From Aggregatilineales bacterium (GTDB lineage Bacteria; Chloroflexota; Anaerolineae; Aggregatilineales; Ch27): a stretch of DNA of 64,000 nucleotides. Each line of letters starts with the position of its first letter. Positions within the stretch are counted from its first letter, which is position 1. Below are positions 1-64,000 of the stretch, piece by piece. A program made the position numbers and the translations under genes. The notes beneath the pieces are model-generated. The model was not told the origin of the DNA. It searched no databases and saw nothing but the letters and a program-made list of their open reading frames with translations. The stretch spans positions 1 through 64,000 of the forward strand of contig JARKNX010000059.1 of NCBI GenBank assembly GCA_029976025.1, in the 5' to 3' direction.

Positions 1-631
1 AAGAGACGGGGATCACCCGGTCAACCGCCGTGCTGTACAGCTCTACGATAACCTGCTGGCAGGCCGGGGTCATGGCGCCCACGACTTTGGGGGTGTTGCG
101 TGTCCCATACTTTTCGTTACCGGGATCGACGCGCTCCGGCGAGAAGGCGATGAAGACGTCCTGGCCCACGGTGAGGCCGCGCTGTTCGGTCAGGCGGGGG
201 ACAATGACTTCCTCAGTCGTGCCAGGGTAGGTTGTGCTCTCCAGGACGACGATCATATCCCGGTGCATGAGCGGCGCGAGCGAATCCGCCGCGGCGTAAA
301 TGTAGGACATATCGGGGTCTTTGGTCTTGCGCAGCGGGGTGGGGACGCAGATCAGGACGGCATCCATCCGGGCCAGCTCGTCGTACTGCGTGCTGGCCCG
401 CAGCCGGTCCGCCGTCACCAGTTGGGCGACCCGTTCGGTGGCTACATCGGGGATGTAGCTCTTGCCCGCGTTCAGCGCCTCCACTTTGTTAGCCAGCGGG
501 TCTACGCCCAGCACGCGGAAGCCGGCCTCCGCGAATTCCACCGCCAGCGGCAGGCCAACATAGCCCATCCCGATAACGCCCACCTGCGCTGTCCGGTTCT
601 TTATCTTCTGAAGAAGAGTCTCCTGACTCAT
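1..631 (-). CDS. Nucleotide-sugar dehydrogenase (UDP-GlcNAc/ManNAc 6-dehydrogenase-like), N-terminal part, truncated by window edge
   Basis: Reverse-strand translation from ATG at 631: MSQETLLQKIKNRTAQVGVIGMGYVGLPLAVEFAEAGFRVLGVD... (Rossmann GxGYVGLP) then ...VPTPLRKTKDPDMSYI...VVLESTTYPGTTEE...FSPERVDPGN. Absent from the ORF track because it runs off the edge. Confidence 0.93.
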   Translation of the reverse strand, partial: MSQETLLQKIKNRTAQVGVIGMGYVGLPLAVEFAEAGFRVLGVDPLANKVEALNAGKSYIPDVATERVAQLVTADRLRASTQYDELARMDAVLICVPTPLRKTKDPDMSYIYAAADSLAPLMHRDMIVVLESTTYPGTTEEVIVPRLTEQRGLTVGQDVFIAFSPERVDPGNEKYGTRNTPKVVGAMTPACQQVIVELYSTAVDRVIPVS

Positions 632-850
632 ATGTTGGACTTGCTCCTTTAAGGATCGGCTTTATGCCGCTCTTACTGCCTCTGATTGAAACACGGGGCA
701 TAGTGTACTGCCAGCCCGCCATTCTGACTACTGTCGTCCCCTGCCTTTCGCCCTCCGCTGCCCGCCTGGAGACAGTTGCATTTCGCCCCCGCTGCTGTAG
801 AATGACAGATGCCCGACCGTCTTCATTGACAAGTTCCGCGATGGTGCTCT

Positions 851-2098
851 ATGAGCGACCAGCTTCCTCCCTCCGGGGCCTCCGGATCAGGCCCGCAGCC
901 GTACCAGCCCCAGTGGCAGCCCGCCACGCGCCTGATGGTGACGGTGTTCATGATCATCGCCGGGATCGCCGCGGTGGCTTTGCTCCGCCCGGTGCTGGAG
1001 ATGCTGGTCTTCGCCTTCCTGATCACTTTTCTGATGTACCCTCCCGTGGCGATTCTGCGTCGCCGGCTGCGGCTGCCCTGGACGCTGAGCGTGGTGCTGC
1101 TGTTCCTGATACTGGGGGTGGTGGTCATGGGCTTCGTGCTGATGGCCATCCCGGCCCTCATGAGCGGCATCAACGGCCTGATCAAGCTGGGCGAGGATGC
1201 CTACGCGCAGCTCCGTGTGACCCTGAGTGAATATACGCCGGAGCAGGGGGAGATCATGCTGGCCGGCCTTCGCGTGGACCTCAACCCGCTGCTGCTGCCG
1301 CTGCAATCCTTTGTGCTGGGGGGGCTGCAGTTTGGCGCCGGGGTGGCCGCCCCGCCTGACGATCTCTCCGCGCTGGCGTCGAACACGATCAGCCTGCAAG
1401 ACCTGTTCCAGGGCATCATGGGCGTCCTCGGTCCGGTCACCGGGACGGTGACCTCGGCTATCTCCACCGTGGCCGGGTTCGTCGCCAGCCTGTTTCTGGC
1501 GATCTTCGTGGCCTTCCTGGTGCTGCTGGACTGGCCCCGGACCCAGCGGAAGCTGCTCAACAGCGTGTCGCCGCCCTACCGCCGGGAAATCCGCCTGCTG
1601 GTGGAGCGCCTGCAGATGGTGTGGAACGGTTTCTTCCGCGGGCAGGTGACGCTGGGCTTTCTGATCGGGTTTATGACCTGGCTGCAGCTCACCCTGATGG
1701 GCATCCCGGAGCAGGTGCTGCTGGCCGCCCTGACCGGTCTGATCTCCCTCATACCCACTATCGGCGGCTTCGTTTCGCTGATACCGCTGGCGCTGGTGCC
1801 CCTGCTTCAGGGATCGACGGTCTTTGTCGAGATGCCGTACGGCACTCTGGCCTTGCTGGTGGTCGTGATTAACCTGGTTATCGCCCAGATTATCTGGAAT
1901 CTGGTGGCGCCCAAGATTCTGGGGGATGCGGTGGACCTGCCGCTGCCCGTGATCATTGTCGGGGTGCTGCTGGGCGCGGCCGTCGGGGGGGCGCTGGGGG
2001 CATTTCTGGTTACACCCATCGTCGGCACGGCCCGCGTCATCGTCATCTACCTGATGGCCAAAGTGCGCATGCAGAATCCGTTCCCCGACGAGGTATAG
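851..2098 (+). CDS. AI-2E family transporter / PerM-like permease
   Basis: 415 aa, multiple TM helices, C-terminal ...LISLIPTIGGFVSLIPLALVPLLQG...VAPKILGDAVDLPLPVIIVGVLLGAAVGGALGAFLVTPI typical of the family. Confidence 0.9.
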   Translation: MSDQLPPSGASGSGPQPYQPQWQPATRLMVTVFMIIAGIAAVALLRPVLEMLVFAFLITFLMYPPVAILRRRLRLPWTLSVVLLFLILGVVVMGFVLMAIPALMSGINGLIKLGEDAYAQLRVTLSEYTPEQGEIMLAGLRVDLNPLLLPLQSFVLGGLQFGAGVAAPPDDLSALASNTISLQDLFQGIMGVLGPVTGTVTSAISTVAGFVASLFLAIFVAFLVLLDWPRTQRKLLNSVSPPYRREIRLLVERLQMVWNGFFRGQVTLGFLIGFMTWLQLTLMGIPEQVLLAALTGLISLIPTIGGFVSLIPLALVPLLQGSTVFVEMPYGTLALLVVVINLVIAQIIWNLVAPKILGDAVDLPLPVIIVGVLLGAAVGGALGAFLVTPIVGTARVIVIYLMAKVRMQNPFPDEV

Positions 2099-2212
2099 GG
2101 CGCCTGGATGCCCACACCCCGCGGGCCTCGCCCCCTTTCGCCTCCCCACCACCGCCAAAATCGCCTATACTCTGTACGTAGATGATCGCGGCGTGAGATA
2201 GAGGATGCGGGC

Positions 2213-5200
2213 ATGAGGCTGACTGAAGAAGCGGCGAAACGCGCCCTTCAGGACTTGCTGAGGGATTACGACCAGCTTCAGCCGGAAGATCGCAGGCAGA
2301 TGAGCGAGGCTAGCGTCGTCCGGCAGTTCATCGATCGGCTGCTGCGCGATGTCCTCGGCTGGCCTATCGAGGACCCGGCCCGCTACAAATACGAGCTGGT
2401 GACGCAGGTCGGGCGGCCTGATATCACTCTGATCCCGGAAGCGGGCGGTATGATCTTCATTGAGGCCAAGCGCTTCGGCGCCCTCAAGGAGCTGGTAGAA
2501 GCCCGCCGGACTGTCCGCGGCGTGATCACGCCGGGGCAGTTGTCGCTGCCCGGCATGGCTGTTGATCGCACCCCCGAGGAGCAGCAGGCCATCAACTACG
2601 CCTTCGCCAACGGCGGCGAATGGGCTATCCTGACTAATTTCGAAAAGCTGCGTCTGTTTAACGCCCGACGCGACTGGCTGGTGCTCTCTTTTGAGCGTCC
2701 GGCGGCATACCTGGACGAATTCGATCTGCTGTGGGAGCTTGCCTATCCCAATATCGCTAGCGGCAGACTGAGCGTCCTCTCCAATCAGCGTGTCACTGCC
2801 GAGGTGGACACCGACTATCTGAAGTTCATCAATGAGTGGCGGGAGAGGCTGGCGCAGGACCTGGTGACGCACCGCGCTCAAAACCCCTGGGCCTTCCATG
2901 CCAACGGGGGCATCAACCTGCCAGAGCTGCGGGCCGTGGTGCAGCGCATCATCGATCGGCTGGTGATTATCCGCTTCGCCGAAGATCATCTGGTCGTGCC
3001 GCCGGGGACGCTGCGCGGCCTGTACGAGTTGCGCCAGCAAAATCAGTACAGCGATCTTGATCAGATGCTCGATACGCTGTTCCGTCGCTTTGACCAGGCG
3101 CACAACTCTGCCCTGTTCGCCTACGGGCTGGCCGATGACGCCGTCTTCAGCGATGATATCCTGATCGCCCTGCTGCGCCGGCTGTACGAAGCCCGCTACC
3201 GCTCCATGTCGCCCGATATCATGGGCAACACCTACGAGCAGTATCTGGGTAAGGCGCTGGCGCTGACCGACGGCGGCGTGACCACCCGCGATAACCTGGA
3301 GACGCGCAAGAAGCAGGGCAGTTACTACACGCCGCAGGTCATCGTCCGCCATCTGGTGGATACCACGCTGGGCCGGGTGCTTTACGGCACGGTGAATGGA
3401 AAGCCGGACGGCGAGCCTGTCCCCGGCGAGGCGCGCAAGACCAGCCGCGATATCCGCGACCTGCGCGTCCTGGACAGCGCGTGCGGCAGCGGCTCCTTTC
3501 TGATTTACGCCTACGAAGTGCTGGCCGACTTCTACCAGAGCGAGATCGCCCGCCTGCAGGCGGATATGCTGCGCCGCGCCGATGCGCTGGCCGCGGCGGG
3601 AGTCAGCCCCTTCGATCGCGAGCTGGCGCTGGCCGATGAGCGGGTGGAGCTGGAGCGTATCCGCGATTATCCGCGCCTGATCCTGGAGACGCACCTCTAC
3701 GGTGTGGACCTGGACCCGCAGGCTGCCGAGATCGCCGTCGTCAACCTGATGATGCGCGGCATGGAGCGCCGTCAGCAGGAGAAGCGGCTGCCGCTCCTGC
3801 TCAACCAGAATATCAAGGTCGGCAACGGTCTGGTTGGGCTGCGGCCCGATGACCCGCGCCTGGCGGAGCACGCCGCCGGGATCGCCGCCGTCCGCCGCCT
3901 GCGCGAGCGGCTGGTGCAGACCCCTAACGGCCCGGAGCATGACGCTATCATCGCCGATCTGGAAGCGGCGGGTGCGGCGCTGCGGGGGGCGCTGGACGCG
4001 CACACAGCCCCGCACTTCACCGATCTGGAGCATATCAGCCCCTTCCACTGGGGAATCGAGTTCCCGGAAGTGTTCTTCGACGCCGACGGCGCGCCGCTGG
4101 ACAACCCCGGCTTCACCATCATCATTGGTAACCCGCCGTGGGAGATTCTCAAGCCCGACCTGCGCGAGTTCTACGCCCAGTTCGACCCCGACATCGAGAG
4201 CAAGCTCAACCGGGCGCAGGTGGAGCGGCGCATCGCGCAGCTTCAGTTAGAGGACCCGCGCCGTGTGGAGTTGTGGGAGACGCAGAAGCGCACGATTGAG
4301 GAAACCGCCGCTTATATCCGCCGGTCGCCGGACTACACCCGGCAGGGCAAGGGCGACACGGCGACGCACAAGCTGTTCCTGGAGCGGATGTACGGCCTGC
4401 TGGCGGACCGAGGGCGGCTGGGTTATGTAGTCCCGTCGGGCATTTACACCGACCTGGGCACGAAGGGCCTGCGCGAGATGCTGCTGAATGAGGGCAACAT
4501 CCAGTACATCTACAGCTTCAGCAACGAGCGCTTCTTCTTCCCCGGCGTGCATCACTCCTTTAAGTTCGTGCTGCTGGGCGCACAAAAAGGGCCGCAGACG
4601 GACGGCTTCTGGTGCGCGTTCCGCTTCAACCCGCGCGTGGCCGTTGCGCCGGACGACCTGCCGGCGTTCCTGGCCGACCCGGCCAACCTGATCTACATGC
4701 GGCGCGACTCGTTGGAGCGGTTCAGCCCGGACAGCCTGAGCATGATGGAGTTCCAGACCCGGCGGGATTACGAGGTGGCGGAGAAGGTGTACGATGGCTG
4801 GCCGCTGCTTGGACCCCAACCTCACCCTAAATCCCTCTCCGTTGACGGAGAGGGACTTGAAGACGCTTCACCAATGTCCGTTGACGGAGAGGGACTTACC
4901 GCTCGCGGAGAGGGGCTTCAAGGTGCTACCCCTCTCTCCGTCAACGGAGAGGGGCCGGGGGTGAGGTTCCCAACGGAACGGGTGATAGGGAGCGAGGTTG
5001 GGGAGCGCTGGCTCGCTACGCCCGCCATGTGGGACTTGCTCAAGCCGCTGGCGCGGCAGATGCGCGCCGCCCCGACTTTGGCGGAGCGCCTGCTGTGGGA
5101 GCACCTGCGCGACCGTCAGGTGGGCGGGCTGAAGTTTCGGCGACAGCACGGCATCGAGCGCTTCATTGTCGATTTCTACTGCGCCGAGATGCGACTGGTG

Positions 5201-6283
5201 ATTGAGGTGGACGGCCCGATTCATGAGTACACACAGGAAGAAGACGCCGTCCGCCAGCAATTTCTGGAGAGTCAGGGCCTCCGTGTGCTTCGCTTCACCA
5301 ACGATGAGGTGTTGAATGACCTGCCGTCTGTGCTGGCGCGGATTGAACCTCACCCTAAATCCCTCTCCGTTGACGGAGAGGGACTTGAAGGCGCTTCGCC
5401 AATGTCTGTTGACGGAGAGGACCTTACCGTTCGCGGACAAGACTCCCCCTCTCCGTCAACGGAGAGGGGGCAGGGGGTGAGGTTCCCAGGCGTACCGCTG
5501 CCTTGGTCTATCAGGCTCAATCGCGAGTTTGACATGGCAAACGACCGCGCATTACTCAATACCGCAGGGCAAGGCGTGCCATTGTGTGAAGGCAAGATGA
5601 TCCATCAATATGATGCATTCTTTGAACTCCCTCAATACTGGATTGCCCCTGACAGGCTAGCTAATCTATCTGAAACAGTGCGAAAAGAGATTTCAACGTA
5701 TCGTGTAGTGCATCGCCGGATCGCTCGCTCAACAGATGAACGAACACTGATCGCTGCAATCGTTCCAATCAACACTGCCTGTGACACAAATGCAACAATG
5801 GTCTTGATTGAAGGCAGCGCTAACGAGAGCGTGAAATTCTACGTCTGTGCGTTGTTTAATACCTTTATGCTGGACTATGTCATCCGGTACAAAGTAAGCA
5901 CAACGCTGAACATGTTCTACCTCTACCAGCTCCCCCTCCCGCGCCTCACCGCCGGCAACCCGTACTTCGACGCCCTCGTGCCGCGCGCCGCCCGGCTGAC
6001 CTGCACCCGCCCGGAATTCGCCGATCTCTGGCAGGAGGTCATGGGCGCGCCGTGGGACGAGTCGTGTGGGGCGACCGACCCCGCCGAACGGGGGCGGCTC
6101 CGCGACGAGATCGACGCCCTCGTCGCCCACCTGTACGGCCTCTCCCGCGCCGACTTCAACCACATCCTGGGGACATTCCCGCTGGTCTTCCCGGAGACTG
6201 ACGCGGGCCGGGCAAAGCGCGAGTCCCTGCTGGCGGAGTACGACCGGATGGCCACGGTCACCGCGACCTGGCCCCGCCGGTGA
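2213..6283 (+). CDS. Type IIG-like restriction enzyme/N6-adenine DNA methyltransferase, interrupted in frame by a repeat-flanked DUF559 domain
   Basis: N-terminal PD-(D/E)xK-like GRPDITLIPEAGGMIFIEAKR; MTase motif I LDSACGSGSFLIYAYE; motif IV IIGNPPWE; C-terminal target-recognition-like region. Residues from about WPLLGPQ to GVPLPWSIRLNREF are separated by foreign repeat + DUF559 sequence. Confidence 0.9.
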   Translation: MRLTEEAAKRALQDLLRDYDQLQPEDRRQMSEASVVRQFIDRLLRDVLGWPIEDPARYKYELVTQVGRPDITLIPEAGGMIFIEAKRFGALKELVEARRTVRGVITPGQLSLPGMAVDRTPEEQQAINYAFANGGEWAILTNFEKLRLFNARRDWLVLSFERPAAYLDEFDLLWELAYPNIASGRLSVLSNQRVTAEVDTDYLKFINEWRERLAQDLVTHRAQNPWAFHANGGINLPELRAVVQRIIDRLVIIRFAEDHLVVPPGTLRGLYELRQQNQYSDLDQMLDTLFRRFDQAHNSALFAYGLADDAVFSDDILIALLRRLYEARYRSMSPDIMGNTYEQYLGKALALTDGGVTTRDNLETRKKQGSYYTPQVIVRHLVDTTLGRVLYGTVNGKPDGEPVPGEARKTSRDIRDLRVLDSACGSGSFLIYAYEVLADFYQSEIARLQADMLRRADALAAAGVSPFDRELALADERVELERIRDYPRLILETHLYGVDLDPQAAEIAVVNLMMRGMERRQQEKRLPLLLNQNIKVGNGLVGLRPDDPRLAEHAAGIAAVRRLRERLVQTPNGPEHDAIIADLEAAGAALRGALDAHTAPHFTDLEHISPFHWGIEFPEVFFDADGAPLDNPGFTIIIGNPPWEILKPDLREFYAQFDPDIESKLNRAQVERRIAQLQLEDPRRVELWETQKRTIEETAAYIRRSPDYTRQGKGDTATHKLFLERMYGLLADRGRLGYVVPSGIYTDLGTKGLREMLLNEGNIQYIYSFSNERFFFPGVHHSFKFVLLGAQKGPQTDGFWCAFRFNPRVAVAPDDLPAFLADPANLIYMRRDSLERFSPDSLSMMEFQTRRDYEVAEKVYDGWPLLGPQPHPKSLSVDGEGLEDASPMSVDGEGLTARGEGLQGATPLSVNGEGPGVRFPTERVIGSEVGERWLATPAMWDLLKPLARQMRAAPTLAERLLWEHLRDRQVGGLKFRRQHGIERFIVDFYCAEMRLVIEVDGPIHEYTQEEDAVRQQFLESQGLRVLRFTNDEVLNDLPSVLARIEPHPKSLSVDGEGLEGASPMSVDGEDLTVRGQDSPSPSTERGQGVRFPGVPLPWSIRLNREFDMANDRALLNTAGQGVPLCEGKMIHQYDAFFELPQYWIAPDRLANLSETVRKEISTYRVVHRRIARSTDERTLIAAIVPINTACDTNATMVLIEGSANESVKFYVCALFNTFMLDYVIRYKVSTTLNMFYLYQLPLPRLTAGNPYFDALVPRAARLTCTRPEFADLWQEVMGAPWDESCGATDPAERGRLRDEIDALVAHLYGLSRADFNHILGTFPLVFPETDAGRAKRESLLAEYDRMATVTATWPRR
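4818..4968. repeat. Palindrome-rich repeat with AACCTCACCC/GGGTGAGGTT terminal inverted repeats (left copy)
   Basis: Contains CCCTCTCCG-TTGA-CGGAGAGGG hairpin; terminal inverted repeats read directly. Confidence 0.85.
5346..5484. repeat. Palindrome-rich repeat (right copy)
   Basis: Same ends and internal hairpins as 4818-4968, with a few differences. Confidence 0.85.
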
Positions 6284-6362
6284 AGCCCTTCACCGCGCCA
6301 GTGCCGGGAACGCGGTGGGACAAGAGAGCGTGCAGGGCGCCTGGATGCCCCTAAAGTCTCAC

Positions 6363-6391
6363 TTGCACCCCTTACCAAGCTATGCTATAGT
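6363..6391 (+). promoter_or_regulatory. Sigma70-type promoter upstream of rho
   Basis: TTGCAC - 17 nt - TATAGT with extended TGC before -10. Confidence 0.6.
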
Positions 6392-6613
6392 GACTTTAAC
6401 ACGGTCCCCCCTGTGTATTGCCGGTTTACTCCCATTGTGGACCTTCGCCTGGTGTTGATCATTCTCAGTCCTGCTTACGCTACCCAGAGGGTGCCATAGT
6501 CGCCTAATCCCGCCTGTTCGGGTTCGATTCCCCCAATACAAGTGGATCCGCCAGACCTTTCTGCGCCTTCTGCCGCCCTGGCCAGCCGCGCTTACCTTAT
6601 TTGGAGCTTATAG

Positions 6614-7894
6614 ATGGATATCGCAGACCTTCAGAACAAGACGCTGTCCGATCTACGTCGCAAAGCCCAGGAAGCCGATATCACCAACTACAGCCGTCTC
6701 AAGAAGTGGGACCTCATCCTGCGCCTGCTGCGGGATAACGCCGAGAAAAAGGGCTATGAGCTGCGCGGCGGTGTCCTGGAAATTATTGACGACGGCATCG
6801 GCTTTCTGCGTTCCAACGACTATTTGCCCGGCCCCGAAGATATTTACGTTTCCCAGACCCAGATCAAGCGCTTTGGGCTGCGCACCGGCGATTTTGTCAT
6901 CGGTCAGGTCCGCCCGCCCAAGGACTCGGAGAAGTACTTCGGCCTGTTGCGGGTGGAGGCGATCAACGGCAAGTCGCCCGACCTGGCCAAAACCCGCCCC
7001 AACTTCGAAAACCTGACCGCCATCTTCCCCGAGGAGCGCTATAACCTGGAGACATCCCCGCGCATCCTGAGCACGCGCCTGCTCAACCTGATCGCGCCTA
7101 TTGGCAAGGGGCAGCGCGGCCTGATCGTCAGCCCGCCCAAAGCCGGCAAGACGACGGTGCTCAAGGATGTGGCGAACGCCATCAGCCAGAACTACCCGCA
7201 GGTGCACCTGATGGTCGTCCTGATTGGCGAGCGCCCGGAAGAAGTGACCGATATGGATCGTTCAGTAGAGGCGGAAGTGATCAGCTCCACCTTCGACGAG
7301 CCGGTGACTCATCACGTGCGCGTGGCCGAGATGGCTCTGGAGCGGGCCAAGCGGCTGGTGGAGGGCGGCTCTGACGTGGTGATCATGCTGGACAGCATCA
7401 CCCGGCTGGCCCGCGCCTACAACCTGGTCGTGCCGCCCAGCGGGCGCACCCTGACCGGCGGCATTGATCCCTCGGCCCTGTACCCGCCCAAGCGCTTCTT
7501 CGGCGCGGCCCGTAACGTGGAGGAAGGGGGCAGCCTGACTATCGTCGCCACCTGCCTGGTCGATACCGGCAGCCGCATGGACGACGTGATCTACGAGGAA
7601 GACACGGGCACCGGCAACAAGGAACTGCACCTCAATCGCACGAGGCAGGAGCGGCGTATCTGCCCGGCCTTCGATATTGAGCGCAGCAGCACCCGCCGCG
7701 AGGAACTCCTGCTCGGTCCGGATGTCTTGCAGCGCGTCTGGCTGATGCGGCGCATGCTCTCCCACCTGATGAACGAGGAAGGCAACGGCGGCGACAACGC
7801 GCTGGTTAACGCCACTGAGCGCCTGCTGGGCCAGCTCCGCCAGACGGACACCAACGAGGACTTCCTGACCGCGCTGGGCAAGCCCGGCAAGTGA
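6614..7894 (+). CDS. rho: Transcription termination factor Rho
   Basis: 426 aa; ...[32 protein letters not shown]..., [40 protein letters not shown]. Confidence 0.98.
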
Positions 7895-7926
7895 TCTCCG
7901 CCCCCACGATATGACGCTTCTTCAAG

Positions 7927-7951
7927 CGGGCCGGCGATCGTCGCCGGCCCG
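7927..7951 (+). terminator. Strong GC hairpin 3' of rho (no U tract)
   Basis: CGGGCCGGCGA-TCG-TCGCCGGCCCG perfect 11 bp stem 33 nt after the stop codon. Confidence 0.45.
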
Positions 7952-8026
7952 TTACGTGTGGGGAACTGCCGCCGGCGGGTATAATTCACGTGGTAACCTG
8001 ATCAGGCATCGCCCGCGAGATCCCCT

Positions 8027-9850
8027 ATGGCCGAGACAGCCCCGACCCCTCCTGCCTCCTGCCTGATGCTTCGGCGCGCCCTGCCGGCGGCGCTCCTGCT
8101 CCTCCTGATCGCGGCGGCGCGCATAATGCTGCTGGGTGGGCTGGAGATCGGCGTGGATGAAGCGTGGTCGATCTGGCAGGGGATGGGTTCCCCGGCGGAT
8201 ATCCTGCGCTGGACGCCGTATGACTGGCCGCCGCTGTACTACCTGAGCCTGGCTGGCTGGCGGGCTGCCATCGGGATGCACCCGATCCTGCTGCGGAGCC
8301 TGTCCGTCCTGATCTTCCTGCCGGGGGCGGCGGCGACGTATCGCATCGCACGCCGCTGGGGCGGCGAACGGGCCGGCCTGCTGGCGATGCTGGCTTACGG
8401 CGGGCCAGGGTACAGCCTGTTCCTGACGACGGAGCTGCGCGGCTATGCCCCGGCCATGGGTCTGCTGCCGGTGGCGTTCTGGCTGACACTCCGCTACTTT
8501 GACCGGCCATCCTTTCGGCGCGGTGTCCTGCTGGGCTTCGTCCTGGCAGCTATGTTCTACGTCACGTTCACCAGCGCCGTCGCTTTCGTGGTGCTCGGCC
8601 TGTTCACGGCAATCGTCTGCGGGCGGCGCATCTGGCGCTGGTGGCTGCCGGTCGTTGCCCTGCTTGCGCTGGCCGCGCCGCTAATCCTGGCCAAGCTGGC
8701 GCTGGTTGCCTCCCGCACGACGGCTACCCGCGAGCTTATCCTGGCTCCGTTTGCCGAGGCGCTGGGGCTGCTTTTCCGTTCCGTCGCCGGCCTGCACGCC
8801 GCTGGCTGGGCGGTACTGCTCCTCGTCGCCAGCGGCCTGCTGCTCCTGCGGTGGCGGACGATGCCCGCCCGGCTGCGCCGCCCGGCGCTGGGCCTGCTGC
8901 TGTGGTGGCTGGGCGGGGCGGCGACGATGTATGCCCTCAATAATCTGCTGGGATTCTTCGGCCCGCGCTATTCGTGGTGGCTGATGTTGGGGCTGGCCCT
9001 CTGGCTGGGCTGGGGCCTGGCTTATCTGCCGCGGGCCGGAGGCGCGCTGGCCGGCGCGGCCATGGCCGTCTTCATGCTGGCGCCGGGCGACCTGTACGCG
9101 GCTTACCAGATTCCGGGGGAGCCGCTGGCGGCCAATCTGGCCTGGCTGGCCGGACACAGCCAGCCGGGCGATGTCGTGGTGCTCGATCCGCACAATGACT
9201 GCGCTTCTCCGGAGGAGTGGGCGTACCTCAGCCAGGTGTTCCTGCCGCAGGGGCCGGCTTTTGTCGCCGCGCCGGGGGAGCACCGCCGCGTGTGGTATGT
9301 GACCTACGATCAGAGCGAAGACGCCGCGCTGCGCGACGCCGTGCGGGAAGGGCGCGTGCCGGGCGTCTATGTCGGCCCGCCGCGCTGCCTGATCCGACTG
9401 TACGAAGGCCCGCCCGACCCGCAGGGCATCCTCTTCGCCAACGGGATGCGCTTCCACGGCATGGACATACTGGAGGACAGCCGGGGGCCGTTCATCGTCC
9501 GCCACGAGGGCGAGCCGGTCCGCGTCCGGCTGTGGTGGTCCGCTGGCCGCCCGGTGGACGGCGATTACAGCATCGGCCTGCACCTGCTGGACGAGGACGG
9601 CGCGCTGCTCAGCCAGCACGACAGCGGGCCGCTGGCGCTCGACGCGCCGGGCGAGACGAGCACCTGGCTCCCCGGCCGCTTCTACGTCGAGGAGCGCGAA
9701 GTCGCCGTGCCGTACCCGCTGAACCGGATGAGCCGGCTGCTGCTGGAGCTGGTGGTGTACCGCTGGCAGGACGGGACGCGGATCGCGGCGCCCGGCGCCG
9801 GCGAGGACGGCGCGCTCCCCCTGGGCGAGGTATTCGTGGCGGCGTGGTGA
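8027..9850 (+). CDS. Multi-TM glycosyltransferase family 39-like (ArnT/PMT-like) membrane protein
   Basis: N-terminal ...LLGGLEIGVDEAWSIWQGMGSPADILRWTPYDWPPLYYLSLAGW (DE motif, PPLYY) plus many TM helices. Confidence 0.8.
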   Translation: MAETAPTPPASCLMLRRALPAALLLLLIAAARIMLLGGLEIGVDEAWSIWQGMGSPADILRWTPYDWPPLYYLSLAGWRAAIGMHPILLRSLSVLIFLPGAAATYRIARRWGGERAGLLAMLAYGGPGYSLFLTTELRGYAPAMGLLPVAFWLTLRYFDRPSFRRGVLLGFVLAAMFYVTFTSAVAFVVLGLFTAIVCGRRIWRWWLPVVALLALAAPLILAKLALVASRTTATRELILAPFAEALGLLFRSVAGLHAAGWAVLLLVASGLLLLRWRTMPARLRRPALGLLLWWLGGAATMYALNNLLGFFGPRYSWWLMLGLALWLGWGLAYLPRAGGALAGAAMAVFMLAPGDLYAAYQIPGEPLAANLAWLAGHSQPGDVVVLDPHNDCASPEEWAYLSQVFLPQGPAFVAAPGEHRRVWYVTYDQSEDAALRDAVREGRVPGVYVGPPRCLIRLYEGPPDPQGILFANGMRFHGMDILEDSRGPFIVRHEGEPVRVRLWWSAGRPVDGDYSIGLHLLDEDGALLSQHDSGPLALDAPGETSTWLPGRFYVEEREVAVPYPLNRMSRLLLELVVYRWQDGTRIAAPGAGEDGALPLGEVFVAAW

Positions 9851-9857
9851 TCCTCGC

Positions 9858-10241
9858 CTAGCCGCGCTTGGATTTGCCCGCCCCCGGCCCGAAGACAGCG
9901 GTGAACCAGTCCATATTGAAGCCGAAATAAGTCAGACCGCTGGTGAGCAGCAGGACGGCCCCAGCTTCATCCAGGTTGCCGATCAGCGGCAAGTTGTCGG
10001 GGATCAGCTCCAGGACGCCCAGCGTCGGGTTGATCAGGTACAGCGCCGCCACCGCCGTCACGAAGCCGACGACCAGCGACTTGAACACGCCGGGCGGCTC
10101 CGCCGGGCGAGTCCGCGGCGCAGGGGCGTCTTCAATCACGATGGTGAGATTTTCGCCCGGATATTCCGCCTGAAGCCGGCGCTCCAGCTCCAGCAGTTCT
10201 TCGTCACTGAGTTTGTGTCCAGGTTTGAGTCGCAGGGTCAT
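9858..10241 (-). CDS. DUF1232-like small membrane protein
   Basis: 127 aa; YLINPTLGVLELIPDNLPLIGNLDEAGAVLLLTSGLTYFG resembles the YkvA/DUF1232 motif. Confidence 0.7.
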   Translation of the reverse strand: MTLRLKPGHKLSDEELLELERRLQAEYPGENLTIVIEDAPAPRTRPAEPPGVFKSLVVGFVTAVAALYLINPTLGVLELIPDNLPLIGNLDEAGAVLLLTSGLTYFGFNMDWFTAVFGPGAGKSKRG

Positions 10242-11043
10242 AGGTCCAGTTCCCCGGTATAAGCGGCTGGCAAGAGTCGGGCAGCGACGGCTGCCCGGTC
10301 TGAAATTCGATGACGACGCTGGCTCCGGTCATCGCCTGTATCACGTTGCCGAAGACGAGCTGCGCCTGCTGTTCGGCCCGGTTGAGGATGCCTTCGGCCA
10401 GCGCGTCATCGCGGAATTCGGTCAGGGCGACGTACTGGGCCAGCAGGCGAGATTCGTCCCGATCTACCGGCAGCAGCGTGCCTTCGTAGGCGTACTGCCG
10501 GATATAGTCCACGCGGCAGCTTGTCAGCGCGGCGGCGGGCAGCCGGATTATGTAGGCGTTAGCCGGGGCGTCAAACTGTATATCTTCCGGCGTCAGCCGG
10601 GTCAGGTCGATCCCCGCCTCAATCGTGCCCTGGGCGACATGGCTGGTGGTGAAGCTCCTGCTCCCCAGGACGCCCTGCGCGATGCTGACATCAATATCGG
10701 CCTTGGCCATCCGCGTGCTGATGGTGACCAGCTGGCCCATCGGCTGGATGCTGTGCATAAGGCTCTGGGAAGTGATGATGCTGGCCGCCGGCGGCGGGTT
10801 GAGCAGGCGCTGGATGTTGGCGGTGAGGTTGTTGAGCGTGGCCCCCCCGGCCAGCAGCAGGAGCACAAGCCCCAGCGCAATCGCCACCAGGACGGTCGCG
10901 CAGCCGCCCAGCAGCCAGAAGCAGCCGCTCCGCCCGCCTGACGCAGAGGGCGGGCCTGGCGCCGGGTCCGGGCTGCGCTGGATGATCACGGTCCGGGTCG
11001 GGCGGGGCGCGTCGGGGTCGGGGATAACTGGTAACTGGCTCAT
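10204..11043 (-). CDS. DUF4230-like single-TM protein
   Basis: 279 aa; one TM then ...LMHSIQPMGQLVTISTRMAKADIDVSIAQG...GTIEAGIDLTRL.. typical of DUF4230. Confidence 0.7.
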   Translation of the reverse strand: MSQLPVIPDPDAPRPTRTVIIQRSPDPAPGPPSASGGRSGCFWLLGGCATVLVAIALGLVLLLLAGGATLNNLTANIQRLLNPPPAASIITSQSLMHSIQPMGQLVTISTRMAKADIDVSIAQGVLGSRSFTTSHVAQGTIEAGIDLTRLTPEDIQFDAPANAYIIRLPAAALTSCRVDYIRQYAYEGTLLPVDRDESRLLAQYVALTEFRDDALAEGILNRAEQQAQLVFGNVIQAMTGASVVIEFQTGQPSLPDSCQPLIPGNWTYDPATQTWTQTQ

Positions 11044-11160
11044 TGTGGCGGTCGGCTCCTTCGCAAGCAGTAAGACTCGTAAATGCTCTCAATTCCTGTA
11101 AAACCAGTACGTATTCGCGCGGGGTGCAGTTGCGGCGCTCCGGCCTGGCTCGCCGCGCTG

Positions 11161-12612
11161 TCAGTAAGCGCCGTCGCCCAGCAGCACCCGGGGGATCGTG
11201 CGCAGCATGATCTGTAAGTCCAGCATGAGCGACCAGTTCTCGATGTAGTAGAGGTCCAGCAGGACCATCTCTTCAAACGGCACGTCGCTCCGCCCGGAGA
11301 TCTGCCACAGGCCGGTCAGGCCGCCCCGAATTTGCAGGCGCTGCATATGCCACGGCTCGTACAGGGCCACTTCGTCCGGCGTGGGCGGGCGCGGCCCGAC
11401 AAGGCTCATATCGCCGACCAGCACGTTGATGATCTGCGGCAGCTCATCCAGGCTGAGGCGGCGGATGATCCGCCCGACGCGGGTGATGCGCGGGTCATGC
11501 TTGAGCTTGGGATGGCGCGGGTCCAGCCCCTGTTCTTCCACCAGGCGGGCCTTCATCTCCTCGGCGTTCTGCACCATGCTGCGGAACTTCCAGGCCATGA
11601 AGCGCCGCCCGTCCTGGCCGACGCGCGCCTGCCCGAAGAAGATCGGCCCCGGCCCTTCCAGCCGGATAGCCAGCGCCGTCAACCCGAAGAGCGGCAGCCA
11701 GATGATGCCGGTCGCCGCGATGACGAGAATGTCGATGAGGCGCTTGAACAGCAGCTCAATGCGCGGGCCGTGCGTTTCGTCGCGTACGCCGAGCAGGGGG
11801 ATGCCGGCCAGATTTTCGATCTGCACCCGGTTGAGCTTGAGCTGGAACAGGTCCGGCACGACGCGCACCTGAATGCGCCGGCCCTCGCATTCTTCAGCGA
11901 TGGCCTTGATCTGCTCCTGCTGTGTCCAGGGCAGTGTGATCGCGACCAGCGCGATTTGCTCGCGGTCCAGCACATCCGGCAGCGCGGTCAACGGCCCAAG
12001 CGCCCGCATCCGCCCCAGATCGGTGTTGCTGCGCGTGTCGTCATCATCGACAAAGCCGACGACCTGATACCCCAGATCGGGACGGGCCAGCATATTCTGC
12101 ATCACGGCGCGGCCTATCTCGCCCGCGCCAACCACGAGCACCCGCTCCACGCCGATGCCGCGCTGGCGCTGCCGGCTGCGCACTGTCCGATAACCCGCCC
12201 GCCCGGTGGCCAGCAGGATCACGGACAGAGCGGCGGCGTACAGCAGCAGCAGGCGGGAGAAGACCAGCGGCTGCAGGTAGAAGCTGACGGCGGTGACCAG
12301 CACCAGGGCGATCATGGCTGTGTTGATGATCGCCAGCAGCTCCTCGCTCCAGGTACGGCCGCGCACGTGACGGTACAGGCCGCGCTGCTGCATCGTGAGG
12401 AGCATGGAGAAGGCGTACAGCAGCGCGTAAGGGATGAACGGCTCAAAGGGGGCGCGGAAGGCTTCGTCCAGCGGGCGCAGGAGCTGCAGGCGGTAACGGG
12501 CCTGGTAAGCCAGCAGGAAAGCGGCCAGGATCAGGAGCAGGTCCAGCAGCGGGGGCAGCCACCCCGGCCAGTGGACGATCAGGCTCCGGTTGGCGCGTTC
12601 TTGTTCAGTCAT
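11161..12612 (-). CDS. Exopolysaccharide polyprenyl glycosylphosphotransferase (undecaprenyl-phosphate sugar transferase)
   Basis: 483 aa; N-terminal TM helices, CoA-binding-like domain, C-terminal KRLIDILVIAATGIIWLPLF...ARVGQDGRRFMAWKFRSM...LDELPQIINVLVGDMSLVGPRP. Confidence 0.95.
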   Translation of the reverse strand: MTEQERANRSLIVHWPGWLPPLLDLLLILAAFLLAYQARYRLQLLRPLDEAFRAPFEPFIPYALLYAFSMLLTMQQRGLYRHVRGRTWSEELLAIINTAMIALVLVTAVSFYLQPLVFSRLLLLYAAALSVILLATGRAGYRTVRSRQRQRGIGVERVLVVGAGEIGRAVMQNMLARPDLGYQVVGFVDDDDTRSNTDLGRMRALGPLTALPDVLDREQIALVAITLPWTQQEQIKAIAEECEGRRIQVRVVPDLFQLKLNRVQIENLAGIPLLGVRDETHGPRIELLFKRLIDILVIAATGIIWLPLFGLTALAIRLEGPGPIFFGQARVGQDGRRFMAWKFRSMVQNAEEMKARLVEEQGLDPRHPKLKHDPRITRVGRIIRRLSLDELPQIINVLVGDMSLVGPRPPTPDEVALYEPWHMQRLQIRGGLTGLWQISGRSDVPFEEMVLLDLYYIENWSLMLDLQIMLRTIPRVLLGDGAY

Positions 12613-12638
12613 CGTCAGTTGTCCCTCACCCCCCGGAA

Positions 12639-13769
12639 TCAGGCCAGCGCCTGGCGGTAGCAGCGGGTATGCTGGAGGGCCGTCTGTGCCCAGGAAAAGC
12701 GGGCCGCATGTTCCAGCCCGCGGCGCCTGGCTTCCTCCCGCCAGGCCGGGTCTTCCAGGGCGCGGCGCAGCCCTTCGGCCCAGGCGTCGATCTGGTCCGG
12801 CGGCAGCAGCAGCCCGGCGTCGCCCGCCGCCTCAGGCAGGCTGGAGGCGTTCGCGGCCAGCACCGGCGTCCCACAGGCCATCGCTTCCACGATCGGCATC
12901 CCCCAGCCTTCGTAGACGGAAGGATACACAAAGGTCGAGGCGGCCCCGTACCACAGCGGCAGCTCGTCGTCCGGCGCGTAGCCCTCCAGCCGGACGTAAC
13001 CCTCCAGCCCCAGCCGGGCGATCGTCTCCCTCAGGCGTTCTACACCCCAGCCCGCCCCCCCGACCAGGATCAGCGACGCCTCTTCCCGCAGCCGCCGGGG
13101 CAGCCGGGCGCAGGCTTCCAGCAGCACCGGCAGATTTTTGCGCGGCTCCAGCGTGCCCAGGTGCAGGATGAAGCGCTCCGGCAGCCCACGCCCGGCGCGG
13201 AAGGCCGCGACCGCCTCCGGCGAGGGTGGGGAGAAGTGCTCGCCGACGCCGGGCACAGCCACGTCAATCCGCTCGCCGGGGACGCCCAGCGCCGCCTGAA
13301 TATCGCGCGCCGTGCTCTGGCTGATGGCGATCACGCGGCGGGCGCGGCGGGCGGAGAGGCCGGTGAGCAGCCGGAGGTACAGCCGGCGCAGCGCCGGCAG
13401 CCGATCCGGGTAATACAGGAAGCTCAGATCGTAGATTGTCACAACCGTCGGGCAGCGCGACAGGGCCGGCGACACAAAAGCCATGCCGTGCAGCAGGTCC
13501 AGGCCGCCGGTCTGCCAGGGCTGTGCGGCCTGCTCCCACAGGATGCGGGTCACCGGGCGGGACGCAGGCAGGCGCGACCGGCGCACAGCCAGCCGGGGAT
13601 GGTCCGGCGGGTTGCCTTCGCCTGTGAAGACGGTGTAGCGCAGGCCGGGATCAGCATCCGGGAGGTGACGGAGTGTGTTGGCGATATAGCCATGAATGCC
13701 CGCCCGCCGGTAACCGGCCTGACCGCTCAGCAGGTGCGCGTTCAGCCCGACGTGGATCATCTTCGTCAT
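12639..13769 (-). CDS. Glycosyltransferase family 4 / group 1
   Basis: 376 aa; ...FILHLGTLEPRKNLPVLLEAC...YPSVYEGWGMPIVEAMACGTPVLAANASSLPEAAGDAGLLLPP. Confidence 0.93.
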   Translation of the reverse strand: MTKMIHVGLNAHLLSGQAGYRRAGIHGYIANTLRHLPDADPGLRYTVFTGEGNPPDHPRLAVRRSRLPASRPVTRILWEQAAQPWQTGGLDLLHGMAFVSPALSRCPTVVTIYDLSFLYYPDRLPALRRLYLRLLTGLSARRARRVIAISQSTARDIQAALGVPGERIDVAVPGVGEHFSPPSPEAVAAFRAGRGLPERFILHLGTLEPRKNLPVLLEACARLPRRLREEASLILVGGAGWGVERLRETIARLGLEGYVRLEGYAPDDELPLWYGAASTFVYPSVYEGWGMPIVEAMACGTPVLAANASSLPEAAGDAGLLLPPDQIDAWAEGLRRALEDPAWREEARRRGLEHAARFSWAQTALQHTRCYRQALA

Positions 13770-14027
13770 GCCAGCATTATAACGTGAGTGACCGCCCCCT
13801 GATAAGGCTTAAAGCGGGGGGCGTTCAGCGGGCGCTTAATCCCCCCGGGCGTCTGGCGCTCCCTTCGCTGTTGGCTGCTGACCTTTCTGAATTTTTTAGG
13901 AGATTTTTAGGAAAAGTTAATACCATTCTGATCCGCACTATGTTATTCTGAGGGCGTAGGGGGTTTACTGGAAACAACGACGAAACGGGTAAGCGGCTTA
14001 CTGGAAGCTCTTTTATCGGAGTACGGG

Positions 14028-14060
14028 GCGACCTCTCAAGGGGGTCGCTCTGTTTGTTTT
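14028..14060 (+). terminator. Candidate intrinsic terminator upstream of SRP RNA
   Basis: GCGACCtctcaaggGGGTCGC hairpin followed by TCTGTTTGTTTT. Confidence 0.5.
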
Positions 14061-14095
14061 GGGGCACAGGCCGCGGCTGCCGCCTTGAACGGCGA

Positions 14096-14124
14096 TTGAC
14101 AACCGGTCCCGCGGGCGGTACACT
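14096..14124 (+). promoter_or_regulatory. Sigma70-type promoter for SRP RNA
   Basis: TTGACA (14096-14101) - 17 nt - TACACT (14119-14124). Confidence 0.75.
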
Positions 14125-14161
14125 GAAAAGCCACTCCCAACATGCCGCCCGCTGTGATTGC

Positions 14162-14286
14162 GGGCAGCAGGCTCGGGCCGGGTCCAGCGCGGCAGGACCT
14201 CCCAACCGTGTCAGGGCCGGAAGGTAGCAGCACTAAGGAGTCTCTCCTGGGTGCCGCAGGAGCGCCTGGCCTGAGCCTGCTGCCCG
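14162..14286 (+). ncRNA. ffs: Bacterial signal recognition particle (4.5S-like) RNA
   Basis: Core GTGTCAGGGCCGGAAGGTAGCAGCACTAAGG; 5' GGGCAGCAGGCTCGGGCC pairs with 3' GGCCTGAGCCTGCTGCCC. Confidence 0.95.
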
Positions 14287-14288
14287 TA

Positions 14289-15752
14289 ATGTATCCTACG
14301 CCTGGCCTCTGGCCGGGCGCGAAAGGTGGCTTTGTGGTATCTGATTCACCCTCCGGCTCTCTGTACACCCCTCCGCTCCCCCCCCATCGCAGAACATCGC
14401 CAACCCTGGCCGGCCTGCTGCTGTTAGGCGTGGTGGGGGCGCTCTTTCTGGCTGCCGGACTCACCTTCCTGGCGACGCGAAAGCAGATCGTCCTCCAGAT
14501 TGACGGCCACCTCCAGACGGTCTACACCCGCCGGGCGACCGTGGGCGATGTCCTGGATGAGCTGGGCGTGCTGATCATGCCGCAGGATGCCGTCAACCCG
14601 GCCGAAGATACCGGCCTTTCCAACGGCGCTGTCATTCGCATCCAGCGGGCGCAGCCGGTGATTGTCGTGGCCGATGGGCGCGCGCTGCGCCTGATGACAC
14701 ACCAGGACGCGCCGCTCAACCTGCTGGCCGAGGCTGGAATTGCGCTCAACCCGGGGGATGAGGTGCTGGTTGATGGCGCGCCGTTGGTCAACGGCGTGCC
14801 GTTGACCGATCCCGCTCAGCCGCTGGCGGGGAGTATCCCGGCAGTGGTGGAGGTAGTGCGCTCGGTGCGGGTGATTGTGGAAGCCGACGGCCAGGAGATT
14901 GCCGTGCAGACGACCGAGCCGACGGTTGGCCGTGTCCTTGATTCGCTGGGGATGACGCTCTATCTGGCCGACTCGATTGAGCCTGATGTGCACACGCCGC
15001 CCGCCGAGGGGACGCGGGTGACGGTGCGCCGCGCTGTGCCGGTGATCGTCACCGTTGGCGGGGTGGAAGTGGCGACGCGCACCCGGGCGGACACGGTGGG
15101 CGCCACGCTGGCCGGGGTCGGGCTGGCCCTGGTGGGGGAGGACTACAGCGTTCCGCCGCCGGAAGATCCGCTGCCGTCCGACGGGCGAATCCGCGTCGTG
15201 CGCGTGGCTGAGGATGTTCAGGTTGAGCGGGTCGAAATCCCCTATGAGACGATTTTTCAGCCGGATGCTGCCCTGGAACTGGACGCCCGGCGCGTCGTTC
15301 AGCCCGGTGTGCCGGGCATCGCTGAGCGGTGCACGCGCATTCGCACCGAGGATGGCCGGGAGGTCAGCCGCGCCGAGGAAGCTGTCCGCGTGGAACAGCC
15401 GCCGGTTGATGAGATAGTCGCCTACGGAACGCGGGTTGCGATTCGCACGCTGCAAACGCCGGGCGGCCGGCGGGACTACTGGCGGGTGATTCGGATGCGG
15501 ATGGACGGATATACGCCTTCTTCATCGGGGCGAGCGGGGAGCGATACCGTAATCGTTGATCCGGCGCTGATCCCACCCGGCATCCGGATTTATGTGCCGG
15601 GCTACGGCGAGGCCGTGACCGCCAGCGCAGCCGCGGGACGCCGGCCTAGCCTGCTCGCCGATGCGGATGATCCGGCGGCGGGCGCCCGGGTTGATGTCTA
15701 CCTGCTGACGCCCGCCCCTGCGCCGGAAGATATCCCCTACCTGCTGCCCTGA
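14289..15752 (+). CDS. YabE-like cell-wall protein: DUF348 (ubiquitin-like YabE) repeats + G5 domain + C-terminal 3D-like region
   Basis: TM then QIVLQIDGHLQTVYTRRATVGDVLDELGV... repeated 3x, G5-like ...VERVEIPYETIFQPD..., then VIRMRMDGYTPSSSG...VDPALIPPGIRIYVPGYGEA. The track start at 14142 lies in or just before SRP RNA; the first ATG after it is 14289. Confidence 0.8.
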   Translation: MYPTPGLWPGAKGGFVVSDSPSGSLYTPPLPPHRRTSPTLAGLLLLGVVGALFLAAGLTFLATRKQIVLQIDGHLQTVYTRRATVGDVLDELGVLIMPQDAVNPAEDTGLSNGAVIRIQRAQPVIVVADGRALRLMTHQDAPLNLLAEAGIALNPGDEVLVDGAPLVNGVPLTDPAQPLAGSIPAVVEVVRSVRVIVEADGQEIAVQTTEPTVGRVLDSLGMTLYLADSIEPDVHTPPAEGTRVTVRRAVPVIVTVGGVEVATRTRADTVGATLAGVGLALVGEDYSVPPPEDPLPSDGRIRVVRVAEDVQVERVEIPYETIFQPDAALELDARRVVQPGVPGIAERCTRIRTEDGREVSRAEEAVRVEQPPVDEIVAYGTRVAIRTLQTPGGRRDYWRVIRMRMDGYTPSSSGRAGSDTVIVDPALIPPGIRIYVPGYGEAVTASAAAGRRPSLLADADDPAAGARVDVYLLTPAPAPEDIPYLLP

Positions 15753-15812
15753 GCCAGCCGCCGCCCGATCTGCCAGCACAGTCACTTCTGTTACCCCCGG
15801 CCGGCCCGGACA

Positions 15813-15821
15813 TGCTATAAT
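15813..15821 (+). promoter_or_regulatory. Extended -10 promoter
   Basis: TGCTATAAT about 200 nt upstream of the 16027 start codon. Confidence 0.45.
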
Positions 15822-15865
15822 CTCCCCTCCGGAGGCGGGCAGTTTCCCTCCCGACTGGAAGGATG

Positions 15866-15900
15866 CGGCCCGGGTTGCGGGTGCGCGGGCCGGTTTTGTT
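15866..15900 (+). terminator. Candidate attenuator/terminator hairpin in the 5' leader of the 16027 CDS
   Basis: CGGCCCG...CGGGCCG stem followed by GTTTTGTT. Confidence 0.45.
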
Positions 15901-16026
15901 GAAAAGCTGGCGAAGGTTGGAAATACCCATAGACGGCGGCTGGTCTGTGAGAAGATTCTTCTTCGCCGGCTGCCGGATATTCCCCGCCAATAACCAGACC
16001 TCCGCAGAAGTGAATAAGGTTGGATA

Positions 16027-16575
16027 ATGAGCATCACGAAAGCATTTTTCGTGCGCGAAATTGTCCGGCTGCGCCATAACATTGCCACCCTGGGACTCAG
16101 TCTCGAAGACTACGCCCCCGATGATCCCAACGCCGCTGGACAGCGTCAGATTCTTCAGAATGAGCAAAAATGTCGCGAACTGCTGCTGGACCTGGCGGAA
16201 TACGCCGCCGATCCCGGCACACTGCTGGCCCGGTTGCGCATCGAGTACATGCTGGCCCAAAAGTCTCACGATCGCTATAGCCAGAGCCACCCCCTTAACG
16301 GCGCCAGCCCGGACGATGGCTGGTGGGATTCGCTGGGCCGGATGCAGTATCTTCGTTACCTGATCGTGACCTTCAACAGGATGCTTAAAGAGGCTTCTCG
16401 CGCTGACATTGAGGAGGAACTGCGCCGGGCGGTCGCTTACAAAGACCTGGGAGCCTCCCTCCAGCGGAATGAAATCCTGCGGGCGATAGCCCGCGCGGAG
16501 GACAGCGCGGCTTCTCGCGCCTCCCTGACGCGCGACGATGCCGAGCCGGGCGATCTAAACGGAGGGGGCCGGTAA
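16027..16575 (+). CDS. Hypothetical protein (182 aa, predicted helical)
   Basis: Continuous ORF with plausible composition; no family recognised. Confidence 0.6.
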   Translation: MSITKAFFVREIVRLRHNIATLGLSLEDYAPDDPNAAGQRQILQNEQKCRELLLDLAEYAADPGTLLARLRIEYMLAQKSHDRYSQSHPLNGASPDDGWWDSLGRMQYLRYLIVTFNRMLKEASRADIEEELRRAVAYKDLGASLQRNEILRAIARAEDSAASRASLTRDDAEPGDLNGGGR

Positions 16576-16615
16576 CGAGGGAGCGGCGGCGTCCGCCGGT
16601 TTGCGGGGATTGGCC

Positions 16616-16666
16616 GGCGGATGTATTCATCTGCCGGACGTGTTTATCCGCCGGGTGTATTTATCC
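16616..16666. repeat. Three degenerate 17-bp tandem units
   Basis: GGCGGATGTATTCATCT / GCCGGACGTGTTTATCC / GCCGGGTGTATTTATCC. Confidence 0.7.
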
Positions 16667-17017
16667 ATCATCACCCCGGGGAGCTTCCTCATCCTCGAAG
16701 CTGCCCTCGTCAAAGTCTTCATCAGCGAAGTCGCTGTCAGCGTCGTATTCCGCCAGGCCGCTTTCATCTGCCCCCAGCAGCGCTATCGCCTCTTCAGCGC
16801 GATCTTCCGGCGTCAGGAGGTAAACGTTTCCCAGCTCACCCACGGTGAGGGCGATAGCCATCCCGGCTGATTCGCGGTATATCCACACCGGAATTCCGGC
16901 GCTTTCCAGCCGCCCGGCTTCGATGGCGGCCCCCGCCTCGCTCTGGGCGATGCTGACCACGCTCCATATCCGCCCGTCCAGCCCTTTGCGCTGTTTCATC
17001 ACGTGTCTCGATGGCAT
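16661..17017 (-). CDS. DUF2007-like small protein with acidic tail
   Basis: VVSIAQSEAGAAIEAGRLESAGIPVWIYRESAG...LGNVYLLTPEDRAEEAIALL resembles DUF2007; acidic C-terminus. Confidence 0.65.
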   Translation of the reverse strand: MPSRHVMKQRKGLDGRIWSVVSIAQSEAGAAIEAGRLESAGIPVWIYRESAGMAIALTVGELGNVYLLTPEDRAEEAIALLGADESGLAEYDADSDFADEDFDEGSFEDEEAPRGDDG

Positions 17018-17261
17018 CGTTCTCTCCTCAGCAATGTCCGTGACTCTGCGTAGTTTGCCTCTTCTAACAACTCTGAAATGCCCTTATCTTGTCTTGAGTA
17101 TATAATGAGTTCGGGAAACCGAGGATTGATCCGCCTCTCTGTTCGCCAGCGCGCATGTTACCAGATGGATCGGTTACTCTGGATTCTGCTCCGCGTTCGG
17201 GCATGTGTTAGTTACCTCTGACGAGAAGCAGGGCAGTGACCGTGAAACAGGGGAAAACAGG

Positions 17262-20200
17262 ATGAATAGAAATCGATATTTTTGGTCGGGCGCGTTAATT
17301 CTGATCATTGTGCTGAGCATCCTGGCGCCGGTCGCCGCCCAGGGAGGCGGCCCGCTCGACGGGAGCTTCAGCGGGATGCTGGCGCTGCGCCGCGTGCCGG
17401 TCAGCGATGTGTCTGGCCAGAGCGGGCAGATCGTCGTCCTGGCGCCGCAGGGAGAGACGGTTGTCGAGACGCCCATTGCGGTGAGCAATTCGGCTATCCA
17501 CGTGCTTGGCTGGCGGGGGACGGGTGATCTGCTCTACGTGCAGCAGGGCGAAGCGGGCGAGCTTGACGCCATGCTGTACAACCCGGCGGACGCCACGCAG
17601 CTAGTGCTGGCTTCTGGCCTCCCGGGCGACCAGCGTTACGCCATGCTGGATGATGGCCGGGTGATAGGCTGGACCGCCTCCGGCCTGCTGACTGACGTAT
17701 CTCTGTACGATCCGGCCACCATGAGCGCCGTCTCCTCGCATAATGTGGCGGCGGCCGGGCTGAGCGATGCTGAGCTGGCCGGCAGCAGCGGCTCTCTGGT
17801 GTATTTTTATACCACCCGTGGCGGGGACACCCTGCTGGCGGTGGACCCGCAGACGGGGATGCTCTACGGGCCAGTAGACGCGCTGGCCGCTGGGGATGGC
17901 GCTGAGACGGTGGCCTACGCCGCTATAGTATCGGGCGGCCCGCTGTGGCTGGCCGGCACGACGAGTCCCAAAGCGATGTCCGCCGTGGCGGAGATACCCC
18001 TGGCCGGGGACGGTTCCTTCCTGACGACGGACGCCCAGCCGCGCCCGCTGGCCGGGGCGGTCGCCCATCCGCTGGGCGTGAGCGCTGTGCAGCGCGTCAT
18101 GCCGTGGGCAGGCGGCGGAGTGGTGATCTCCGCGCTGCCCGGCGACTTCAGCGGCAGCGATGTCACCCTGGTGGACGCATCTTTCCAGAATATCGTTGGC
18201 GGGCCGGTGCGGACCGCTTTCAATTCCTGTGTCCTATTCACGCCTGACGCCCGGTGGATGCTGTTTCTCAGCCGCGACGGGGGCGCTCTTCAGGCGGTCC
18301 CGGTGGCTGATCCGGTCGCCGGGCCAGTCACCCTGTTGACTGGCGAGCCGCGTCTGGACCTGTGCGGGGCGTCCTGGCTCCCGGCGGAGCTGATGCCCAC
18401 CGCGGTTGCGACGGAGCAGTCGATTGAGATCGGCGTGCCGGGCCAGATCGCGGCCGGGCAGGCCGTGACCGGCGAGGTCACCGGCGAACAGCCTGCGGCC
18501 GAGTTTGCGCTGCCCCTGGCTGCCGGCGAACCGGTCACCATCACCATGGAACGGCTGGGCGGCAACCTGGATTCCTTCCTGATTCTGATCGGCCCGGATG
18601 GCCGTGAGCTGATGCGGAATGACGACGCCGCGATTCAGGTGGGCGACACGTTCATGAACGCCCAGATAGCCGGTTTCGTCCCCCCCGTGGCGGGGACGTA
18701 TACGGTGCGGGCCACGCGTTTTGGCGAACAGAACGGCATCAGCACCGGACCCTTCCGACTGACGGTGACGTCTGGCGGCGAGCCGCTCGCCATAGCCAGC
18801 CCGACGCCAGCAGCCATAACGGTAACAGCGACGCCCGTGCCGCCGACCACGGCGGGGTCGGTGCTGCGCGTGGGCGATGTAGTAGCTGGCGAGATCAACG
18901 ACAACCAGCCGCGCATCCCGTACACGATAACGCTGGAGGCCGGACAGGTTGTGACGTTCACGATGGAGCGTATGCCCGACAGCCAGCTCGACTCCTACCT
19001 CATTCTCCGCAACCCGAACGGGGATGAAGTGGCGCGGAATGACGACGCGGCGGCGACCGTGGGGAGCAGCAGCCTTAACGCTCAGATTGCCGATTATCGG
19101 GTTTCCACCAGCGGGACATTCACGCTGGAGGCGACGCGCTGGCAGCAGGAAACCGGCAGCAGCTCCGGTGAATACCAGCTCAGCGTGACGCCGGGGAGGA
19201 CGCTCACGGTTACTACGACGGGGACGGCGCTGCGCGTTGGCGATGTCGTGAGCGGTGAGATCAGCGATGCCCAACCGCGCATCCTGTACACGATAGCGCT
19301 GGAGGCCGGGCAGTCTGTGACATTCACGATGGAGCGCACGTCCGGCCAGCTTGATTCCTACCTCATCCTCCGCGATCCGAACGGAGATGAAGTGGCGCGG
19401 AATGACGACGCGGCGGCGACCGTGGGGAGCAGCGGTCTCAACGCCCAGATCGCCAATTACCGGGTCTTCATCGGCGGGACGTACACGCTGGAAGCGACGC
19501 GCTGGCAGCAGGAGAGCGGCAGCAGCAGCGGCCGGTTCTGGCTGACGGTGGAGCAGGGGGTGGCGCCGGCTGCCGGTCAGACGCTGGAAGTGGGCAGCGT
19601 GGTGACCGGCAGCATCGACGCCGAACAGTATGCGGTGGAATATCCGGTTGTCCTGACGGCCGGGCAGGCGGTGACCTTCACGATGGTACGGACGGACGGC
19701 GACCTGGATGCGCTGCTGATCCTGCTGGACAGCAGGGGCGTCGAGGTGGCGCGCAACGATGACGCCGACGTCATTGTGGGTGATACGTTCGTGAACGCGC
19801 AGATTGCCGGTTTCGTCAGTTCTGCTGGCGGCGCATACACCCTGCGGGCGACGCGCTACCGCGAAGCCTACGGTTCTTCCAGCGGGGCTTACGAGCTGCG
19901 GATGACGGCGGGCGGCGCGCCGCCTGCTATCAGTCCGACGCCCGCGGCGCCGGCTGTCGGTCAGACGCTGGAAGTGGGCAGCGTGGTGACCGGCAGCATC
20001 AACGCCGGGCAGTATGCGGTGGAATATCCGGTTGTCCTGACGGCCGGGCAGGCGGTGACCTTCACGATGGTACGGACGGACGGCGACCTGGATGCGCTGC
20101 TGATCTTGCTGGACAGCAGGGGCGTCGAGGCGGCGCGCAACGATGACGCCAGCACCCCTGTGGGCGACACGTGGCTGAATGCGCAGATAGTCGGTTTCGT

Positions 20201-21455
20201 CAGCCCTGCTGACGGCGCATACACCCTGCGGGCGACGCGCTATCGCGAAGCCAGCGGTTCTTCCAGCGGGGCTTACGAACTGCGGATGACGGCGGGCGGC
20301 GCGGCTGTTATACCGGGCGCAGCAGTTGTTTCCGGCGGCCCGATCGGCCTGAACCAGCCAACTACAGGCACGATCGACAACAGCCGGCCAATAATCGAGT
20401 ACGCGGTACTGCTGGAAGCCGGGCAACAGATCACAATCACGATGGAATGGACCAGCGGGAATCTGGATCCGTATCTCAACCTGCTGGATCCCGGCCGCAA
20501 TCTTATCGCCTACAATGATGACGCCGCCCAGCGCGTCGGCACCAGCGGCCTGAATGCCCAGATTACCGGGTTTACGGTCCCGGCTAATGGCATCTACATG
20601 GTGCAGGCCACCCGCTTCGGGCAGGAAAATGGCAGCAGCAGTGGCGGCTTCCAGTTGACGGTCAGCTCGTTCGCCGGCGCGCCAGCGACCCCCGTCCCTG
20701 GCGTGGTTGGGTCGGTGAATAACGGCGTGCAAACGGGTCAGGAAGTCAGGGTCGGGAGCGTGGTCGACGGCATGATCTCAGTGGAAGTCTACACCATAGA
20801 GTACCCGATTACCCTGAACGCAGGCGACACAATCAAGGTCAGCATGGAACGGACCAGCGGCAATCTCGACCCGCTTCTGGTCATCTTCGGGCTTGACGAT
20901 CAGGCCGCCGCCTTCAACGATGACGCGTCCGCGGTCGGCGGCTATAACGCCCAGATCGCCAGCTTCACCGCCCCCGGCACAGGCGTGTACTACATCTGGG
21001 CCACCCGGTATCGCCTCGAACAGGGCACCTCGACCGGCACGTTCACCATGCGCGTGGAACAGGGCGTGCCGGTGGAGGCGATTAGCGGCGGGCCTGTCCA
21101 GATCGGCGATGTCAAAGTGAACGCCCTGACCAACACCGTCTTCGCCGTGGATTACACCATCACTCTGCAAGCGGGACAGATAATTACGGTGACGATGGAA
21201 GCGCTGAATCCGGGGCTGGACTCGTCGCTGGTTATCCTCAGCCAGGCAGGTGAGGAGCTGGCCTATAACGATGACGCGGCTGCACAGGTCGGCGAGTCCG
21301 TGCTCAACGCCCAGATTGTGGGCTTCAGCGCGCCGGCGACGGGGACATACACCATCCGGGCGACCCGCTACTTCGCCGAAGGTGGCTCCTCCATCGGGCG
21401 CTTCCGCCTGACGATCGCTGCCGGCGGCGAGGCTTCCTCCGCCACTACGAAATAG
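17262..21455 (+). CDS. Large secreted protein with N-terminal beta-propeller-like region and 8 tandem PPC-like domains
   Basis: Signal peptide MNRNRYFWSGALILIIVLSILAPVAAQ; 8 repeats of [IV]G-x-V-x-G-x-I...YxxxLxAGQxVTxTMxRxxGxLDxxLxLxxxxGxExxxNDDA...LNAQIxxFxxxxxGxYxxxATRxxxExGSSSGxFxLxV. Confidence 0.85.
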   Translation: MNRNRYFWSGALILIIVLSILAPVAAQGGGPLDGSFSGMLALRRVPVSDVSGQSGQIVVLAPQGETVVETPIAVSNSAIHVLGWRGTGDLLYVQQGEAGELDAMLYNPADATQLVLASGLPGDQRYAMLDDGRVIGWTASGLLTDVSLYDPATMSAVSSHNVAAAGLSDAELAGSSGSLVYFYTTRGGDTLLAVDPQTGMLYGPVDALAAGDGAETVAYAAIVSGGPLWLAGTTSPKAMSAVAEIPLAGDGSFLTTDAQPRPLAGAVAHPLGVSAVQRVMPWAGGGVVISALPGDFSGSDVTLVDASFQNIVGGPVRTAFNSCVLFTPDARWMLFLSRDGGALQAVPVADPVAGPVTLLTGEPRLDLCGASWLPAELMPTAVATEQSIEIGVPGQIAAGQAVTGEVTGEQPAAEFALPLAAGEPVTITMERLGGNLDSFLILIGPDGRELMRNDDAAIQVGDTFMNAQIAGFVPPVAGTYTVRATRFGEQNGISTGPFRLTVTSGGEPLAIASPTPAAITVTATPVPPTTAGSVLRVGDVVAGEINDNQPRIPYTITLEAGQVVTFTMERMPDSQLDSYLILRNPNGDEVARNDDAAATVGSSSLNAQIADYRVSTSGTFTLEATRWQQETGSSSGEYQLSVTPGRTLTVTTTGTALRVGDVVSGEISDAQPRILYTIALEAGQSVTFTMERTSGQLDSYLILRDPNGDEVARNDDAAATVGSSGLNAQIANYRVFIGGTYTLEATRWQQESGSSSGRFWLTVEQGVAPAAGQTLEVGSVVTGSIDAEQYAVEYPVVLTAGQAVTFTMVRTDGDLDALLILLDSRGVEVARNDDADVIVGDTFVNAQIAGFVSSAGGAYTLRATRYREAYGSSSGAYELRMTAGGAPPAISPTPAAPAVGQTLEVGSVVTGSINAGQYAVEYPVVLTAGQAVTFTMVRTDGDLDALLILLDSRGVEAARNDDASTPVGDTWLNAQIVGFVSPADGAYTLRATRYREASGSSSGAYELRMTAGGAAVIPGAAVVSGGPIGLNQPTTGTIDNSRPIIEYAVLLEAGQQITITMEWTSGNLDPYLNLLDPGRNLIAYNDDAAQRVGTSGLNAQITGFTVPANGIYMVQATRFGQENGSSSGGFQLTVSSFAGAPATPVPGVVGSVNNGVQTGQEVRVGSVVDGMISVEVYTIEYPITLNAGDTIKVSMERTSGNLDPLLVIFGLDDQAAAFNDDASAVGGYNAQIASFTAPGTGVYYIWATRYRLEQGTSTGTFTMRVEQGVPVEAISGGPVQIGDVKVNALTNTVFAVDYTITLQAGQIITVTMEALNPGLDSSLVILSQAGEELAYNDDAAAQVGESVLNAQIVGFSAPATGTYTIRATRYFAEGGSSIGRFRLTIAAGGEASSATTK

Positions 21456-21509
21456 GCGGAGGGAGGGCGGCCCGTCCCGCCGTCAGGCGGGCGAACTGGT
21501 GATAGCAAG

Positions 21510-21538
21510 GGGGGCGCAGGGGGAGAGCCTGCGCCCCC
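21510..21538 (+). terminator. Hairpin 3' of PPC-repeat gene
   Basis: GGGGGCGCAGG-GGGAGAG-CCTGCGCCCCC then GCTTGTT. Confidence 0.6.
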
Positions 21539-21655
21539 GCTTGTTAGATGGGACCGGCGCGGGATATCCATTATGGGAGGCCGGTGGCATAGTGATCTTC
21601 CTGCTGTTATAAACACGTTGTGAGGCAGGTCGTTTACAGAAAGAGAACAGTTCTT

Positions 21656-23263
21656 ATGCAGGCTGATTATGTGCTGGATTACGATGTGCTGTCCGCCGCC
21701 CGCGAGCATCGGCTGTATCTGCTGGCCCGCATCCGCGCCGGGCGACCGGAGAGCCGGCCGGACCGCGTGCCGCTCAACCTGAGCGTGGTGCTGGATCGCA
21801 GCAGCTCCATGATCGGGGAGAAGCTGGAATACGTGAAGCAGGCCGCGCAGTTTCTGGTACAGCGGCTGGCGGCGGACGACTGGCTGAGCATAGTCACCTA
21901 TAACGAGACGGTGCAGATCGTCCTGCCGCCTTCCCCCGTCATCCACAAAGACAGCATCAATCACACCATCGCCGCGGTGCGCGCCTCTGGCGCGACCAAT
22001 CTCAGCGGCGGATGGCTGCAGGGGTGTAGCCTGGTGGAGGAGCATATCACCCCGGACCGGATCAACCGGATTCTGCTGCTGACCGATGGCCTGGCTAACC
22101 GCGGCCTCACCGAGCCGGAGCGCCTGCAGGCGATGGTCCGCCAGAAGCGGGAGCAGACCGGCGTCACCACGACGACGATGGGCGTCGGGCTGAACTTCAA
22201 TGAAGACCTGCTGCGGGCCATGGCTGTGGAAGGCGGCGGGACGTTCTACTTCATCGACGATGCCGACCAGACGCCGGGCATCTTCGCCCAGGAGCTGGCC
22301 GATCTGCTCTCCGTCGTCGGGCAAAATCTGGCCATCACTCTGACGCTATCCCACGATGTGCAGATGGTTCGCCAGCTTAACGCCTACCCGGTCACCGGGC
22401 ACGAGGCGAACGTCACCTTCCAGCTTGGCGATCTGTACGCCGATGAAACGAAGATACTGGCGCTGGAGCTGTTCATCCCGGCCCTGCACACTCTGGGCGC
22501 GGTGGAGGTCGGGCAGCTCCGCTTCGAGTACGACGAGCTGGGGGAGACCTCCGTCGCTCACCGGGTCGTGCTCCTGCCTATCACGGTCAATACTGTCTCC
22601 GCCGGGGAGATTCAGGGAGATCGCCCGGCCAATCAGGAAGTGGTCAAACCCGTCTTGATGCTGCGGGCGGCCCGCGCCCGCGAACAGGCGGTGCAGAGCG
22701 CCGACGCCGGGGACTTTGACGGGGCTTCGCGCGTGCTGTCCGATATTGCCGACGCTATCCAGAAATCGGCCATCGCCGCCGATCCCGATCTCCAGGCCCA
22801 GCATGATATGCTGCGCGAGGAGGCGCTGGATATGGAGATGGGTGCGCAGCGCTACGATGCCTACACCCGCAAGGCCAACACCACCAAGTCGTACAGCGGC
22901 GACAGATTCTCCGGCATCGAGGAGACGGCGGCCCTGCACTCGCGGCTCAAGTCCTCGCGGGCTGCATTGGAACGCGCCGGCGAAGTCCCGACACTGCTGA
23001 CCTGGAAGCGCCAGCAACTGGCGCTGGACGGCGTGGACAGGCTGAGCATTGGCCGCGCCGAGACGAACGACATCGTCATCCCGGAAGATGAAGTCTCCGC
23101 CGAGCACTGCCGTCTGATCCGCATCGAAGGCGCCCTGTACCTGGAGGACCTGAGCAGCACCAACGGGACCTTCGCCAACGGCGGGCGCGTGGGAGGGCGC
23201 TTCCGCCTGAGCGTCGGGGATATCATGACCGTCGGCTCGTGGCTGTTCATGTTCCGCGCATGA
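21656..23263 (+). CDS. VWA domain protein with C-terminal FHA domain
   Basis: LNLSVVLDRSSSMIGEKLEYVKQAAQFLV (MIDAS DxSxS) and C-terminal LSIGRAETNDIVIPEDEVSAEHCRLIRIEGALYLEDLSSTNGTFANGGRV (FHA). Confidence 0.92.
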   Translation: MQADYVLDYDVLSAAREHRLYLLARIRAGRPESRPDRVPLNLSVVLDRSSSMIGEKLEYVKQAAQFLVQRLAADDWLSIVTYNETVQIVLPPSPVIHKDSINHTIAAVRASGATNLSGGWLQGCSLVEEHITPDRINRILLLTDGLANRGLTEPERLQAMVRQKREQTGVTTTTMGVGLNFNEDLLRAMAVEGGGTFYFIDDADQTPGIFAQELADLLSVVGQNLAITLTLSHDVQMVRQLNAYPVTGHEANVTFQLGDLYADETKILALELFIPALHTLGAVEVGQLRFEYDELGETSVAHRVVLLPITVNTVSAGEIQGDRPANQEVVKPVLMLRAARAREQAVQSADAGDFDGASRVLSDIADAIQKSAIAADPDLQAQHDMLREEALDMEMGAQRYDAYTRKANTTKSYSGDRFSGIEETAALHSRLKSSRAALERAGEVPTLLTWKRQQLALDGVDRLSIGRAETNDIVIPEDEVSAEHCRLIRIEGALYLEDLSSTNGTFANGGRVGGRFRLSVGDIMTVGSWLFMFRA

Positions 23264-23279
23264 GGGTTCAAAGGCCTTC

Positions 23280-23456
23280 AACCGCAGAGCCACAGGGATC
23301 GCAGAGGTAAAACGGAGGAATGCCGCGCCGGGTATTTCCGCTTACTCTGGCGATGCACGTGTTGTTATCGCCTGTTCGTTCAGAGCGCCGGGATTCTGAG
23401 ACAGCCAGGCAAGAATCCTTTTTATCTTTCTCTGTGACCTCTGTGGCTCTGCGGTT
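23280..23456. mobile_element. MITE-like element with perfect 16-bp terminal inverted repeats
   Basis: AACCGCAGAGCCACAG (23280-23295) and CTGTGGCTCTGCGGTT (23441-23456); 177 bp; no convincing ORF. Confidence 0.7.
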
Positions 23457-23561
23457 CCCGCCCCTCCCGATTGCTGACTGCCCCTACGCCGCCCGCCTAA
23501 AAGCGGCTACAATACCCCCCGACAGACGAACCAACGATCCACCCGGAGAAAGATCGCGATC

Positions 23562-25778
23562 ATGCCGGACTCACCTATCCTGGCCGGCCTCAACGCGGCC
23601 CAGCGCGAAGCTGTCGCCGCCGGGGGCGGCCCCCATCTCATCCTGGCCGGGCCGGGCAGCGGCAAGACCCGTGTCCTGACCCACCGCGTCGCTTTCCTCA
23701 TCCAGGAGATGCACGTTCACCCGGCCCACATCATGGCCGTGACCTTCACCAACAAGGCCGCTCGCGAGATGCGCGCCCGTATCGCGCATCTGCGCGGCGA
23801 TGACGATCTCGGCGGCCTGACTGTCGGGACCTTCCACGCCATTTGCGCCCGCCTGCTGCGCATTGAGGCCGAGCATACGCCCTTCACCAGGGAGTACGTG
23901 ATTTTCGACACCGCCGACCAGCTGGACGCGGTCAAGGCGGCGGCGCTCAGCCTGAACATCGACATCAAGCAGTACCGCCCGGCGGGCCTGCTCAACGCCA
24001 TTTCCGCCGCCAAGAATGAGCTGCTCCCCCCGGCCGCGTATGCCGAACGGATCAACACCTACTTCGAAGAAGTCGTCAGCCGGGTCTACCCTCGCTATCA
24101 GGAAGTACTGCGGGAAAGCAACGCCCTGGACTTTGACGACCTGCTGATGCAGACAGTTGCGCTGCTGCGCGACCATCCTGACGTGGCCGCGAAGTATCAG
24201 CTCCGCTACGAGCATGTGCTGGTAGACGAATTTCAGGATACGAACTTCGCCCAGTACATGCTGGTGCGGGCTTTCGCCGCGCCGCAGGAGAACCTCTTCG
24301 CCGTCGGCGACCCCGATCAGAGCATCTATGCCTTTCGCGGCGCGGATTACCGCAATGTCCTGCGCTTTGAGCAGGATTACCCGGAGCACCGCAAAATCCT
24401 GCTGGAGGAGAACTACCGCTCCACCCAGATCATCCTCGACGCGGCTATGGCTGTGATTGACCGCAACCCCAACCGCACTCCCAAGCGCCTGTTCACCGAC
24501 CGGGGACAGGGCACGCCGGTCACGCTTTATGAAGCCTACGACGAGGACGACGAAGGGCAGTTCATCGTCCGGACGATCGCCCGGCTGAACGACGATGCCC
24601 GCTTCAACCCGGGCGAATGTGCCATCATGTACCGCACTAACGCCCAGTCCCGCGCCCTGGAATCCGCCTTCAGCCGGGCCGGGGTGCCTTACCGGCTGAT
24701 CGGGGCCACGCGCTTCTATGACCGCCGCGAGATCCGCGATCTGATGGCTTACCTGCGCCTGGTCCATAACCCGGACGACGCTATCAGCCTGGAGCGCATC
24801 ATCAACGTGCCGCCGCGCGGGCTGGGCAACCGGACGGTGGAAATGCTGCGCGACTGGGCGCGGGAGACTGGCGTCACGCCGGGCCGGGCGCTGCTGAGCC
24901 TGCTGACGGGGGCGGAAGGGCCGTTCGCGCCGCGCGCCCGCCGCCCGCTGGAAGGGTTCGCCGCGCTGCTGGCCGGCTGGCACGAGATGGCCCGGGCCGG
25001 CGCGCCTCCGCTGCCCATTCTGGACCGCATCATCGAGGATATTCACTTCGGCGGTTATCTGCGCGACGGCACGCGTGACGGGGAAGACCGCTGGGAAAAC
25101 GTGCTGGAGCTGCGCGAAGCTGCCGCTGCGTATAGCGAGCAGAACCTGGTCGACTACCTGACTGACGCCGCCCTGATCAGCGACCTGGATACCCGCGACG
25201 ACGGCGAAGAGATCCGGGCGCCCTCGCTGATGACGCTGCACAGCGCCAAGGGTCTGGAATTCCCCGTGGTCTTCCTGTGCGGGCTGGAGGAGGGCACGCT
25301 GCCGCACATCCGCAGCCTGGAGGCCGACGCGACCGGCGACGCCGATGCGCTGGCTGAGGAGCGCCGCCTGATGTATGTCGGGCTGACGCGGGCCAAAGAT
25401 CGCCTGTACCTTTCCTACGCCTTCCGCCGCTCCCGCTTCGGCGACTTTGAGCCTAGCCTGCCCAGCCGCTTCCTCAACGATCTGCCGCCGGAGGTGCTCG
25501 AAAGTTCCGGGATGAGCAAGGCGTCGCGGGCGACGCAGGACAGCTACGCGCGCATGACGGCCTGGGCTGACCGCCTGCCGGCCAGCACCTCCGCCGCCCG
25601 CCGATCTGAGACGCCGGCGCCGCGCTTCCAGCCGGGGATGCGCGTGGTCAACACGCACTTCGGCGAAGGCGTCGTCATCTCCTCCCGGCGCTATTCCGAT
25701 ACCGAGGAAGTCGAGGTGCAGTTCACGACCAGCGGCCGCAAGCGCATCGACGGGGCTTATCTCCAGCCGTTAACCTGA
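23562..25778 (+). CDS. UvrD/PcrA-type ATP-dependent DNA helicase
   Basis: LNAAQREAVAAGGGPHLILAGPGSGKTRVLTHRVAFLI, TFTNKAAREMRARI, VDEFQDTNFAQYMLV, GDPDQSIYAFRGAD, LMTLHSAKGLEFPVVFLCGLEEGTLPH. Confidence 0.97.
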   Translation: MPDSPILAGLNAAQREAVAAGGGPHLILAGPGSGKTRVLTHRVAFLIQEMHVHPAHIMAVTFTNKAAREMRARIAHLRGDDDLGGLTVGTFHAICARLLRIEAEHTPFTREYVIFDTADQLDAVKAAALSLNIDIKQYRPAGLLNAISAAKNELLPPAAYAERINTYFEEVVSRVYPRYQEVLRESNALDFDDLLMQTVALLRDHPDVAAKYQLRYEHVLVDEFQDTNFAQYMLVRAFAAPQENLFAVGDPDQSIYAFRGADYRNVLRFEQDYPEHRKILLEENYRSTQIILDAAMAVIDRNPNRTPKRLFTDRGQGTPVTLYEAYDEDDEGQFIVRTIARLNDDARFNPGECAIMYRTNAQSRALESAFSRAGVPYRLIGATRFYDRREIRDLMAYLRLVHNPDDAISLERIINVPPRGLGNRTVEMLRDWARETGVTPGRALLSLLTGAEGPFAPRARRPLEGFAALLAGWHEMARAGAPPLPILDRIIEDIHFGGYLRDGTRDGEDRWENVLELREAAAAYSEQNLVDYLTDAALISDLDTRDDGEEIRAPSLMTLHSAKGLEFPVVFLCGLEEGTLPHIRSLEADATGDADALAEERRLMYVGLTRAKDRLYLSYAFRRSRFGDFEPSLPSRFLNDLPPEVLESSGMSKASRATQDSYARMTAWADRLPASTSAARRSETPAPRFQPGMRVVNTHFGEGVVISSRRYSDTEEVEVQFTTSGRKRIDGAYLQPLT

Positions 25779-25914
25779 TCCCGGGCGGGAGCCGGCAGTT
25801 GCGGTGCGCCTCCGGGGTGATCCGGGGCATACTATAACGGGAGGGGGGCGGCGCGACTAAATCCGGCCCGGTGCGTACTGGTTGATATAAAGCGGAGGGT
25901 AGGGAGAGAATGCC

Positions 25915-26394
25915 ATGCCACCCTGGTGGGGAACATCGACGAACGTATCCAAACGGCTGAGGATCGAAGTACAGGCGATGCGGGCGACCTTCGGCGACAC
26001 CTTCCGGCTGGTGGTCCCGCGCGATGCCAGCCCGCTGTACTGGGTCGGCGAGGTGGAGATCACCATGACCGGCGTGCCGCAGCGCTGGCACATGCTCAAG
26101 ATCATGTATCCTGCCGACTATCCGATTCGCCCGCCGGAGGCTTATGTCCTCAAGCCGTACATCTACAGCACCAAGCATCAGTTCGAGGACGGCCAGCTCT
26201 GCCTGTTCAACCCCAAAGACGGCACGACCTACGGCTGGAATCCGGCCCGCTCTACCGCTGTGACGGTGACCGGCTGGGCAATCGAATGGTTGTACGCCTA
26301 CTACACCTGGAGGCAGATCGGCATCTGGCCCGGCACCGAAGAGAATATCAAGCAGTCGCCGCTGTCCGGGCTGCGCTGGGGGGAGCGTAGATAA
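25915..26394 (+). CDS. E2/UBC-fold ubiquitin-conjugating-enzyme-like protein
   Basis: 159 aa; RLRIEVQAM...WVGEVEITMTGVP..HMLKIMYPADYPIRPPEAYVLKP.IYSTKHQFEDGQLCLFNPKDGTTYGWNPARSTAVTVTGWAIEWLYAYYTW: YPxxPP, Cys in GQLCLF, WNPARST comparable to E2 WSPxxTI. Confidence 0.88.
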   Translation: MPPWWGTSTNVSKRLRIEVQAMRATFGDTFRLVVPRDASPLYWVGEVEITMTGVPQRWHMLKIMYPADYPIRPPEAYVLKPYIYSTKHQFEDGQLCLFNPKDGTTYGWNPARSTAVTVTGWAIEWLYAYYTWRQIGIWPGTEENIKQSPLSGLRWGERR

Positions 26395-27450
26395 ATGGTT
26401 GCCTTTGGCAGGAAACGCACAGCGCCGCGCGTCGTGCTGGCCGACCGCGTGCTCCGCAAGATGGCCCACGGCGCTTTGCTGTACCGGGACGAAGAGACCG
26501 CCGAGGCGCTGGTCGGCCTGGTGATCCCCGATGAGAACGGGGGCGAGCCGGCCTTCTACATCCTGGATACCATCGCCCCGGAGCATGATGCGATCGCCCG
26601 CGGCAGCTACAGCGTCGAGCAGGGGGACGACCTGCAGGACGAGACGATGTACTGGCTTTCCATTAACTGGAAGCGGTTCCGCGATCTGCGCAGCCAGAGT
26701 TACGGGAAGGCGCTGGCCGCCAAGTGGAATGTCCCCCTGCGCTATCTGGGCGACTGGCACAAACAGCCGGGGGAGATGTTCTGGCCCAGCCAGGGCGATC
26801 TGGAGACGGCGCGGGCTATCCTGAACGATCACGAGAACGATATGTCGCAGATTCTGGCCCCGATCGTGACCGTCGCGCCCCCCTGGGATGCGGATGCGAC
26901 CCCGCCCGGCGACGAATTCGATCTCTACGCCGTTCAGGAGGACGGGCCGCCGGTTCGTATCAATATCTGGTATCTGTCGCGGGATATTCGCCAGTTTATC
27001 GCCGCCCGCCCGGAGGTGGTGGCCGACGATATGCTGCCCAGCCTGCCGCCGCTGGCCTGGCACCTGACCGACCGCCGCCGCTTCCAGGAGGAGTATACGC
27101 TGCTGGCTGAGGATGCTCTGGCGGTCAGCATCGCCGAGTGGGACGCCGACGAGCGCCCGCCGCTGGAGGTGTGCTTCATGGTCGGGCGGATGGGGGGCAG
27201 CCATGTCCTGATCCTGATCACCGATAAGGCGTACCCGGCTGTGCCACCAACAGCGCGCATCGCGCCGATGATCCAGCTCGGGCAGGATGAGGATATGTTC
27301 GAGCGGTTGTGGGCGGAATCCATCCCGTTCCCGACGGAAGCGCTGCCGGGCTGGGCATGGACGCCCGACCGCCGCCTGATTGACCTGGTCAGGGCCGCCG
27401 AGGAGTATCTTTCTGATCGGGGCGAGCCGGGCGCAGTCGAAACGAGATGA
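26395..27450 (+). CDS. JAB/JAMM-like (Mov34/MPN fold) protein with degenerate metal motif and apparent C-terminal UBC-like domain
   Basis: HGALLYRDEETAEALVGLV...YLGDWHKQPGEMFWPSQGDLETA (JAMM H-x-H-P...S-x-x-D with second His replaced by Gln); C-terminal half RFQEEYTLL...LILITDKAYPAVPPTARI...WTPDRRLIDLVRAAEEYL. Starts immediately after the E2 stop codon (TAAATG). Confidence 0.75.
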   Translation: MVAFGRKRTAPRVVLADRVLRKMAHGALLYRDEETAEALVGLVIPDENGGEPAFYILDTIAPEHDAIARGSYSVEQGDDLQDETMYWLSINWKRFRDLRSQSYGKALAAKWNVPLRYLGDWHKQPGEMFWPSQGDLETARAILNDHENDMSQILAPIVTVAPPWDADATPPGDEFDLYAVQEDGPPVRINIWYLSRDIRQFIAARPEVVADDMLPSLPPLAWHLTDRRRFQEEYTLLAEDALAVSIAEWDADERPPLEVCFMVGRMGGSHVLILITDKAYPAVPPTARIAPMIQLGQDEDMFERLWAESIPFPTEALPGWAWTPDRRLIDLVRAAEEYLSDRGEPGAVETR

Positions 27451-27971
27451 CGAACGCGGCCGATTATGACGCGCTGCCGACGGCAGCCCTCCTGAGCGAG
27501 CTGCTTCACTTCGCCCCGGACGATCTGGCGGCTAACCGCGCCGGCCGTCTGAGCGACGCACAGCGCGCCCTGCTTCGTGCGCGCCAGCGGGACATTATCC
27601 GCCCGCCGCTGCTGACGCTGGGTATTTTCGCCGCGCTGCTGTTCGCCAGCCGGCTGCTGCCCACCACGAATGACGGCGGCTTCGCGCTGGTGCTCGCGCT
27701 GGGCGGTGTTGTGCTCGCTCTGTTCGTACCCCCGGCCATTCGCGACTGGCAGGACCTGCGGGCTGACCTGGAGGCCGGGGAAGTCCTGAGCGTGACCGGG
27801 TCGGCGGCGGCCAATGAGGATTCCGTCCTGCTGCTGGAAGTCGGCGGGCAGTCCTTTCGGGTCAGCCGGGAGGTGCTGCTGGCGCTGGACGCTGATCCGG
27901 TTTACGCCGTATACTACACCGCGCGCAGCCGTGTGGTGCTGGCGATTGAGGCGCTGGACGGGCGCGTCTGA
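27447..27971 (+). CDS. Small membrane protein (2 TM) within the E1/E2 operon
   Basis: 174 aa; ATGA overlap with the JAB gene; TM pair PPLLTLGIFAALLFASRLL and FALVLALGGVVLALFVPPAI, C-terminal beta-rich region. Confidence 0.75.
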   Translation: MTNAADYDALPTAALLSELLHFAPDDLAANRAGRLSDAQRALLRARQRDIIRPPLLTLGIFAALLFASRLLPTTNDGGFALVLALGGVVLALFVPPAIRDWQDLRADLEAGEVLSVTGSAAANEDSVLLLEVGGQSFRVSREVLLALDADPVYAVYYTARSRVVLAIEALDGRV

Positions 27972-27984
27972 AAGCGGGGTAAGG

Positions 27985-28887
27985 ATGACATCCTGGGATC
28001 GCATTGAGAGACTGCTGGGCAAAGACGCTCTGGAATATCTGGCCGGGATGACGGTCGGCATCGCTGGACTTGGCTCCGGCGGCGGCTTCGTGGCTGAGAG
28101 CCTGGCTATGAGCGGCGTGGGCGGTTTTGTCCTGATCGACGATGATGTGCTGGAAGCGGCCAATGTGGTGCGCCATGTTGGCGATTTGCGCGACGTGGGC
28201 CGCCCCAAGGTGGAAGTTGCCGCCACCCTGATCCGCGCCCGCAACCCGGCGGCCCGCGTGACAGCGGTGCAGGGCCGGGTGGAGGACCATCTGGACCGGC
28301 TGTCCGGGGTGAATCTGGTTGTGGTGGGCGTGGATGGCGAGCGGGCCAAGTATGCCATCAACCGGACATGCCTGGCCCTGGGCGTGACTGCGGTCTATGC
28401 CGGCGTCTATGAGCGTGGCGAAGGGGGCGACGTCGTCGTGATCTCTCCGGCGGACCCGCAAGGCCCCTGTTACGCCTGCTGGGCGGACAGCCTGCGCGAA
28501 GGAATCGTGGATCCCGGCGGCGAGGACCTGGACTATGGTATGATTGGGCCAGACGGCACGCTGGAGGCTGAGCCGGGCCTGTGGCTACATGTGGTGCGCG
28601 TGGCGGCGGTCCAGGCCGACCTGGCCCTGAACGAGCTGCTGCGCGGGACTGACCAGTACCACGCCATGCCCGGCAATACCGTCATTCTGGCTAACCGTCC
28701 GCTGGAGATTTTCACCGGCCATATCACGCCGCCTTACGGGGCGGAGTGGCTTCAGATCGCTCGCGACCCGGGCTGTATGGAATGCGGTCAGCGCGACCGT
28801 TTGCAGGATCAGGAAATTGAGCCGGATGAGCAGATAAGCCTTGACCAGTTGATGAGCGATTCAGGTATTACGTATACAGAACAGTAA
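27985..28887 (+). CDS. ThiF/MoeB/E1-like ubiquitin-activating (adenylating) enzyme
   Basis: LAGMTVGIAGLGSGGGFVAESLAMSGVGGFVLIDDDVLEAANVVRHVGDLRDVGRPKVEVAATLIRARNP; Zn ligands CYAC...CMEC. RBS-like GGTAAGG before ATG 27985; the track start 27814 overlaps the upstream gene. Confidence 0.95.
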   Translation: MTSWDRIERLLGKDALEYLAGMTVGIAGLGSGGGFVAESLAMSGVGGFVLIDDDVLEAANVVRHVGDLRDVGRPKVEVAATLIRARNPAARVTAVQGRVEDHLDRLSGVNLVVVGVDGERAKYAINRTCLALGVTAVYAGVYERGEGGDVVVISPADPQGPCYACWADSLREGIVDPGGEDLDYGMIGPDGTLEAEPGLWLHVVRVAAVQADLALNELLRGTDQYHAMPGNTVILANRPLEIFTGHITPPYGAEWLQIARDPGCMECGQRDRLQDQEIEPDEQISLDQLMSDSGITYTEQ

Positions 28888-28911
28888 ATGGCGTAAACGG
28901 AGACATAGCTC

Positions 28912-29235
28912 GTGACCGACCATCCCGACAACAGGAATCCGAACCTTCCTGAGGAAGACGACCGGCCCATCGATCAGCCCGCAGCGGGCGGGCCTGACCT
29001 GACCGTCGAATCGAACGCGGCCCCGCCGATAGAAGTCCCGGAGGAGGCCCGCATGGCCGACCGGCTGGAGCGGCTGGGCGGCGAGCCAGCCCCGGCCATC
29101 TCTCCGGAGGAGTTCGCCCGCTTGCAGCAGTCCGGGCAGATCCATATCGATTCGCGCGGGCGCGTCCAGACCAGCCGCCGCGAGGAGACCGACGCCGGTA
29201 TGAGCCTGCGCAAGCGCCGCGCCTGGTACGCCTGA
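28912..29235 (+). CDS. Hypothetical small polar protein (GTG start), downstream of E1 gene
   Basis: 107 aa, Pro/Glu/Asp-rich N-terminus; same strand with 24 nt gap after E1. Confidence 0.55.
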   Translation: MTDHPDNRNPNLPEEDDRPIDQPAAGGPDLTVESNAAPPIEVPEEARMADRLERLGGEPAPAISPEEFARLQQSGQIHIDSRGRVQTSRREETDAGMSLRKRRAWYA

Positions 29236-29250
29236 TCCGGCGCTGGCGCT

Positions 29251-30465
29251 ATGGTCAACGCACCTTTCCCCGATCTGGAGCAGCGCCGCGCGGCGCGGGG
29301 GGAGGCGCTGCGCCGCGACGGAGTCCCCCTCTCGGACGCGCTGGCCGCGGCATTCCTGAAAGTGCCGCGACATCTGTTCGTGCCCGGCGTCTATCTGGAT
29401 GCCGTGTATCGCGACCAGCCCATCGTCACCCGCCGCGATAAAGACGGCGTGCCACTGGGCGGGTCTACCCAGCCCTCCTGGATGGCTTTCACGCTTGACG
29501 CGCTGGAGCTTCAGCCGGGGCAGCGGGTGCTGGAGATCGGCACGGGCACGGGCTACAACGCCGCGCTGCTGGCCGAGCTTGTCGGCCCGGAAGGGAAAGT
29601 CACCAGCATCGAGACGGACGAGGAGACTGCTGAGGCGGCCCGGGCGCATCTGGACCGGGCCGGCTACAGCCGCGTGGAGATCGTGCTGGCCGACGGCGCC
29701 CTGGGCCACGCCGATGGCGCGCCTTACGACCGGATTATCTCGACCGTCAGCGTGTGGGACCTGCCCACCCCCTGGCCCGCCCAGCTCGCGGAGGACGGCA
29801 TCCTGGTCACGGCCCTGACTACCTTCGGCATTCAGTTCAGCGTTGCCCTGGGGAGGCGGCCCGGCGCGGCCCGGCGCGGCGATCTGGTCAGCCGCAGCCT
29901 GTTCCCGATCCGCGCCGTCTCAATCAAGGGGCAGGCGGCCGGCCCGGAACGTTATATCCGGATTCCCGCTTCGGCCATGCAGATAGACTTCATGAGCGAG
30001 GCGCGCATGGACGCCGCCGGGCTGCACACCCTCTTTTCCTCCGATTACGACCTGACTCAGTTTTCGGCTGATATAGGGCGGCACAACCTGGGGATGTTCA
30101 GCTACTACCTGCTGTTTTTCTGCCCGCCCGGCTACGAATTTGTGACCTATGCCGTGGAAGAAGGCCAGTTGGCCTACGGGATGCAGGGGATCGGCTGGGG
30201 GATTGTCAGCCCGACCAGCGCCGCCTTCGTCCCTTACGGAGACGAGCGGCTCATCCACCTGTTCGGGAGCGGCGAGGCGGGTTACCTGCTGGATACGCTG
30301 GCCCGGCAGTGGGATGCCGCCGGGCGGCCCGACCTCTCCCGCTGCCGGATGCACATCACGCCGGCGGGCGCCCGGCCGGCCCTGCCAGCGGAGCCGGAAG
30401 CTGTCGTGCGCGTCGTCGCCCAGCCCGCGCATACCTACACGCTGTGGATCGATCCGGCGCTGTAG
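29251..30465 (+). CDS. Protein-L-isoaspartate O-methyltransferase-like (PCMT fold) protein with extra C-terminal domain
   Basis: GGSTQPSWMAFTLDALELQPGQRVLEIGTGTGYNAALLAELVGPEGKVTSIETDEETAEAARAHLDRAGYSRVEIVLADGALG...APYDRIISTVSVWDLPTPWPAQLAEDGILV. Confidence 0.88.
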   Translation: MVNAPFPDLEQRRAARGEALRRDGVPLSDALAAAFLKVPRHLFVPGVYLDAVYRDQPIVTRRDKDGVPLGGSTQPSWMAFTLDALELQPGQRVLEIGTGTGYNAALLAELVGPEGKVTSIETDEETAEAARAHLDRAGYSRVEIVLADGALGHADGAPYDRIISTVSVWDLPTPWPAQLAEDGILVTALTTFGIQFSVALGRRPGAARRGDLVSRSLFPIRAVSIKGQAAGPERYIRIPASAMQIDFMSEARMDAAGLHTLFSSDYDLTQFSADIGRHNLGMFSYYLLFFCPPGYEFVTYAVEEGQLAYGMQGIGWGIVSPTSAAFVPYGDERLIHLFGSGEAGYLLDTLARQWDAAGRPDLSRCRMHITPAGARPALPAEPEAVVRVVAQPAHTYTLWIDPAL

Positions 30466-30501
30466 CGGCCCCCACGCCCCGCTGACAGACCGCGAAAATA
30501 C

Positions 30502-30540
30502 CCGCCGCCGGGGAGGGCTTTTCAGCTTTTCCCGGGCGGC
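30502..30540. terminator. Possible bidirectional terminator between convergent genes
   Basis: CCGCCGGGGA...TTCCCGGGCGG pairing with T-rich stretches between convergent CDS ends. Confidence 0.4.
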
Positions 30541-30555
30541 CCTGCCGTTCTGCCA

Positions 30556-31308
30556 TCAGTCCTCGCGCAGGACGCCCAGCCCCAGCAGCAGCCCGATCGC
30601 GCCGAAGCCCAGCGCCAGCGCTCCGGCAAGCGGCCGCCGCTCCCGCAGCAAGCGCAGCCCGCCCACCGCCAGCACTCCACCCGCGGCCAGGTCCGCCTGC
30701 TGGACGATCGCGTCGGCTTCCTGCGGCGTCCGCCCGCGCAGGACCAGGCCCCACTTGAGCAGCGCGCCGCCGTCCAGGCCGGGGTAGGGGAGCAGGCCGA
30801 TCAGGTTGCTGGCGTTGACGGCGGCGGCGACTCCGGCCAACTCTCGCGCTGCCGAGCCGGGGCGCGCTTTGCTGCGCAGCCACAGACTGAAGATCAGCCC
30901 CTTCAGGTTCCAGACCGGCCCGCCCAGCGCCCGGAAGAAATGCTTCCACGGCAGCACGCGCAAATCGTTGGTGAAGTACACGATGCGCGGTATGCCGCCC
31001 AGCACGACCATCTCATCCATCGGCGCGCCGACCAGCCGGGCGCAGAATGCGTGGGCGAAGCTGTGCCCCCACGCGATGCCGGCGGCCACGACTGCGCCCG
31101 CGGCGCCGATGGCGACTCGCGCCGGCCAGGGATGGGCCGGCTGACGCTTCCCTACCAGCCAGGTGATCGCTGCCCACAGGCCCGGCACGATGACCGGCAG
31201 CGACCGCGCGCCGCACCAGTAGACCGGCGTGCCCAGGAAGGAGAACAGCGCCACGCGATGGGGGTTCCGCGTGGCCGGTTGGAGATCGGTTGGCAGCAGC
31301 GGAGACAT
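30556..31308 (-). CDS. Site-2-protease/M50-like membrane protein with altered HExxH
   Basis: GHSFAHAFCARLVG (HExxH position reads HSFAH) and NLIGLLPYPGLDGGALLKWG (third M50 motif). Confidence 0.75.
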   Translation of the reverse strand: MSPLLPTDLQPATRNPHRVALFSFLGTPVYWCGARSLPVIVPGLWAAITWLVGKRQPAHPWPARVAIGAAGAVVAAGIAWGHSFAHAFCARLVGAPMDEMVVLGGIPRIVYFTNDLRVLPWKHFFRALGGPVWNLKGLIFSLWLRSKARPGSAARELAGVAAAVNASNLIGLLPYPGLDGGALLKWGLVLRGRTPQEADAIVQQADLAAGGVLAVGGLRLLRERRPLAGALALGFGAIGLLLGLGVLRED

Positions 31309-31383
31309 CGCTCGCCTCCTGTTGATCAGGCATCTTTATCTTCAGTGTATCACGACTTCCGGGGCGGGGCGGGGTGAGATGGC

Positions 31384-32505
31384 TCAGCGCGGCAGGCGCA
31401 TCATCTCTTCGTAGACGGCGACTGTCCGGGCCGCGATCTGGGCCTGGGTATAGTACGACTGGACTCTCTCGCGCCCTCTGCGGGCGAGGTCCAGCCGCAG
31501 CTCGTCATCCTGAATCAGGCGGCACAGGGCATATCCCAGCGCCGTGGCGTCCCCTTCTGGCACGACGAGGCCGGCGTCCCCGATCACTTCCGGGATGGCG
31601 CCGCAGTCAGACCCGATCGGGGTCACGCCGCAGGCCATCGCCTCCACCAGGACGCGGCCAAACTGCTCCTTCCAGTTGGGGCGGGTGAGCGACGGCACGA
31701 TCAGGATATCGAGCTGGCGGTAGAAGACGGGCATCTGCATACTGGGGATCTGGCCCATGAAGGTCACCCGCTCGCGCAGGTTCAGCTCATCCACGAGCGC
31801 CTCCAGCGCCGGCTGTTCTGGCCCGCTGCCGACGATATCCAGCCGCCAGTTACCCTGGCAGAAGCGCTCCTCCTGAATCAGGCTCAGCGCCTGCAGCAGC
31901 ACATCGACGCCCTTCTCCGGCACCAGCCGCCCGACAAAGCCCAGCGCTCGCGTCCGTCCGGTGACGGGCCGTGTGGGCGGGCGGAACAGGTCAATATCCA
32001 CGCCGAACTGCGGGATCACGGCCAGCGGGCCGGCGTAGCCTTTCTCCCGCCAGACCGCCGCCGCGCTTTCCGTGCCCATGAGGGCGTAATCCACGTGGCG
32101 CAGGGTCCACCATTCGCCTATGGCGAACGGCGGCGGGTAGCCCCGCCGGATATTCTGCCAGCTAAAGAACAGGCTGCGCGCGCCGGCTCGCCGCGCCTGG
32201 CGCAGGGCCAGCCAGGTCGCCAGGTTGTACGGCTCTTCATCAATATGGACGATATCGGGGGGCGGGTCGAACCAGCGGTCCAGGCCGGGGTAATGATGCA
32301 GGTGGTAGTGCCCGTTCAGGCGGATGGGGGTAACGGCCAGCCGGTAGCCGTCCGTGTAGGAGCGTTCCAGCGCCAGCTCACCGCGTTCATCCCGCCAGGT
32401 GGGCGGGACGACCACCGTCAGATCGACGCCCAGCCGGGCGATCTCCTCCAGTTTGCGCTGGTAGATGCCGACGATGCAGGCTTTGGAAAGCATCAAAACC
32501 CGCAT
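31384..32505 (-). CDS. Glycosyltransferase family 4
   Basis: MRVLMLSKACIVGIYQRKLEEIARLGVDLTVVVPP...LGFVGRLVPEKGVDVLLQAL...QFGRVLVEAMACGVTPIGSDCGAIPEVIGDAGLVVPEGD. The longer track start (32742) runs through a repeat. Confidence 0.93.
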   Translation of the reverse strand: MRVLMLSKACIVGIYQRKLEEIARLGVDLTVVVPPTWRDERGELALERSYTDGYRLAVTPIRLNGHYHLHHYPGLDRWFDPPPDIVHIDEEPYNLATWLALRQARRAGARSLFFSWQNIRRGYPPPFAIGEWWTLRHVDYALMGTESAAAVWREKGYAGPLAVIPQFGVDIDLFRPPTRPVTGRTRALGFVGRLVPEKGVDVLLQALSLIQEERFCQGNWRLDIVGSGPEQPALEALVDELNLRERVTFMGQIPSMQMPVFYRQLDILIVPSLTRPNWKEQFGRVLVEAMACGVTPIGSDCGAIPEVIGDAGLVVPEGDATALGYALCRLIQDDELRLDLARRGRERVQSYYTQAQIAARTVAVYEEMMRLPR

Positions 32506-32669
32506 ACATCCTCCCACAGGTTCTTTCCGCGAATAGTACTGATGGCCTAGAGTATACCCGCCGTCGGGCGAAATTACCCTGATCCCGGCGAATGATAATG
32601 GATATCGGTTGAACTGGGCGCTGACGTCACCTTTATCCCCGGCCATGCGGCCCATATGACCCTGTGGCT

Positions 32670-32739
32670 GGCCCCTTTCTCCTCCGCCAGCGGCGTGTGC
32701 TTCCCTCTCCGCCAGCGGAGAGGGACCGAGGGTGAGGTT
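32670..32739. repeat. Dispersed member of the GGTGAGGTT / CCCTCTCCG-hairpin repeat family
   Basis: GCCCCTTTCTCCTCCGCCAGCGG...CCCTCTCCG-CCAG-CGGAGAGGG...GGGTGAGGTT. Confidence 0.7.
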
Positions 32740-32820
32740 CAATGTTAGGCCGGAGAATCAAACCTGCCCCTCGCGAGGGGGGCGAGGGGCAGGCAGATCA
32801 GGGAAACAAGTCAGGACAGA

Positions 32821-33231
32821 TTATCCTTCGATCTTCTTGATCGGGATATTCAGCGGGCGCGCCTCCGGCGCCTTGGGCAGGGTCAGCGTCAGGATGCCGT
32901 TAGTGAAGACAGCTTCGACGTTGTCCGCCTCAATCGGGACGTTGAGGCGCAGGCGGCGCTGGAAGCGGCCTTCCGCTGCCCGCTCGTGAATGAGGTAATG
33001 CACGTTCTCAATGCGGTTCTTGAACTCACCCTGGATGGAGAGCACGTCGTCTTCCAGATTGATGGTGATGTCGTCCGGGTTCAGGCCGGGGACCGACGCC
33101 GTGATCACGAAGGCGTCATCAGTCTCGTAGGCATCGAGCGGCAGGCGATAGGTGCAGCACCCCCCGCTCAGGGCCGGGTCGTCGTTGTGCATAAGGGTGC
33201 GCCAGGGGCTGCGGCGGATCATCATAGTCAT
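32821..33231 (-). CDS. Hsp20/alpha-crystallin small heat shock protein
   Basis: YETDDAFVITASVPGLNPDDITINLEDDVLSIQGEFK...GRFQRRLRLNVPIEADNVEAVFTNGILTLTLPKAPEARPLNIPIK. Confidence 0.96.
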   Translation of the reverse strand: MTMMIRRSPWRTLMHNDDPALSGGCCTYRLPLDAYETDDAFVITASVPGLNPDDITINLEDDVLSIQGEFKNRIENVHYLIHERAAEGRFQRRLRLNVPIEADNVEAVFTNGILTLTLPKAPEARPLNIPIKKIEG

Positions 33232-33405
33232 GGGTTATTCCTCCTGAAAGCAGGTCTCTTTAATTTGGCTCACGATACACCGTATGAGGGTGCAGTTTTT
33301 AATCCTGCCCACAGGATAACCGGGGTGTATTAGAAGTGTGTAGACGCCGTATAGGAGATGTGTAAAAACGGCGTAGATGTTTTATAAGAAGCCTCCGCCG
33401 GGCGG

Positions 33406-33747
33406 CTACTGAGCCGGGGGCGATTCCGGGTCATCGCCGGAGGGGTCGTTGGAGGGGTAGCCGAGGCTGGACAACAGATGGTCCGCGACCAGGCGCAGCC
33501 GGGCCGCGCTGGCAAGCTCAAATTCCGCCCGCATCCGATCGCCCGGGCCCAGGGCGCTCGCCTGTTCTTCCATCTCGCTGGCCCGGGTTTCTAGCTCCCG
33601 GATCAGCGCCGCGATACGCGTATCATTGGCGCCTTCATTTTCGGCCCAGTCAAAGCTGCTCGCCAGAAAGTCGCAGTTATAGTCCATTTTCTGACCTGCG
33701 TGCGCGATGCACATAGTGTTGACAGGAGGTGGCGTAGCCGGAGACAC
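33406..33747 (-). CDS. Hypothetical protein (start uncertain)
   Basis: 113 aa with helical core ALIRELETRASEMEEQASALGPGDRMRAEFELASAARLRLVADHLLSSLGY. Confidence 0.5.
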   Translation of the reverse strand: MSPATPPPVNTMCIAHAGQKMDYNCDFLASSFDWAENEGANDTRIAALIRELETRASEMEEQASALGPGDRMRAEFELASAARLRLVADHLLSSLGYPSNDPSGDDPESPPAQ

Positions 33748-33816
33748 TCAGCAGAGGCGACGTTACCATGAATTATAGCATGCCTTTTAAGCATATGTCA
33801 ATTATTTATATATCTT

Positions 33817-34479
33817 TTATAATATTGAAGAGAAGGCATGAGGGGCCGCCAGGACCCGCCGCAGCCGCGCCTCCAGCTCGGCCAGCATCAGAGCTGTCGC
33901 CCCCCACACGATCTGCCCCTCCACGTCGTAATAGGGCACCTCAAGATCGATGCCGCGCAGGTGCATCCGGGTCTCTTTCTTGCGGGCCGGGTCCAGCAGG
34001 GCGTCCAGCGGCATTTCCAGCAGCGCGGCGACCTCTTCCGGGCCGGGCGTGAAGGCCGGCCGCCAGGGGAGCGCGCCCACTACCGGCGTGACCAGGAAGT
34101 TGCTCGGCGGGATATACACCGGCGCAAGCTGCCCCAGGATGCTCACCGGCTCCTGACACACGCCGATTTCTTCGCACGCTTCGCGCAGGGCGGCGGCGAC
34201 GCTGTCGGCATCGCCCGGCTCGACCGCGCCACCGGGGAAGGCGATCTGGCCGGAATGGACGCCGGGATCGGGCGTGCGCTGGATCAGGACAGTTGTCAGT
34301 GACTCAGCCAGCGGGTAGAGCAGGATCAGCACAGCGGCCGGGCGGGCTGTGCGACCGGGTGGGGCCACGCGCGGAATCAGCGGGCGGACGTGCAGCGGCG
34401 CCCAGGCCGCCTCCACGTCGAAGGAGGGCAGCGCCAGCGCGGCCCGGACATGGGCGAGGGTGATGCCGGGCGAGATCAT
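33817..34479 (-). CDS. NUDIX hydrolase (CoA pyrophosphatase-like)
   Basis: Nudix box GGAVEPGDADSVAAALREACEEIGV preceded by SGQIAFP. Confidence 0.93.
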   Translation of the reverse strand: MISPGITLAHVRAALALPSFDVEAAWAPLHVRPLIPRVAPPGRTARPAAVLILLYPLAESLTTVLIQRTPDPGVHSGQIAFPGGAVEPGDADSVAAALREACEEIGVCQEPVSILGQLAPVYIPPSNFLVTPVVGALPWRPAFTPGPEEVAALLEMPLDALLDPARKKETRMHLRGIDLEVPYYDVEGQIVWGATALMLAELEARLRRVLAAPHAFSSIL

Positions 34480-36884
34480 GATTCGTGCGATATGCCGCCG
34501 GGGAAGAGCCGCGCCTCTGGCTGTTCGCTTTCCACTACAACGCTATCTTCCGGGGCCGCCGGCAGCAGGACAGAGAATGTGCTGCCCAGGCCGAGCGCGC
34601 TCTCCACCCAGATGTTCCCCTTCATCAGCTCCACCAGCCGGCGGCAGATCGCCAGACCCAGGCCGGTCCCGTCGAACTGGCGCGTAGGAGAGCTGTCGGC
34701 CTGGCGGAATTCGTCGAAAATGGCGCCCTGATCCTTGGGCGCGATGCCGATCCCGGTGTCCTCCACCGCGATCAATACCCACGACTTCCCGCCCGGATCG
34801 AAGCCCGGCGGCAGGCTGTCATCGGCGATCTGATCGTCGTAGAGCCGGGTGCGCAGCGTGATTGTGCCCGACGGCGTGAACTTGATGGCGTTGCCCAGCA
34901 GGTTGGTGACGACCTGCCGCAGGCGATCCGGATCAGCGATGACCGGCGGTATATCCTCCAGGTCGCGCAGCAGGTCCAGCCCTTTGTGGGTCGCCAGCGC
35001 TTCCATCGCCGCCATGCTTTCCTCGATAATCAGCCGGGCGTTAGTCGGAACCGGGCGCAGGTCCATCCGTCCGGCGTCAATCTTGGAGATATCGAGGATG
35101 TCGTTGATCAACTGGAGCAGCATCCGCCCGTTGCGGGAGACTTTCTCCAGCCGGTCGGCCTGACGCTCATTGATTGTGCCGTAAGCGCCCTGCTGGATCA
35201 TCTCGGCGTAGCCCAGGATGCTGTTGAGCGGCGTGCGCAGCTCATGGCTCATATTGGCCAGGAAGTGAGACTTCAGCCGGTTGGCCTCGGCGAGCTGTTC
35301 GTTGGCCTGGCGCAGCTCATGCTGGACGCGCCGGCGCTCCACCAGTTCTTCGTGCAGGTTGTGATACAGCCGGGAGCGCTCCAGGGCCTGGCCGGCGATG
35401 GCGGCGGCGTTCTCCGCCAGCATAACCTCGGCAGTGGTGAACTCGCGCGGCGTGATGGAGTCCAGGCCAAGCGCCCCGAAGACGCGCTCGCCCACCCGCA
35501 ATGGGATCAGGAGCAGGGTGACCGTCCCCCGCCGGCGGGCTTCCACGTGCATTTCGTCATCCAGGCGGGGGTCAGTCTGCATGTCGGGGATGATCAGCGA
35601 CCGGCCCGTTTCGATCACCTGCCGGCTGGCCGTGTTGGCGCTCAGTGGGACGATGACTCCCCTGGCGGAAGGGCGCCCCGGCTCCAGATACTCGGCGACC
35701 AGGGTCAGGTGCAGCCCCCTGTCATCCAGCAGGCCGACGGATGTCTGGGGCAGGTTCAGGGCGCGGCCCAGCTCCTCGCAGATGGTGTCAAGGATCACGG
35801 TCGTGTCGTATGTCGTCGTCAGGGCGGCCATGATCTCATTCAGAATCTGCGTGTCGCGGAGCTGCTGCTGGAGCGCGGCCTCGGCCTGTTTGCGGTCGGT
35901 GATGTCGTACAGCACAACCAGCCAGCCGCCGGCCTGCCCGCCCCGTTTATGCAGCAGGGAAGTCTGCATGCTCAGGAAGCGCCCCCCGGCGCTAAGCTCC
36001 ACCCCGGCAGTCTGCCCGCCCCCCAGGTTATCGGCCACGGCGGGCAGCAGGCTGCCGACAGGCTGGCCCACACCGCCTTCCCTGCCGAGCGCCAGCAGTC
36101 TGCGCGCCGCCGGGTTGAGGTCCACCACCCGCAGCCGTGTATCGAGCACGATCACGGCGTCGGCCATATCCTCAAAGACGGCGTCGCGGGCGACCGGCAC
36201 GATATCCAGCAGGCGAAAGCGGAACAGCCCCCAGCTCAGGGCCAAACCAGCCACAGCAAACCCGACCGGCGTCAGATCGAATGATACGTAGCCCATCAGG
36301 TAGACCAGGTTGCCCACCCAGGGCATGATGGTCATCAGCAGCAGGACGATCGCCTGGCCGCGGTAGAGCTGCCGGGAACGCAGCAGGAACCGGCCCAGCA
36401 GCAGCGTCCCGATCAGCAGCAGCGCGTAGGAATAGGCCACATGGAGCCAGGCTAAAGGGCCATACTTCGCCGCCAGCGTAGAGAAGACGACGGTCCCCTC
36501 GATATGCTGGTCCATCCGGAACTGGCCGTGCAGCGGGTTAGTCCACAGCGCCAGAGTTGACAGGATCGGCACGATCAGCAGCAGCCCGATTGTGCGCCGG
36601 GTCAGCCAGTGGTCCTGACGGGTGTAGGACAGGGTGAAGGTCAGCCAGGCAGTGGGGATGGTTATGATGCCCAGATATTGCAGGGTGACCATGGCCTGCT
36701 TGGCCTGGAAGTCATAGATAGCCAGTTCCAGAATATAGAAGAAGGCCCAGAAAGAGACGGCGGCCAGCACAACTGCCAGCGGCAGCGCACCCCACGCCGG
36801 CCAGCGGCGCAGCACAAAAACCGCCAGTATCACTGTAATGACGGTGGTCAGACCCAGGATCAGATAGGGTATGGCGGTGTCCAT
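34476..36884 (-). CDS. Sensor histidine kinase (7TM N-terminal region, PAS, GAF, HisKA, HATPase)
   Basis: SHFLANMSHELRTPLNSILGYAEMIQQG (H box), VTNLLGNAIKFTPSG, VEDTGIGIAPKDQGAIFDEFRQ, FDGTGLGLAICRRLVELM. Confidence 0.96.
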   Translation of the reverse strand: MDTAIPYLILGLTTVITVILAVFVLRRWPAWGALPLAVVLAAVSFWAFFYILELAIYDFQAKQAMVTLQYLGIITIPTAWLTFTLSYTRQDHWLTRRTIGLLLIVPILSTLALWTNPLHGQFRMDQHIEGTVVFSTLAAKYGPLAWLHVAYSYALLLIGTLLLGRFLLRSRQLYRGQAIVLLLMTIMPWVGNLVYLMGYVSFDLTPVGFAVAGLALSWGLFRFRLLDIVPVARDAVFEDMADAVIVLDTRLRVVDLNPAARRLLALGREGGVGQPVGSLLPAVADNLGGGQTAGVELSAGGRFLSMQTSLLHKRGGQAGGWLVVLYDITDRKQAEAALQQQLRDTQILNEIMAALTTTYDTTVILDTICEELGRALNLPQTSVGLLDDRGLHLTLVAEYLEPGRPSARGVIVPLSANTASRQVIETGRSLIIPDMQTDPRLDDEMHVEARRRGTVTLLLIPLRVGERVFGALGLDSITPREFTTAEVMLAENAAAIAGQALERSRLYHNLHEELVERRRVQHELRQANEQLAEANRLKSHFLANMSHELRTPLNSILGYAEMIQQGAYGTINERQADRLEKVSRNGRMLLQLINDILDISKIDAGRMDLRPVPTNARLIIEESMAAMEALATHKGLDLLRDLEDIPPVIADPDRLRQVVTNLLGNAIKFTPSGTITLRTRLYDDQIADDSLPPGFDPGGKSWVLIAVEDTGIGIAPKDQGAIFDEFRQADSSPTRQFDGTGLGLAICRRLVELMKGNIWVESALGLGSTFSVLLPAAPEDSVVVESEQPEARLFPGGISHES

Positions 36885-37008
36885 AGCAGCAGCCGTCCGA
36901 AGATGCGAATAATAAGCCCGGAGGGAAGTTTAACGCAACGGGTGATGAGATACCAGGGCGGTTGAAAAGGTCCAGTTCCGGGGTATGCCCCTTCCGCCGC
37001 CCGATCTC

Positions 37009-37914
37009 TCACCGGCGGCGCGTCGTATGCTGGCGGTTGATCTGCTCGTTGCGGCGGGCGGCGGCCTCCGCTTCCGGATCGGATCGCACAACCGTCCCGT
37101 CCAGGTCCTCCAGCAAATCCTGCAGGGACAGGCGCTCCAGGCGGGTGCCGGAAAGTTCATCGATCAGTTTGTCGCTGATCTCGCCGTCGCCGGTCAGGTA
37201 GGTTCGGAATGCGCCGCCGCCGACATCCTGCCAGACGAAGACATGCTCCGCCAGCAGCACGTTCGCCGCGTAAATAGCCAGCGTCCAACTGCCTTCGAGC
37301 GACTCCAGATTGCGCACTGGCAGCCAGGTGTCGGGGTAGACGAATGTCTCCCCGGCGCTCAGATCGTAGATCTGCTCATCCACGAAGCGGCGCACGCCGT
37401 CCTCATCCAGCACCTCGAAGCGGATCTTGCCCCTGGCTCGCTGGGGCGAGCGCAGCAGGGTGAAGGGCCGGATATAAGCGGCGTCGCCCGGCAGGTTGGC
37501 CTCCCGGAACAGGGTGGGCGTGGAATCAGAACTCGGGTAGGCCAGCATGCCGATATCCGTCGGCACCACCGGGAGCGTCTGGGGGTCCTGCCCGGCATTG
37601 AGGATAGCTCTGGTTGCCGCCCGGTGCATTGTGCTGCGAGTCTGGGATGCTGCGGCGGAGCGCTGGCGCGTCTCTCGAACTGCAGCCGGACGTTCGGCAG
37701 CTTCGGGCGGCATGAAAGAGGCCGCAATACCTTTCCAGGCGGCGGACGCCTGATTCCAGCCGTTGTTCATCAGCAGGGCCAGGGCCACAACGCCGACCAG
37801 GAAAAGCAGGATGCCAAGCGCGCTGTTAGACACCAGCAGGTTGAAGCCGATGATGGCCAGGAACAGGCCGAGGAGCATGCGTCCTGTTCTGCGGGGCGAC
37901 TGCCTCCTGCGCAT
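37009..37914 (-). CDS. Hypothetical membrane-anchored protein, apparent paralog of 37952-38743
   Basis: 2 TM N-terminus, beta-rich domain PFTLLRS...IRFEVLDEDGVRRFVDEQIYDLSAGETFVYPDTWLPV. Confidence 0.65.
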   Translation of the reverse strand: MRRRQSPRRTGRMLLGLFLAIIGFNLLVSNSALGILLFLVGVVALALLMNNGWNQASAAWKGIAASFMPPEAAERPAAVRETRQRSAAASQTRSTMHRAATRAILNAGQDPQTLPVVPTDIGMLAYPSSDSTPTLFREANLPGDAAYIRPFTLLRSPQRARGKIRFEVLDEDGVRRFVDEQIYDLSAGETFVYPDTWLPVRNLESLEGSWTLAIYAANVLLAEHVFVWQDVGGGAFRTYLTGDGEISDKLIDELSGTRLERLSLQDLLEDLDGTVVRSDPEAEAAARRNEQINRQHTTRRR

Positions 37915-37951
37915 CGCGTCACATTACTCCTGCTATACCCGGCGGGCGCGG

Positions 37952-38743
37952 CTACTGCCGCCCGCGCAGCAAATCTTCCAGCGAGACCGGCGAGTCGTCC
38001 TGCAGGGGCGCGGTCTCATCTTCCAGGCGCCCCCGCCGCCGTTCCAGATCGCCCTGTATCATGCGCCGGCGCCGTTCTATCGAAGGGGCGAGGTTGAACG
38101 TGTGCAGGCCGATCACGCCCCCGGCCAGCGAGACGCGCAGCTCCCACAGGCCCGGGTTGGCGTCAGCGGGGGCCTTGTCCGCCAGCGGCAGCCGGTAACT
38201 GGACAGGATATTGTTCTGCCCGGTCCGGAGGTAAACCGTTTCCTCGTGGACAAAACAGGCGCGGCCAGTTGAATCGAGAATCTCGAAACGGGCCGTGGCC
38301 GTCTCGTCAGCCCACGATGGATCGGCGTAAACCACGGCATAAGGCTGAATCCCCTGATCGTCGAGCGACATATTATTGCGCTTCAGGCGAAGCCCGTCCG
38401 ATCCCAGCTCGCTGGCGATCAGGCCAATATCGACCAGGGCGAACTGGTCCAGGTAGGTCGGCGCCTGGCGGGCGCGGGCCTGGGCCTGTTCGGCGGCGCT
38501 GCTGATCTTAAGCCGGGCCTTGCGTGGCGCTTTCGCCTCCTGCTTTTGCGGACGCTGCGGCAGCCGGCTGCGGAAGGCGTCGGACGTGAACGTGCCCATG
38601 GCGATCAGGGCCGTGAGCAGATACAGAGCCAGCAGGATGACCATCGCCTGGGGAGCCAGCGCCCCGGAGAAGAGCACAATGCCCAGGATCAGGCCGATCA
38701 TGACCAGCCATACAGTGGTGGCGCGACGACTCTTGGTCTGCAT
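37952..38743 (-). CDS. Hypothetical membrane-anchored protein, apparent paralog of 37009-37914
   Basis: 2 TM N-terminus, similar ...RFEILDSTGRACFVHEETVYLRTGQNNILSSYRLPL and C-terminal SLEDLL. Confidence 0.65.
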   Translation of the reverse strand: MQTKSRRATTVWLVMIGLILGIVLFSGALAPQAMVILLALYLLTALIAMGTFTSDAFRSRLPQRPQKQEAKAPRKARLKISSAAEQAQARARQAPTYLDQFALVDIGLIASELGSDGLRLKRNNMSLDDQGIQPYAVVYADPSWADETATARFEILDSTGRACFVHEETVYLRTGQNNILSSYRLPLADKAPADANPGLWELRVSLAGGVIGLHTFNLAPSIERRRRMIQGDLERRRGRLEDETAPLQDDSPVSLEDLLRGRQ

Positions 38744-38971
38744 AACGTCTCAACCCTGCCGAAAGGTGGCGCCGACGCAGCGCGCCGGCTCGTGCCGATC
38801 GTTGTGAGAAGGCGGGGCGCTGGCACAGGTCCGGCTCCCTTCGCCTGATCAGATTGTACACCCGGATGGCTCCGGCGCGGCCATGCAGCGAAGAATCCCC
38901 CCATGGCGTCCCGGCCCGGGCGCTTATTCACCAGTACGTATGAAGAATGTGCCGGGTTGCGCGGCGCGACC

Positions 38972-39370
38972 TCATCCGTGCGCGTCGATACGCTCCGGCA
39001 GAATCTTGTATAGCCGGCGGACCTCGCCGGCCTGCCCGAAGCTGCCCGGCTGGTCAGTGTACTTGGGCGCCAGGGTGTGGTTGATATGCTCGACAGCGCC
39101 GGCTTCGACGATCTCCACCACGCGCCCTCGCACGGCCAGATAACGGTAGGGGTTGTCGGGGTCCATGATTTCGACTGCAACCCGGGGTCTGGCGGTCATG
39201 TTGCGGTCTTTGACGCGTCCTCTGGCGCTGTTGACCAGGATGTGCGTGCCGTCGAAATCCACCCACACGGGCGTGATCTGCGGCGACCCGTCCGGCATCA
39301 GCGTAGCCAGATGGGCGAAGGCTTTCTTCTGAAACAGGTCCAGATGGCTGGCGGGGATGTGGGCGGTCAT
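38972..39370 (-). CDS. PPOX-class F420-dependent/pyridoxamine 5'-phosphate oxidase family protein
   Basis: KKAFAHLATLMPDGSPQITPVWVDFDGTHILVNSARGRVKDRNMTARPRVAVEIMDPDNPYRYLAVRGRVVEI. Confidence 0.93.
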   Translation of the reverse strand: MTAHIPASHLDLFQKKAFAHLATLMPDGSPQITPVWVDFDGTHILVNSARGRVKDRNMTARPRVAVEIMDPDNPYRYLAVRGRVVEIVEAGAVEHINHTLAPKYTDQPGSFGQAGEVRRLYKILPERIDAHG

Positions 39371-39401
39371 GATGTCCTCCTTGGGAACAGGTACTTCCGG
39401 T

Positions 39402-40238
39402 TTACAGACCTGCGGCCAGGACCGCCTCGGTGAGCGCGGCCCATTCCGGCAGGGTGAGTGTCTCAGCGCGGCGGTGCGGATCGATGCCGACCTCCGCCAG
39501 CACTTCGTCGGCCTGGCCTCCGGTGATGCTCAGGCCGCTCGACAGCGCGTTGCGAAGCTGCTTGCGCTTCTGGCTGAAGCCCGCCCGCGCCACGCGGAAG
39601 AAAGCCGCCTCGTTGCTGACGGTCACCGGCCGGTCAGCGCCATACGTGTCGATCCGGACCAGGGCGGAGACGACATCGGGCCGCGGCCAGAACACTGCCG
39701 GTGAGAGCCGCGCCACGATATGGGGCTGGCCGTAATACTGCACAGAGACGCTGAGCAGACTCATATCGCCCGGCCGGGCGACCAGGCGATCGGCCACTTC
39801 ATTCTGCACCATGACGACCAGCCGTGTGGGCGGATGCGGCTGCTCCAGCAGGTGGCGCAGGATGGCGCTGGTGATGTAGTAGGGCAGGTTAGCCACGACC
39901 AGATAGTCCTCATCCGGGCGGATGTGCAGAGCCAGATTGACATCGAGGATATCGGCGTGGACGAGGGTCACGTTTTGCACCGCCCCGAAGCGATACTGGA
40001 GCAGGGGAATCAGCCGGTCGTCCAGCTCAATCGCAATCACGCGCCGGGCGGTGTCGGCCAGCCATTCCGTCAGGGCGCCCGTGCCGGGGCCGATCTCCAG
40101 CACAACTTCGTCGCCGGTCAGGTCTGCGGCGCGCACGATCTTCTCCAGAGCGTTCGGATCGTGCATAAAATTCTGGCCCAGACTCTTCTTTGGCGTGACG
40201 CCGAAATTATCCAGGAGATGGCGGGGGTTGGTTGTCAT
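39402..40238 (-). CDS. rsmA: 16S rRNA (adenine1518/1519-N6) dimethyltransferase
   Basis: PRHLLDNFGVTPKKSLGQNFMHDPNALEKIVRAADLTGDEVVLEIGPGTGALTEWLA...VVANLPYYITSAILRHLLE; start at internal ATG 40238. Confidence 0.95.
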   Translation of the reverse strand: MTTNPRHLLDNFGVTPKKSLGQNFMHDPNALEKIVRAADLTGDEVVLEIGPGTGALTEWLADTARRVIAIELDDRLIPLLQYRFGAVQNVTLVHADILDVNLALHIRPDEDYLVVANLPYYITSAILRHLLEQPHPPTRLVVMVQNEVADRLVARPGDMSLLSVSVQYYGQPHIVARLSPAVFWPRPDVVSALVRIDTYGADRPVTVSNEAAFFRVARAGFSQKRKQLRNALSSGLSITGGQADEVLAEVGIDPHRRAETLTLPEWAALTEAVLAAGL

Positions 40239-40512
40239 GGCGGCAGAGTGCTCCGTATGATATGGGGCGCGGTCTTCGCAGTCTGGCCGGTAGTATACCC
40301 ACCACAGGCGGCAGGGAACAGGGAATCGGGAACAGGCGGCAGGGCGGGCGGGGTGTCTGTGCGGTGGTTTAGCCGAATGCCCGGCCTTCCCGCCCATTCC
40401 ATTTGCGGCCCCGACTGCTTTTCTTCGCTGGCTGTTCTCCACTCCTTGCGGCCTTCATCGTGGTATACTCCCGGCGAATTATCTCTTGCCTGCGTTACAG
40501 GAAGGATACGCT

Positions 40513-41976
40513 ATGATCGATCTCACGCTCTCCGAGGTCCTGGATCGGCTCAACAACGGCGCGGTCACGTCCGTCGCCCTCACTCAGGCGTATCTGGATC
40601 GTATCAGACAGGCAGACCCCCGGGTGCGGGCTTTCCTCACCCTGACGGAGGAACTGGCTCTTGAGCAGGCGGCGGCGGCGGATACCCGCCGCGCGGCGGG
40701 CGGCTCAGCGCCGCTGCTGGGCGTGCCGCTGGCGCTCAAGGATGTACTGGCGACGCGGGGCATCCAGACGACGGCGGGCAGCCGCATCCTGCAGGGCTTC
40801 AAGCCCCCGTACAACGCGACTGCCGTTCAGAAGCTGCTGGATGCCGGGGCGGTTATACTCGGCAAGACCAATACGGATGAGTTCGCCATGGGGTCCAGCA
40901 CGGAGAATTCCGGCTACTTCACCACGCACAACCCCTGGGACCTGGAGCGCGTCCCCGGCGGCAGCAGCGGCGGCAGCGCGGCGGCAGTCGCGGCGGGGAT
41001 GGCTGCCGGCGCGCTGGGCACGGATACCGGCGGCAGCGTGCGCCAGCCGGCCTCGCTGTGTGGCGTGGTCGGCCTCAAGCCGGGCTACGGGCGTATCTCG
41101 CGCTACGGCGCGTTCGCTTATGCCTCCTCGCTGGATCAGATCGGGACGCTGAGCCGGACGGCGCGTGATGCTGCCCTCCTGCTAAACGTGATCGCCGGGC
41201 CGGACCCGCTCGATTCGACCAGTATGCCGATCCCCGTGCCGGATTACACCGCCGCGCTGGACGGAGATGTGCGCGGCCTGCGCGTCGGGTTGCCCCGCGA
41301 ATACTTCACCGCGGGCATCCAGCCGGAAGTTGAGGCGGCGGTGCGGGCGGCGGTGGAAAAGCTGGCCTCGCTGGGGGCGGAAGTGGTGGAAATCAGCCTG
41401 CCGCATATGTCCTACGGCCTGCCAGTGTACTACCTGATTGCGACGGCGGAGTGCTCGGCCAACATGGCTCGCTTCGATGGCGTGCGCTACGGCCAGCGTG
41501 AAGATGCCGGGGATATGTGGGAGGTCTACACCAACACGCGCGGGCACCTCCTCGGTCCGGAGGTCAAGCGGCGCATCATGCTCGGCACGTATGCGCTCTC
41601 GGCGGGCTACTACGACGCCTACTACCGCAAGGCGCAGGAGGTGCGCACACTGATCAGAGAGGACTTCGACCGGGCCTTTGAGCAGGTAGATGTGATCGCC
41701 ACGCCGGCCACGCCCACGACGGCCTTCAAGATTGGCGAGAAGATTGGCGATCCGCTGCAAATGTACCTGTCCGATGTCTATACGACCACGGTCAACCTGG
41801 CCGGCGCTGCGGCGCTGTCGCTGCCATGCGGGTTCGACGGGCGCGGCCTGCCCATCGGCCTGCAGCTCATCGGCCCGGCGTTTGAGGAGGGCCGCCTGCT
41901 GCGAGCCGGGGACGCCTATCAGCGCGTCACAGACTGGCACATCCACCGGCCCGTTGTAGAGGAGCCAACGGGGTGA
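40513..41976 (+). CDS. gatA: Asp-tRNA(Asn)/Glu-tRNA(Gln) amidotransferase subunit A
   Basis: [89 protein letters not shown]. Confidence 0.97.
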
Positions 41977-42008
41977 TATGCTGTAGATATTCAGGTTGGG
42001 TCGGAGGT

Positions 42009-42030
42009 CGGGCGTTCAATTGAACGCCCG
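42009..42030. repeat. 22-bp perfect palindrome
   Basis: CGGGCGTTCAATTGAACGCCCG; half-site GAACGCCCG recurs at 42037-42045. Confidence 0.85.
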
Positions 42031-42103
42031 TGCGCCGAACGCCCGATTCTTGGACACCCACGCAGACATCGAACGCACGCAAGACATTCCAATACCCTGA
42101 CCC

Positions 42104-44284
42104 ATGAACAGACCTCTCCTTCTTCTGCTCATCGTCTTCGTTGCTCTGGCCCTGATCTACGCCTGGGCCACACCGCCGCTGGAAGCCTCCGATGAGTTGT
42201 GGCATTTCGGCCTCGTCGATCATCTGGCGTCAGGCGGCGACCTGCCCACCCAGGACCCGGAGATCACGACTCCCTGGGAGCAAGAAGGCAGCCAGCCGCC
42301 GCTGTACTACTTTATTGCGGCGGCTTTGATCCGCCCGATCGACCGATCCGATCTGGACGCCATCCGCCAGCCCAACCCGCACGCAAAAGCCGGTGTCCCC
42401 CTCGATCGCGATAACAAGAATCTCGTCCTGCACGACGCGCCGCGCTCGCTGGAAAGCGGGAGCGCGCTGGCCGTCTACGCCGCCCGATTGTTCAGCATTG
42501 CGCTCGGCGCTGTGACCGTTATCGCGGTCTACCTGAGCGCCCGCCTGCTCGCCCCGGAGCGGATTGCCGTGCCCTTCCTGGCCGCCGGCCTGACGGCCTT
42601 CAACCCGATGTTCCTCTTCATCACAGCCTCGGTCAATAATGATAACCTCGTGATCGCGCTGGGGAGCCTGATCACGTGGCAGATGCTGCTCATGGTCCGT
42701 GATGGCTTTCGCCTCCGCCGCAGCGCGCTGCTGGCCGTCCTGCTGGCGCTGGCCGGGCTGACCAAGATCAGCGGGCTGGTGTTCGTGCCGGTGGTGGCGC
42801 TGGCCGGGCTGGAGAGCGCCGTCCGATCGCGCGACTGGCGCGGGCTGCTCACACTGGCCGCGCTCATGCTCGGGGCCTGGCTGCTGATTGACGGCTGGTG
42901 GTATGCCCGCAATCTCTGGCTCTATGGCGAGCTGCTCGGCACGGAGATGATGGTCGCCGTGGCCGGGCCGCGCCTGGAGCCGTTTACTATCAGCACGCTG
43001 CTGGCGGAATTCCAGGGCTTTCGCATCAGCTACTGGGGGCTATTCGGCGCGGTCAACGTGCTGACCGTCGAGCCGTTTTACATCATTATGGACTTCCTCA
43101 CGCTGGCGGCTGCCGGCGGGCTGGCCTGGTCCCTGTGGCGGGGCCGGCAGGATCGGGATTTTCTCTTCCGCGCCGGGCTGCTAATTCTACTCATCATCCT
43201 GGGCAATGTGGGCGTCATCCAGTGGACGGCGCAGACCTATGCCTCGCAGGGGCGGCTGCTCTTTCCATTCATCGCCGCCATCAGCAGCCTGATGGCGCTG
43301 GGTCTGGCGGCGCCCCTGGAAGCGATTCCCTTCGCCCGTCTGGAAGTCGTCCGCCGCGCCGGGATCGGGGCGGTGGCGGCGCTTGGCGCCTTCGCCCTGA
43401 TCATCCCCTTCGCCAGCATCGCGCCCGCTTACGCACCGCCGCCGGCGCTGGCCGCGCTGCCCGCTGACGCGCACCCGGTGTACGCCCGTTTTGGCGACGA
43501 TATCGCGCTGGTCGGCTACCGGGCGGAGGATCGGCGTTACGAGCCGGGCGATTTTGTGCCGGTCACGCTGTACTGGCAGGTGGACGGACCCGTTGAGCGT
43601 AATCTCAGCCTGTACGTCCACGCCGTGACCGATGACGGAACCGTGATCGGCAAGGTAGACAGCTATCCTGGCGGCGGGACGCAGTGCACTTCTGCCTGGG
43701 AGCCGGGCCTGTATGAGGATACCTACGCCGTGCCGATCGGCGAAGAAGCTCCCGGCCCGGCGCACAGCGGCCTGCGTATCAGCGTCGGCTGGTGGGACTA
43801 CTCGACCCGGACGGTGCTGACTCCGGTGGCGGAAGACAGCGCGCCGCTGGAAAGCGTGATGCTCGGCGCGGGCGGCTTTGTCAATCCGGCGGCTTTAGCA
43901 GCGGCTCCGGACGGCCTGACGCCGGTTTCCGGTGCTGAGTTTGGCGGTCTGATGCGGTTGCTCGGCTACCGGCTGGAAGAGGATACGCTGACGTTGTGGT
44001 GGGAGGCGACGGGCACGCCGCCGCTCAACTACACCGTCTTCGCCCAGGTTCTGGATGACGGGGACGCCATCGTCGGGCAGGGGGATGCCCCGCCGGCCCT
44101 GCCCACCGGCTACTGGCGCCCCGGCGAGCGTTACGCCACCACACACTCCCTGACCTATCTACAGGAGCCATCCTCTGGCTCGTACCGGATCGTGATCGGG
44201 TGGTACAATCCTGCTGACTTCAGCCGCCTGTCTACCGGCCAGCCGGACGCGGCCTATACGCTGACTACCCTGACCCGGCCATAA
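42104..44284 (+). CDS. Multi-TM glycosyltransferase-like (ArnT/PMT-like) membrane protein
   Basis: N-terminal ATPPLEASDELWHFGLVDHLA...EQEGSQPPLYYFIAAALI; many TM helices; C-terminal beta-rich domain. Confidence 0.8.
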   Translation: MNRPLLLLLIVFVALALIYAWATPPLEASDELWHFGLVDHLASGGDLPTQDPEITTPWEQEGSQPPLYYFIAAALIRPIDRSDLDAIRQPNPHAKAGVPLDRDNKNLVLHDAPRSLESGSALAVYAARLFSIALGAVTVIAVYLSARLLAPERIAVPFLAAGLTAFNPMFLFITASVNNDNLVIALGSLITWQMLLMVRDGFRLRRSALLAVLLALAGLTKISGLVFVPVVALAGLESAVRSRDWRGLLTLAALMLGAWLLIDGWWYARNLWLYGELLGTEMMVAVAGPRLEPFTISTLLAEFQGFRISYWGLFGAVNVLTVEPFYIIMDFLTLAAAGGLAWSLWRGRQDRDFLFRAGLLILLIILGNVGVIQWTAQTYASQGRLLFPFIAAISSLMALGLAAPLEAIPFARLEVVRRAGIGAVAALGAFALIIPFASIAPAYAPPPALAALPADAHPVYARFGDDIALVGYRAEDRRYEPGDFVPVTLYWQVDGPVERNLSLYVHAVTDDGTVIGKVDSYPGGGTQCTSAWEPGLYEDTYAVPIGEEAPGPAHSGLRISVGWWDYSTRTVLTPVAEDSAPLESVMLGAGGFVNPAALAAAPDGLTPVSGAEFGGLMRLLGYRLEEDTLTLWWEATGTPPLNYTVFAQVLDDGDAIVGQGDAPPALPTGYWRPGERYATTHSLTYLQEPSSGSYRIVIGWYNPADFSRLSTGQPDAAYTLTTLTRP

Positions 44285-44363
44285 AATAGGAGGGCGGGCT
44301 GCCTGCTACGCCTTCTGCGGTGAGCCTGTGTAGAATGTTACGGATTGTTGTTTTGTTGTAGAG

Positions 44364-45371
44364 GTGAAAGGACCCCATTCCATGAAGGTTGTGATCCCCC
44401 TGGCCGGATTCGGCACCCGGCTCCGACCGCTGACGTACAGCCGCCCCAAGCCGCTGGTGAATGTCGCCGGCAAGCCTATCCTGGGGCACCTGCTGGATAA
44501 GCTGCGGGTGCTGCCGGTTGACGAATATATCTTCATCACCGGCTATCTGGGCGACCAGATCGAGGCTTATGTCAGGCAGAACTATGGCGACAAACCCAGC
44601 CGCTATTTTGTGCAGGAAGAGCTTAACGGGCAGTCGCCGGCTATCTACCTGGCCCGGGAAGCGCTGGAAGGGCCGACCATCATCCTGTTTGTAGATACCA
44701 TCTTCGAGGGCGATATCAGCTTCCTGGCCGATACTGATGCCGATGCCGTCGCCTTTGTCAAAGAGGTCGAGGATCCGCGCCGGTTCGGCGTCGTCGCCGT
44801 CGATGGGGATGGCATTGTCCGGCATTTTTACGAGAAGCCGGATAGTGTGGAGAACCGGCTGGCCGTGATTGGCATGTACTACTTCCGCGACGCTGCCTCC
44901 CTCCTGAGCGCCATCCAGACTCAGATCGACGAGCAGCGCAAGACCAGGGGCGAGTATTTCCTCACCGATGCCTTCCAGATCATGGTTGATCGGGGCACGA
45001 AGTTCCGGATCGCCGAAGTGGGGGAGTGGCTGGATGCGGGGACGTCGGAAGCCGTGCTGGATACGAACCGGCTGCTGCTGGAGCGCGGGCGGGATAACAG
45101 CGCCGGAGGCACGATGGAAGAGTTCGTGATCATCCCGCCGGTGTATATCCACCCGACGGCGCGCATCACCAACTCCGTGATCGGGCCGTATGTCTCGCTG
45201 GGAGCCAACTGCCAGATCGAAAACTGCATCATCCGCGACTCTATCGTTGACGCCGACACCCAGATCGCCAATATCCTGCTGTCGCACAGCCTGATCGGGC
45301 AGGACGTCACCATCGAAGGCGCGTTCCGGTCGGTCAACGTCGGGGATACCACCAGTATTCACTACGAATAG
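44364..45371 (+). CDS. NDP-sugar pyrophosphorylase (nucleotidyltransferase + left-handed beta-helix)
   Basis: MKVVIPLAGFGTRLRPLTYSRPKPLVNVAGKPILGHLLDKL; C-terminal hexapeptide-like VYIHPTARITNSVIGPYVSLGANCQIENCIIRDS. Confidence 0.94.
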   Translation: MKGPHSMKVVIPLAGFGTRLRPLTYSRPKPLVNVAGKPILGHLLDKLRVLPVDEYIFITGYLGDQIEAYVRQNYGDKPSRYFVQEELNGQSPAIYLAREALEGPTIILFVDTIFEGDISFLADTDADAVAFVKEVEDPRRFGVVAVDGDGIVRHFYEKPDSVENRLAVIGMYYFRDAASLLSAIQTQIDEQRKTRGEYFLTDAFQIMVDRGTKFRIAEVGEWLDAGTSEAVLDTNRLLLERGRDNSAGGTMEEFVIIPPVYIHPTARITNSVIGPYVSLGANCQIENCIIRDSIVDADTQIANILLSHSLIGQDVTIEGAFRSVNVGDTTSIHYE

Positions 45372-45397
45372 GACATCCCCTCATCCGCTGAATACAG

Positions 45398-45424
45398 CCC
45401 GCAGCCACCCGCTGCGGGTTTTTT
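45398..45424 (+). terminator. Intrinsic terminator
   Basis: CCCGCAGC-CACCC-GCTGCGGG followed by TTTTTT. Confidence 0.9.
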
Positions 45425-45511
45425 ATATCTTCTCGGCCAACTCCCTGTGATATGGATTTTTCTGTATAGATAAATATTTTTACTTTGATGTGATGAATTT
45501 TTATAAACGAC

Positions 45512-45540
45512 TTGACATTCTTACATAATGGCGCTATTCT
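45512..45540 (+). promoter_or_regulatory. Sigma70-type promoter upstream of DUF2089 gene
   Basis: TTGACA - 17 nt - TATTCT in an AT-rich segment. Confidence 0.75.
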
Positions 45541-45595
45541 GATTGCAGAACCTGAAAATCGTGAGGTTGTTCGGAAGAATGGAGGGGTTTCTCGC

Positions 45596-45967
45596 ATGTA
45601 CTCTGCACCCCGTAACTGCCCGATCTGCGGCGGTGAGATGTTCGTCACCCGGCTGTACTGCCCGGAATGCGATGTCAGGATTGAGGGGCACTTCAATTTC
45701 GGCGGGCTGGGCAGTCTGAGCCAGCAGCAGCTTGCCTTTGTGGAAACCTTCGTCGCCTGTGAAGGCAAGATTGGCCGCGTACAAAAAGTGCTGGGCATTT
45801 CTTACCCCACCGTGCGCAGCCGGCTGGAAGAGGTGATCACGGCTATGGGGTATCCGATCGGCGCGGAAGATGCTGAGGCGGAGGACGACCTGCGCAAACA
45901 GGTGTTGGATGACCTCGCCGCCGGCCGCATCTCTTCCGCGGACGCGGTGCGGCTGCTTCAGCGCTGA
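45596..45967 (+). CDS. DUF2089 family putative regulator (Zn ribbon + HTH)
   Basis: CPICGGEMFVTRLYCPECDVRIEGHFNFGGLGSLSQQQLAFVETFVACEGKIGRVQKVLGISYPTVRSRLEEVI. Confidence 0.92.
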   Translation: MYSAPRNCPICGGEMFVTRLYCPECDVRIEGHFNFGGLGSLSQQQLAFVETFVACEGKIGRVQKVLGISYPTVRSRLEEVITAMGYPIGAEDAEAEDDLRKQVLDDLAAGRISSADAVRLLQR

Positions 45968-46113
45968 GGGGGTGCTGATGCAGCTAGAGAGGGGGAGGCA
46001 GGGCTGCCGGCGAAGAGGGGCGGGAAGCCCTGCCTGACGGCGGAAGTTCGGCAGTAGCAGGAGTAGTGCAGTAAAGATCGTATGCTGGACCGTTCACTTG
46101 AGGGGAAACGGCT

Positions 46114-46356
46114 ATGTTCCAGACAAATCAAGCCTATGTAGAGGAGAAGCTCCGCGAGCTGCGTCTTGAAGCGCAGCACACCCACGAACTGGCTTTGTTG
46201 CGCGCTGCTCAGGTGGACAGGGCGGCCCCCCGGCGGGCGCCGGCCCGCGCCGTGCTGCACGGGCTGGGCAGCGCCCTGGTCGCGATCGGTGGCAGGCTGC
46301 TGTGCGCCGCTGAGTCGTCAGAACGGCCCGCGCAGTCGCATTCCCAGATATCCTGA
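46114..46356 (+). CDS. Hypothetical protein (80 aa)
   Basis: In the same-strand cluster following DUF2089; plausible start. Confidence 0.5.
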   Translation: MFQTNQAYVEEKLRELRLEAQHTHELALLRAAQVDRAAPRRAPARAVLHGLGSALVAIGGRLLCAAESSERPAQSHSQIS

Positions 46357-46391
46357 TCGCCGTGCTGATTTCCTTACTGGAGGATTGGACT

Positions 46392-47585
46392 ATGACTGAT
46401 CAATGGCCTGATTCTGAAGTGCCAGAAATGCCCGAAGAAGGGGCGCCGATCCGCCTGCAGATTGCCAATATCGGCGGCGATCTGCGCCTGCGCGGCTGGG
46501 ACGAAGACCGTGTTGCAGCGGACGGCGTCGCCGCTGCTTTTGAGCCGGACGAGGAGGGCGTGATCGCCATCCAGGTCCCCGGCGATCTCAGCCTGCGCGT
46601 GCCGCCGGGCGTCGAGATCGTCTGTCACAACGTCGGCGGGGACGCCCGGCTGTCCGGCCTCTCCGGCCCGGCGAGGATCGACAATGTCGGCGGCGATCTG
46701 GTCGCGCGCGGCATTGGCTCGCTGCAGGCGCGCCATATCGGCGGCGATCTGCGCGCCAAAGCGGTGTTCGGCGATATCGCCATCGGGCAGATCGGCGGCG
46801 ACGCCACCCTGCGCGAAATCGAAGGCGAAGTGAAGATCGAGGCCATCGGCGCTGACCTCTATGTGCGCGAGCTGAAAGGGGTATGCGCGGTGGGCCGTGT
46901 GGGATCGGACCTGGTCCTGAGCACCGAATTTATGGCGGGCGGCGTCTACCGCTTCACTGTCGGCTCTGATATCGTGTGTCGTGTCCCTCCGCAGGCCAGC
47001 GTGCGCTTCCGTATCGCGGACTGCGGCGATCTGGTCATTGACGCGCCCGACGCCGAGCTGAGCGAAGGGCGCGAGTACGACGAGGTCGTTTTCGGGGATG
47101 GAGCGGCGCTGGTAGAGCTTTCCGCCGGGAGCGATATCCGCCTGGTCGAGAAGGACGAAGATTACATGATGGCCATCAACTTCCAACTGGAGGGCGAGCT
47201 GGCCTCCCGCCTCGACGGGATCGAGGAGAAGCTGGCCGAGCAGCTTTCCGGGTTGGATGAGCTGCTTTCCGAGAAGGCGGCGCACCTGCGTATGAAGGCC
47301 GATCGCGCCGCGGAGCGGGCTATGCAAGAGGCCGAGCGGGCCATGCGTAAGGCTGAGAAGAAGGTCTCCGGCAAGCATAAGCGCGGCTTTTCCTTCAGCT
47401 TCGGCGGGGACTGGCCGCCGCCGCGCGGGCCGCATGGGCCGGGTAAGCCGCATGTCCCCCGCCCGCCGGAGCCGCACAGCGGCGTGACCGACGAAGAACG
47501 CCTGATGATCCTGCGCATGGTTGAGGCGCGGCAGATCTCGGTGGAAGAGGCGGAAAAACTGCTGGCGGCGCTGGAGGGGCGGTAG
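46392..47585 (+). CDS. DUF4097/adhesin-like beta-solenoid protein with C-terminal YvlB/SHOCT-like helical module
   Basis: Repetitive NIGGDLRLRG...NVGGDARLSG...NVGGDLVARG...HIGGDLRAKA...QIGGDATLRE; C-term DEERLMILRMVEARQISVEEAEKLLAALEG. Confidence 0.8.
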   Translation: MTDQWPDSEVPEMPEEGAPIRLQIANIGGDLRLRGWDEDRVAADGVAAAFEPDEEGVIAIQVPGDLSLRVPPGVEIVCHNVGGDARLSGLSGPARIDNVGGDLVARGIGSLQARHIGGDLRAKAVFGDIAIGQIGGDATLREIEGEVKIEAIGADLYVRELKGVCAVGRVGSDLVLSTEFMAGGVYRFTVGSDIVCRVPPQASVRFRIADCGDLVIDAPDAELSEGREYDEVVFGDGAALVELSAGSDIRLVEKDEDYMMAINFQLEGELASRLDGIEEKLAEQLSGLDELLSEKAAHLRMKADRAAERAMQEAERAMRKAEKKVSGKHKRGFSFSFGGDWPPPRGPHGPGKPHVPRPPEPHSGVTDEERLMILRMVEARQISVEEAEKLLAALEGR

Positions 47586-47649
47586 AATAAGGGCAGACAC
47601 CTGACCGGGTGGGCGGCGCGCCCGTCCACAACGAAAGCGATCGCGCTTT

Positions 47650-48660
47650 ATGATGACTACCGTTCCCGTTCGACGAGATCGCGCTCCGGCCCGATCGGGC
47701 GGCCTGCGCCGGGCCGAGCTGCAGCGCGATCTGCGCCCGATTGCCGACCTGATCGAGGTCTGCTTCGCCCCCCGCCTGGATGGAGGTGGGCAGGCCGTCA
47801 TCGGCGAGATGCGCGCGCTCAGCCGGCTGGGGCCAGCCCTGCCGCTGCTGGCGCGGGTTGACGAGATGCTCGGCGGGATTGCTGACGGCCTGGTATGGGA
47901 GGAAGAGGGCCGGATTATCGGCAATGTCACCCTGATCCCGGCCCGTATCCCCGCCGAGCTGGGACCGGTGACCATCATCGCTAACGTGGCCGTGGACCCG
48001 GCTTACCGCCGGCGCGGCATCGCCCGACGGCTGATCGAAGCGGCGTTGGAAGCGATCCGGGCCAGGGGAGCCAGGGCGGCTATCCTGCAAGTGGAGGCGG
48101 AAAACGAAGGGGCGCGGCAGTTGTATGAAGCGGCCGGCTTCGCTACCGAGCGGCGGTGGCACGAATGGCGGCGGGGCCTGCACGCCTTCCTGCCGGACCC
48201 TCCCGCCTTCGTGCCGCCCGTGGAGGTCCGCCTGCCCGGGGAGTGGGAGGCGGAGTACGCGCTGGCGGCGGCGGTCTTTCCGCCGGAGAGGGGCGGGCTG
48301 GGCTGGCAGCGGCCGCTACACCCGCGCGAGTTCCGGCGTTCGTTCTTCCAGCAGGCGGCCGACTTCGTGACCGGGGGCGGCCAGGAGCGCTGGATCGTGC
48401 GCGATGGAGGCCGGATCGGCGGTGCGTTGTGGGTCAGGAGCCGTTTTGGCAGCCCGGTGCGGATCACCCTGATCATCTCCGAGGCGCAGCGGGGGCGCCT
48501 GGAAGAACCGCTGCTTTACCACGCACTGCAGCGGCTGGAGCCGGGATACGTGCCGGCGCTGTGCGAGCACCCGGCCGATCATGAGGCGGCCACCGCCGCT
48601 CTGGAGCGCGGTGGCTTCACCATCCGCCGCACGCTGGATCATATGCGGCTGGACCTGTGA
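47650..48660 (+). CDS. GNAT N-acetyltransferase
   Basis: IIANVAVDPAYRRRGIARRLIEAALEAIRARGARAAILQVEAENEGARQLYEAAGFATERRWHEWRR. Confidence 0.92.
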   Translation: MMTTVPVRRDRAPARSGGLRRAELQRDLRPIADLIEVCFAPRLDGGGQAVIGEMRALSRLGPALPLLARVDEMLGGIADGLVWEEEGRIIGNVTLIPARIPAELGPVTIIANVAVDPAYRRRGIARRLIEAALEAIRARGARAAILQVEAENEGARQLYEAAGFATERRWHEWRRGLHAFLPDPPAFVPPVEVRLPGEWEAEYALAAAVFPPERGGLGWQRPLHPREFRRSFFQQAADFVTGGGQERWIVRDGGRIGGALWVRSRFGSPVRITLIISEAQRGRLEEPLLYHALQRLEPGYVPALCEHPADHEAATAALERGGFTIRRTLDHMRLDL

Positions 48661-48700
48661 TGACAGCCTGGTTGTTGAAACAGGCAGGAGCGCAGCAGAG

Positions 48701-49288
48701 ATGAACGAATCGCAGGAACATATTTTGAAGATGGTCAGCAGCGGCGCGATCACGGCTGAGGAAGCTGATCGGCTGCTGAATGCGATGGGGGACACGGCGG
48801 AAGACGCCCTGCCGGAAGCCGGGCCGGTCAGCCTGGACGGGCTGCCTGACGCGGCCAGCCTGGGCGAACGCTGGCAGTTCCTGTTTATCATGTCGCTGGG
48901 CGTCATGGCGCTCAGCGGGCGGCGTATTCTGAGGCGGCGGCGCGGCTTCTTCGGCAAGCTGCTGCTGCCGCTGGACTGGGCGGCCTTCCTGCTGGGGGTG
49001 GTCGGCATGCTGCTTTCCCTGTGGAGCCGCAGCGCCCGCTGGCTGTATGTCCACATTGTTCAGCGCGACGGCCGTGAGATCAGGCTGACCCTGCCCGTGC
49101 CCGCCCGGGCGCTTGGCAGCCTGCTGCGGCGCGCCAGCCAGATCGGTGATCCGCAGTCGCGCGAGCAGATGCTGGCGGCGGCGGATTTTCTGGAAGCGGT
49201 CCACGAAGAGATGGATCGTCCGGACAGCGTGCCGCTGGTCATTGATATCAACGACGAAGGCCAGCAGGTGCAGGTGTATCTGCTTTGA
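48701..49288 (+). CDS. Membrane protein with N-terminal YvlB/SHOCT-like module
   Basis: MNESQEHILKMVSSGAITAEEADRLLNAMGD; one or two TM. Confidence 0.75.
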   Translation: MNESQEHILKMVSSGAITAEEADRLLNAMGDTAEDALPEAGPVSLDGLPDAASLGERWQFLFIMSLGVMALSGRRILRRRRGFFGKLLLPLDWAAFLLGVVGMLLSLWSRSARWLYVHIVQRDGREIRLTLPVPARALGSLLRRASQIGDPQSREQMLAAADFLEAVHEEMDRPDSVPLVIDINDEGQQVQVYLL

Positions 49289-49308
49289 TCGCGAGGAATG
49301 AGGCCGTT

Positions 49309-49683
49309 ATGGGAACTCCTGAAGAACGCTTGCGCATTCTGAAGATGCTGGAAGAAGGCACGATCACGGCGGATGAAGCGACCCGCCTGCTGCAGGCGCT
49401 TGGCGCCGGTCGCAGCCCCGCCGCGCGCGCGACTGCCGGGCGGGAGCCGCGCTGGCTGCGCGTCCGCATCACCGACATCAACACCCAGGAGAACAAGGTC
49501 AGCATCAATATCCCGATGGGGCTGGTGCGTACCGGCATTCGCATGGGGATGCGCTTTGTGCCCAGCGATTCCGAGATTGACTATCAGGAGCTGATGGACG
49601 CCATCCAGAACGGCGAGACCGGCAAGCTGCTGGAGATTGTCGATCAGGAGCAGGGCGAGCACGTCGAAATCTGGGCGGAGTAA
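49309..49683 (+). CDS. Small protein with N-terminal YvlB/SHOCT-like module
   Basis: EERLRILKMLEEGTITADEATRLLQALGAG...LRVRITDINTQENKVSINIPMGLVRTGIRMGMRF. Confidence 0.8.
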   Translation: MGTPEERLRILKMLEEGTITADEATRLLQALGAGRSPAARATAGREPRWLRVRITDINTQENKVSINIPMGLVRTGIRMGMRFVPSDSEIDYQELMDAIQNGETGKLLEIVDQEQGEHVEIWAE

Positions 49684-49748
49684 CCTCATCCCTGGCCCCT
49701 CTCCGTTGACGGAGAAGAGAAAAGGGGCCGGGAGTTAAAGGGTGAGGT
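49682..49748. repeat. Dispersed member of the AACCTCACCC-type hairpin repeat family
   Basis: AACCTCATCCCTGGCCCCTCTCCG-TTGA-CGGAGAAGAG...GGGTGAGGT. Confidence 0.7.
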
Positions 49749-50901
49749 GGGTGAGGCTGCGATACAGCGTATCCATGTCGCGGATCAGCCGGTCTGCGCT
49801 GTAGCGGTCCAGCATGGCTGCCTGCGCCGCGCTGACATCCGGCGGCTCCTGCAGGGCGGCGATCATGGCCCCGGCCAGCGCCGCTTCGTCCCCCGGCGGG
49901 ACGAGCGCGCCCAGCGCCCCTCCCTCCAGCAGATCGGGGATGCCGCCGACCGCCGTGCACACCACCGGGCAGCCGCCGGCCAGCGCCTGAATGACGGCGG
50001 TAGGGGTCCCCTCGTTGTCGCTGCTGATCACCAGCACGTCCATGTCGGCGTAAGCTGGAGCCACGTCGCGCTGCCAGCCGGTGAAAGTCACCGCCCCGCG
50101 CAGACCCAGCGCTTCCACCTGCGCCTCCGCCGCCGCCCGCGTCTCGCCGTCGCCGATGATGACGAAGTGCGCCTCCGGGAGCGCCCGCTTCACTGCCGCT
50201 GCCGCCCGCAGGAACAGATCGTGATTCTTGATCGGGACCATCCGCCCGACGATGCCGGCCAGCGGCGCCGCGGGCGGGATGCCCCAGGCGCGGCGGAAGT
50301 CGCCAGTCCGGCGCGGCGTGCGGGCGTATGGCTCCAGGTCCAGCCCCAGCGGCAGGATGCGGATCTTCTCTTTTGGCGCGATGCGGTAAACATCGGCCAG
50401 CTCGTCGCGCAGATCGCCGGTCAGGGTGAGGATGACGTCGGTCATGCGCCCGATCAGCCGCTCCAGCCACAGGAAGAGCTGCGTCTGGCGCTTCCCGAAG
50501 TATCCCTGAAAGACATGGCCGTGGAAGGTGTGGACGATGATGGGCACGCCGGCCAGCCGCGCTGCCAGCCGACCTACGAAGCCCGCTTTGGCTGTGTGCG
50601 TGTGGACTACGTCGGGCCGCAGGCGGCGGATCAGGCGGTAGACCTTCCACAGCGTGACCAGATCGCGCGCCGGGTGCAGCGCCCGGCCCAGCTCCGGAAT
50701 GATGATCGGCTCCACGCCGAGCGATTCGGCGTAGTAGCGCATATCGCCTTCTTCCGCGCCGACGCTCCCACAGACCAGGATGCTCTCGTACTCCGGCGGG
50801 CCGAGCCGCGCCGTCAGCAGGGCGACGTGGAGGGCCGGGCCGCCGACGTTCAGCCGGGCGATCAGGCGCAGGACGCGGATGGGGCGTTCAGGAGCGGGCA
50901 T
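49735..50901 (-). CDS. Glycosyltransferase family 4
   Basis: IRVLRLIARLNVGGPALHVALLTARL...LAGIVGRMVPIKNHDLFLRAAAAV...ISSDNEGTPTAVIQALAGGCPVVCTAVGGIPDLLE; start ATG 50901 favoured. Confidence 0.93.
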   Translation of the reverse strand: MPAPERPIRVLRLIARLNVGGPALHVALLTARLGPPEYESILVCGSVGAEEGDMRYYAESLGVEPIIIPELGRALHPARDLVTLWKVYRLIRRLRPDVVHTHTAKAGFVGRLAARLAGVPIIVHTFHGHVFQGYFGKRQTQLFLWLERLIGRMTDVILTLTGDLRDELADVYRIAPKEKIRILPLGLDLEPYARTPRRTGDFRRAWGIPPAAPLAGIVGRMVPIKNHDLFLRAAAAVKRALPEAHFVIIGDGETRAAAEAQVEALGLRGAVTFTGWQRDVAPAYADMDVLVISSDNEGTPTAVIQALAGGCPVVCTAVGGIPDLLEGGALGALVPPGDEAALAGAMIAALQEPPDVSAAQAAMLDRYSADRLIRDMDTLYRSLTHLTL

Positions 50902-51053
50902 AGGGGCATCCCTACGGGGATCACAGGCGCTTTGGCCGGCAACGATACCGCCCTTTGCCGGCGGGATCAAGCGGGAACAGCGGGGGAGAACAGGGAGCGG
51001 GGAAAGAGCCGGGCGCCCGTCGCCGATTCCCTGGCGCGAAGCCGCGTCCCCGA

Positions 51054-52190
51054 TCAGCCGTGCGGCAGCCAGCGGCGGTACAGCGCGACGGTCTCCTCGA
51101 TCATCCGCGCGGCGCTGAAGTGCGCCTCCAGCCGGGCGCGGCCCGCTTCCCCCATGCGTGTCCGGCGCTCTGAATCGGCGAGCAGGGCGGTCAGCGCCGC
51201 GGCCAGCGCTTCGGAATCCCGCACCGGGCAGAGCAGGCCGGTCTCGCCCGCGACGACGATCTCGGGGATGGCGCTGACGGCGCTGCCGATGACCGGCACG
51301 GCCTGGGCCATCGCCTCCAGCAGCACCAGGCCGAACCCTTCCCGCAGGCTGGGCATCAGGAAGCAGTCCAGCGCGGCGAAGATCGGCGTCGGGTCAGGCC
51401 GCCAGCCCAGGAAGTGGACGCGCCCCTCCAGGCCGAGCGACGCGGTCTGTGCCTCCAGATCAGGCCGCAGCGGGCCATCCCCGGCGATAACGAGATGCGC
51501 CGTCGGGAAGTGCCCGGCAACCCCGGCGAAAGCGTCCAGCGCGTAGGGGATGCCCTTCGGTTCGATCAGCCGGCAGACCATGCCGATCAGGAGCGTCTCC
51601 GGTGCGAGGTTTAGCTCGCTCTGCAGAGCGCGGCGGGAGTCCGCTCTGTCCAGCAACGGGGTCGGTGACAGTCCGTAATGAATTGTCTGTACGCGGTCAG
51701 GCGGCGCGCCTTCCACCGCGATGGAGAAGCGGCGAATCGCTTCTGAGATGGCGATCCCGCCCTGCGCCATGTGCCATAGCGCGCGGTTGATCTGGCGGTA
51801 CGGGGTCTTGCGGCGGAAGGTATCATCGTTGTGGCGCGAGGTCAGCACGACCGGGACCCCGGCCAGCCGCGCCGCCGATATACCGTGCAGGTCAGCGTGT
51901 ATCAGGTGGGTGTGGACGATAGCGGGGCGGGAGGCGCGAAAATGGCGCCTGAGACTCAGGAGCAGGATCGGATCGGCGTCGGCCCGGATAGGCAGGCGCT
52001 CCACTGGAATATGGCGCGTGGCGGCGGCGTCCATGAAGTCATCCACTACGGCGCCTGGCTTTACCAGCGCCAGAAAGCGGGCGTCGAAGCCATTCTCGCG
52101 CAGGCCGGGCAGCAGGGTGAGCAGATGATTCTCAGCCCCGGCGATGCCGGCGATTTTGATGACGTGGAAGACCAGCGGTGAGTTGGTCAT
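51054..52190 (-). CDS. Glycosyltransferase family 4
   Basis: IAGIAGAENHLLTLLPGLRENG...GMVCRLIEPKGIPYALDAF...PSLREGFGLVLLEAMAQAVPVIGSAVSAIPEIVVAGETGLLCP. Confidence 0.93.
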   Translation of the reverse strand: MTNSPLVFHVIKIAGIAGAENHLLTLLPGLRENGFDARFLALVKPGAVVDDFMDAAATRHIPVERLPIRADADPILLLSLRRHFRASRPAIVHTHLIHADLHGISAARLAGVPVVLTSRHNDDTFRRKTPYRQINRALWHMAQGGIAISEAIRRFSIAVEGAPPDRVQTIHYGLSPTPLLDRADSRRALQSELNLAPETLLIGMVCRLIEPKGIPYALDAFAGVAGHFPTAHLVIAGDGPLRPDLEAQTASLGLEGRVHFLGWRPDPTPIFAALDCFLMPSLREGFGLVLLEAMAQAVPVIGSAVSAIPEIVVAGETGLLCPVRDSEALAAALTALLADSERRTRMGEAGRARLEAHFSAARMIEETVALYRRWLPHG

Positions 52191-52344
52191 CTGGGCAATA
52201 CCTCATATTCGTCACTGGCGCTGTACAACAGGGAGCCGATTCGGGATGAGCGAACAGGCAGGGCTGACTTCCTGCGCCCGCTGCTCGCTTTTCCTCACTG
52301 TGTTGCGAGTCTACCAGAGAAGCGCCGCCGCGTCAGGCACCCCC

Positions 52345-53835
52345 TCAGGAGGCGGGATTCAGCGCATAGATGATGTAGGCGTCGCCCCGCGCCATGACCG
52401 GATAAGTCGCGTCGAGATAGTCCATCAGGTCGGGCTGCAAATCTGCTTCGGGAAGAGACGAGATGACGAAGTAGCGATAGTCGTTCTCAGCCAGCATGGC
52501 CTCCAAGCGCTCTTGTGCCGGGGGACGCGCCACCCCCATGATCTTTGCCGCGTAGAGATCACTATAGCCTGGCCAGCTTGTCCCGGCGATCTCGCCGTAA
52601 TAGCGCAGGAAGGTACCGTAATCACCGGTTAGAAAGATCGCGTCCGGGCTGTGCTCGATCTCTTCTCCGATGATGCGGGCGGAATCGATCGCCGCCTGCT
52701 GCTCTTCGGTCACGACCGTCGTCGGCAAATACCGGATCAGCCCGGCGATCACGATCGCGAGTACCGCGCCGCTCGCGAGCAGATGGGCCGTCCGGGCGGC
52801 CTTCGGCCTCACCCGTGCCAGCAGGCCGTCCACCACACCGCTGATGGACAGCGCGGCGATGGGGATCAGCGGCAAGCTGTAGTAGTTGTGGGTGAAGATA
52901 GGGTAGTTCGCCAGCAGGCCGAAGATGAGATAGGCCAGCCACAGGCTGCGGAGTACCGCCGCCTGGCGCGGCTGGCGCGTCGTCAGCAGCGCCTGAATGG
53001 ACAGGATGAAGGGGATGAGGCCGATCACCTCGAGCATCCTGAACGGCCAGTTGATCCAGTACTGCGGGTTTGTCCACAGGCCCGGCATGAAGAGATTGCC
53101 GGTCTGTCCCCGCAGGAATCCGGCGACAAACAACCCGTAAGCATAATAAAGTGCGGTGGGCAGCAGGCTCACCAGGCCGAACGCGATCGTGTGCGGGTTG
53201 CGGATCGCCCGCCGCCAGCCGAAGGTGACCACGGCCAGCCAGGCGTACAGCGGGAAGAGGAAGAACGCCGCCAGCGGCAGCACGAAGATAGCCAGGGCGG
53301 AGGTCACCGCCGCGGCCATCAGGGCCGGCCAGGTCGGGCGGTCGAAATAGCGGAGCAGGGCGTACATGCCGGCCACCATCAGCGCGACCATCAGCGGGTT
53401 GGGCTGAAAGCTCCGCGAAGCCGCGATGCCGTAGGGCGCGAAGAGGTAGAAGGCCGTGGCTACCAGAGCGGCTTCCGCCCGGAAGAGCCGCCGGCCCAGC
53501 AGGTAGAGGAAGAAGCCGCCGACTACCCAGGATAGCGCGGCGATGGTGCGCGGTATCCACAGCGCCTCCTGACCCGCAATCAGATAACCGGCCAGCGCCG
53601 CCGCCTGAAGCACCGGCGGCTCCAGGGGGGCTGGCTGGTTCTGGCGGGCGATATCCAGCCGCCAGGCGGGGGTATCCGGTTGTGCCTCCAGGAAAAGCGG
53701 GCGCACCATGAAGGCGGAATAATACTGGCGGGTGGTATGGAAGTCGTTGGAAGGGCTGCCTATGGCGTACAGCCGGACGGCCAGCGCCAGCGCGAACAGA
53801 ATTACAAGCAGGACTCTTGAGAGTCGTCCGGACAT
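52345..53835 (-). CDS. Multi-TM glycosyltransferase family 39-like protein
   Basis: N-terminal TM helices; LEPPVLQAAALAGYLIAGQEALWIPRTIAALSWVVGGFFLYLLGRRLF. Confidence 0.8.
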   Translation of the reverse strand: MSGRLSRVLLVILFALALAVRLYAIGSPSNDFHTTRQYYSAFMVRPLFLEAQPDTPAWRLDIARQNQPAPLEPPVLQAAALAGYLIAGQEALWIPRTIAALSWVVGGFFLYLLGRRLFRAEAALVATAFYLFAPYGIAASRSFQPNPLMVALMVAGMYALLRYFDRPTWPALMAAAVTSALAIFVLPLAAFFLFPLYAWLAVVTFGWRRAIRNPHTIAFGLVSLLPTALYYAYGLFVAGFLRGQTGNLFMPGLWTNPQYWINWPFRMLEVIGLIPFILSIQALLTTRQPRQAAVLRSLWLAYLIFGLLANYPIFTHNYYSLPLIPIAALSISGVVDGLLARVRPKAARTAHLLASGAVLAIVIAGLIRYLPTTVVTEEQQAAIDSARIIGEEIEHSPDAIFLTGDYGTFLRYYGEIAGTSWPGYSDLYAAKIMGVARPPAQERLEAMLAENDYRYFVISSLPEADLQPDLMDYLDATYPVMARGDAYIIYALNPAS

Positions 53836-53847
53836 CGTCTCCTCCGA

Positions 53848-54927
53848 CTAACCGGGGGCGGGCGACTCAAACCACAGCGGGAAGTCCGGCGGGTACACAT
53901 TCCACACTTCGTCGCCGCTGGCCAGCGCCGCCACCCAGTCGCGGACGCCCGCGCCGTCCAGCCCCATCGTGTAGAAGTCCTGGCGCGGAGTGATGCAGTG
54001 GGTGTCGCCGCGAACCGTGTAGGAGCGGAAGTTGGGGATCGTCGTGTGGATATTGAGCAGGTTGCCGAGCAGCGTGCCCTCGTACTGCGCCGCGTCGGTG
54101 CCCATCAGGGAGAGATAAAACGCCTGGATCTGGTCGGCGGTGGCGTTGAACTCGGCGAAGCGCGCGCCGGGCAGGGCGGCTCCGGCGGCGTCAGTCAGTG
54201 CCTCAAAGGACAGGGTATCCGCCGTCAGACCGGCGAAAGCGCGGCTCTGCGCCGCCGTATTCGCCGTCCCCCAGGCGCTGAACAGGGTCGGCAGATCCCC
54301 CCGGTAGCCGCCTGCCGAATCATTGAAGACGACCAGCGGCGCGCGCGGGTAGCGGGCGGCCACAAATGGCGCGTGGAAGACCGCCGCCGGCCCGCCGGCG
54401 CTGCATCCGGCCATGAAGATCGAAGTCGGCGCGGCCAGATTGCGGTAAATCCAGTTGAGCGCCGCCCCGGCGTTCACCGCGCCGCGGTGCTCAATCCGGA
54501 CCGTATTGCCCGGCGTGGTCGGGTAGTCCACCGCCCGGTTGCCGGTGTGAAAGTCGGCGCTGCAGTAGGGGACATAGACGATGGTGTAATCGGTGAAGGG
54601 GTTGCGCGGGTCGGCCAGGTTGAAGATGCCATTGCCGTGTTCCGGCACAGGCGGGGGGACCGACCCCGTCTCCTCGCCGACGTTCGAATCGAAAACTTGC
54701 AGGTTGATACAGGTATTGGTATCCCAGCAGGCTCCGCCGCCCTGGAAGTAGATCAGCAGACGGTTGGTCGCGCCGTAGTGGACCAGGAAGCGGTACGGCG
54801 AGCCATCGGCGCAGCGAGTCGCGCCGCCGGGCGTGATGATATTCCAGCTCCCGTCCGCCTGTGCGGACGAAGCGAGAATCAGGACGGTGAGGCAGACTGC
54901 CAGCAATAATGCCGCTTTCTTGATCAT
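53848..54927 (-). CDS. Secreted pectinacetylesterase/NOTUM-like hydrolase
   Basis: Signal peptide; CADGSPYRFLVHYGATNRLLIYFQGGGACWDTNTC; YCSADFHTGN; IFMAGCSAGGPAAVFHAPFVAARYP (GxSxG). Confidence 0.85.
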   Translation of the reverse strand: MIKKAALLLAVCLTVLILASSAQADGSWNIITPGGATRCADGSPYRFLVHYGATNRLLIYFQGGGACWDTNTCINLQVFDSNVGEETGSVPPPVPEHGNGIFNLADPRNPFTDYTIVYVPYCSADFHTGNRAVDYPTTPGNTVRIEHRGAVNAGAALNWIYRNLAAPTSIFMAGCSAGGPAAVFHAPFVAARYPRAPLVVFNDSAGGYRGDLPTLFSAWGTANTAAQSRAFAGLTADTLSFEALTDAAGAALPGARFAEFNATADQIQAFYLSLMGTDAAQYEGTLLGNLLNIHTTIPNFRSYTVRGDTHCITPRQDFYTMGLDGAGVRDWVAALASGDEVWNVYPPDFPLWFESPAPG

Positions 54928-54947
54928 AGGGGCCTCTGGGAATTGGA

Positions 54948-55787
54948 CTAGGCGCGCTCGACGCGCTCGATCTGGACGCGCAGCAGCGGGCGCTCTTCCA
55001 GGCCGCCCTGGCCGTCCTCAAGCTGGACAAAGCCCTGTTCGCGCTCCATGAAGGTGTAGAACTGAAGCAATCCCTCGCCGACCTGGGCCTGAATCGCCCG
55101 GGTGACAGCCTCCACCCGGCCAGCCGACACGAAGAGGGTGTAGTGCGTCTCACCGGAATAGCCGACGAAGCCTTCCGCACCCTCGACTTCCGTCACGATC
55201 CGGGACAATTCGTTGGCGGCGTACCGCAGCACTTCGTTGCCGGTGATGAAATCATACCGGGCGCGGAAGGAGTCGAAGTGCAGCAGGGTGACCGTCAGCT
55301 CGACCCAGCCGGCCTGCTGGCCCAGCTCGCGCCGTTTCTCCTCGATCAGGGCGGCAGCGGGCAGGCCGGTGACGGCGTCGATCAGCCCCTCGCGGCGGGA
55401 GCGCTGCATAGCGTTGCGCATGCGCAGCGCCAGAATCTCCACGTCAAACGGGCGGGCGATCACGTCGTCGGCGCCTTCAGCCAGCAGTTGATTCTGGCGG
55501 CGGGTATCCTGAAAGTCAGCGATAAACATGACCGGGATGTGCGCCGTGAGGGGGGCGCGGCGCAGGCGGCGGAAGACTTCCAGCCCATCGACGCCGCCCA
55601 GGGTGGCCGCCAGCAGCACAATATCCGGGCGCTGCCGCAGCGCCAGCTCCAGCCCGGCGTCCATGGTGCTGGCAATCAACACCGTTACGCCCCGCTGTCG
55701 AAAGTGAGATTCCAGCGGCACGGTGACGTCTTCGCCGGAGTCGATGATCAGGATTCGACTCTGCGAGCCCTCCTGTTGCTCTGTCAT
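54948..55787 (-). CDS. Degenerate receiver domain + degenerate GGDEF-like domain protein
   Basis: RILIIDSGEDV...PDIVLLAATLGGVDGLEVFRRLR...VIARPFD (pseudo-REC); GNEVLRYAANELSRIV...GYSGETHYTLFV (degenerate GGDEF). Confidence 0.8.
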   Translation of the reverse strand: MTEQQEGSQSRILIIDSGEDVTVPLESHFRQRGVTVLIASTMDAGLELALRQRPDIVLLAATLGGVDGLEVFRRLRRAPLTAHIPVMFIADFQDTRRQNQLLAEGADDVIARPFDVEILALRMRNAMQRSRREGLIDAVTGLPAAALIEEKRRELGQQAGWVELTVTLLHFDSFRARYDFITGNEVLRYAANELSRIVTEVEGAEGFVGYSGETHYTLFVSAGRVEAVTRAIQAQVGEGLLQFYTFMEREQGFVQLEDGQGGLEERPLLRVQIERVERA

Positions 55788-55799
55788 AAGTGTCGCTCC

Positions 55800-56096
55800 C
55801 TAGGGGCTTTCGTCCAGTATGGCGGGGACGCGGAACTGGTCAGCCGCGGCGTCTGGCGCGTTAGCCAGGGCTTCCGCCGTCGGCAGCGAGGCGACGACCT
55901 GATCGGGCCGAAGCACGTTGCTGAGCGGGAGGACGGACGCCGTCGGCGGGACGGCGGAGGTATCTACCTCGCGGAGTTGTTCCACAGAAGCCAGGATAGC
56001 GGAGAGCTGGTCGGCGAAGGTGGCGATCTCCTCCTCCGTCAGATCGAGCTTGGCCAGATCGGCGATATGCTCGACCTGCTCGTGGCTGATGGTCAT
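55800..56096 (-). CDS. gatC: Asp/Glu-tRNA amidotransferase subunit C
   Basis: ISHEQVEHIADLAKLDLTEEEIATFADQLSAILASVEQLREVDTSAVPPTASVLPLSNVLRPD. Confidence 0.93.
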   Translation of the reverse strand: MTISHEQVEHIADLAKLDLTEEEIATFADQLSAILASVEQLREVDTSAVPPTASVLPLSNVLRPDQVVASLPTAEALANAPDAAADQFRVPAILDESP

Positions 56097-56373
56097 GGGC
56101 TGGCATTCCTTTCACGGCCGGCGGATGCCCGGTATTTTGTGCGTGGGATAAGTATAGCCAGAATCGCTCTGTGGAAAAGCCGGGAAAGACAGGGGGTCAG
56201 AGCGCGCGCAGCGGGCAACCGGAGAGGGATCGCTGTCCCGTACCCCTGCGGCCTGTATCCGCCGGATGGCTGGCGCGAAGCGGAAATCGCCCTTACAATG
56301 GCGGTGTAAACCCGATTTCATCAGGTGGAGCGGACCAAACGCCCCTGCCCGTAGCCTGCGACGCGCTGTGATC

Positions 56374-57228
56374 ATGACCCTGAAACCACCGTCATTCGAA
56401 GAAATCATCGCCCACAAGAAGCGCCGGATTGCCCAGAGTCAGGTCGTCACGCCGCTGGACAGCCTCCGCGCGCTGGCCCGGATGCAGGGCAGGCCGCAGG
56501 ATGTCGGCAGCTATATCCGCGATAACCGTATCGCGCTGCTGGCCCGCGTGATGAATCCGGCGGCGCGCAAGTTCGCCGATCCTGAGGCGCAGGAAAACCC
56601 GTATGACCCGGTGATGATCGCCCGCCGGCTGGTCCGGCAGGGGGCGCAGGCGCTGATGGTCTCCACCGATGAGCTGTATCATGGCGGCAGCGTCTCTCAC
56701 CTGACGCTGGTGGCGAACGCCGTCGATGTGCCTGTGATTCGGTCCGACTATATCCTGGACGAATATCAGATTGTCGAGACGCGGGCGGCGGGCGCCGACG
56801 GCCTGATCATCGTCCCGGCCCTGCTGGATGCCGACCGGCTGCGCAGCCTGATCTCGATCGCCCAGCGCAACCTGATGACGGCGATCGCCAAGGTACATAA
56901 CGAGGAGGAGCTGGCCAGGGTGCTGCCGTTCGAGCCGGGCCTGATCGCCCTCGACAACCGCGATCAGATTACCGGTGTGCTGGACTTCGATACGTCCAGC
57001 CGCCTGCTGGAGATGGTGCCGGGGCATATTTCTATCCTGGTGATGGGCGGGCTGCGCTCTCCACACGATGTTTCGCGGGTGATGACCGGCGCGGACGGCG
57101 TGCTGGTCAACCAGGACCTGCTGCTGGCGCCCGATTCGGCGGCGGCTATTCGCAGCTTGCTCGGCATCAAAGACCGGTCCGGACGTCGAAAACCGGACCT
57201 GCCTCCTTCCTCTCCGCCCGGTCTGTAG
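56374..57228 (+). CDS. trpC: Indole-3-glycerol phosphate synthase-like
   Basis: SFEEIIAHKKRRIAQ...VPVIRSDYILDEYQIVETRAAGADGLIIVPALLDADRLRSLISIAQRNLMTAIAKVHNEEELARVL. Some TrpC motifs look divergent. Confidence 0.75.
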   Translation: MTLKPPSFEEIIAHKKRRIAQSQVVTPLDSLRALARMQGRPQDVGSYIRDNRIALLARVMNPAARKFADPEAQENPYDPVMIARRLVRQGAQALMVSTDELYHGGSVSHLTLVANAVDVPVIRSDYILDEYQIVETRAAGADGLIIVPALLDADRLRSLISIAQRNLMTAIAKVHNEEELARVLPFEPGLIALDNRDQITGVLDFDTSSRLLEMVPGHISILVMGGLRSPHDVSRVMTGADGVLVNQDLLLAPDSAAAIRSLLGIKDRSGRRKPDLPPSSPPGL

Positions 57229-57280
57229 GGCGGCCCGCGGGCAGGGGGGTGTTCTCGCCCTGCACAGGATAGAACCTTTG

Positions 57281-57289
57281 TGCTATAAT
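57281..57289 (+). promoter_or_regulatory. Extended -10 promoter upstream of ssb
   Basis: TGCTATAAT. Confidence 0.55.
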
Positions 57290-57373
57290 AATAGCAGAGG
57301 AAGATCCGCCGTTTTTGACTTTTGAAGCTGTAGAGCCGCAACGCACCTGTTCAGGCTCAAGGAGAAGGTTTTT

Positions 57374-57787
57374 ATGTATCAGTACACGGTGATTGTAGGG
57401 AATGTAGGCCGCGACCCGGAGATGCGCTATACAACCGGCGGGCGCGCTGTCTGTGACTTTTCGGTAGCTGTCAGCCGCCGCTGGACCGATCGCAATAGCA
57501 GCGAGCAGAAGGAAAAGACGACCTGGTTCCGCGTCACCTGCTGGGACAAGCTGGCCGAGACAGTCAACCAGTACGTCACCAAAGGGCGGCAGGTGCTGGT
57601 CACCGGCGAGGTGGACGCTTCGGCCTGGGTCGGGCAGGACGGCGAAGCGCGGGCCACGTTGGAGTTGACCGCGCGCGATGTCAAGTTCCTGGGCCGGCGC
57701 GAGGGCGGCGACGAGTACGGCTATAGCGGCCAGGATTCGTCCGGTCACGGCCCCTCCACCGCCGACCTGCAGGATATCCCGTTTTAG
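57374..57787 (+). CDS. ssb: Single-stranded DNA-binding protein
   Basis: YQYTVIVGNVGRDPEMRYTTGGRAVCDFSVAVSRRW...TTWFRVTCWDKLAETVNQYVTKGRQVLVTGEV; C-terminal DIPF. Confidence 0.96.
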   Translation: MYQYTVIVGNVGRDPEMRYTTGGRAVCDFSVAVSRRWTDRNSSEQKEKTTWFRVTCWDKLAETVNQYVTKGRQVLVTGEVDASAWVGQDGEARATLELTARDVKFLGRREGGDEYGYSGQDSSGHGPSTADLQDIPF

Positions 57788-57812
57788 CGGCCTGCCGCCG
57801 CCCGGCAGGCTC

Positions 57813-57845
57813 CGTCCGCCCCGACTGTGCGGCGGACGCCTTTTT
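57813..57845 (+). terminator. Intrinsic terminator 3' of ssb
   Basis: CGTCCGCC-CCGACTGTGC-GGCGGACG-CC-TTTTT. Confidence 0.8.
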
Positions 57846-57854
57846 GAAGCCCCA

Positions 57855-57885
57855 CGATTCGCGGCGCGACCCGCGCCGCGAATCG
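57855..57885. repeat. Perfect 14-bp stem inverted repeat (3-nt loop) upstream of the DUF3467 gene
   Basis: CGATTCGCGGCGCG-ACC-CGCGCCGCGAATCG. Confidence 0.9.
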
Positions 57886-57905
57886 CGGTGATTGTGAGTG
57901 ACGGT

Positions 57906-58313
57906 ATGACGACTGGACCCGCCAAACATCCCCCCAAGCCTCAGGCTCAGGTGCAACTGGAGATTCCGGCCATGCTGGGGGCGCAGTATGTGAACTTCGC
58001 TATGCTCACCCATTCGCTGTCGGAGATTGTCTTCGACTTCGCCCAGATTCTGCCTAACACGCCCAAGGCGCGGGTGACTGTCCGCGTGATCATGACGCCG
58101 ACGAATGCCCGGCTGCTGCACAAGGCGCTTGGCGAGAGCCTGGCCAAATACGAAGCCGCCCACGGCGAGATCAAAGTGCCGCCTTCCCTGGCCGATCAGC
58201 TCTTCATGCGGCTGGGAGGGATCACTACCGCCGAGACGGATGCGGAGCCACCTGAGACGCCGCCGGACAGCCCGCCGCCCGCCGACCCGGCCAGCGGGGA
58301 AGGGCAGTCATGA
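57906..58313 (+). CDS. DUF3467-like protein
   Basis: LEIPAMLGAQYVNFAMLTHSLSEIVFDFAQILPNTPKARVTVRVIMTPTNARLLHKALGESLAKYE. Confidence 0.85.
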   Translation: MTTGPAKHPPKPQAQVQLEIPAMLGAQYVNFAMLTHSLSEIVFDFAQILPNTPKARVTVRVIMTPTNARLLHKALGESLAKYEAAHGEIKVPPSLADQLFMRLGGITTAETDAEPPETPPDSPPPADPASGEGQS

Positions 58314-58957
58314 AGAACCTCGACACTATTGCCGCCGCCATCCACACCGAATTTGAGATCGTCAACGCCCGGCGTGACGCGGCGCTGGGCCAGTCGCGCG
58401 AGCTGATCCGCCACTGTGCTGAGCTGATCCGCGCCGTGCATCACCACCGCTGGCCGGATGTGGAGACGCAGCTTGTGTCGCTCCACGCGGCGGCGGACAG
58501 GCTGCGCGAGTCGGTGGCCGGGTATCCTGCCCTGGAGTACACCGGGTATACCCAGGACGCCTTCAAGGAGTATGCCGAAGCGATTCTGACTTATGCCCTG
58601 GTGCGCGGCGACGGCGAACTGCCGACACCCGGATCGCTGCGGGTGCTGCCGGAGACTTACCTCAACGGCCTGTGCGAGGCGGCTTCGGAGCTGCGTCGGC
58701 ATATCCTGGATTTGCTCGGCGCGGGCCAGATGGACGAAGCGGCCCGGCTGCTGGAAGCGATGGACACGATCTACACGCTCCTGTTCAGCTTCGGCTATCC
58801 GGATGCTATTACGGGCGGGCTGCGTCACCGGGTGGATCAGTTGCGCGGCGTCCTGGAGCGCACGCGCGGCGATGTCTCGGCCAGCCTGCGCCAGGAACGC
58901 CTGCTGGCCGCCATGCGCGGTTTCGAGTCGCGGCTGGGCCTGGAAGGCGAACAGTAG
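58310..58957 (+). CDS. Translin-like family protein
   Basis: NARRDAALGQSRELIRHCAELIRAVH...YTQDAFKEYAEAILTYALVRGDGELPTP..LRVLPETYLNGLCEAASELRRHILDLLGAGQMDEAARLLEAMDTIYTLLFSFGYPDAITGGLRHRVDQLRGVLERTRGDV. Confidence 0.82.
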   Translation: MKNLDTIAAAIHTEFEIVNARRDAALGQSRELIRHCAELIRAVHHHRWPDVETQLVSLHAAADRLRESVAGYPALEYTGYTQDAFKEYAEAILTYALVRGDGELPTPGSLRVLPETYLNGLCEAASELRRHILDLLGAGQMDEAARLLEAMDTIYTLLFSFGYPDAITGGLRHRVDQLRGVLERTRGDVSASLRQERLLAAMRGFESRLGLEGEQ

Positions 58958-59059
58958 GGCGCTCACCAGTACCAGAAGGCCTTTGCCCGGCTGTTGAGGA
59001 GTGGCGTATACTCATTTCATAATAACAACACCGGCCTGTAGGCGGCAGCCAGAGCGATC

Positions 59060-59722
59060 ATGACGATATCCGAACGTTCTCACTCTTCTGAGCCGTACCT
59101 GACTGTGGTGGAGGGCGGCAATTCCCGCCGCCGCCTGGCGCTCACCAACTTCCCCTATACCCTGGGGCGGGCGCGCGACTGCGGCCTGGTGCTGGACCAG
59201 AACGGCGTCTCGCGCCTCCACGCGCGGCTGGACTTTGAGCACGAGCAGGTGACCGTGACTGATCTGGGCAGCACCAACGGCACGTATGTTAATAACCAGC
59301 GCATTGAAGCGCATAAGCCGCGCCGCCTTAAATCCGGCGACGTGATCAATCTGGGCGGCGAATGCCGGCTGGAGTTCGATGATCCGGCGGCTACGGCGAC
59401 TATCCCGCTGGTGAATCTGGCTATCCCCGGCCTGGTCCTGGAGGAAGGATCGGCGGCAGTCAGCATTGACGGCGTCTACCTGGATCCGCCGCTCAGCCCC
59501 GGCCAGTTTGTGCTGCTGCATTTGCTGGTCGAGCGCGCCGGGACGGTGGTCACGCGGGAGGAAATCCGTCAGACCGTGTGGGCTGAGGGCGAGATCGTCT
59601 CCGATCAGACTCTGGACGCCCTGGTCAGCCGGCTGCGCAGGCGGCTGGAGATGGCCGACCCGACGCACGAATACATCACCACGCGGCGCGGATTTGGCCT
59701 GATCTTCATGAACAAGGTCTGA
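59060..59722 (+). CDS. FHA domain - winged-helix (OmpR-type) DNA-binding protein
   Basis: YTLGRARDCGLVLDQNGVSRLHARLDFEHEQVTVTDLGSTNGTYVNNQRI; C-terminal LSPGQFVLLHLLVERAGTVVTREEIRQTVWAE...LDALVSRLRRRLEMADPTHEYITTRRGFGL. Confidence 0.93.
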   Translation: MTISERSHSSEPYLTVVEGGNSRRRLALTNFPYTLGRARDCGLVLDQNGVSRLHARLDFEHEQVTVTDLGSTNGTYVNNQRIEAHKPRRLKSGDVINLGGECRLEFDDPAATATIPLVNLAIPGLVLEEGSAAVSIDGVYLDPPLSPGQFVLLHLLVERAGTVVTREEIRQTVWAEGEIVSDQTLDALVSRLRRRLEMADPTHEYITTRRGFGLIFMNKV

Positions 59723-59890
59723 GCAGCCCCGCGTCGTCAGGTGCGCGTCAGGTCAGGATAGCTCTGGCGTAGAGGGAGCGGACAGTAGCCGTCAAGTTTC
59801 CCGGAATGGAGTTGTTGTATCGTATAAATGTGGTGCGGGGTTGATGGCCCCCCACAACCCCGGCACACCACACCCCCAAATTCCCCGAAT

Positions 59891-59930
59891 GCCCGGCGCT
59901 CCTCAATTACGAGGAGCGCTCGGGCTTTAT
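59891..59930 (+). terminator. Intrinsic terminator
   Basis: GCCCGGCGCTCCTC-AATTAC-GAGGAGCGCTCGGGC-TTTATAT. Confidence 0.75.
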
Positions 59931-60130
59931 ATACCTGACAGCGGGGGGAGCAGGGCGGCTGTTCCCGTCCGGCCCGGCTGAATATCGCCCTGTCTGCCAG
60001 AACATATGTACGATATAATGGTGGCGGCCGGGAGGGGGAAATACACCCCGCGGGCGTTTGTTGACCTCCTGCCGGGCGGCTATAATCGGCAGGAGCAGGT
60101 GGGGCCGGAAGCCGGCCAGAGGATAGCTAC

Positions 60131-61060
60131 GTGGATGAACTGCGAACTGTTGGCGTGCTGGGGCACCCCCTGCGCCCGGAGTCTACCCCGCTGGCGCAGG
60201 AGATTGCCGCCAGCCTGGAGGAGCGCGGCCTGACCACCTGGGTGCGCACCGGTGACGCAGTCGAGCAGGTATCCGACCTCCCTGCGGGGACCGACCTGGT
60301 CGTGGCTATCGGCGGCGATGGGGCGATGCTGCGCGCCGCCCGCGTATGCGCGCCGCTGAATGTGCCGGTGCTGGGCGTCAATGCCGGCCGGCTGGGCTTC
60401 CTGACCGAGGTGGCCGGCTCGCGGAAGTGGCCGCGGGCGCTGGATGCGCTCTTGCAGGGCCGCTACTGGATCGAGGAGCGCCGGATGCTGGGCTACGAAC
60501 TCCGGCGCGGGGCGGAGGTGCTGCGGGCTGGCGATGCGCTGAACGACGTGGTTCTGGGGCGCGGCGAAGCGACGACCACCGTCTGGCTGGAGACGTACAT
60601 CGATCGCGGCTGGACGACGACCTACGTCGCCGACGCCCTGATTATCGCGACTGCGACCGGCTCTACGGCTTACGCACTGGCTGTCGGCGGCCCGATTCTG
60701 CCGCCGGAGTTGCGCAATATCCTGGTGATCCCGGTGGCGCCGCATCTGAGCATGGACCGCCCTATCGTTGTCTCAGAAGGCGCGGTGATTGATGTCGTGA
60801 TCCTGCCGGAAAATCGGACGGACCTGTCGCTCTCAGCGGACGGGGTGCGGGTGGCGGCGCTGCAGGTGGGCGATCGGCTGACTGCACAGGCCAGCCTCCA
60901 CGCCAGCCGTTTTGTGCGCCTGCGCGAGCGCGGTTACTTTTACCGCTCGCTGCTGGACCGGCTGGAACCGCGCCATCCTTCCCGGCAGCGGCCCCGGCGG
61001 AGTCTGGAGCCGGAGGATCATCACCCCCCGGCGGCGAAATCGGGCCTGCCCTCAGGTTAG
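60131..61060 (+). CDS. nadK: NAD kinase (GTG start)
   Basis: TDLVVAIGGDGAMLRAARVCAPLNVPVLGVNAGRLGFLTEV...LNDVVLGRG...TATGSTAYALAVGGPILPPELRNILVIPVAPH. Confidence 0.95.
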   Translation: MDELRTVGVLGHPLRPESTPLAQEIAASLEERGLTTWVRTGDAVEQVSDLPAGTDLVVAIGGDGAMLRAARVCAPLNVPVLGVNAGRLGFLTEVAGSRKWPRALDALLQGRYWIEERRMLGYELRRGAEVLRAGDALNDVVLGRGEATTTVWLETYIDRGWTTTYVADALIIATATGSTAYALAVGGPILPPELRNILVIPVAPHLSMDRPIVVSEGAVIDVVILPENRTDLSLSADGVRVAALQVGDRLTAQASLHASRFVRLRERGYFYRSLLDRLEPRHPSRQRPRRSLEPEDHHPPAAKSGLPSG

Positions 61061-61116
61061 ACAGTTAGCACTGAAATTTACCCGGCGGATACTATAAAGG
61101 ATCGTTCTCCTCTATC

Positions 61117-61662
61117 ATGGCGCAGGAACAGACTCCCGATGACGGCCCGCTCTTCTGCACGGTCCACCCCGACCGCGAGACGCATCTCCGCTGCAACCGG
61201 TGCGGGCGCCCGATGTGTTCCCAGTGCGCGGTGCGGATGCCGGTCGGCTACCGCTGCCGGGAATGTATGCGGGAGCAGCAGGCCGTGTTCTACACCGCGA
61301 CGCGCATCGATTACGTTATCGCGGCGGTGGCGGCGTTTTTCGGCAGCCTGGCCGCCAGCTACCTGGTGATGCTCATCCCGTGGCTGTTGTTCCAACTGCT
61401 GCTGGCGCCGGTGGCCGGCGCCCTGATCCCCCAGATTGTGCTGACGGTGATTCGGCGGCGGCGCGGGCGCTACATGGGCGAGGTCGTCGTGGCCGCCATC
61501 ATTGCCGGGGGCGTTGTGTCCCAGTGGCCGACTCTCCAGTGGCTGTTTATGGGCGCTCCGCCGGGGGGCATCCTGACTTCTCTGATCTGGCCGGCGTTAT
61601 TCTCCGGGATTGTAGCGGTAGTCGCTTATGGCTGGTTTCGCTTCGGCGGCAAGCGTTACTAG
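61117..61662 (+). CDS. B-box/zinc-finger-like membrane protein
   Basis: FCTVHPDRETHLRCNRCGRPMCSQCAVRMPVGYRCRECMREQQ then TM helices. Confidence 0.8.
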   Translation: MAQEQTPDDGPLFCTVHPDRETHLRCNRCGRPMCSQCAVRMPVGYRCRECMREQQAVFYTATRIDYVIAAVAAFFGSLAASYLVMLIPWLLFQLLLAPVAGALIPQIVLTVIRRRRGRYMGEVVVAAIIAGGVVSQWPTLQWLFMGAPPGGILTSLIWPALFSGIVAVVAYGWFRFGGKRY

Positions 61663-61739
61663 CCGCCGCCGCGCTCCAGCCGTGCAGTATTGTGAAGTGT
61701 CAATTCGAGTCAGGGGCCGGAACCTGCCAGTAGACAACC

Positions 61740-63488
61740 ATGCTTGAAGAACTGCACATCCAGAACTTTGCCATTATCGAGGACCTCACCCTCCGCTTCA
61801 GCGGCGACTTCAACGTCATCACCGGCGAGACCGGCGCGGGCAAGTCGATCATCATCGACGCGATGGGCCTGCTGCTGGGCGATCGGGCCGACCCGGGGGC
61901 CGTCCGCGCCGAGGCGGAGCGCGCCCTGATCGAAGGCGTGTTCACCGTGCCGCCGGCGGCGCAGGATCAGCTCCTCCCGCTGCTAATTGAGAACGATCTG
62001 CTGGGCGACGATCCCGGCCTGCTGACGCTGGCCCGTGAGGTGCGTTCCAACGGGCGCAGCACGGCCCGCGTCAACGGGGTGGGCGTGCGCCTGGACCTGC
62101 TGGGACAGGTGGGCGACCTGCTGGTGGACATTCACGGTCAGAGCGAACATCTCTCCCTGCTGCGGCCCGCTCGCCATATCTACCTGCTGGATCGTTACGC
62201 CGGGCTGGAGGAGCCGCGCCTGGCTCTGGCCGGGCTGGTCGGCCGCCTGCGCGGCATCCGGGAGGAGATCGGCAGCCTCCTCCGCGACGAAGCTGAGCTG
62301 GCCCGCCGGGCGGATATGCTGCGCTACCAGATCGAGGAGATTCAGGCCGTCAACCCGCGCCCTGAAGAGGAAGAAGAACTCCGCACCGAGCGCACCCGCC
62401 TCGCCAATAGCGAGAAGCTGGCCGAATTCTCCGACCGCGCTTACCGGCTGCTGCTGGCCGGGGAGGAGGACTTCCCGGCGGCGACTGACCTGCTGCAGCA
62501 GGCCGCGGCGGCGCTGGCCAGGCTGGCCGAAATCGACGCCACGCAGGGGGAACAGGCCGAATGGGCCGCCCGCCTGAGCGCCGAGGCGGAGACAATTGGC
62601 GAGGCCGTGCGCCACTACCACGAGCATCTGGAATACAGCCCGGCCCGCATTGACGAGCTGGAGGAGCGGCTGGAGGCGATCAACCGCCTTAAGCGCAAAT
62701 ACGGCGGCACGGTTGTGGCCGCGCTGGATTACGCCGCCCGCGCCGAGGCCGAGCTGAACAGCATCGAGCACAGCGAAGAACGACTGGAGGAGCTGCGCGG
62801 CCAGGAGACTGACCTCCTGCGCAGCATTGGCGATATGGCCGGGCGGCTCTCCGAAGGGCGAAAGAAGGCGGCGGTGGCGCTGGCCCGGAGCATCGAAACC
62901 GAGCTGACTGATCTGCGTATGAGCGGCGCGCGCTTCGAGGTAGGCATCCAGCGCCAGCCAGACCCCGAGCACGGCGCTTATGTCGGGCATGAGCGGCTGG
63001 CTTTTGACGCGACCGGCGTGGACCAGGTGGAGTTTCTGCTTTCGGCCAACCCCGGCGAGCCGCTCCGCCCGCTGGCCCGGGTCGCCAGCGGGGGCGAGAC
63101 CGCGCGTATCATGCTGGCGCTCAAGGGGGTGCTTGGCCGGGTGGACCACACGCCAACGCTGATCTTCGACGAGATCGATCAGGGCATCGGCGGCCGGGTG
63201 GGCACGGTCGTCGGGCAGAAGCTGTGGCGCCTGGCCGAATCGCACCAGGTGCTGGTGGTCACCCATCTGGCCCAGCTTGCCGGCTTCGCCGATGTGCACT
63301 TCCGCGTGAGCAAGCGCGAAGTCGCCGGGCGCACGGTCACCCGGACCGACATCCTGGACGACAAAGCCCGCGTGGAAGAACTGGCCGAGATGCTCGGCGC
63401 GCAGACAGACTCCGCCCGCCAGAGCGCCCACGATATTCTGATGCTGGCCCGCCGGATCAAGGACGGCGAGGGCGCGGAGAAAGCCTAG
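61740..63488 (+). CDS. recN: DNA repair protein RecN
   Basis: MLEELHIQNFAIIEDLTLRFSGDFNVITGETGAGKSIIIDAMGLLLGDRAD...LLVDIHGQSEHLSLL...VASGGETARIMLALKGVL...LIFDEIDQGIGGRVG. Confidence 0.97.
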   Translation: MLEELHIQNFAIIEDLTLRFSGDFNVITGETGAGKSIIIDAMGLLLGDRADPGAVRAEAERALIEGVFTVPPAAQDQLLPLLIENDLLGDDPGLLTLAREVRSNGRSTARVNGVGVRLDLLGQVGDLLVDIHGQSEHLSLLRPARHIYLLDRYAGLEEPRLALAGLVGRLRGIREEIGSLLRDEAELARRADMLRYQIEEIQAVNPRPEEEEELRTERTRLANSEKLAEFSDRAYRLLLAGEEDFPAATDLLQQAAAALARLAEIDATQGEQAEWAARLSAEAETIGEAVRHYHEHLEYSPARIDELEERLEAINRLKRKYGGTVVAALDYAARAEAELNSIEHSEERLEELRGQETDLLRSIGDMAGRLSEGRKKAAVALARSIETELTDLRMSGARFEVGIQRQPDPEHGAYVGHERLAFDATGVDQVEFLLSANPGEPLRPLARVASGGETARIMLALKGVLGRVDHTPTLIFDEIDQGIGGRVGTVVGQKLWRLAESHQVLVVTHLAQLAGFADVHFRVSKREVAGRTVTRTDILDDKARVEELAEMLGAQTDSARQSAHDILMLARRIKDGEGAEKA

Positions 63489-63517
63489 CGCGATCGGCAA
63501 AGCGGCGCATCTGGCAA

Positions 63518-63620
63518 GGGGCTTAAGCCCTTGCCTCTCGGACTCTGCCTGATCCGCGGGGGCTTAAACCCCTTGTCCCTCAAATTCCACCTGATTCGGG
63601 GGGCTTAAGCCTTCCGCCTT
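63518..63620. repeat. Three ~40-bp spaced palindromic repeat units (GGGGCTTAAGCC type)
   Basis: GGCTTAAGCC 63521-63530, GGCTTAAACC 63561-63570, GGCTTAAGCC 63602-63611. Confidence 0.8.
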
Positions 63621-63745
63621 TCGGCATGGGGCTATGTTTGTGCAACCCGTCCGGAGAACTCTGGCACACTCTGCGCTACACTGGTTATAGGCCTGAGCGC
63701 CAGACCTGTTCTCTTCCTCATGCTTTATGCGAGGAGCTGGTTCCC

Positions 63746-64000
63746 ATGACAGATGACGTGACACGCCTGATTGAGCAAATCTACGCCACAGATCGCCACG
63801 ATAGCATCCGCCCGCTCCCGACCAACCCGCTGCAGAAGGTCCCGGCGGGCGTCCGGCCCAGCAGCATCGCCATCGAAGGTGGCGCCTTTGGCGATGAGGG
63901 CAAGGGCCGGATTGTCGATGAAGTGTGCGCCATGCTGATCAGCCAGCAGCGGCGCGGCGTGGTTTATCGCTGGAACGGCGGGGCGAACGCCGGCCATACC
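63746..64000 (+). CDS. purA: Adenylosuccinate synthetase-like, N-terminal part, truncated by window edge
   Basis: SSIAIEGGAFGDEGKGRIVDEVCAMLISQQRRGVVYRWNGGANAGHT (GDEGKG and NGGANAGHT motifs). Confidence 0.88.
   Translation, partial: MTDDVTRLIEQIYATDRHDSIRPLPTNPLQKVPAGVRPSSIAIEGGAFGDEGKGRIVDEVCAMLISQQRRGVVYRWNGGANAGHT

What the first reader, a model, noticed from the sequence alone, without database searches (positions are those of the whole stretch)
4818..5484. In-frame DUF559 endonuclease cassette bounded by palindromic repeats inside a type IIG restriction-methylase gene
Seen: one 1356-codon ORF runs through left repeat, DUF559-like domain, right repeat and back into the enzyme (...DGWPLLGPQ | PHPKSLSVDGEG... 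DUF559 ...PHPKSLSVDGEG... | GVPLPWSIRLNREF...). Both repeats share AACCTCACCC/GGGTGAGGTT ends and CCCTCTCCG-TTGA-CGGAGAGGG hairpins. Established analogies: DUF559 is in the PD-(D/E)xK/Vsr-like nuclease group; Rickettsia palindromic elements insert in frame in genes; homing endonucleases occupy conserved genes. Inference: a self-mobilising, reading-frame-tolerant nuclease element, now forming an extra domain between methylase and target-recognition regions.
Basis: partly seen in the sequence, partly recalled or inferred. Interest (0 to 1): 0.9.

Follow-up and report, generated by a model that had tools for sequence, protein, structure and literature searches.

The report
In-frame mobile nuclease cassette between palindromes
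A small DNA-cutting enzyme gene, bracketed by hairpin-forming repeats, has been inserted into the reading frame of a bacterial restriction enzyme without breaking it, and related cassettes sit the same way inside other genes, some of them essential, across many bacterial phyla, which looks like a widespread, undescribed kind of selfish gene that lives as an extra protein domain.

Summary
A DUF559 nuclease domain (5042-5344) lies between two 93%-identical hairpin-forming repeats (4818-4968, 5346-5484) inside one open 1356-codon type IIG restriction-methylase ORF. Five orthologues (52-77% identical) lack repeats and nuclease, so it is a recent insertion. It is not unique. In DUF559 loci from the window's class and 80 more from many phyla, 85 of 157 copies have matching repeats on both flanks, against 6 of 446 control positions. 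Copies sit in frame inside at least six kinds of DNA methylase and restriction genes, methionine synthase (MetH), LeuRS, IleRS, ValRS and Mfd; the same nuclease family forms the nuclease domain of inteins. At one MetH linker, relatives show empty, palindrome-only and palindrome-nuclease-palindrome states; the inserts form one clade, but occupancy is scattered on the host tree. The inserts are under strong purifying selection, and the fold matches homing endonuclease I-Bth0305I. Best reading: a homing-type EDxHD nuclease element that persists as a translated extra domain, with no intron or intein. Nuclease-driven mobility is inferred, not shown. No sequence-level frame tolerance, target duplication or nuclease-repeat co-evolution was found. 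I found no description of this in the held literature.

The parts
2213..6283 (+). Host ORF: type IIG (Eco57I-like) restriction-methylase, 1356 aa with the insert read through
   Evidence: motifs GSYYTPQ, DSACGSGSF and GNPPW intact in the translation
4818..4968 (+). Left palindromic repeat: terminal inverted repeat AACCTCACCC..GGGTGAGGTT with internal hairpins
   Evidence: fold z -7.8
5042..5344 (+). DUF559 (Vsr/EDxHD-like) nuclease domain; the conserved N-terminal ..TP.(L/M)W..LK lead-in starts near 5015
5027..5029 (+). Possible internal ATG start (MWDLLKPLARQMR) for a free nuclease product; not tested
5346..5484 (+). Right palindromic repeat, 93% identical over 92 nt to the left one and in the same orientation, 528 nt (176 codons) downstream
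   Evidence: fold z -9.6
4818..5484 (+). Whole cassette, absent from orthologues L019, L020, L022, L023, L024
32703..32742 (-). Solo copy of the same palindrome family, without nuclease
49683..49749 (+). Solo copy of the palindrome family at the 3' end of a gene; its first bases AA complete the stop codon TAA

Best explanation
The cassette is one copy of a widespread mobile element: an EDxHD/Vsr-like (DUF559) nuclease gene with a palindromic, terminal-inverted-repeat unit on each side. It spreads mainly as a homing element does: the nuclease cuts an unoccupied copy of the site, and repair copies the whole repeat-nuclease-repeat unit in (inferred). Instead of splicing out as RNA or protein, copies that land in frame in an interdomain linker are translated as part of the host protein: the repeats become Pro/Gly-rich linkers and the nuclease an extra domain (read-through of the frame is shown; the protein product is inferred). 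Recombination between the two direct repeats can remove the nuclease and leave a solo palindrome, in frame in most in-frame copies (inferred from the 3n spacing in 12 of 16 and the palindrome-only MetH alleles).
For: Empty orthologues of the host with uninterrupted sequence at the exact point. Repeats flank DUF559 generally: 85 of 157 copies against 6 of 446 control positions; CCTCACCC/GGGTGAGG density is 2.7-3.0 per kb within 200 bp against 0.18 per kb beyond 1 kb. Close DUF559 relatives sit in unrelated hosts and positions. One MetH linker shows empty, palindrome-only and full states. The MetH inserts are one clade (SH-aLRT 96), but occupancy needs 7 changes on the host tree, at least 5 forced by starred branches, and two same-genus inserts are not sisters (AU p 0.0036 on protein; p 0.081 on DNA). 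Strong purifying selection: pN 0.10-0.24 against pS 0.63-0.87. Catalytic-type residues E, D, E, D, H are invariant. Sequence and fold match to I-Bth0305I (3r3p: E 2.9e-5, TM 0.70). DUF559 occupies the nuclease position of inteins in DNA methylase genes. Two 84%-identical copies in one Flavobacterium MetH define a unit of about 455 bp bounded by AGCCCCCC..GGGGGGCT hairpins.
Against: No cleavage or mobility was measured. No target-site duplication was found, and one MetH site shows loss of 12 host residues at the insertion. The same MetH linker also holds unrelated repeats, so part of the same-site pattern may be tolerance rather than targeting. DUF559 similarity does not predict flanking-repeat similarity (Spearman 0.02), so the nuclease may not recognise the repeat sequence. 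11 of 80 DUF559-bearing genomes have none of this repeat pattern, and some repeat-rich genomes lack DUF559. MetH DUF559 trees are short and weakly resolved.
Confidence: 0.6

Rival explanations
1. The palindromes are an independent mobile repeat (MITE/REP-like) moved by some other transposase; DUF559 is a passenger that moves between repeats by homologous recombination, and in-frame cases are survivors.
For: Solo palindromes far outnumber DUF559 copies. Palindrome-only alleles exist at the MetH site. No link between DUF559 clade and repeat sequence. Direct repeats are in the same phase in 12 of 16 in-frame copies.
Against: Of 18 Y1/RAYT-type transposase loci, none is flanked on both sides by these repeats, and repeat-rich G171 has no Y1 hit. 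The nuclease is under strong purifying selection, and repeats are far commoner in DUF559-bearing genomes (median 15 against 1, p 3e-12, not corrected for phylogeny).
Confidence: 0.22
2. The insertion is an adaptive domain gain: DUF559 joins DNA methylases to give a new restriction, repair or regulatory function.
For: Most in-frame hosts in the window's class are DNA methylases of unrelated kinds. A free DUF559 protein (VsrA) is functionally tied to a cytosine methylase in Caulobacter (PMC12907096).
Against: Hosts also include MetH, LeuRS, IleRS, ValRS, HisF, DprA and Mfd. The positions differ, the flanking repeats are mobile, and close orthologues lack the domain.
Confidence: 0.12
3. It is a cryptic intein or intron that is spliced out.
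For: DUF559 does occur as an intein nuclease domain elsewhere.
Against: No intein splicing domain in the window protein, no Rfam intron over 4300-6000, no intein junction motif at the ends.
Confidence: 0.02
4. Assembly chimera caused by repeats in a metagenome-assembled genome.
For: The genome is a 225-contig assembly, and many DUF559 loci lie near contig ends.
Against: Both sides continue the same host protein in frame; the same arrangement recurs in many assemblies, including isolate genomes such as Flavobacterium cucumis DSM 18830 and Cellulophaga baltica DSM 24729.
Confidence: 0.03

Closest known systems
EDxHD homing endonucleases (I-Bth0305I, PDB 3r3p)
   Same: Homologous catalytic domain by profile (E 2.9e-5) and fold (TM 0.70); patchy same-site occupancy in MetH
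   Different: I-Bth0305I is described as a mobile intron protein with DNA-binding regions; here the domain is about 100 aa, bounded by palindromes and carried inside a host protein with no splicing
Inteins with a DUF559/EDxHD nuclease domain
   Same: Same nuclease family, in frame inside host ORFs, often DNA methylases; a DUF559/EDxHD link in cyanobacterial inteins is noted in PMC9403480
   Different: No splicing domain in the window cassette; palindromic repeats in its place
Rickettsia palindromic elements (in-frame palindromes in genes; recalled from general knowledge)
   Same: Palindromic DNA translated in frame inside working genes
   Different: To my knowledge carry no nuclease; here a nuclease-bearing form exists, including ValRS and Mfd copies in a Rickettsiales genome
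REP/REPIN-RAYT systems (PMC3116915, PMC3686654; found, abstracts only)
   Same: Dispersed palindromes plus a nuclease gene flanked by them
   Different: RAYTs are HUH tyrosine transposases (general knowledge); here the enzyme is a Vsr/EDxHD-type nuclease, the copies are intragenic, and no Y1 gene is flanked on both sides by these repeats
Free-standing DUF559 proteins (NGO0050, PDB 3hrl; Caulobacter VsrA)
   Same: Same domain (E 7e-33; TM 0.78)
   Different: Stand-alone genes, with a repair-type role proposed for VsrA

Membership tests
DUF559 (PF04480) | Profile score over curated cut-off | tested here: met
   119.9 bits against 20.6
EDxHD/Vsr-like homing endonuclease | Homologous catalytic core and conserved acidic/His residues | tested here: met
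EDxHD/Vsr-like homing endonuclease | Empty and occupied alleles, with horizontal same-site spread | tested here: inconclusive
   Empty sites shown for the window host and MetH; scattered MetH occupancy with partial tree conflict; the linker also tolerates other repeats
EDxHD/Vsr-like homing endonuclease | Site-specific cleavage of the empty allele | not testable with these tools
   needs biochemistry
Intein | Splicing domain and junction residues | tested here: not met
   no Intein_splicing hit in the window protein; junctions
Group I/II intron | Rfam intron match | tested here: not met
REP-RAYT | HUH (Y1) transposase flanked by the repeats | tested here: not met
   0 of 18 Y1 loci flanked on both sides by these repeats
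REP-RAYT | Palindromes dispersed in the genome | tested here: met
MITE | Terminal inverted repeats | tested here: met
MITE | Target-site duplication | tested here: inconclusive
   none resolvable
Rickettsia palindromic elements | Sequence membership of an RPE family | not tested
   only the in-frame lifestyle is shared

The most novel reading that the evidence does not exclude
A new class of selfish element: a homing nuclease that escapes the need for intron or intein splicing by bracketing itself with translatable palindromes and living permanently as an extra domain in host proteins, including essential ones, across bacterial phyla.
Probability: 0.45. Interest if true: 0.9.

Novelty: new variant of a known kind. 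Interest (0 to 1): 0.82.

Why it matters
It would add a third way for homing nucleases to survive inside genes: tolerance at protein level rather than RNA or protein splicing. It offers a candidate enzyme for the open question of how palindromic repeats get into bacterial coding sequences. It also gives a function and a testable lifestyle to part of a large family still named 'unknown function', and warns annotators that many multi-domain DUF559 proteins may be insertions rather than functional fusions.

Tried and rejected
Frame tolerance as a property of the repeats: rejected. Nuclease-repeat sequence co-evolution: no signal. RAYT/Y1 as mobiliser: no two-sided adjacency, though not excluded in trans. 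Target-site duplications: not resolvable because linkers vary. Intron, riboswitch or known RNA: none. A joint alignment for folding the whole interrupted enzyme was unusable (MAFFT misplaced the insert), so only the DUF559 domain was modelled. Phages hold few relatives: 3 records. No search of the held library returned a paper on palindrome-bounded in-frame DUF559 cassettes.

Full report
WHAT IS THERE. The window holds an open ORF (2213-6283, 1356 aa) for an Eco57I-like type IIG restriction-methylase. Between residues about 869 and 1093 it is interrupted, in frame, by a cassette (4818-5484): a 151-bp repeat, a DUF559 nuclease domain (PF04480, E 6e-35 in the whole ORF), and a 139-bp repeat that is a direct copy of the first (93% over 92 nt). 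Each repeat has inverted ends AACCTCACCC/GGGTGAGGTT and internal hairpins, and folds far better than shuffles (z -7.8 and -9.6). The core 22-mer is absent from shuffled windows.

IT IS AN INSERTION. Orthologues in the same family and order were found. L019, L020, L022, L023 and L024 (52-77% identical) run straight through the site: in L020, residue 869 is followed directly by residue 1094. The own genome has a second DUF559 (L102), also in frame in a type IIG gene (MmeI-like), between a different pair of direct repeats (90% over 158 bp).

IT IS A GENERAL PATTERN. In 249 genomes of the class (Anaerolineae-like by nearest named relatives), DUF559 occurs in 118. I fetched 80 regions (long-ORF cases were fetched first, so the in-frame share is biased upward) and 80 cross-phylum loci. 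Matching repeats lie on both flanks in 85 of 157 copies against 6 of 446 control positions. The density of CCTCACCC/GGGTGAGG peaks next to DUF559, 2.7-3.0 per kb against 0.18 per kb beyond 1 kb. Genomes with strong DUF559 hits carry more of the palindrome (median 15 against 1, p 3e-12; not corrected for phylogeny).

HOSTS. In-frame hosts by Pfam: type IIG Eco57I-like and MmeI-like, type ISP, DUF1156 methylases, N6/N4 methylases, HsdR, MetH, LeuRS, IleRS, ValRS, HisF and DprA (N-terminal), Mfd, and a TIR-nSTAND protein. Eight copies in the class sample are the nuclease domain of inteins, several of them in N6/N4 methylase genes. A Rickettsiales single-cell genome holds two copies, in ValRS and Mfd.

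MOBILITY EVIDENCE. In one family, the linker between the pterin-binding and B12-binding parts of MetH is polymorphic: empty, palindrome-only, or palindrome-DUF559-palindrome. The seven inserts sampled form one clade (SH-aLRT 96), but occupancy needs 7 changes on the MetH tree, at least 5 forced by starred branches. Two inserts from one genus (MetH 89% identical, DUF559 68%) are rejected as sisters on protein (AU p 0.0036) though not on DNA (p 0.08). One Flavobacterium MetH has two copies at two sites, 84% identical over about 455 bp; their similarity ends at hairpins AGCCCCCC...GGGGGGCT. Closely related DUF559s sit in unrelated hosts. Caution: the same MetH linker also carries unrelated repeats in other species, so tolerance of the site contributes.

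FUNCTION OF THE NUCLEASE. Catalytic-type residues are invariant in 23 aligned copies. MetH-borne copies have pN 0.10-0.24 and pS 0.63-0.87, so the domain is kept by selection. The profile matches 3hrl (E 7e-33) and the homing endonuclease I-Bth0305I (3r3p, E 2.9e-5). The AlphaFold model (pLDDT 91) matches both (TM 0.78 and 0.70) and, more weakly, Vsr.

HOW IT PROBABLY WORKS. Shown: insertion, in-frame read-through, repeat flanking, patchy same-site occupancy, conserved nuclease. Inferred: cutting of an empty allele followed by repair copying; translation of the repeats as flexible linkers; loss by recombination between direct repeats, whose spacing is a multiple of three in 12 of 16 in-frame copies (p 0.0008 against 1/3, 0.04 against 1/2; stand-alone 19 of 45).

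WHAT DID NOT HOLD. The repeats are not unusually stop-free: the window repeats are open in 1 of 6 frames, and 43 TIR-bounded elements average 2.7 open frames against 3.5 in shuffles. So in-frame copies are probably survivors of selection. DUF559 similarity does not predict repeat similarity. No target duplication could be defined. Y1 transposases exist in most of these genomes, but 0 of 18 examined are flanked on both sides by these repeats.

LITERATURE. 14 held papers mention DUF559. Of those read, one links DUF559 in cyanobacterial inteins to EDxHD homing nucleases (PMC9403480), one studies a free Vsr-like DUF559 protein in Caulobacter (PMC12907096), and one lists transposase/DUF559 segments as Legionella recombination hotspots (PMC12308824). 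No search returned a description of palindrome-bounded in-frame cassettes. Subscription papers and preprints were largely not searchable, so novelty is provisional.

Noticed in passing
L093, L095, L097, L098, L100, L104, L106, L107: Inteins with DUF559 as the nuclease domain, several in N6/N4 DNA methylase genes; they form one group in the DUF559 tree.
   Followed up: partly
L172-L174, L177, L179, L180 (MetH linker): The MetH linker that takes DUF559 cassettes also holds other, unrelated repeat-like inserts (QVDTY.., GLAPVQGAGASPAPT.., NYQLP..), as if it were a general landing pad for dispersed repeats.
   Followed up: no
L118 (G233:C65:13500-17900): DUF559 gene inside long head-to-tail arrays of the palindromic unit, at least four units on each side at about 120-bp spacing.
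   Followed up: no
L110 (G202:C18:55000-63000): Cluster of several broken DUF559 copies in one 8-kb stretch.
   Followed up: no
L102 3300-4500: Second own-genome DUF559 in an MmeI-like gene, bounded by a different palindrome family; the two repeats also share a CCCGCGAAT stretch just outside the inverted end.
   Followed up: partly
L286 and L231/L290 (Rickettsiales AM-377-L16): Two in-frame DUF559 copies, in ValRS and Mfd, in one Rickettsiales genome, the order known for in-frame palindromic elements.
   Followed up: partly
L221, L238, L242, L262 (MetH, between the B12-binding cap and B12-binding domain): The insert replaces a 12-residue stretch (EAAKQVGDKSGN in the empty L227), so insertion at this site went with loss of host sequence.
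   Followed up: partly
window 49683-49700: A solo palindrome begins inside the stop codon of the preceding gene (gagTAAcctcatccc).
   Followed up: no
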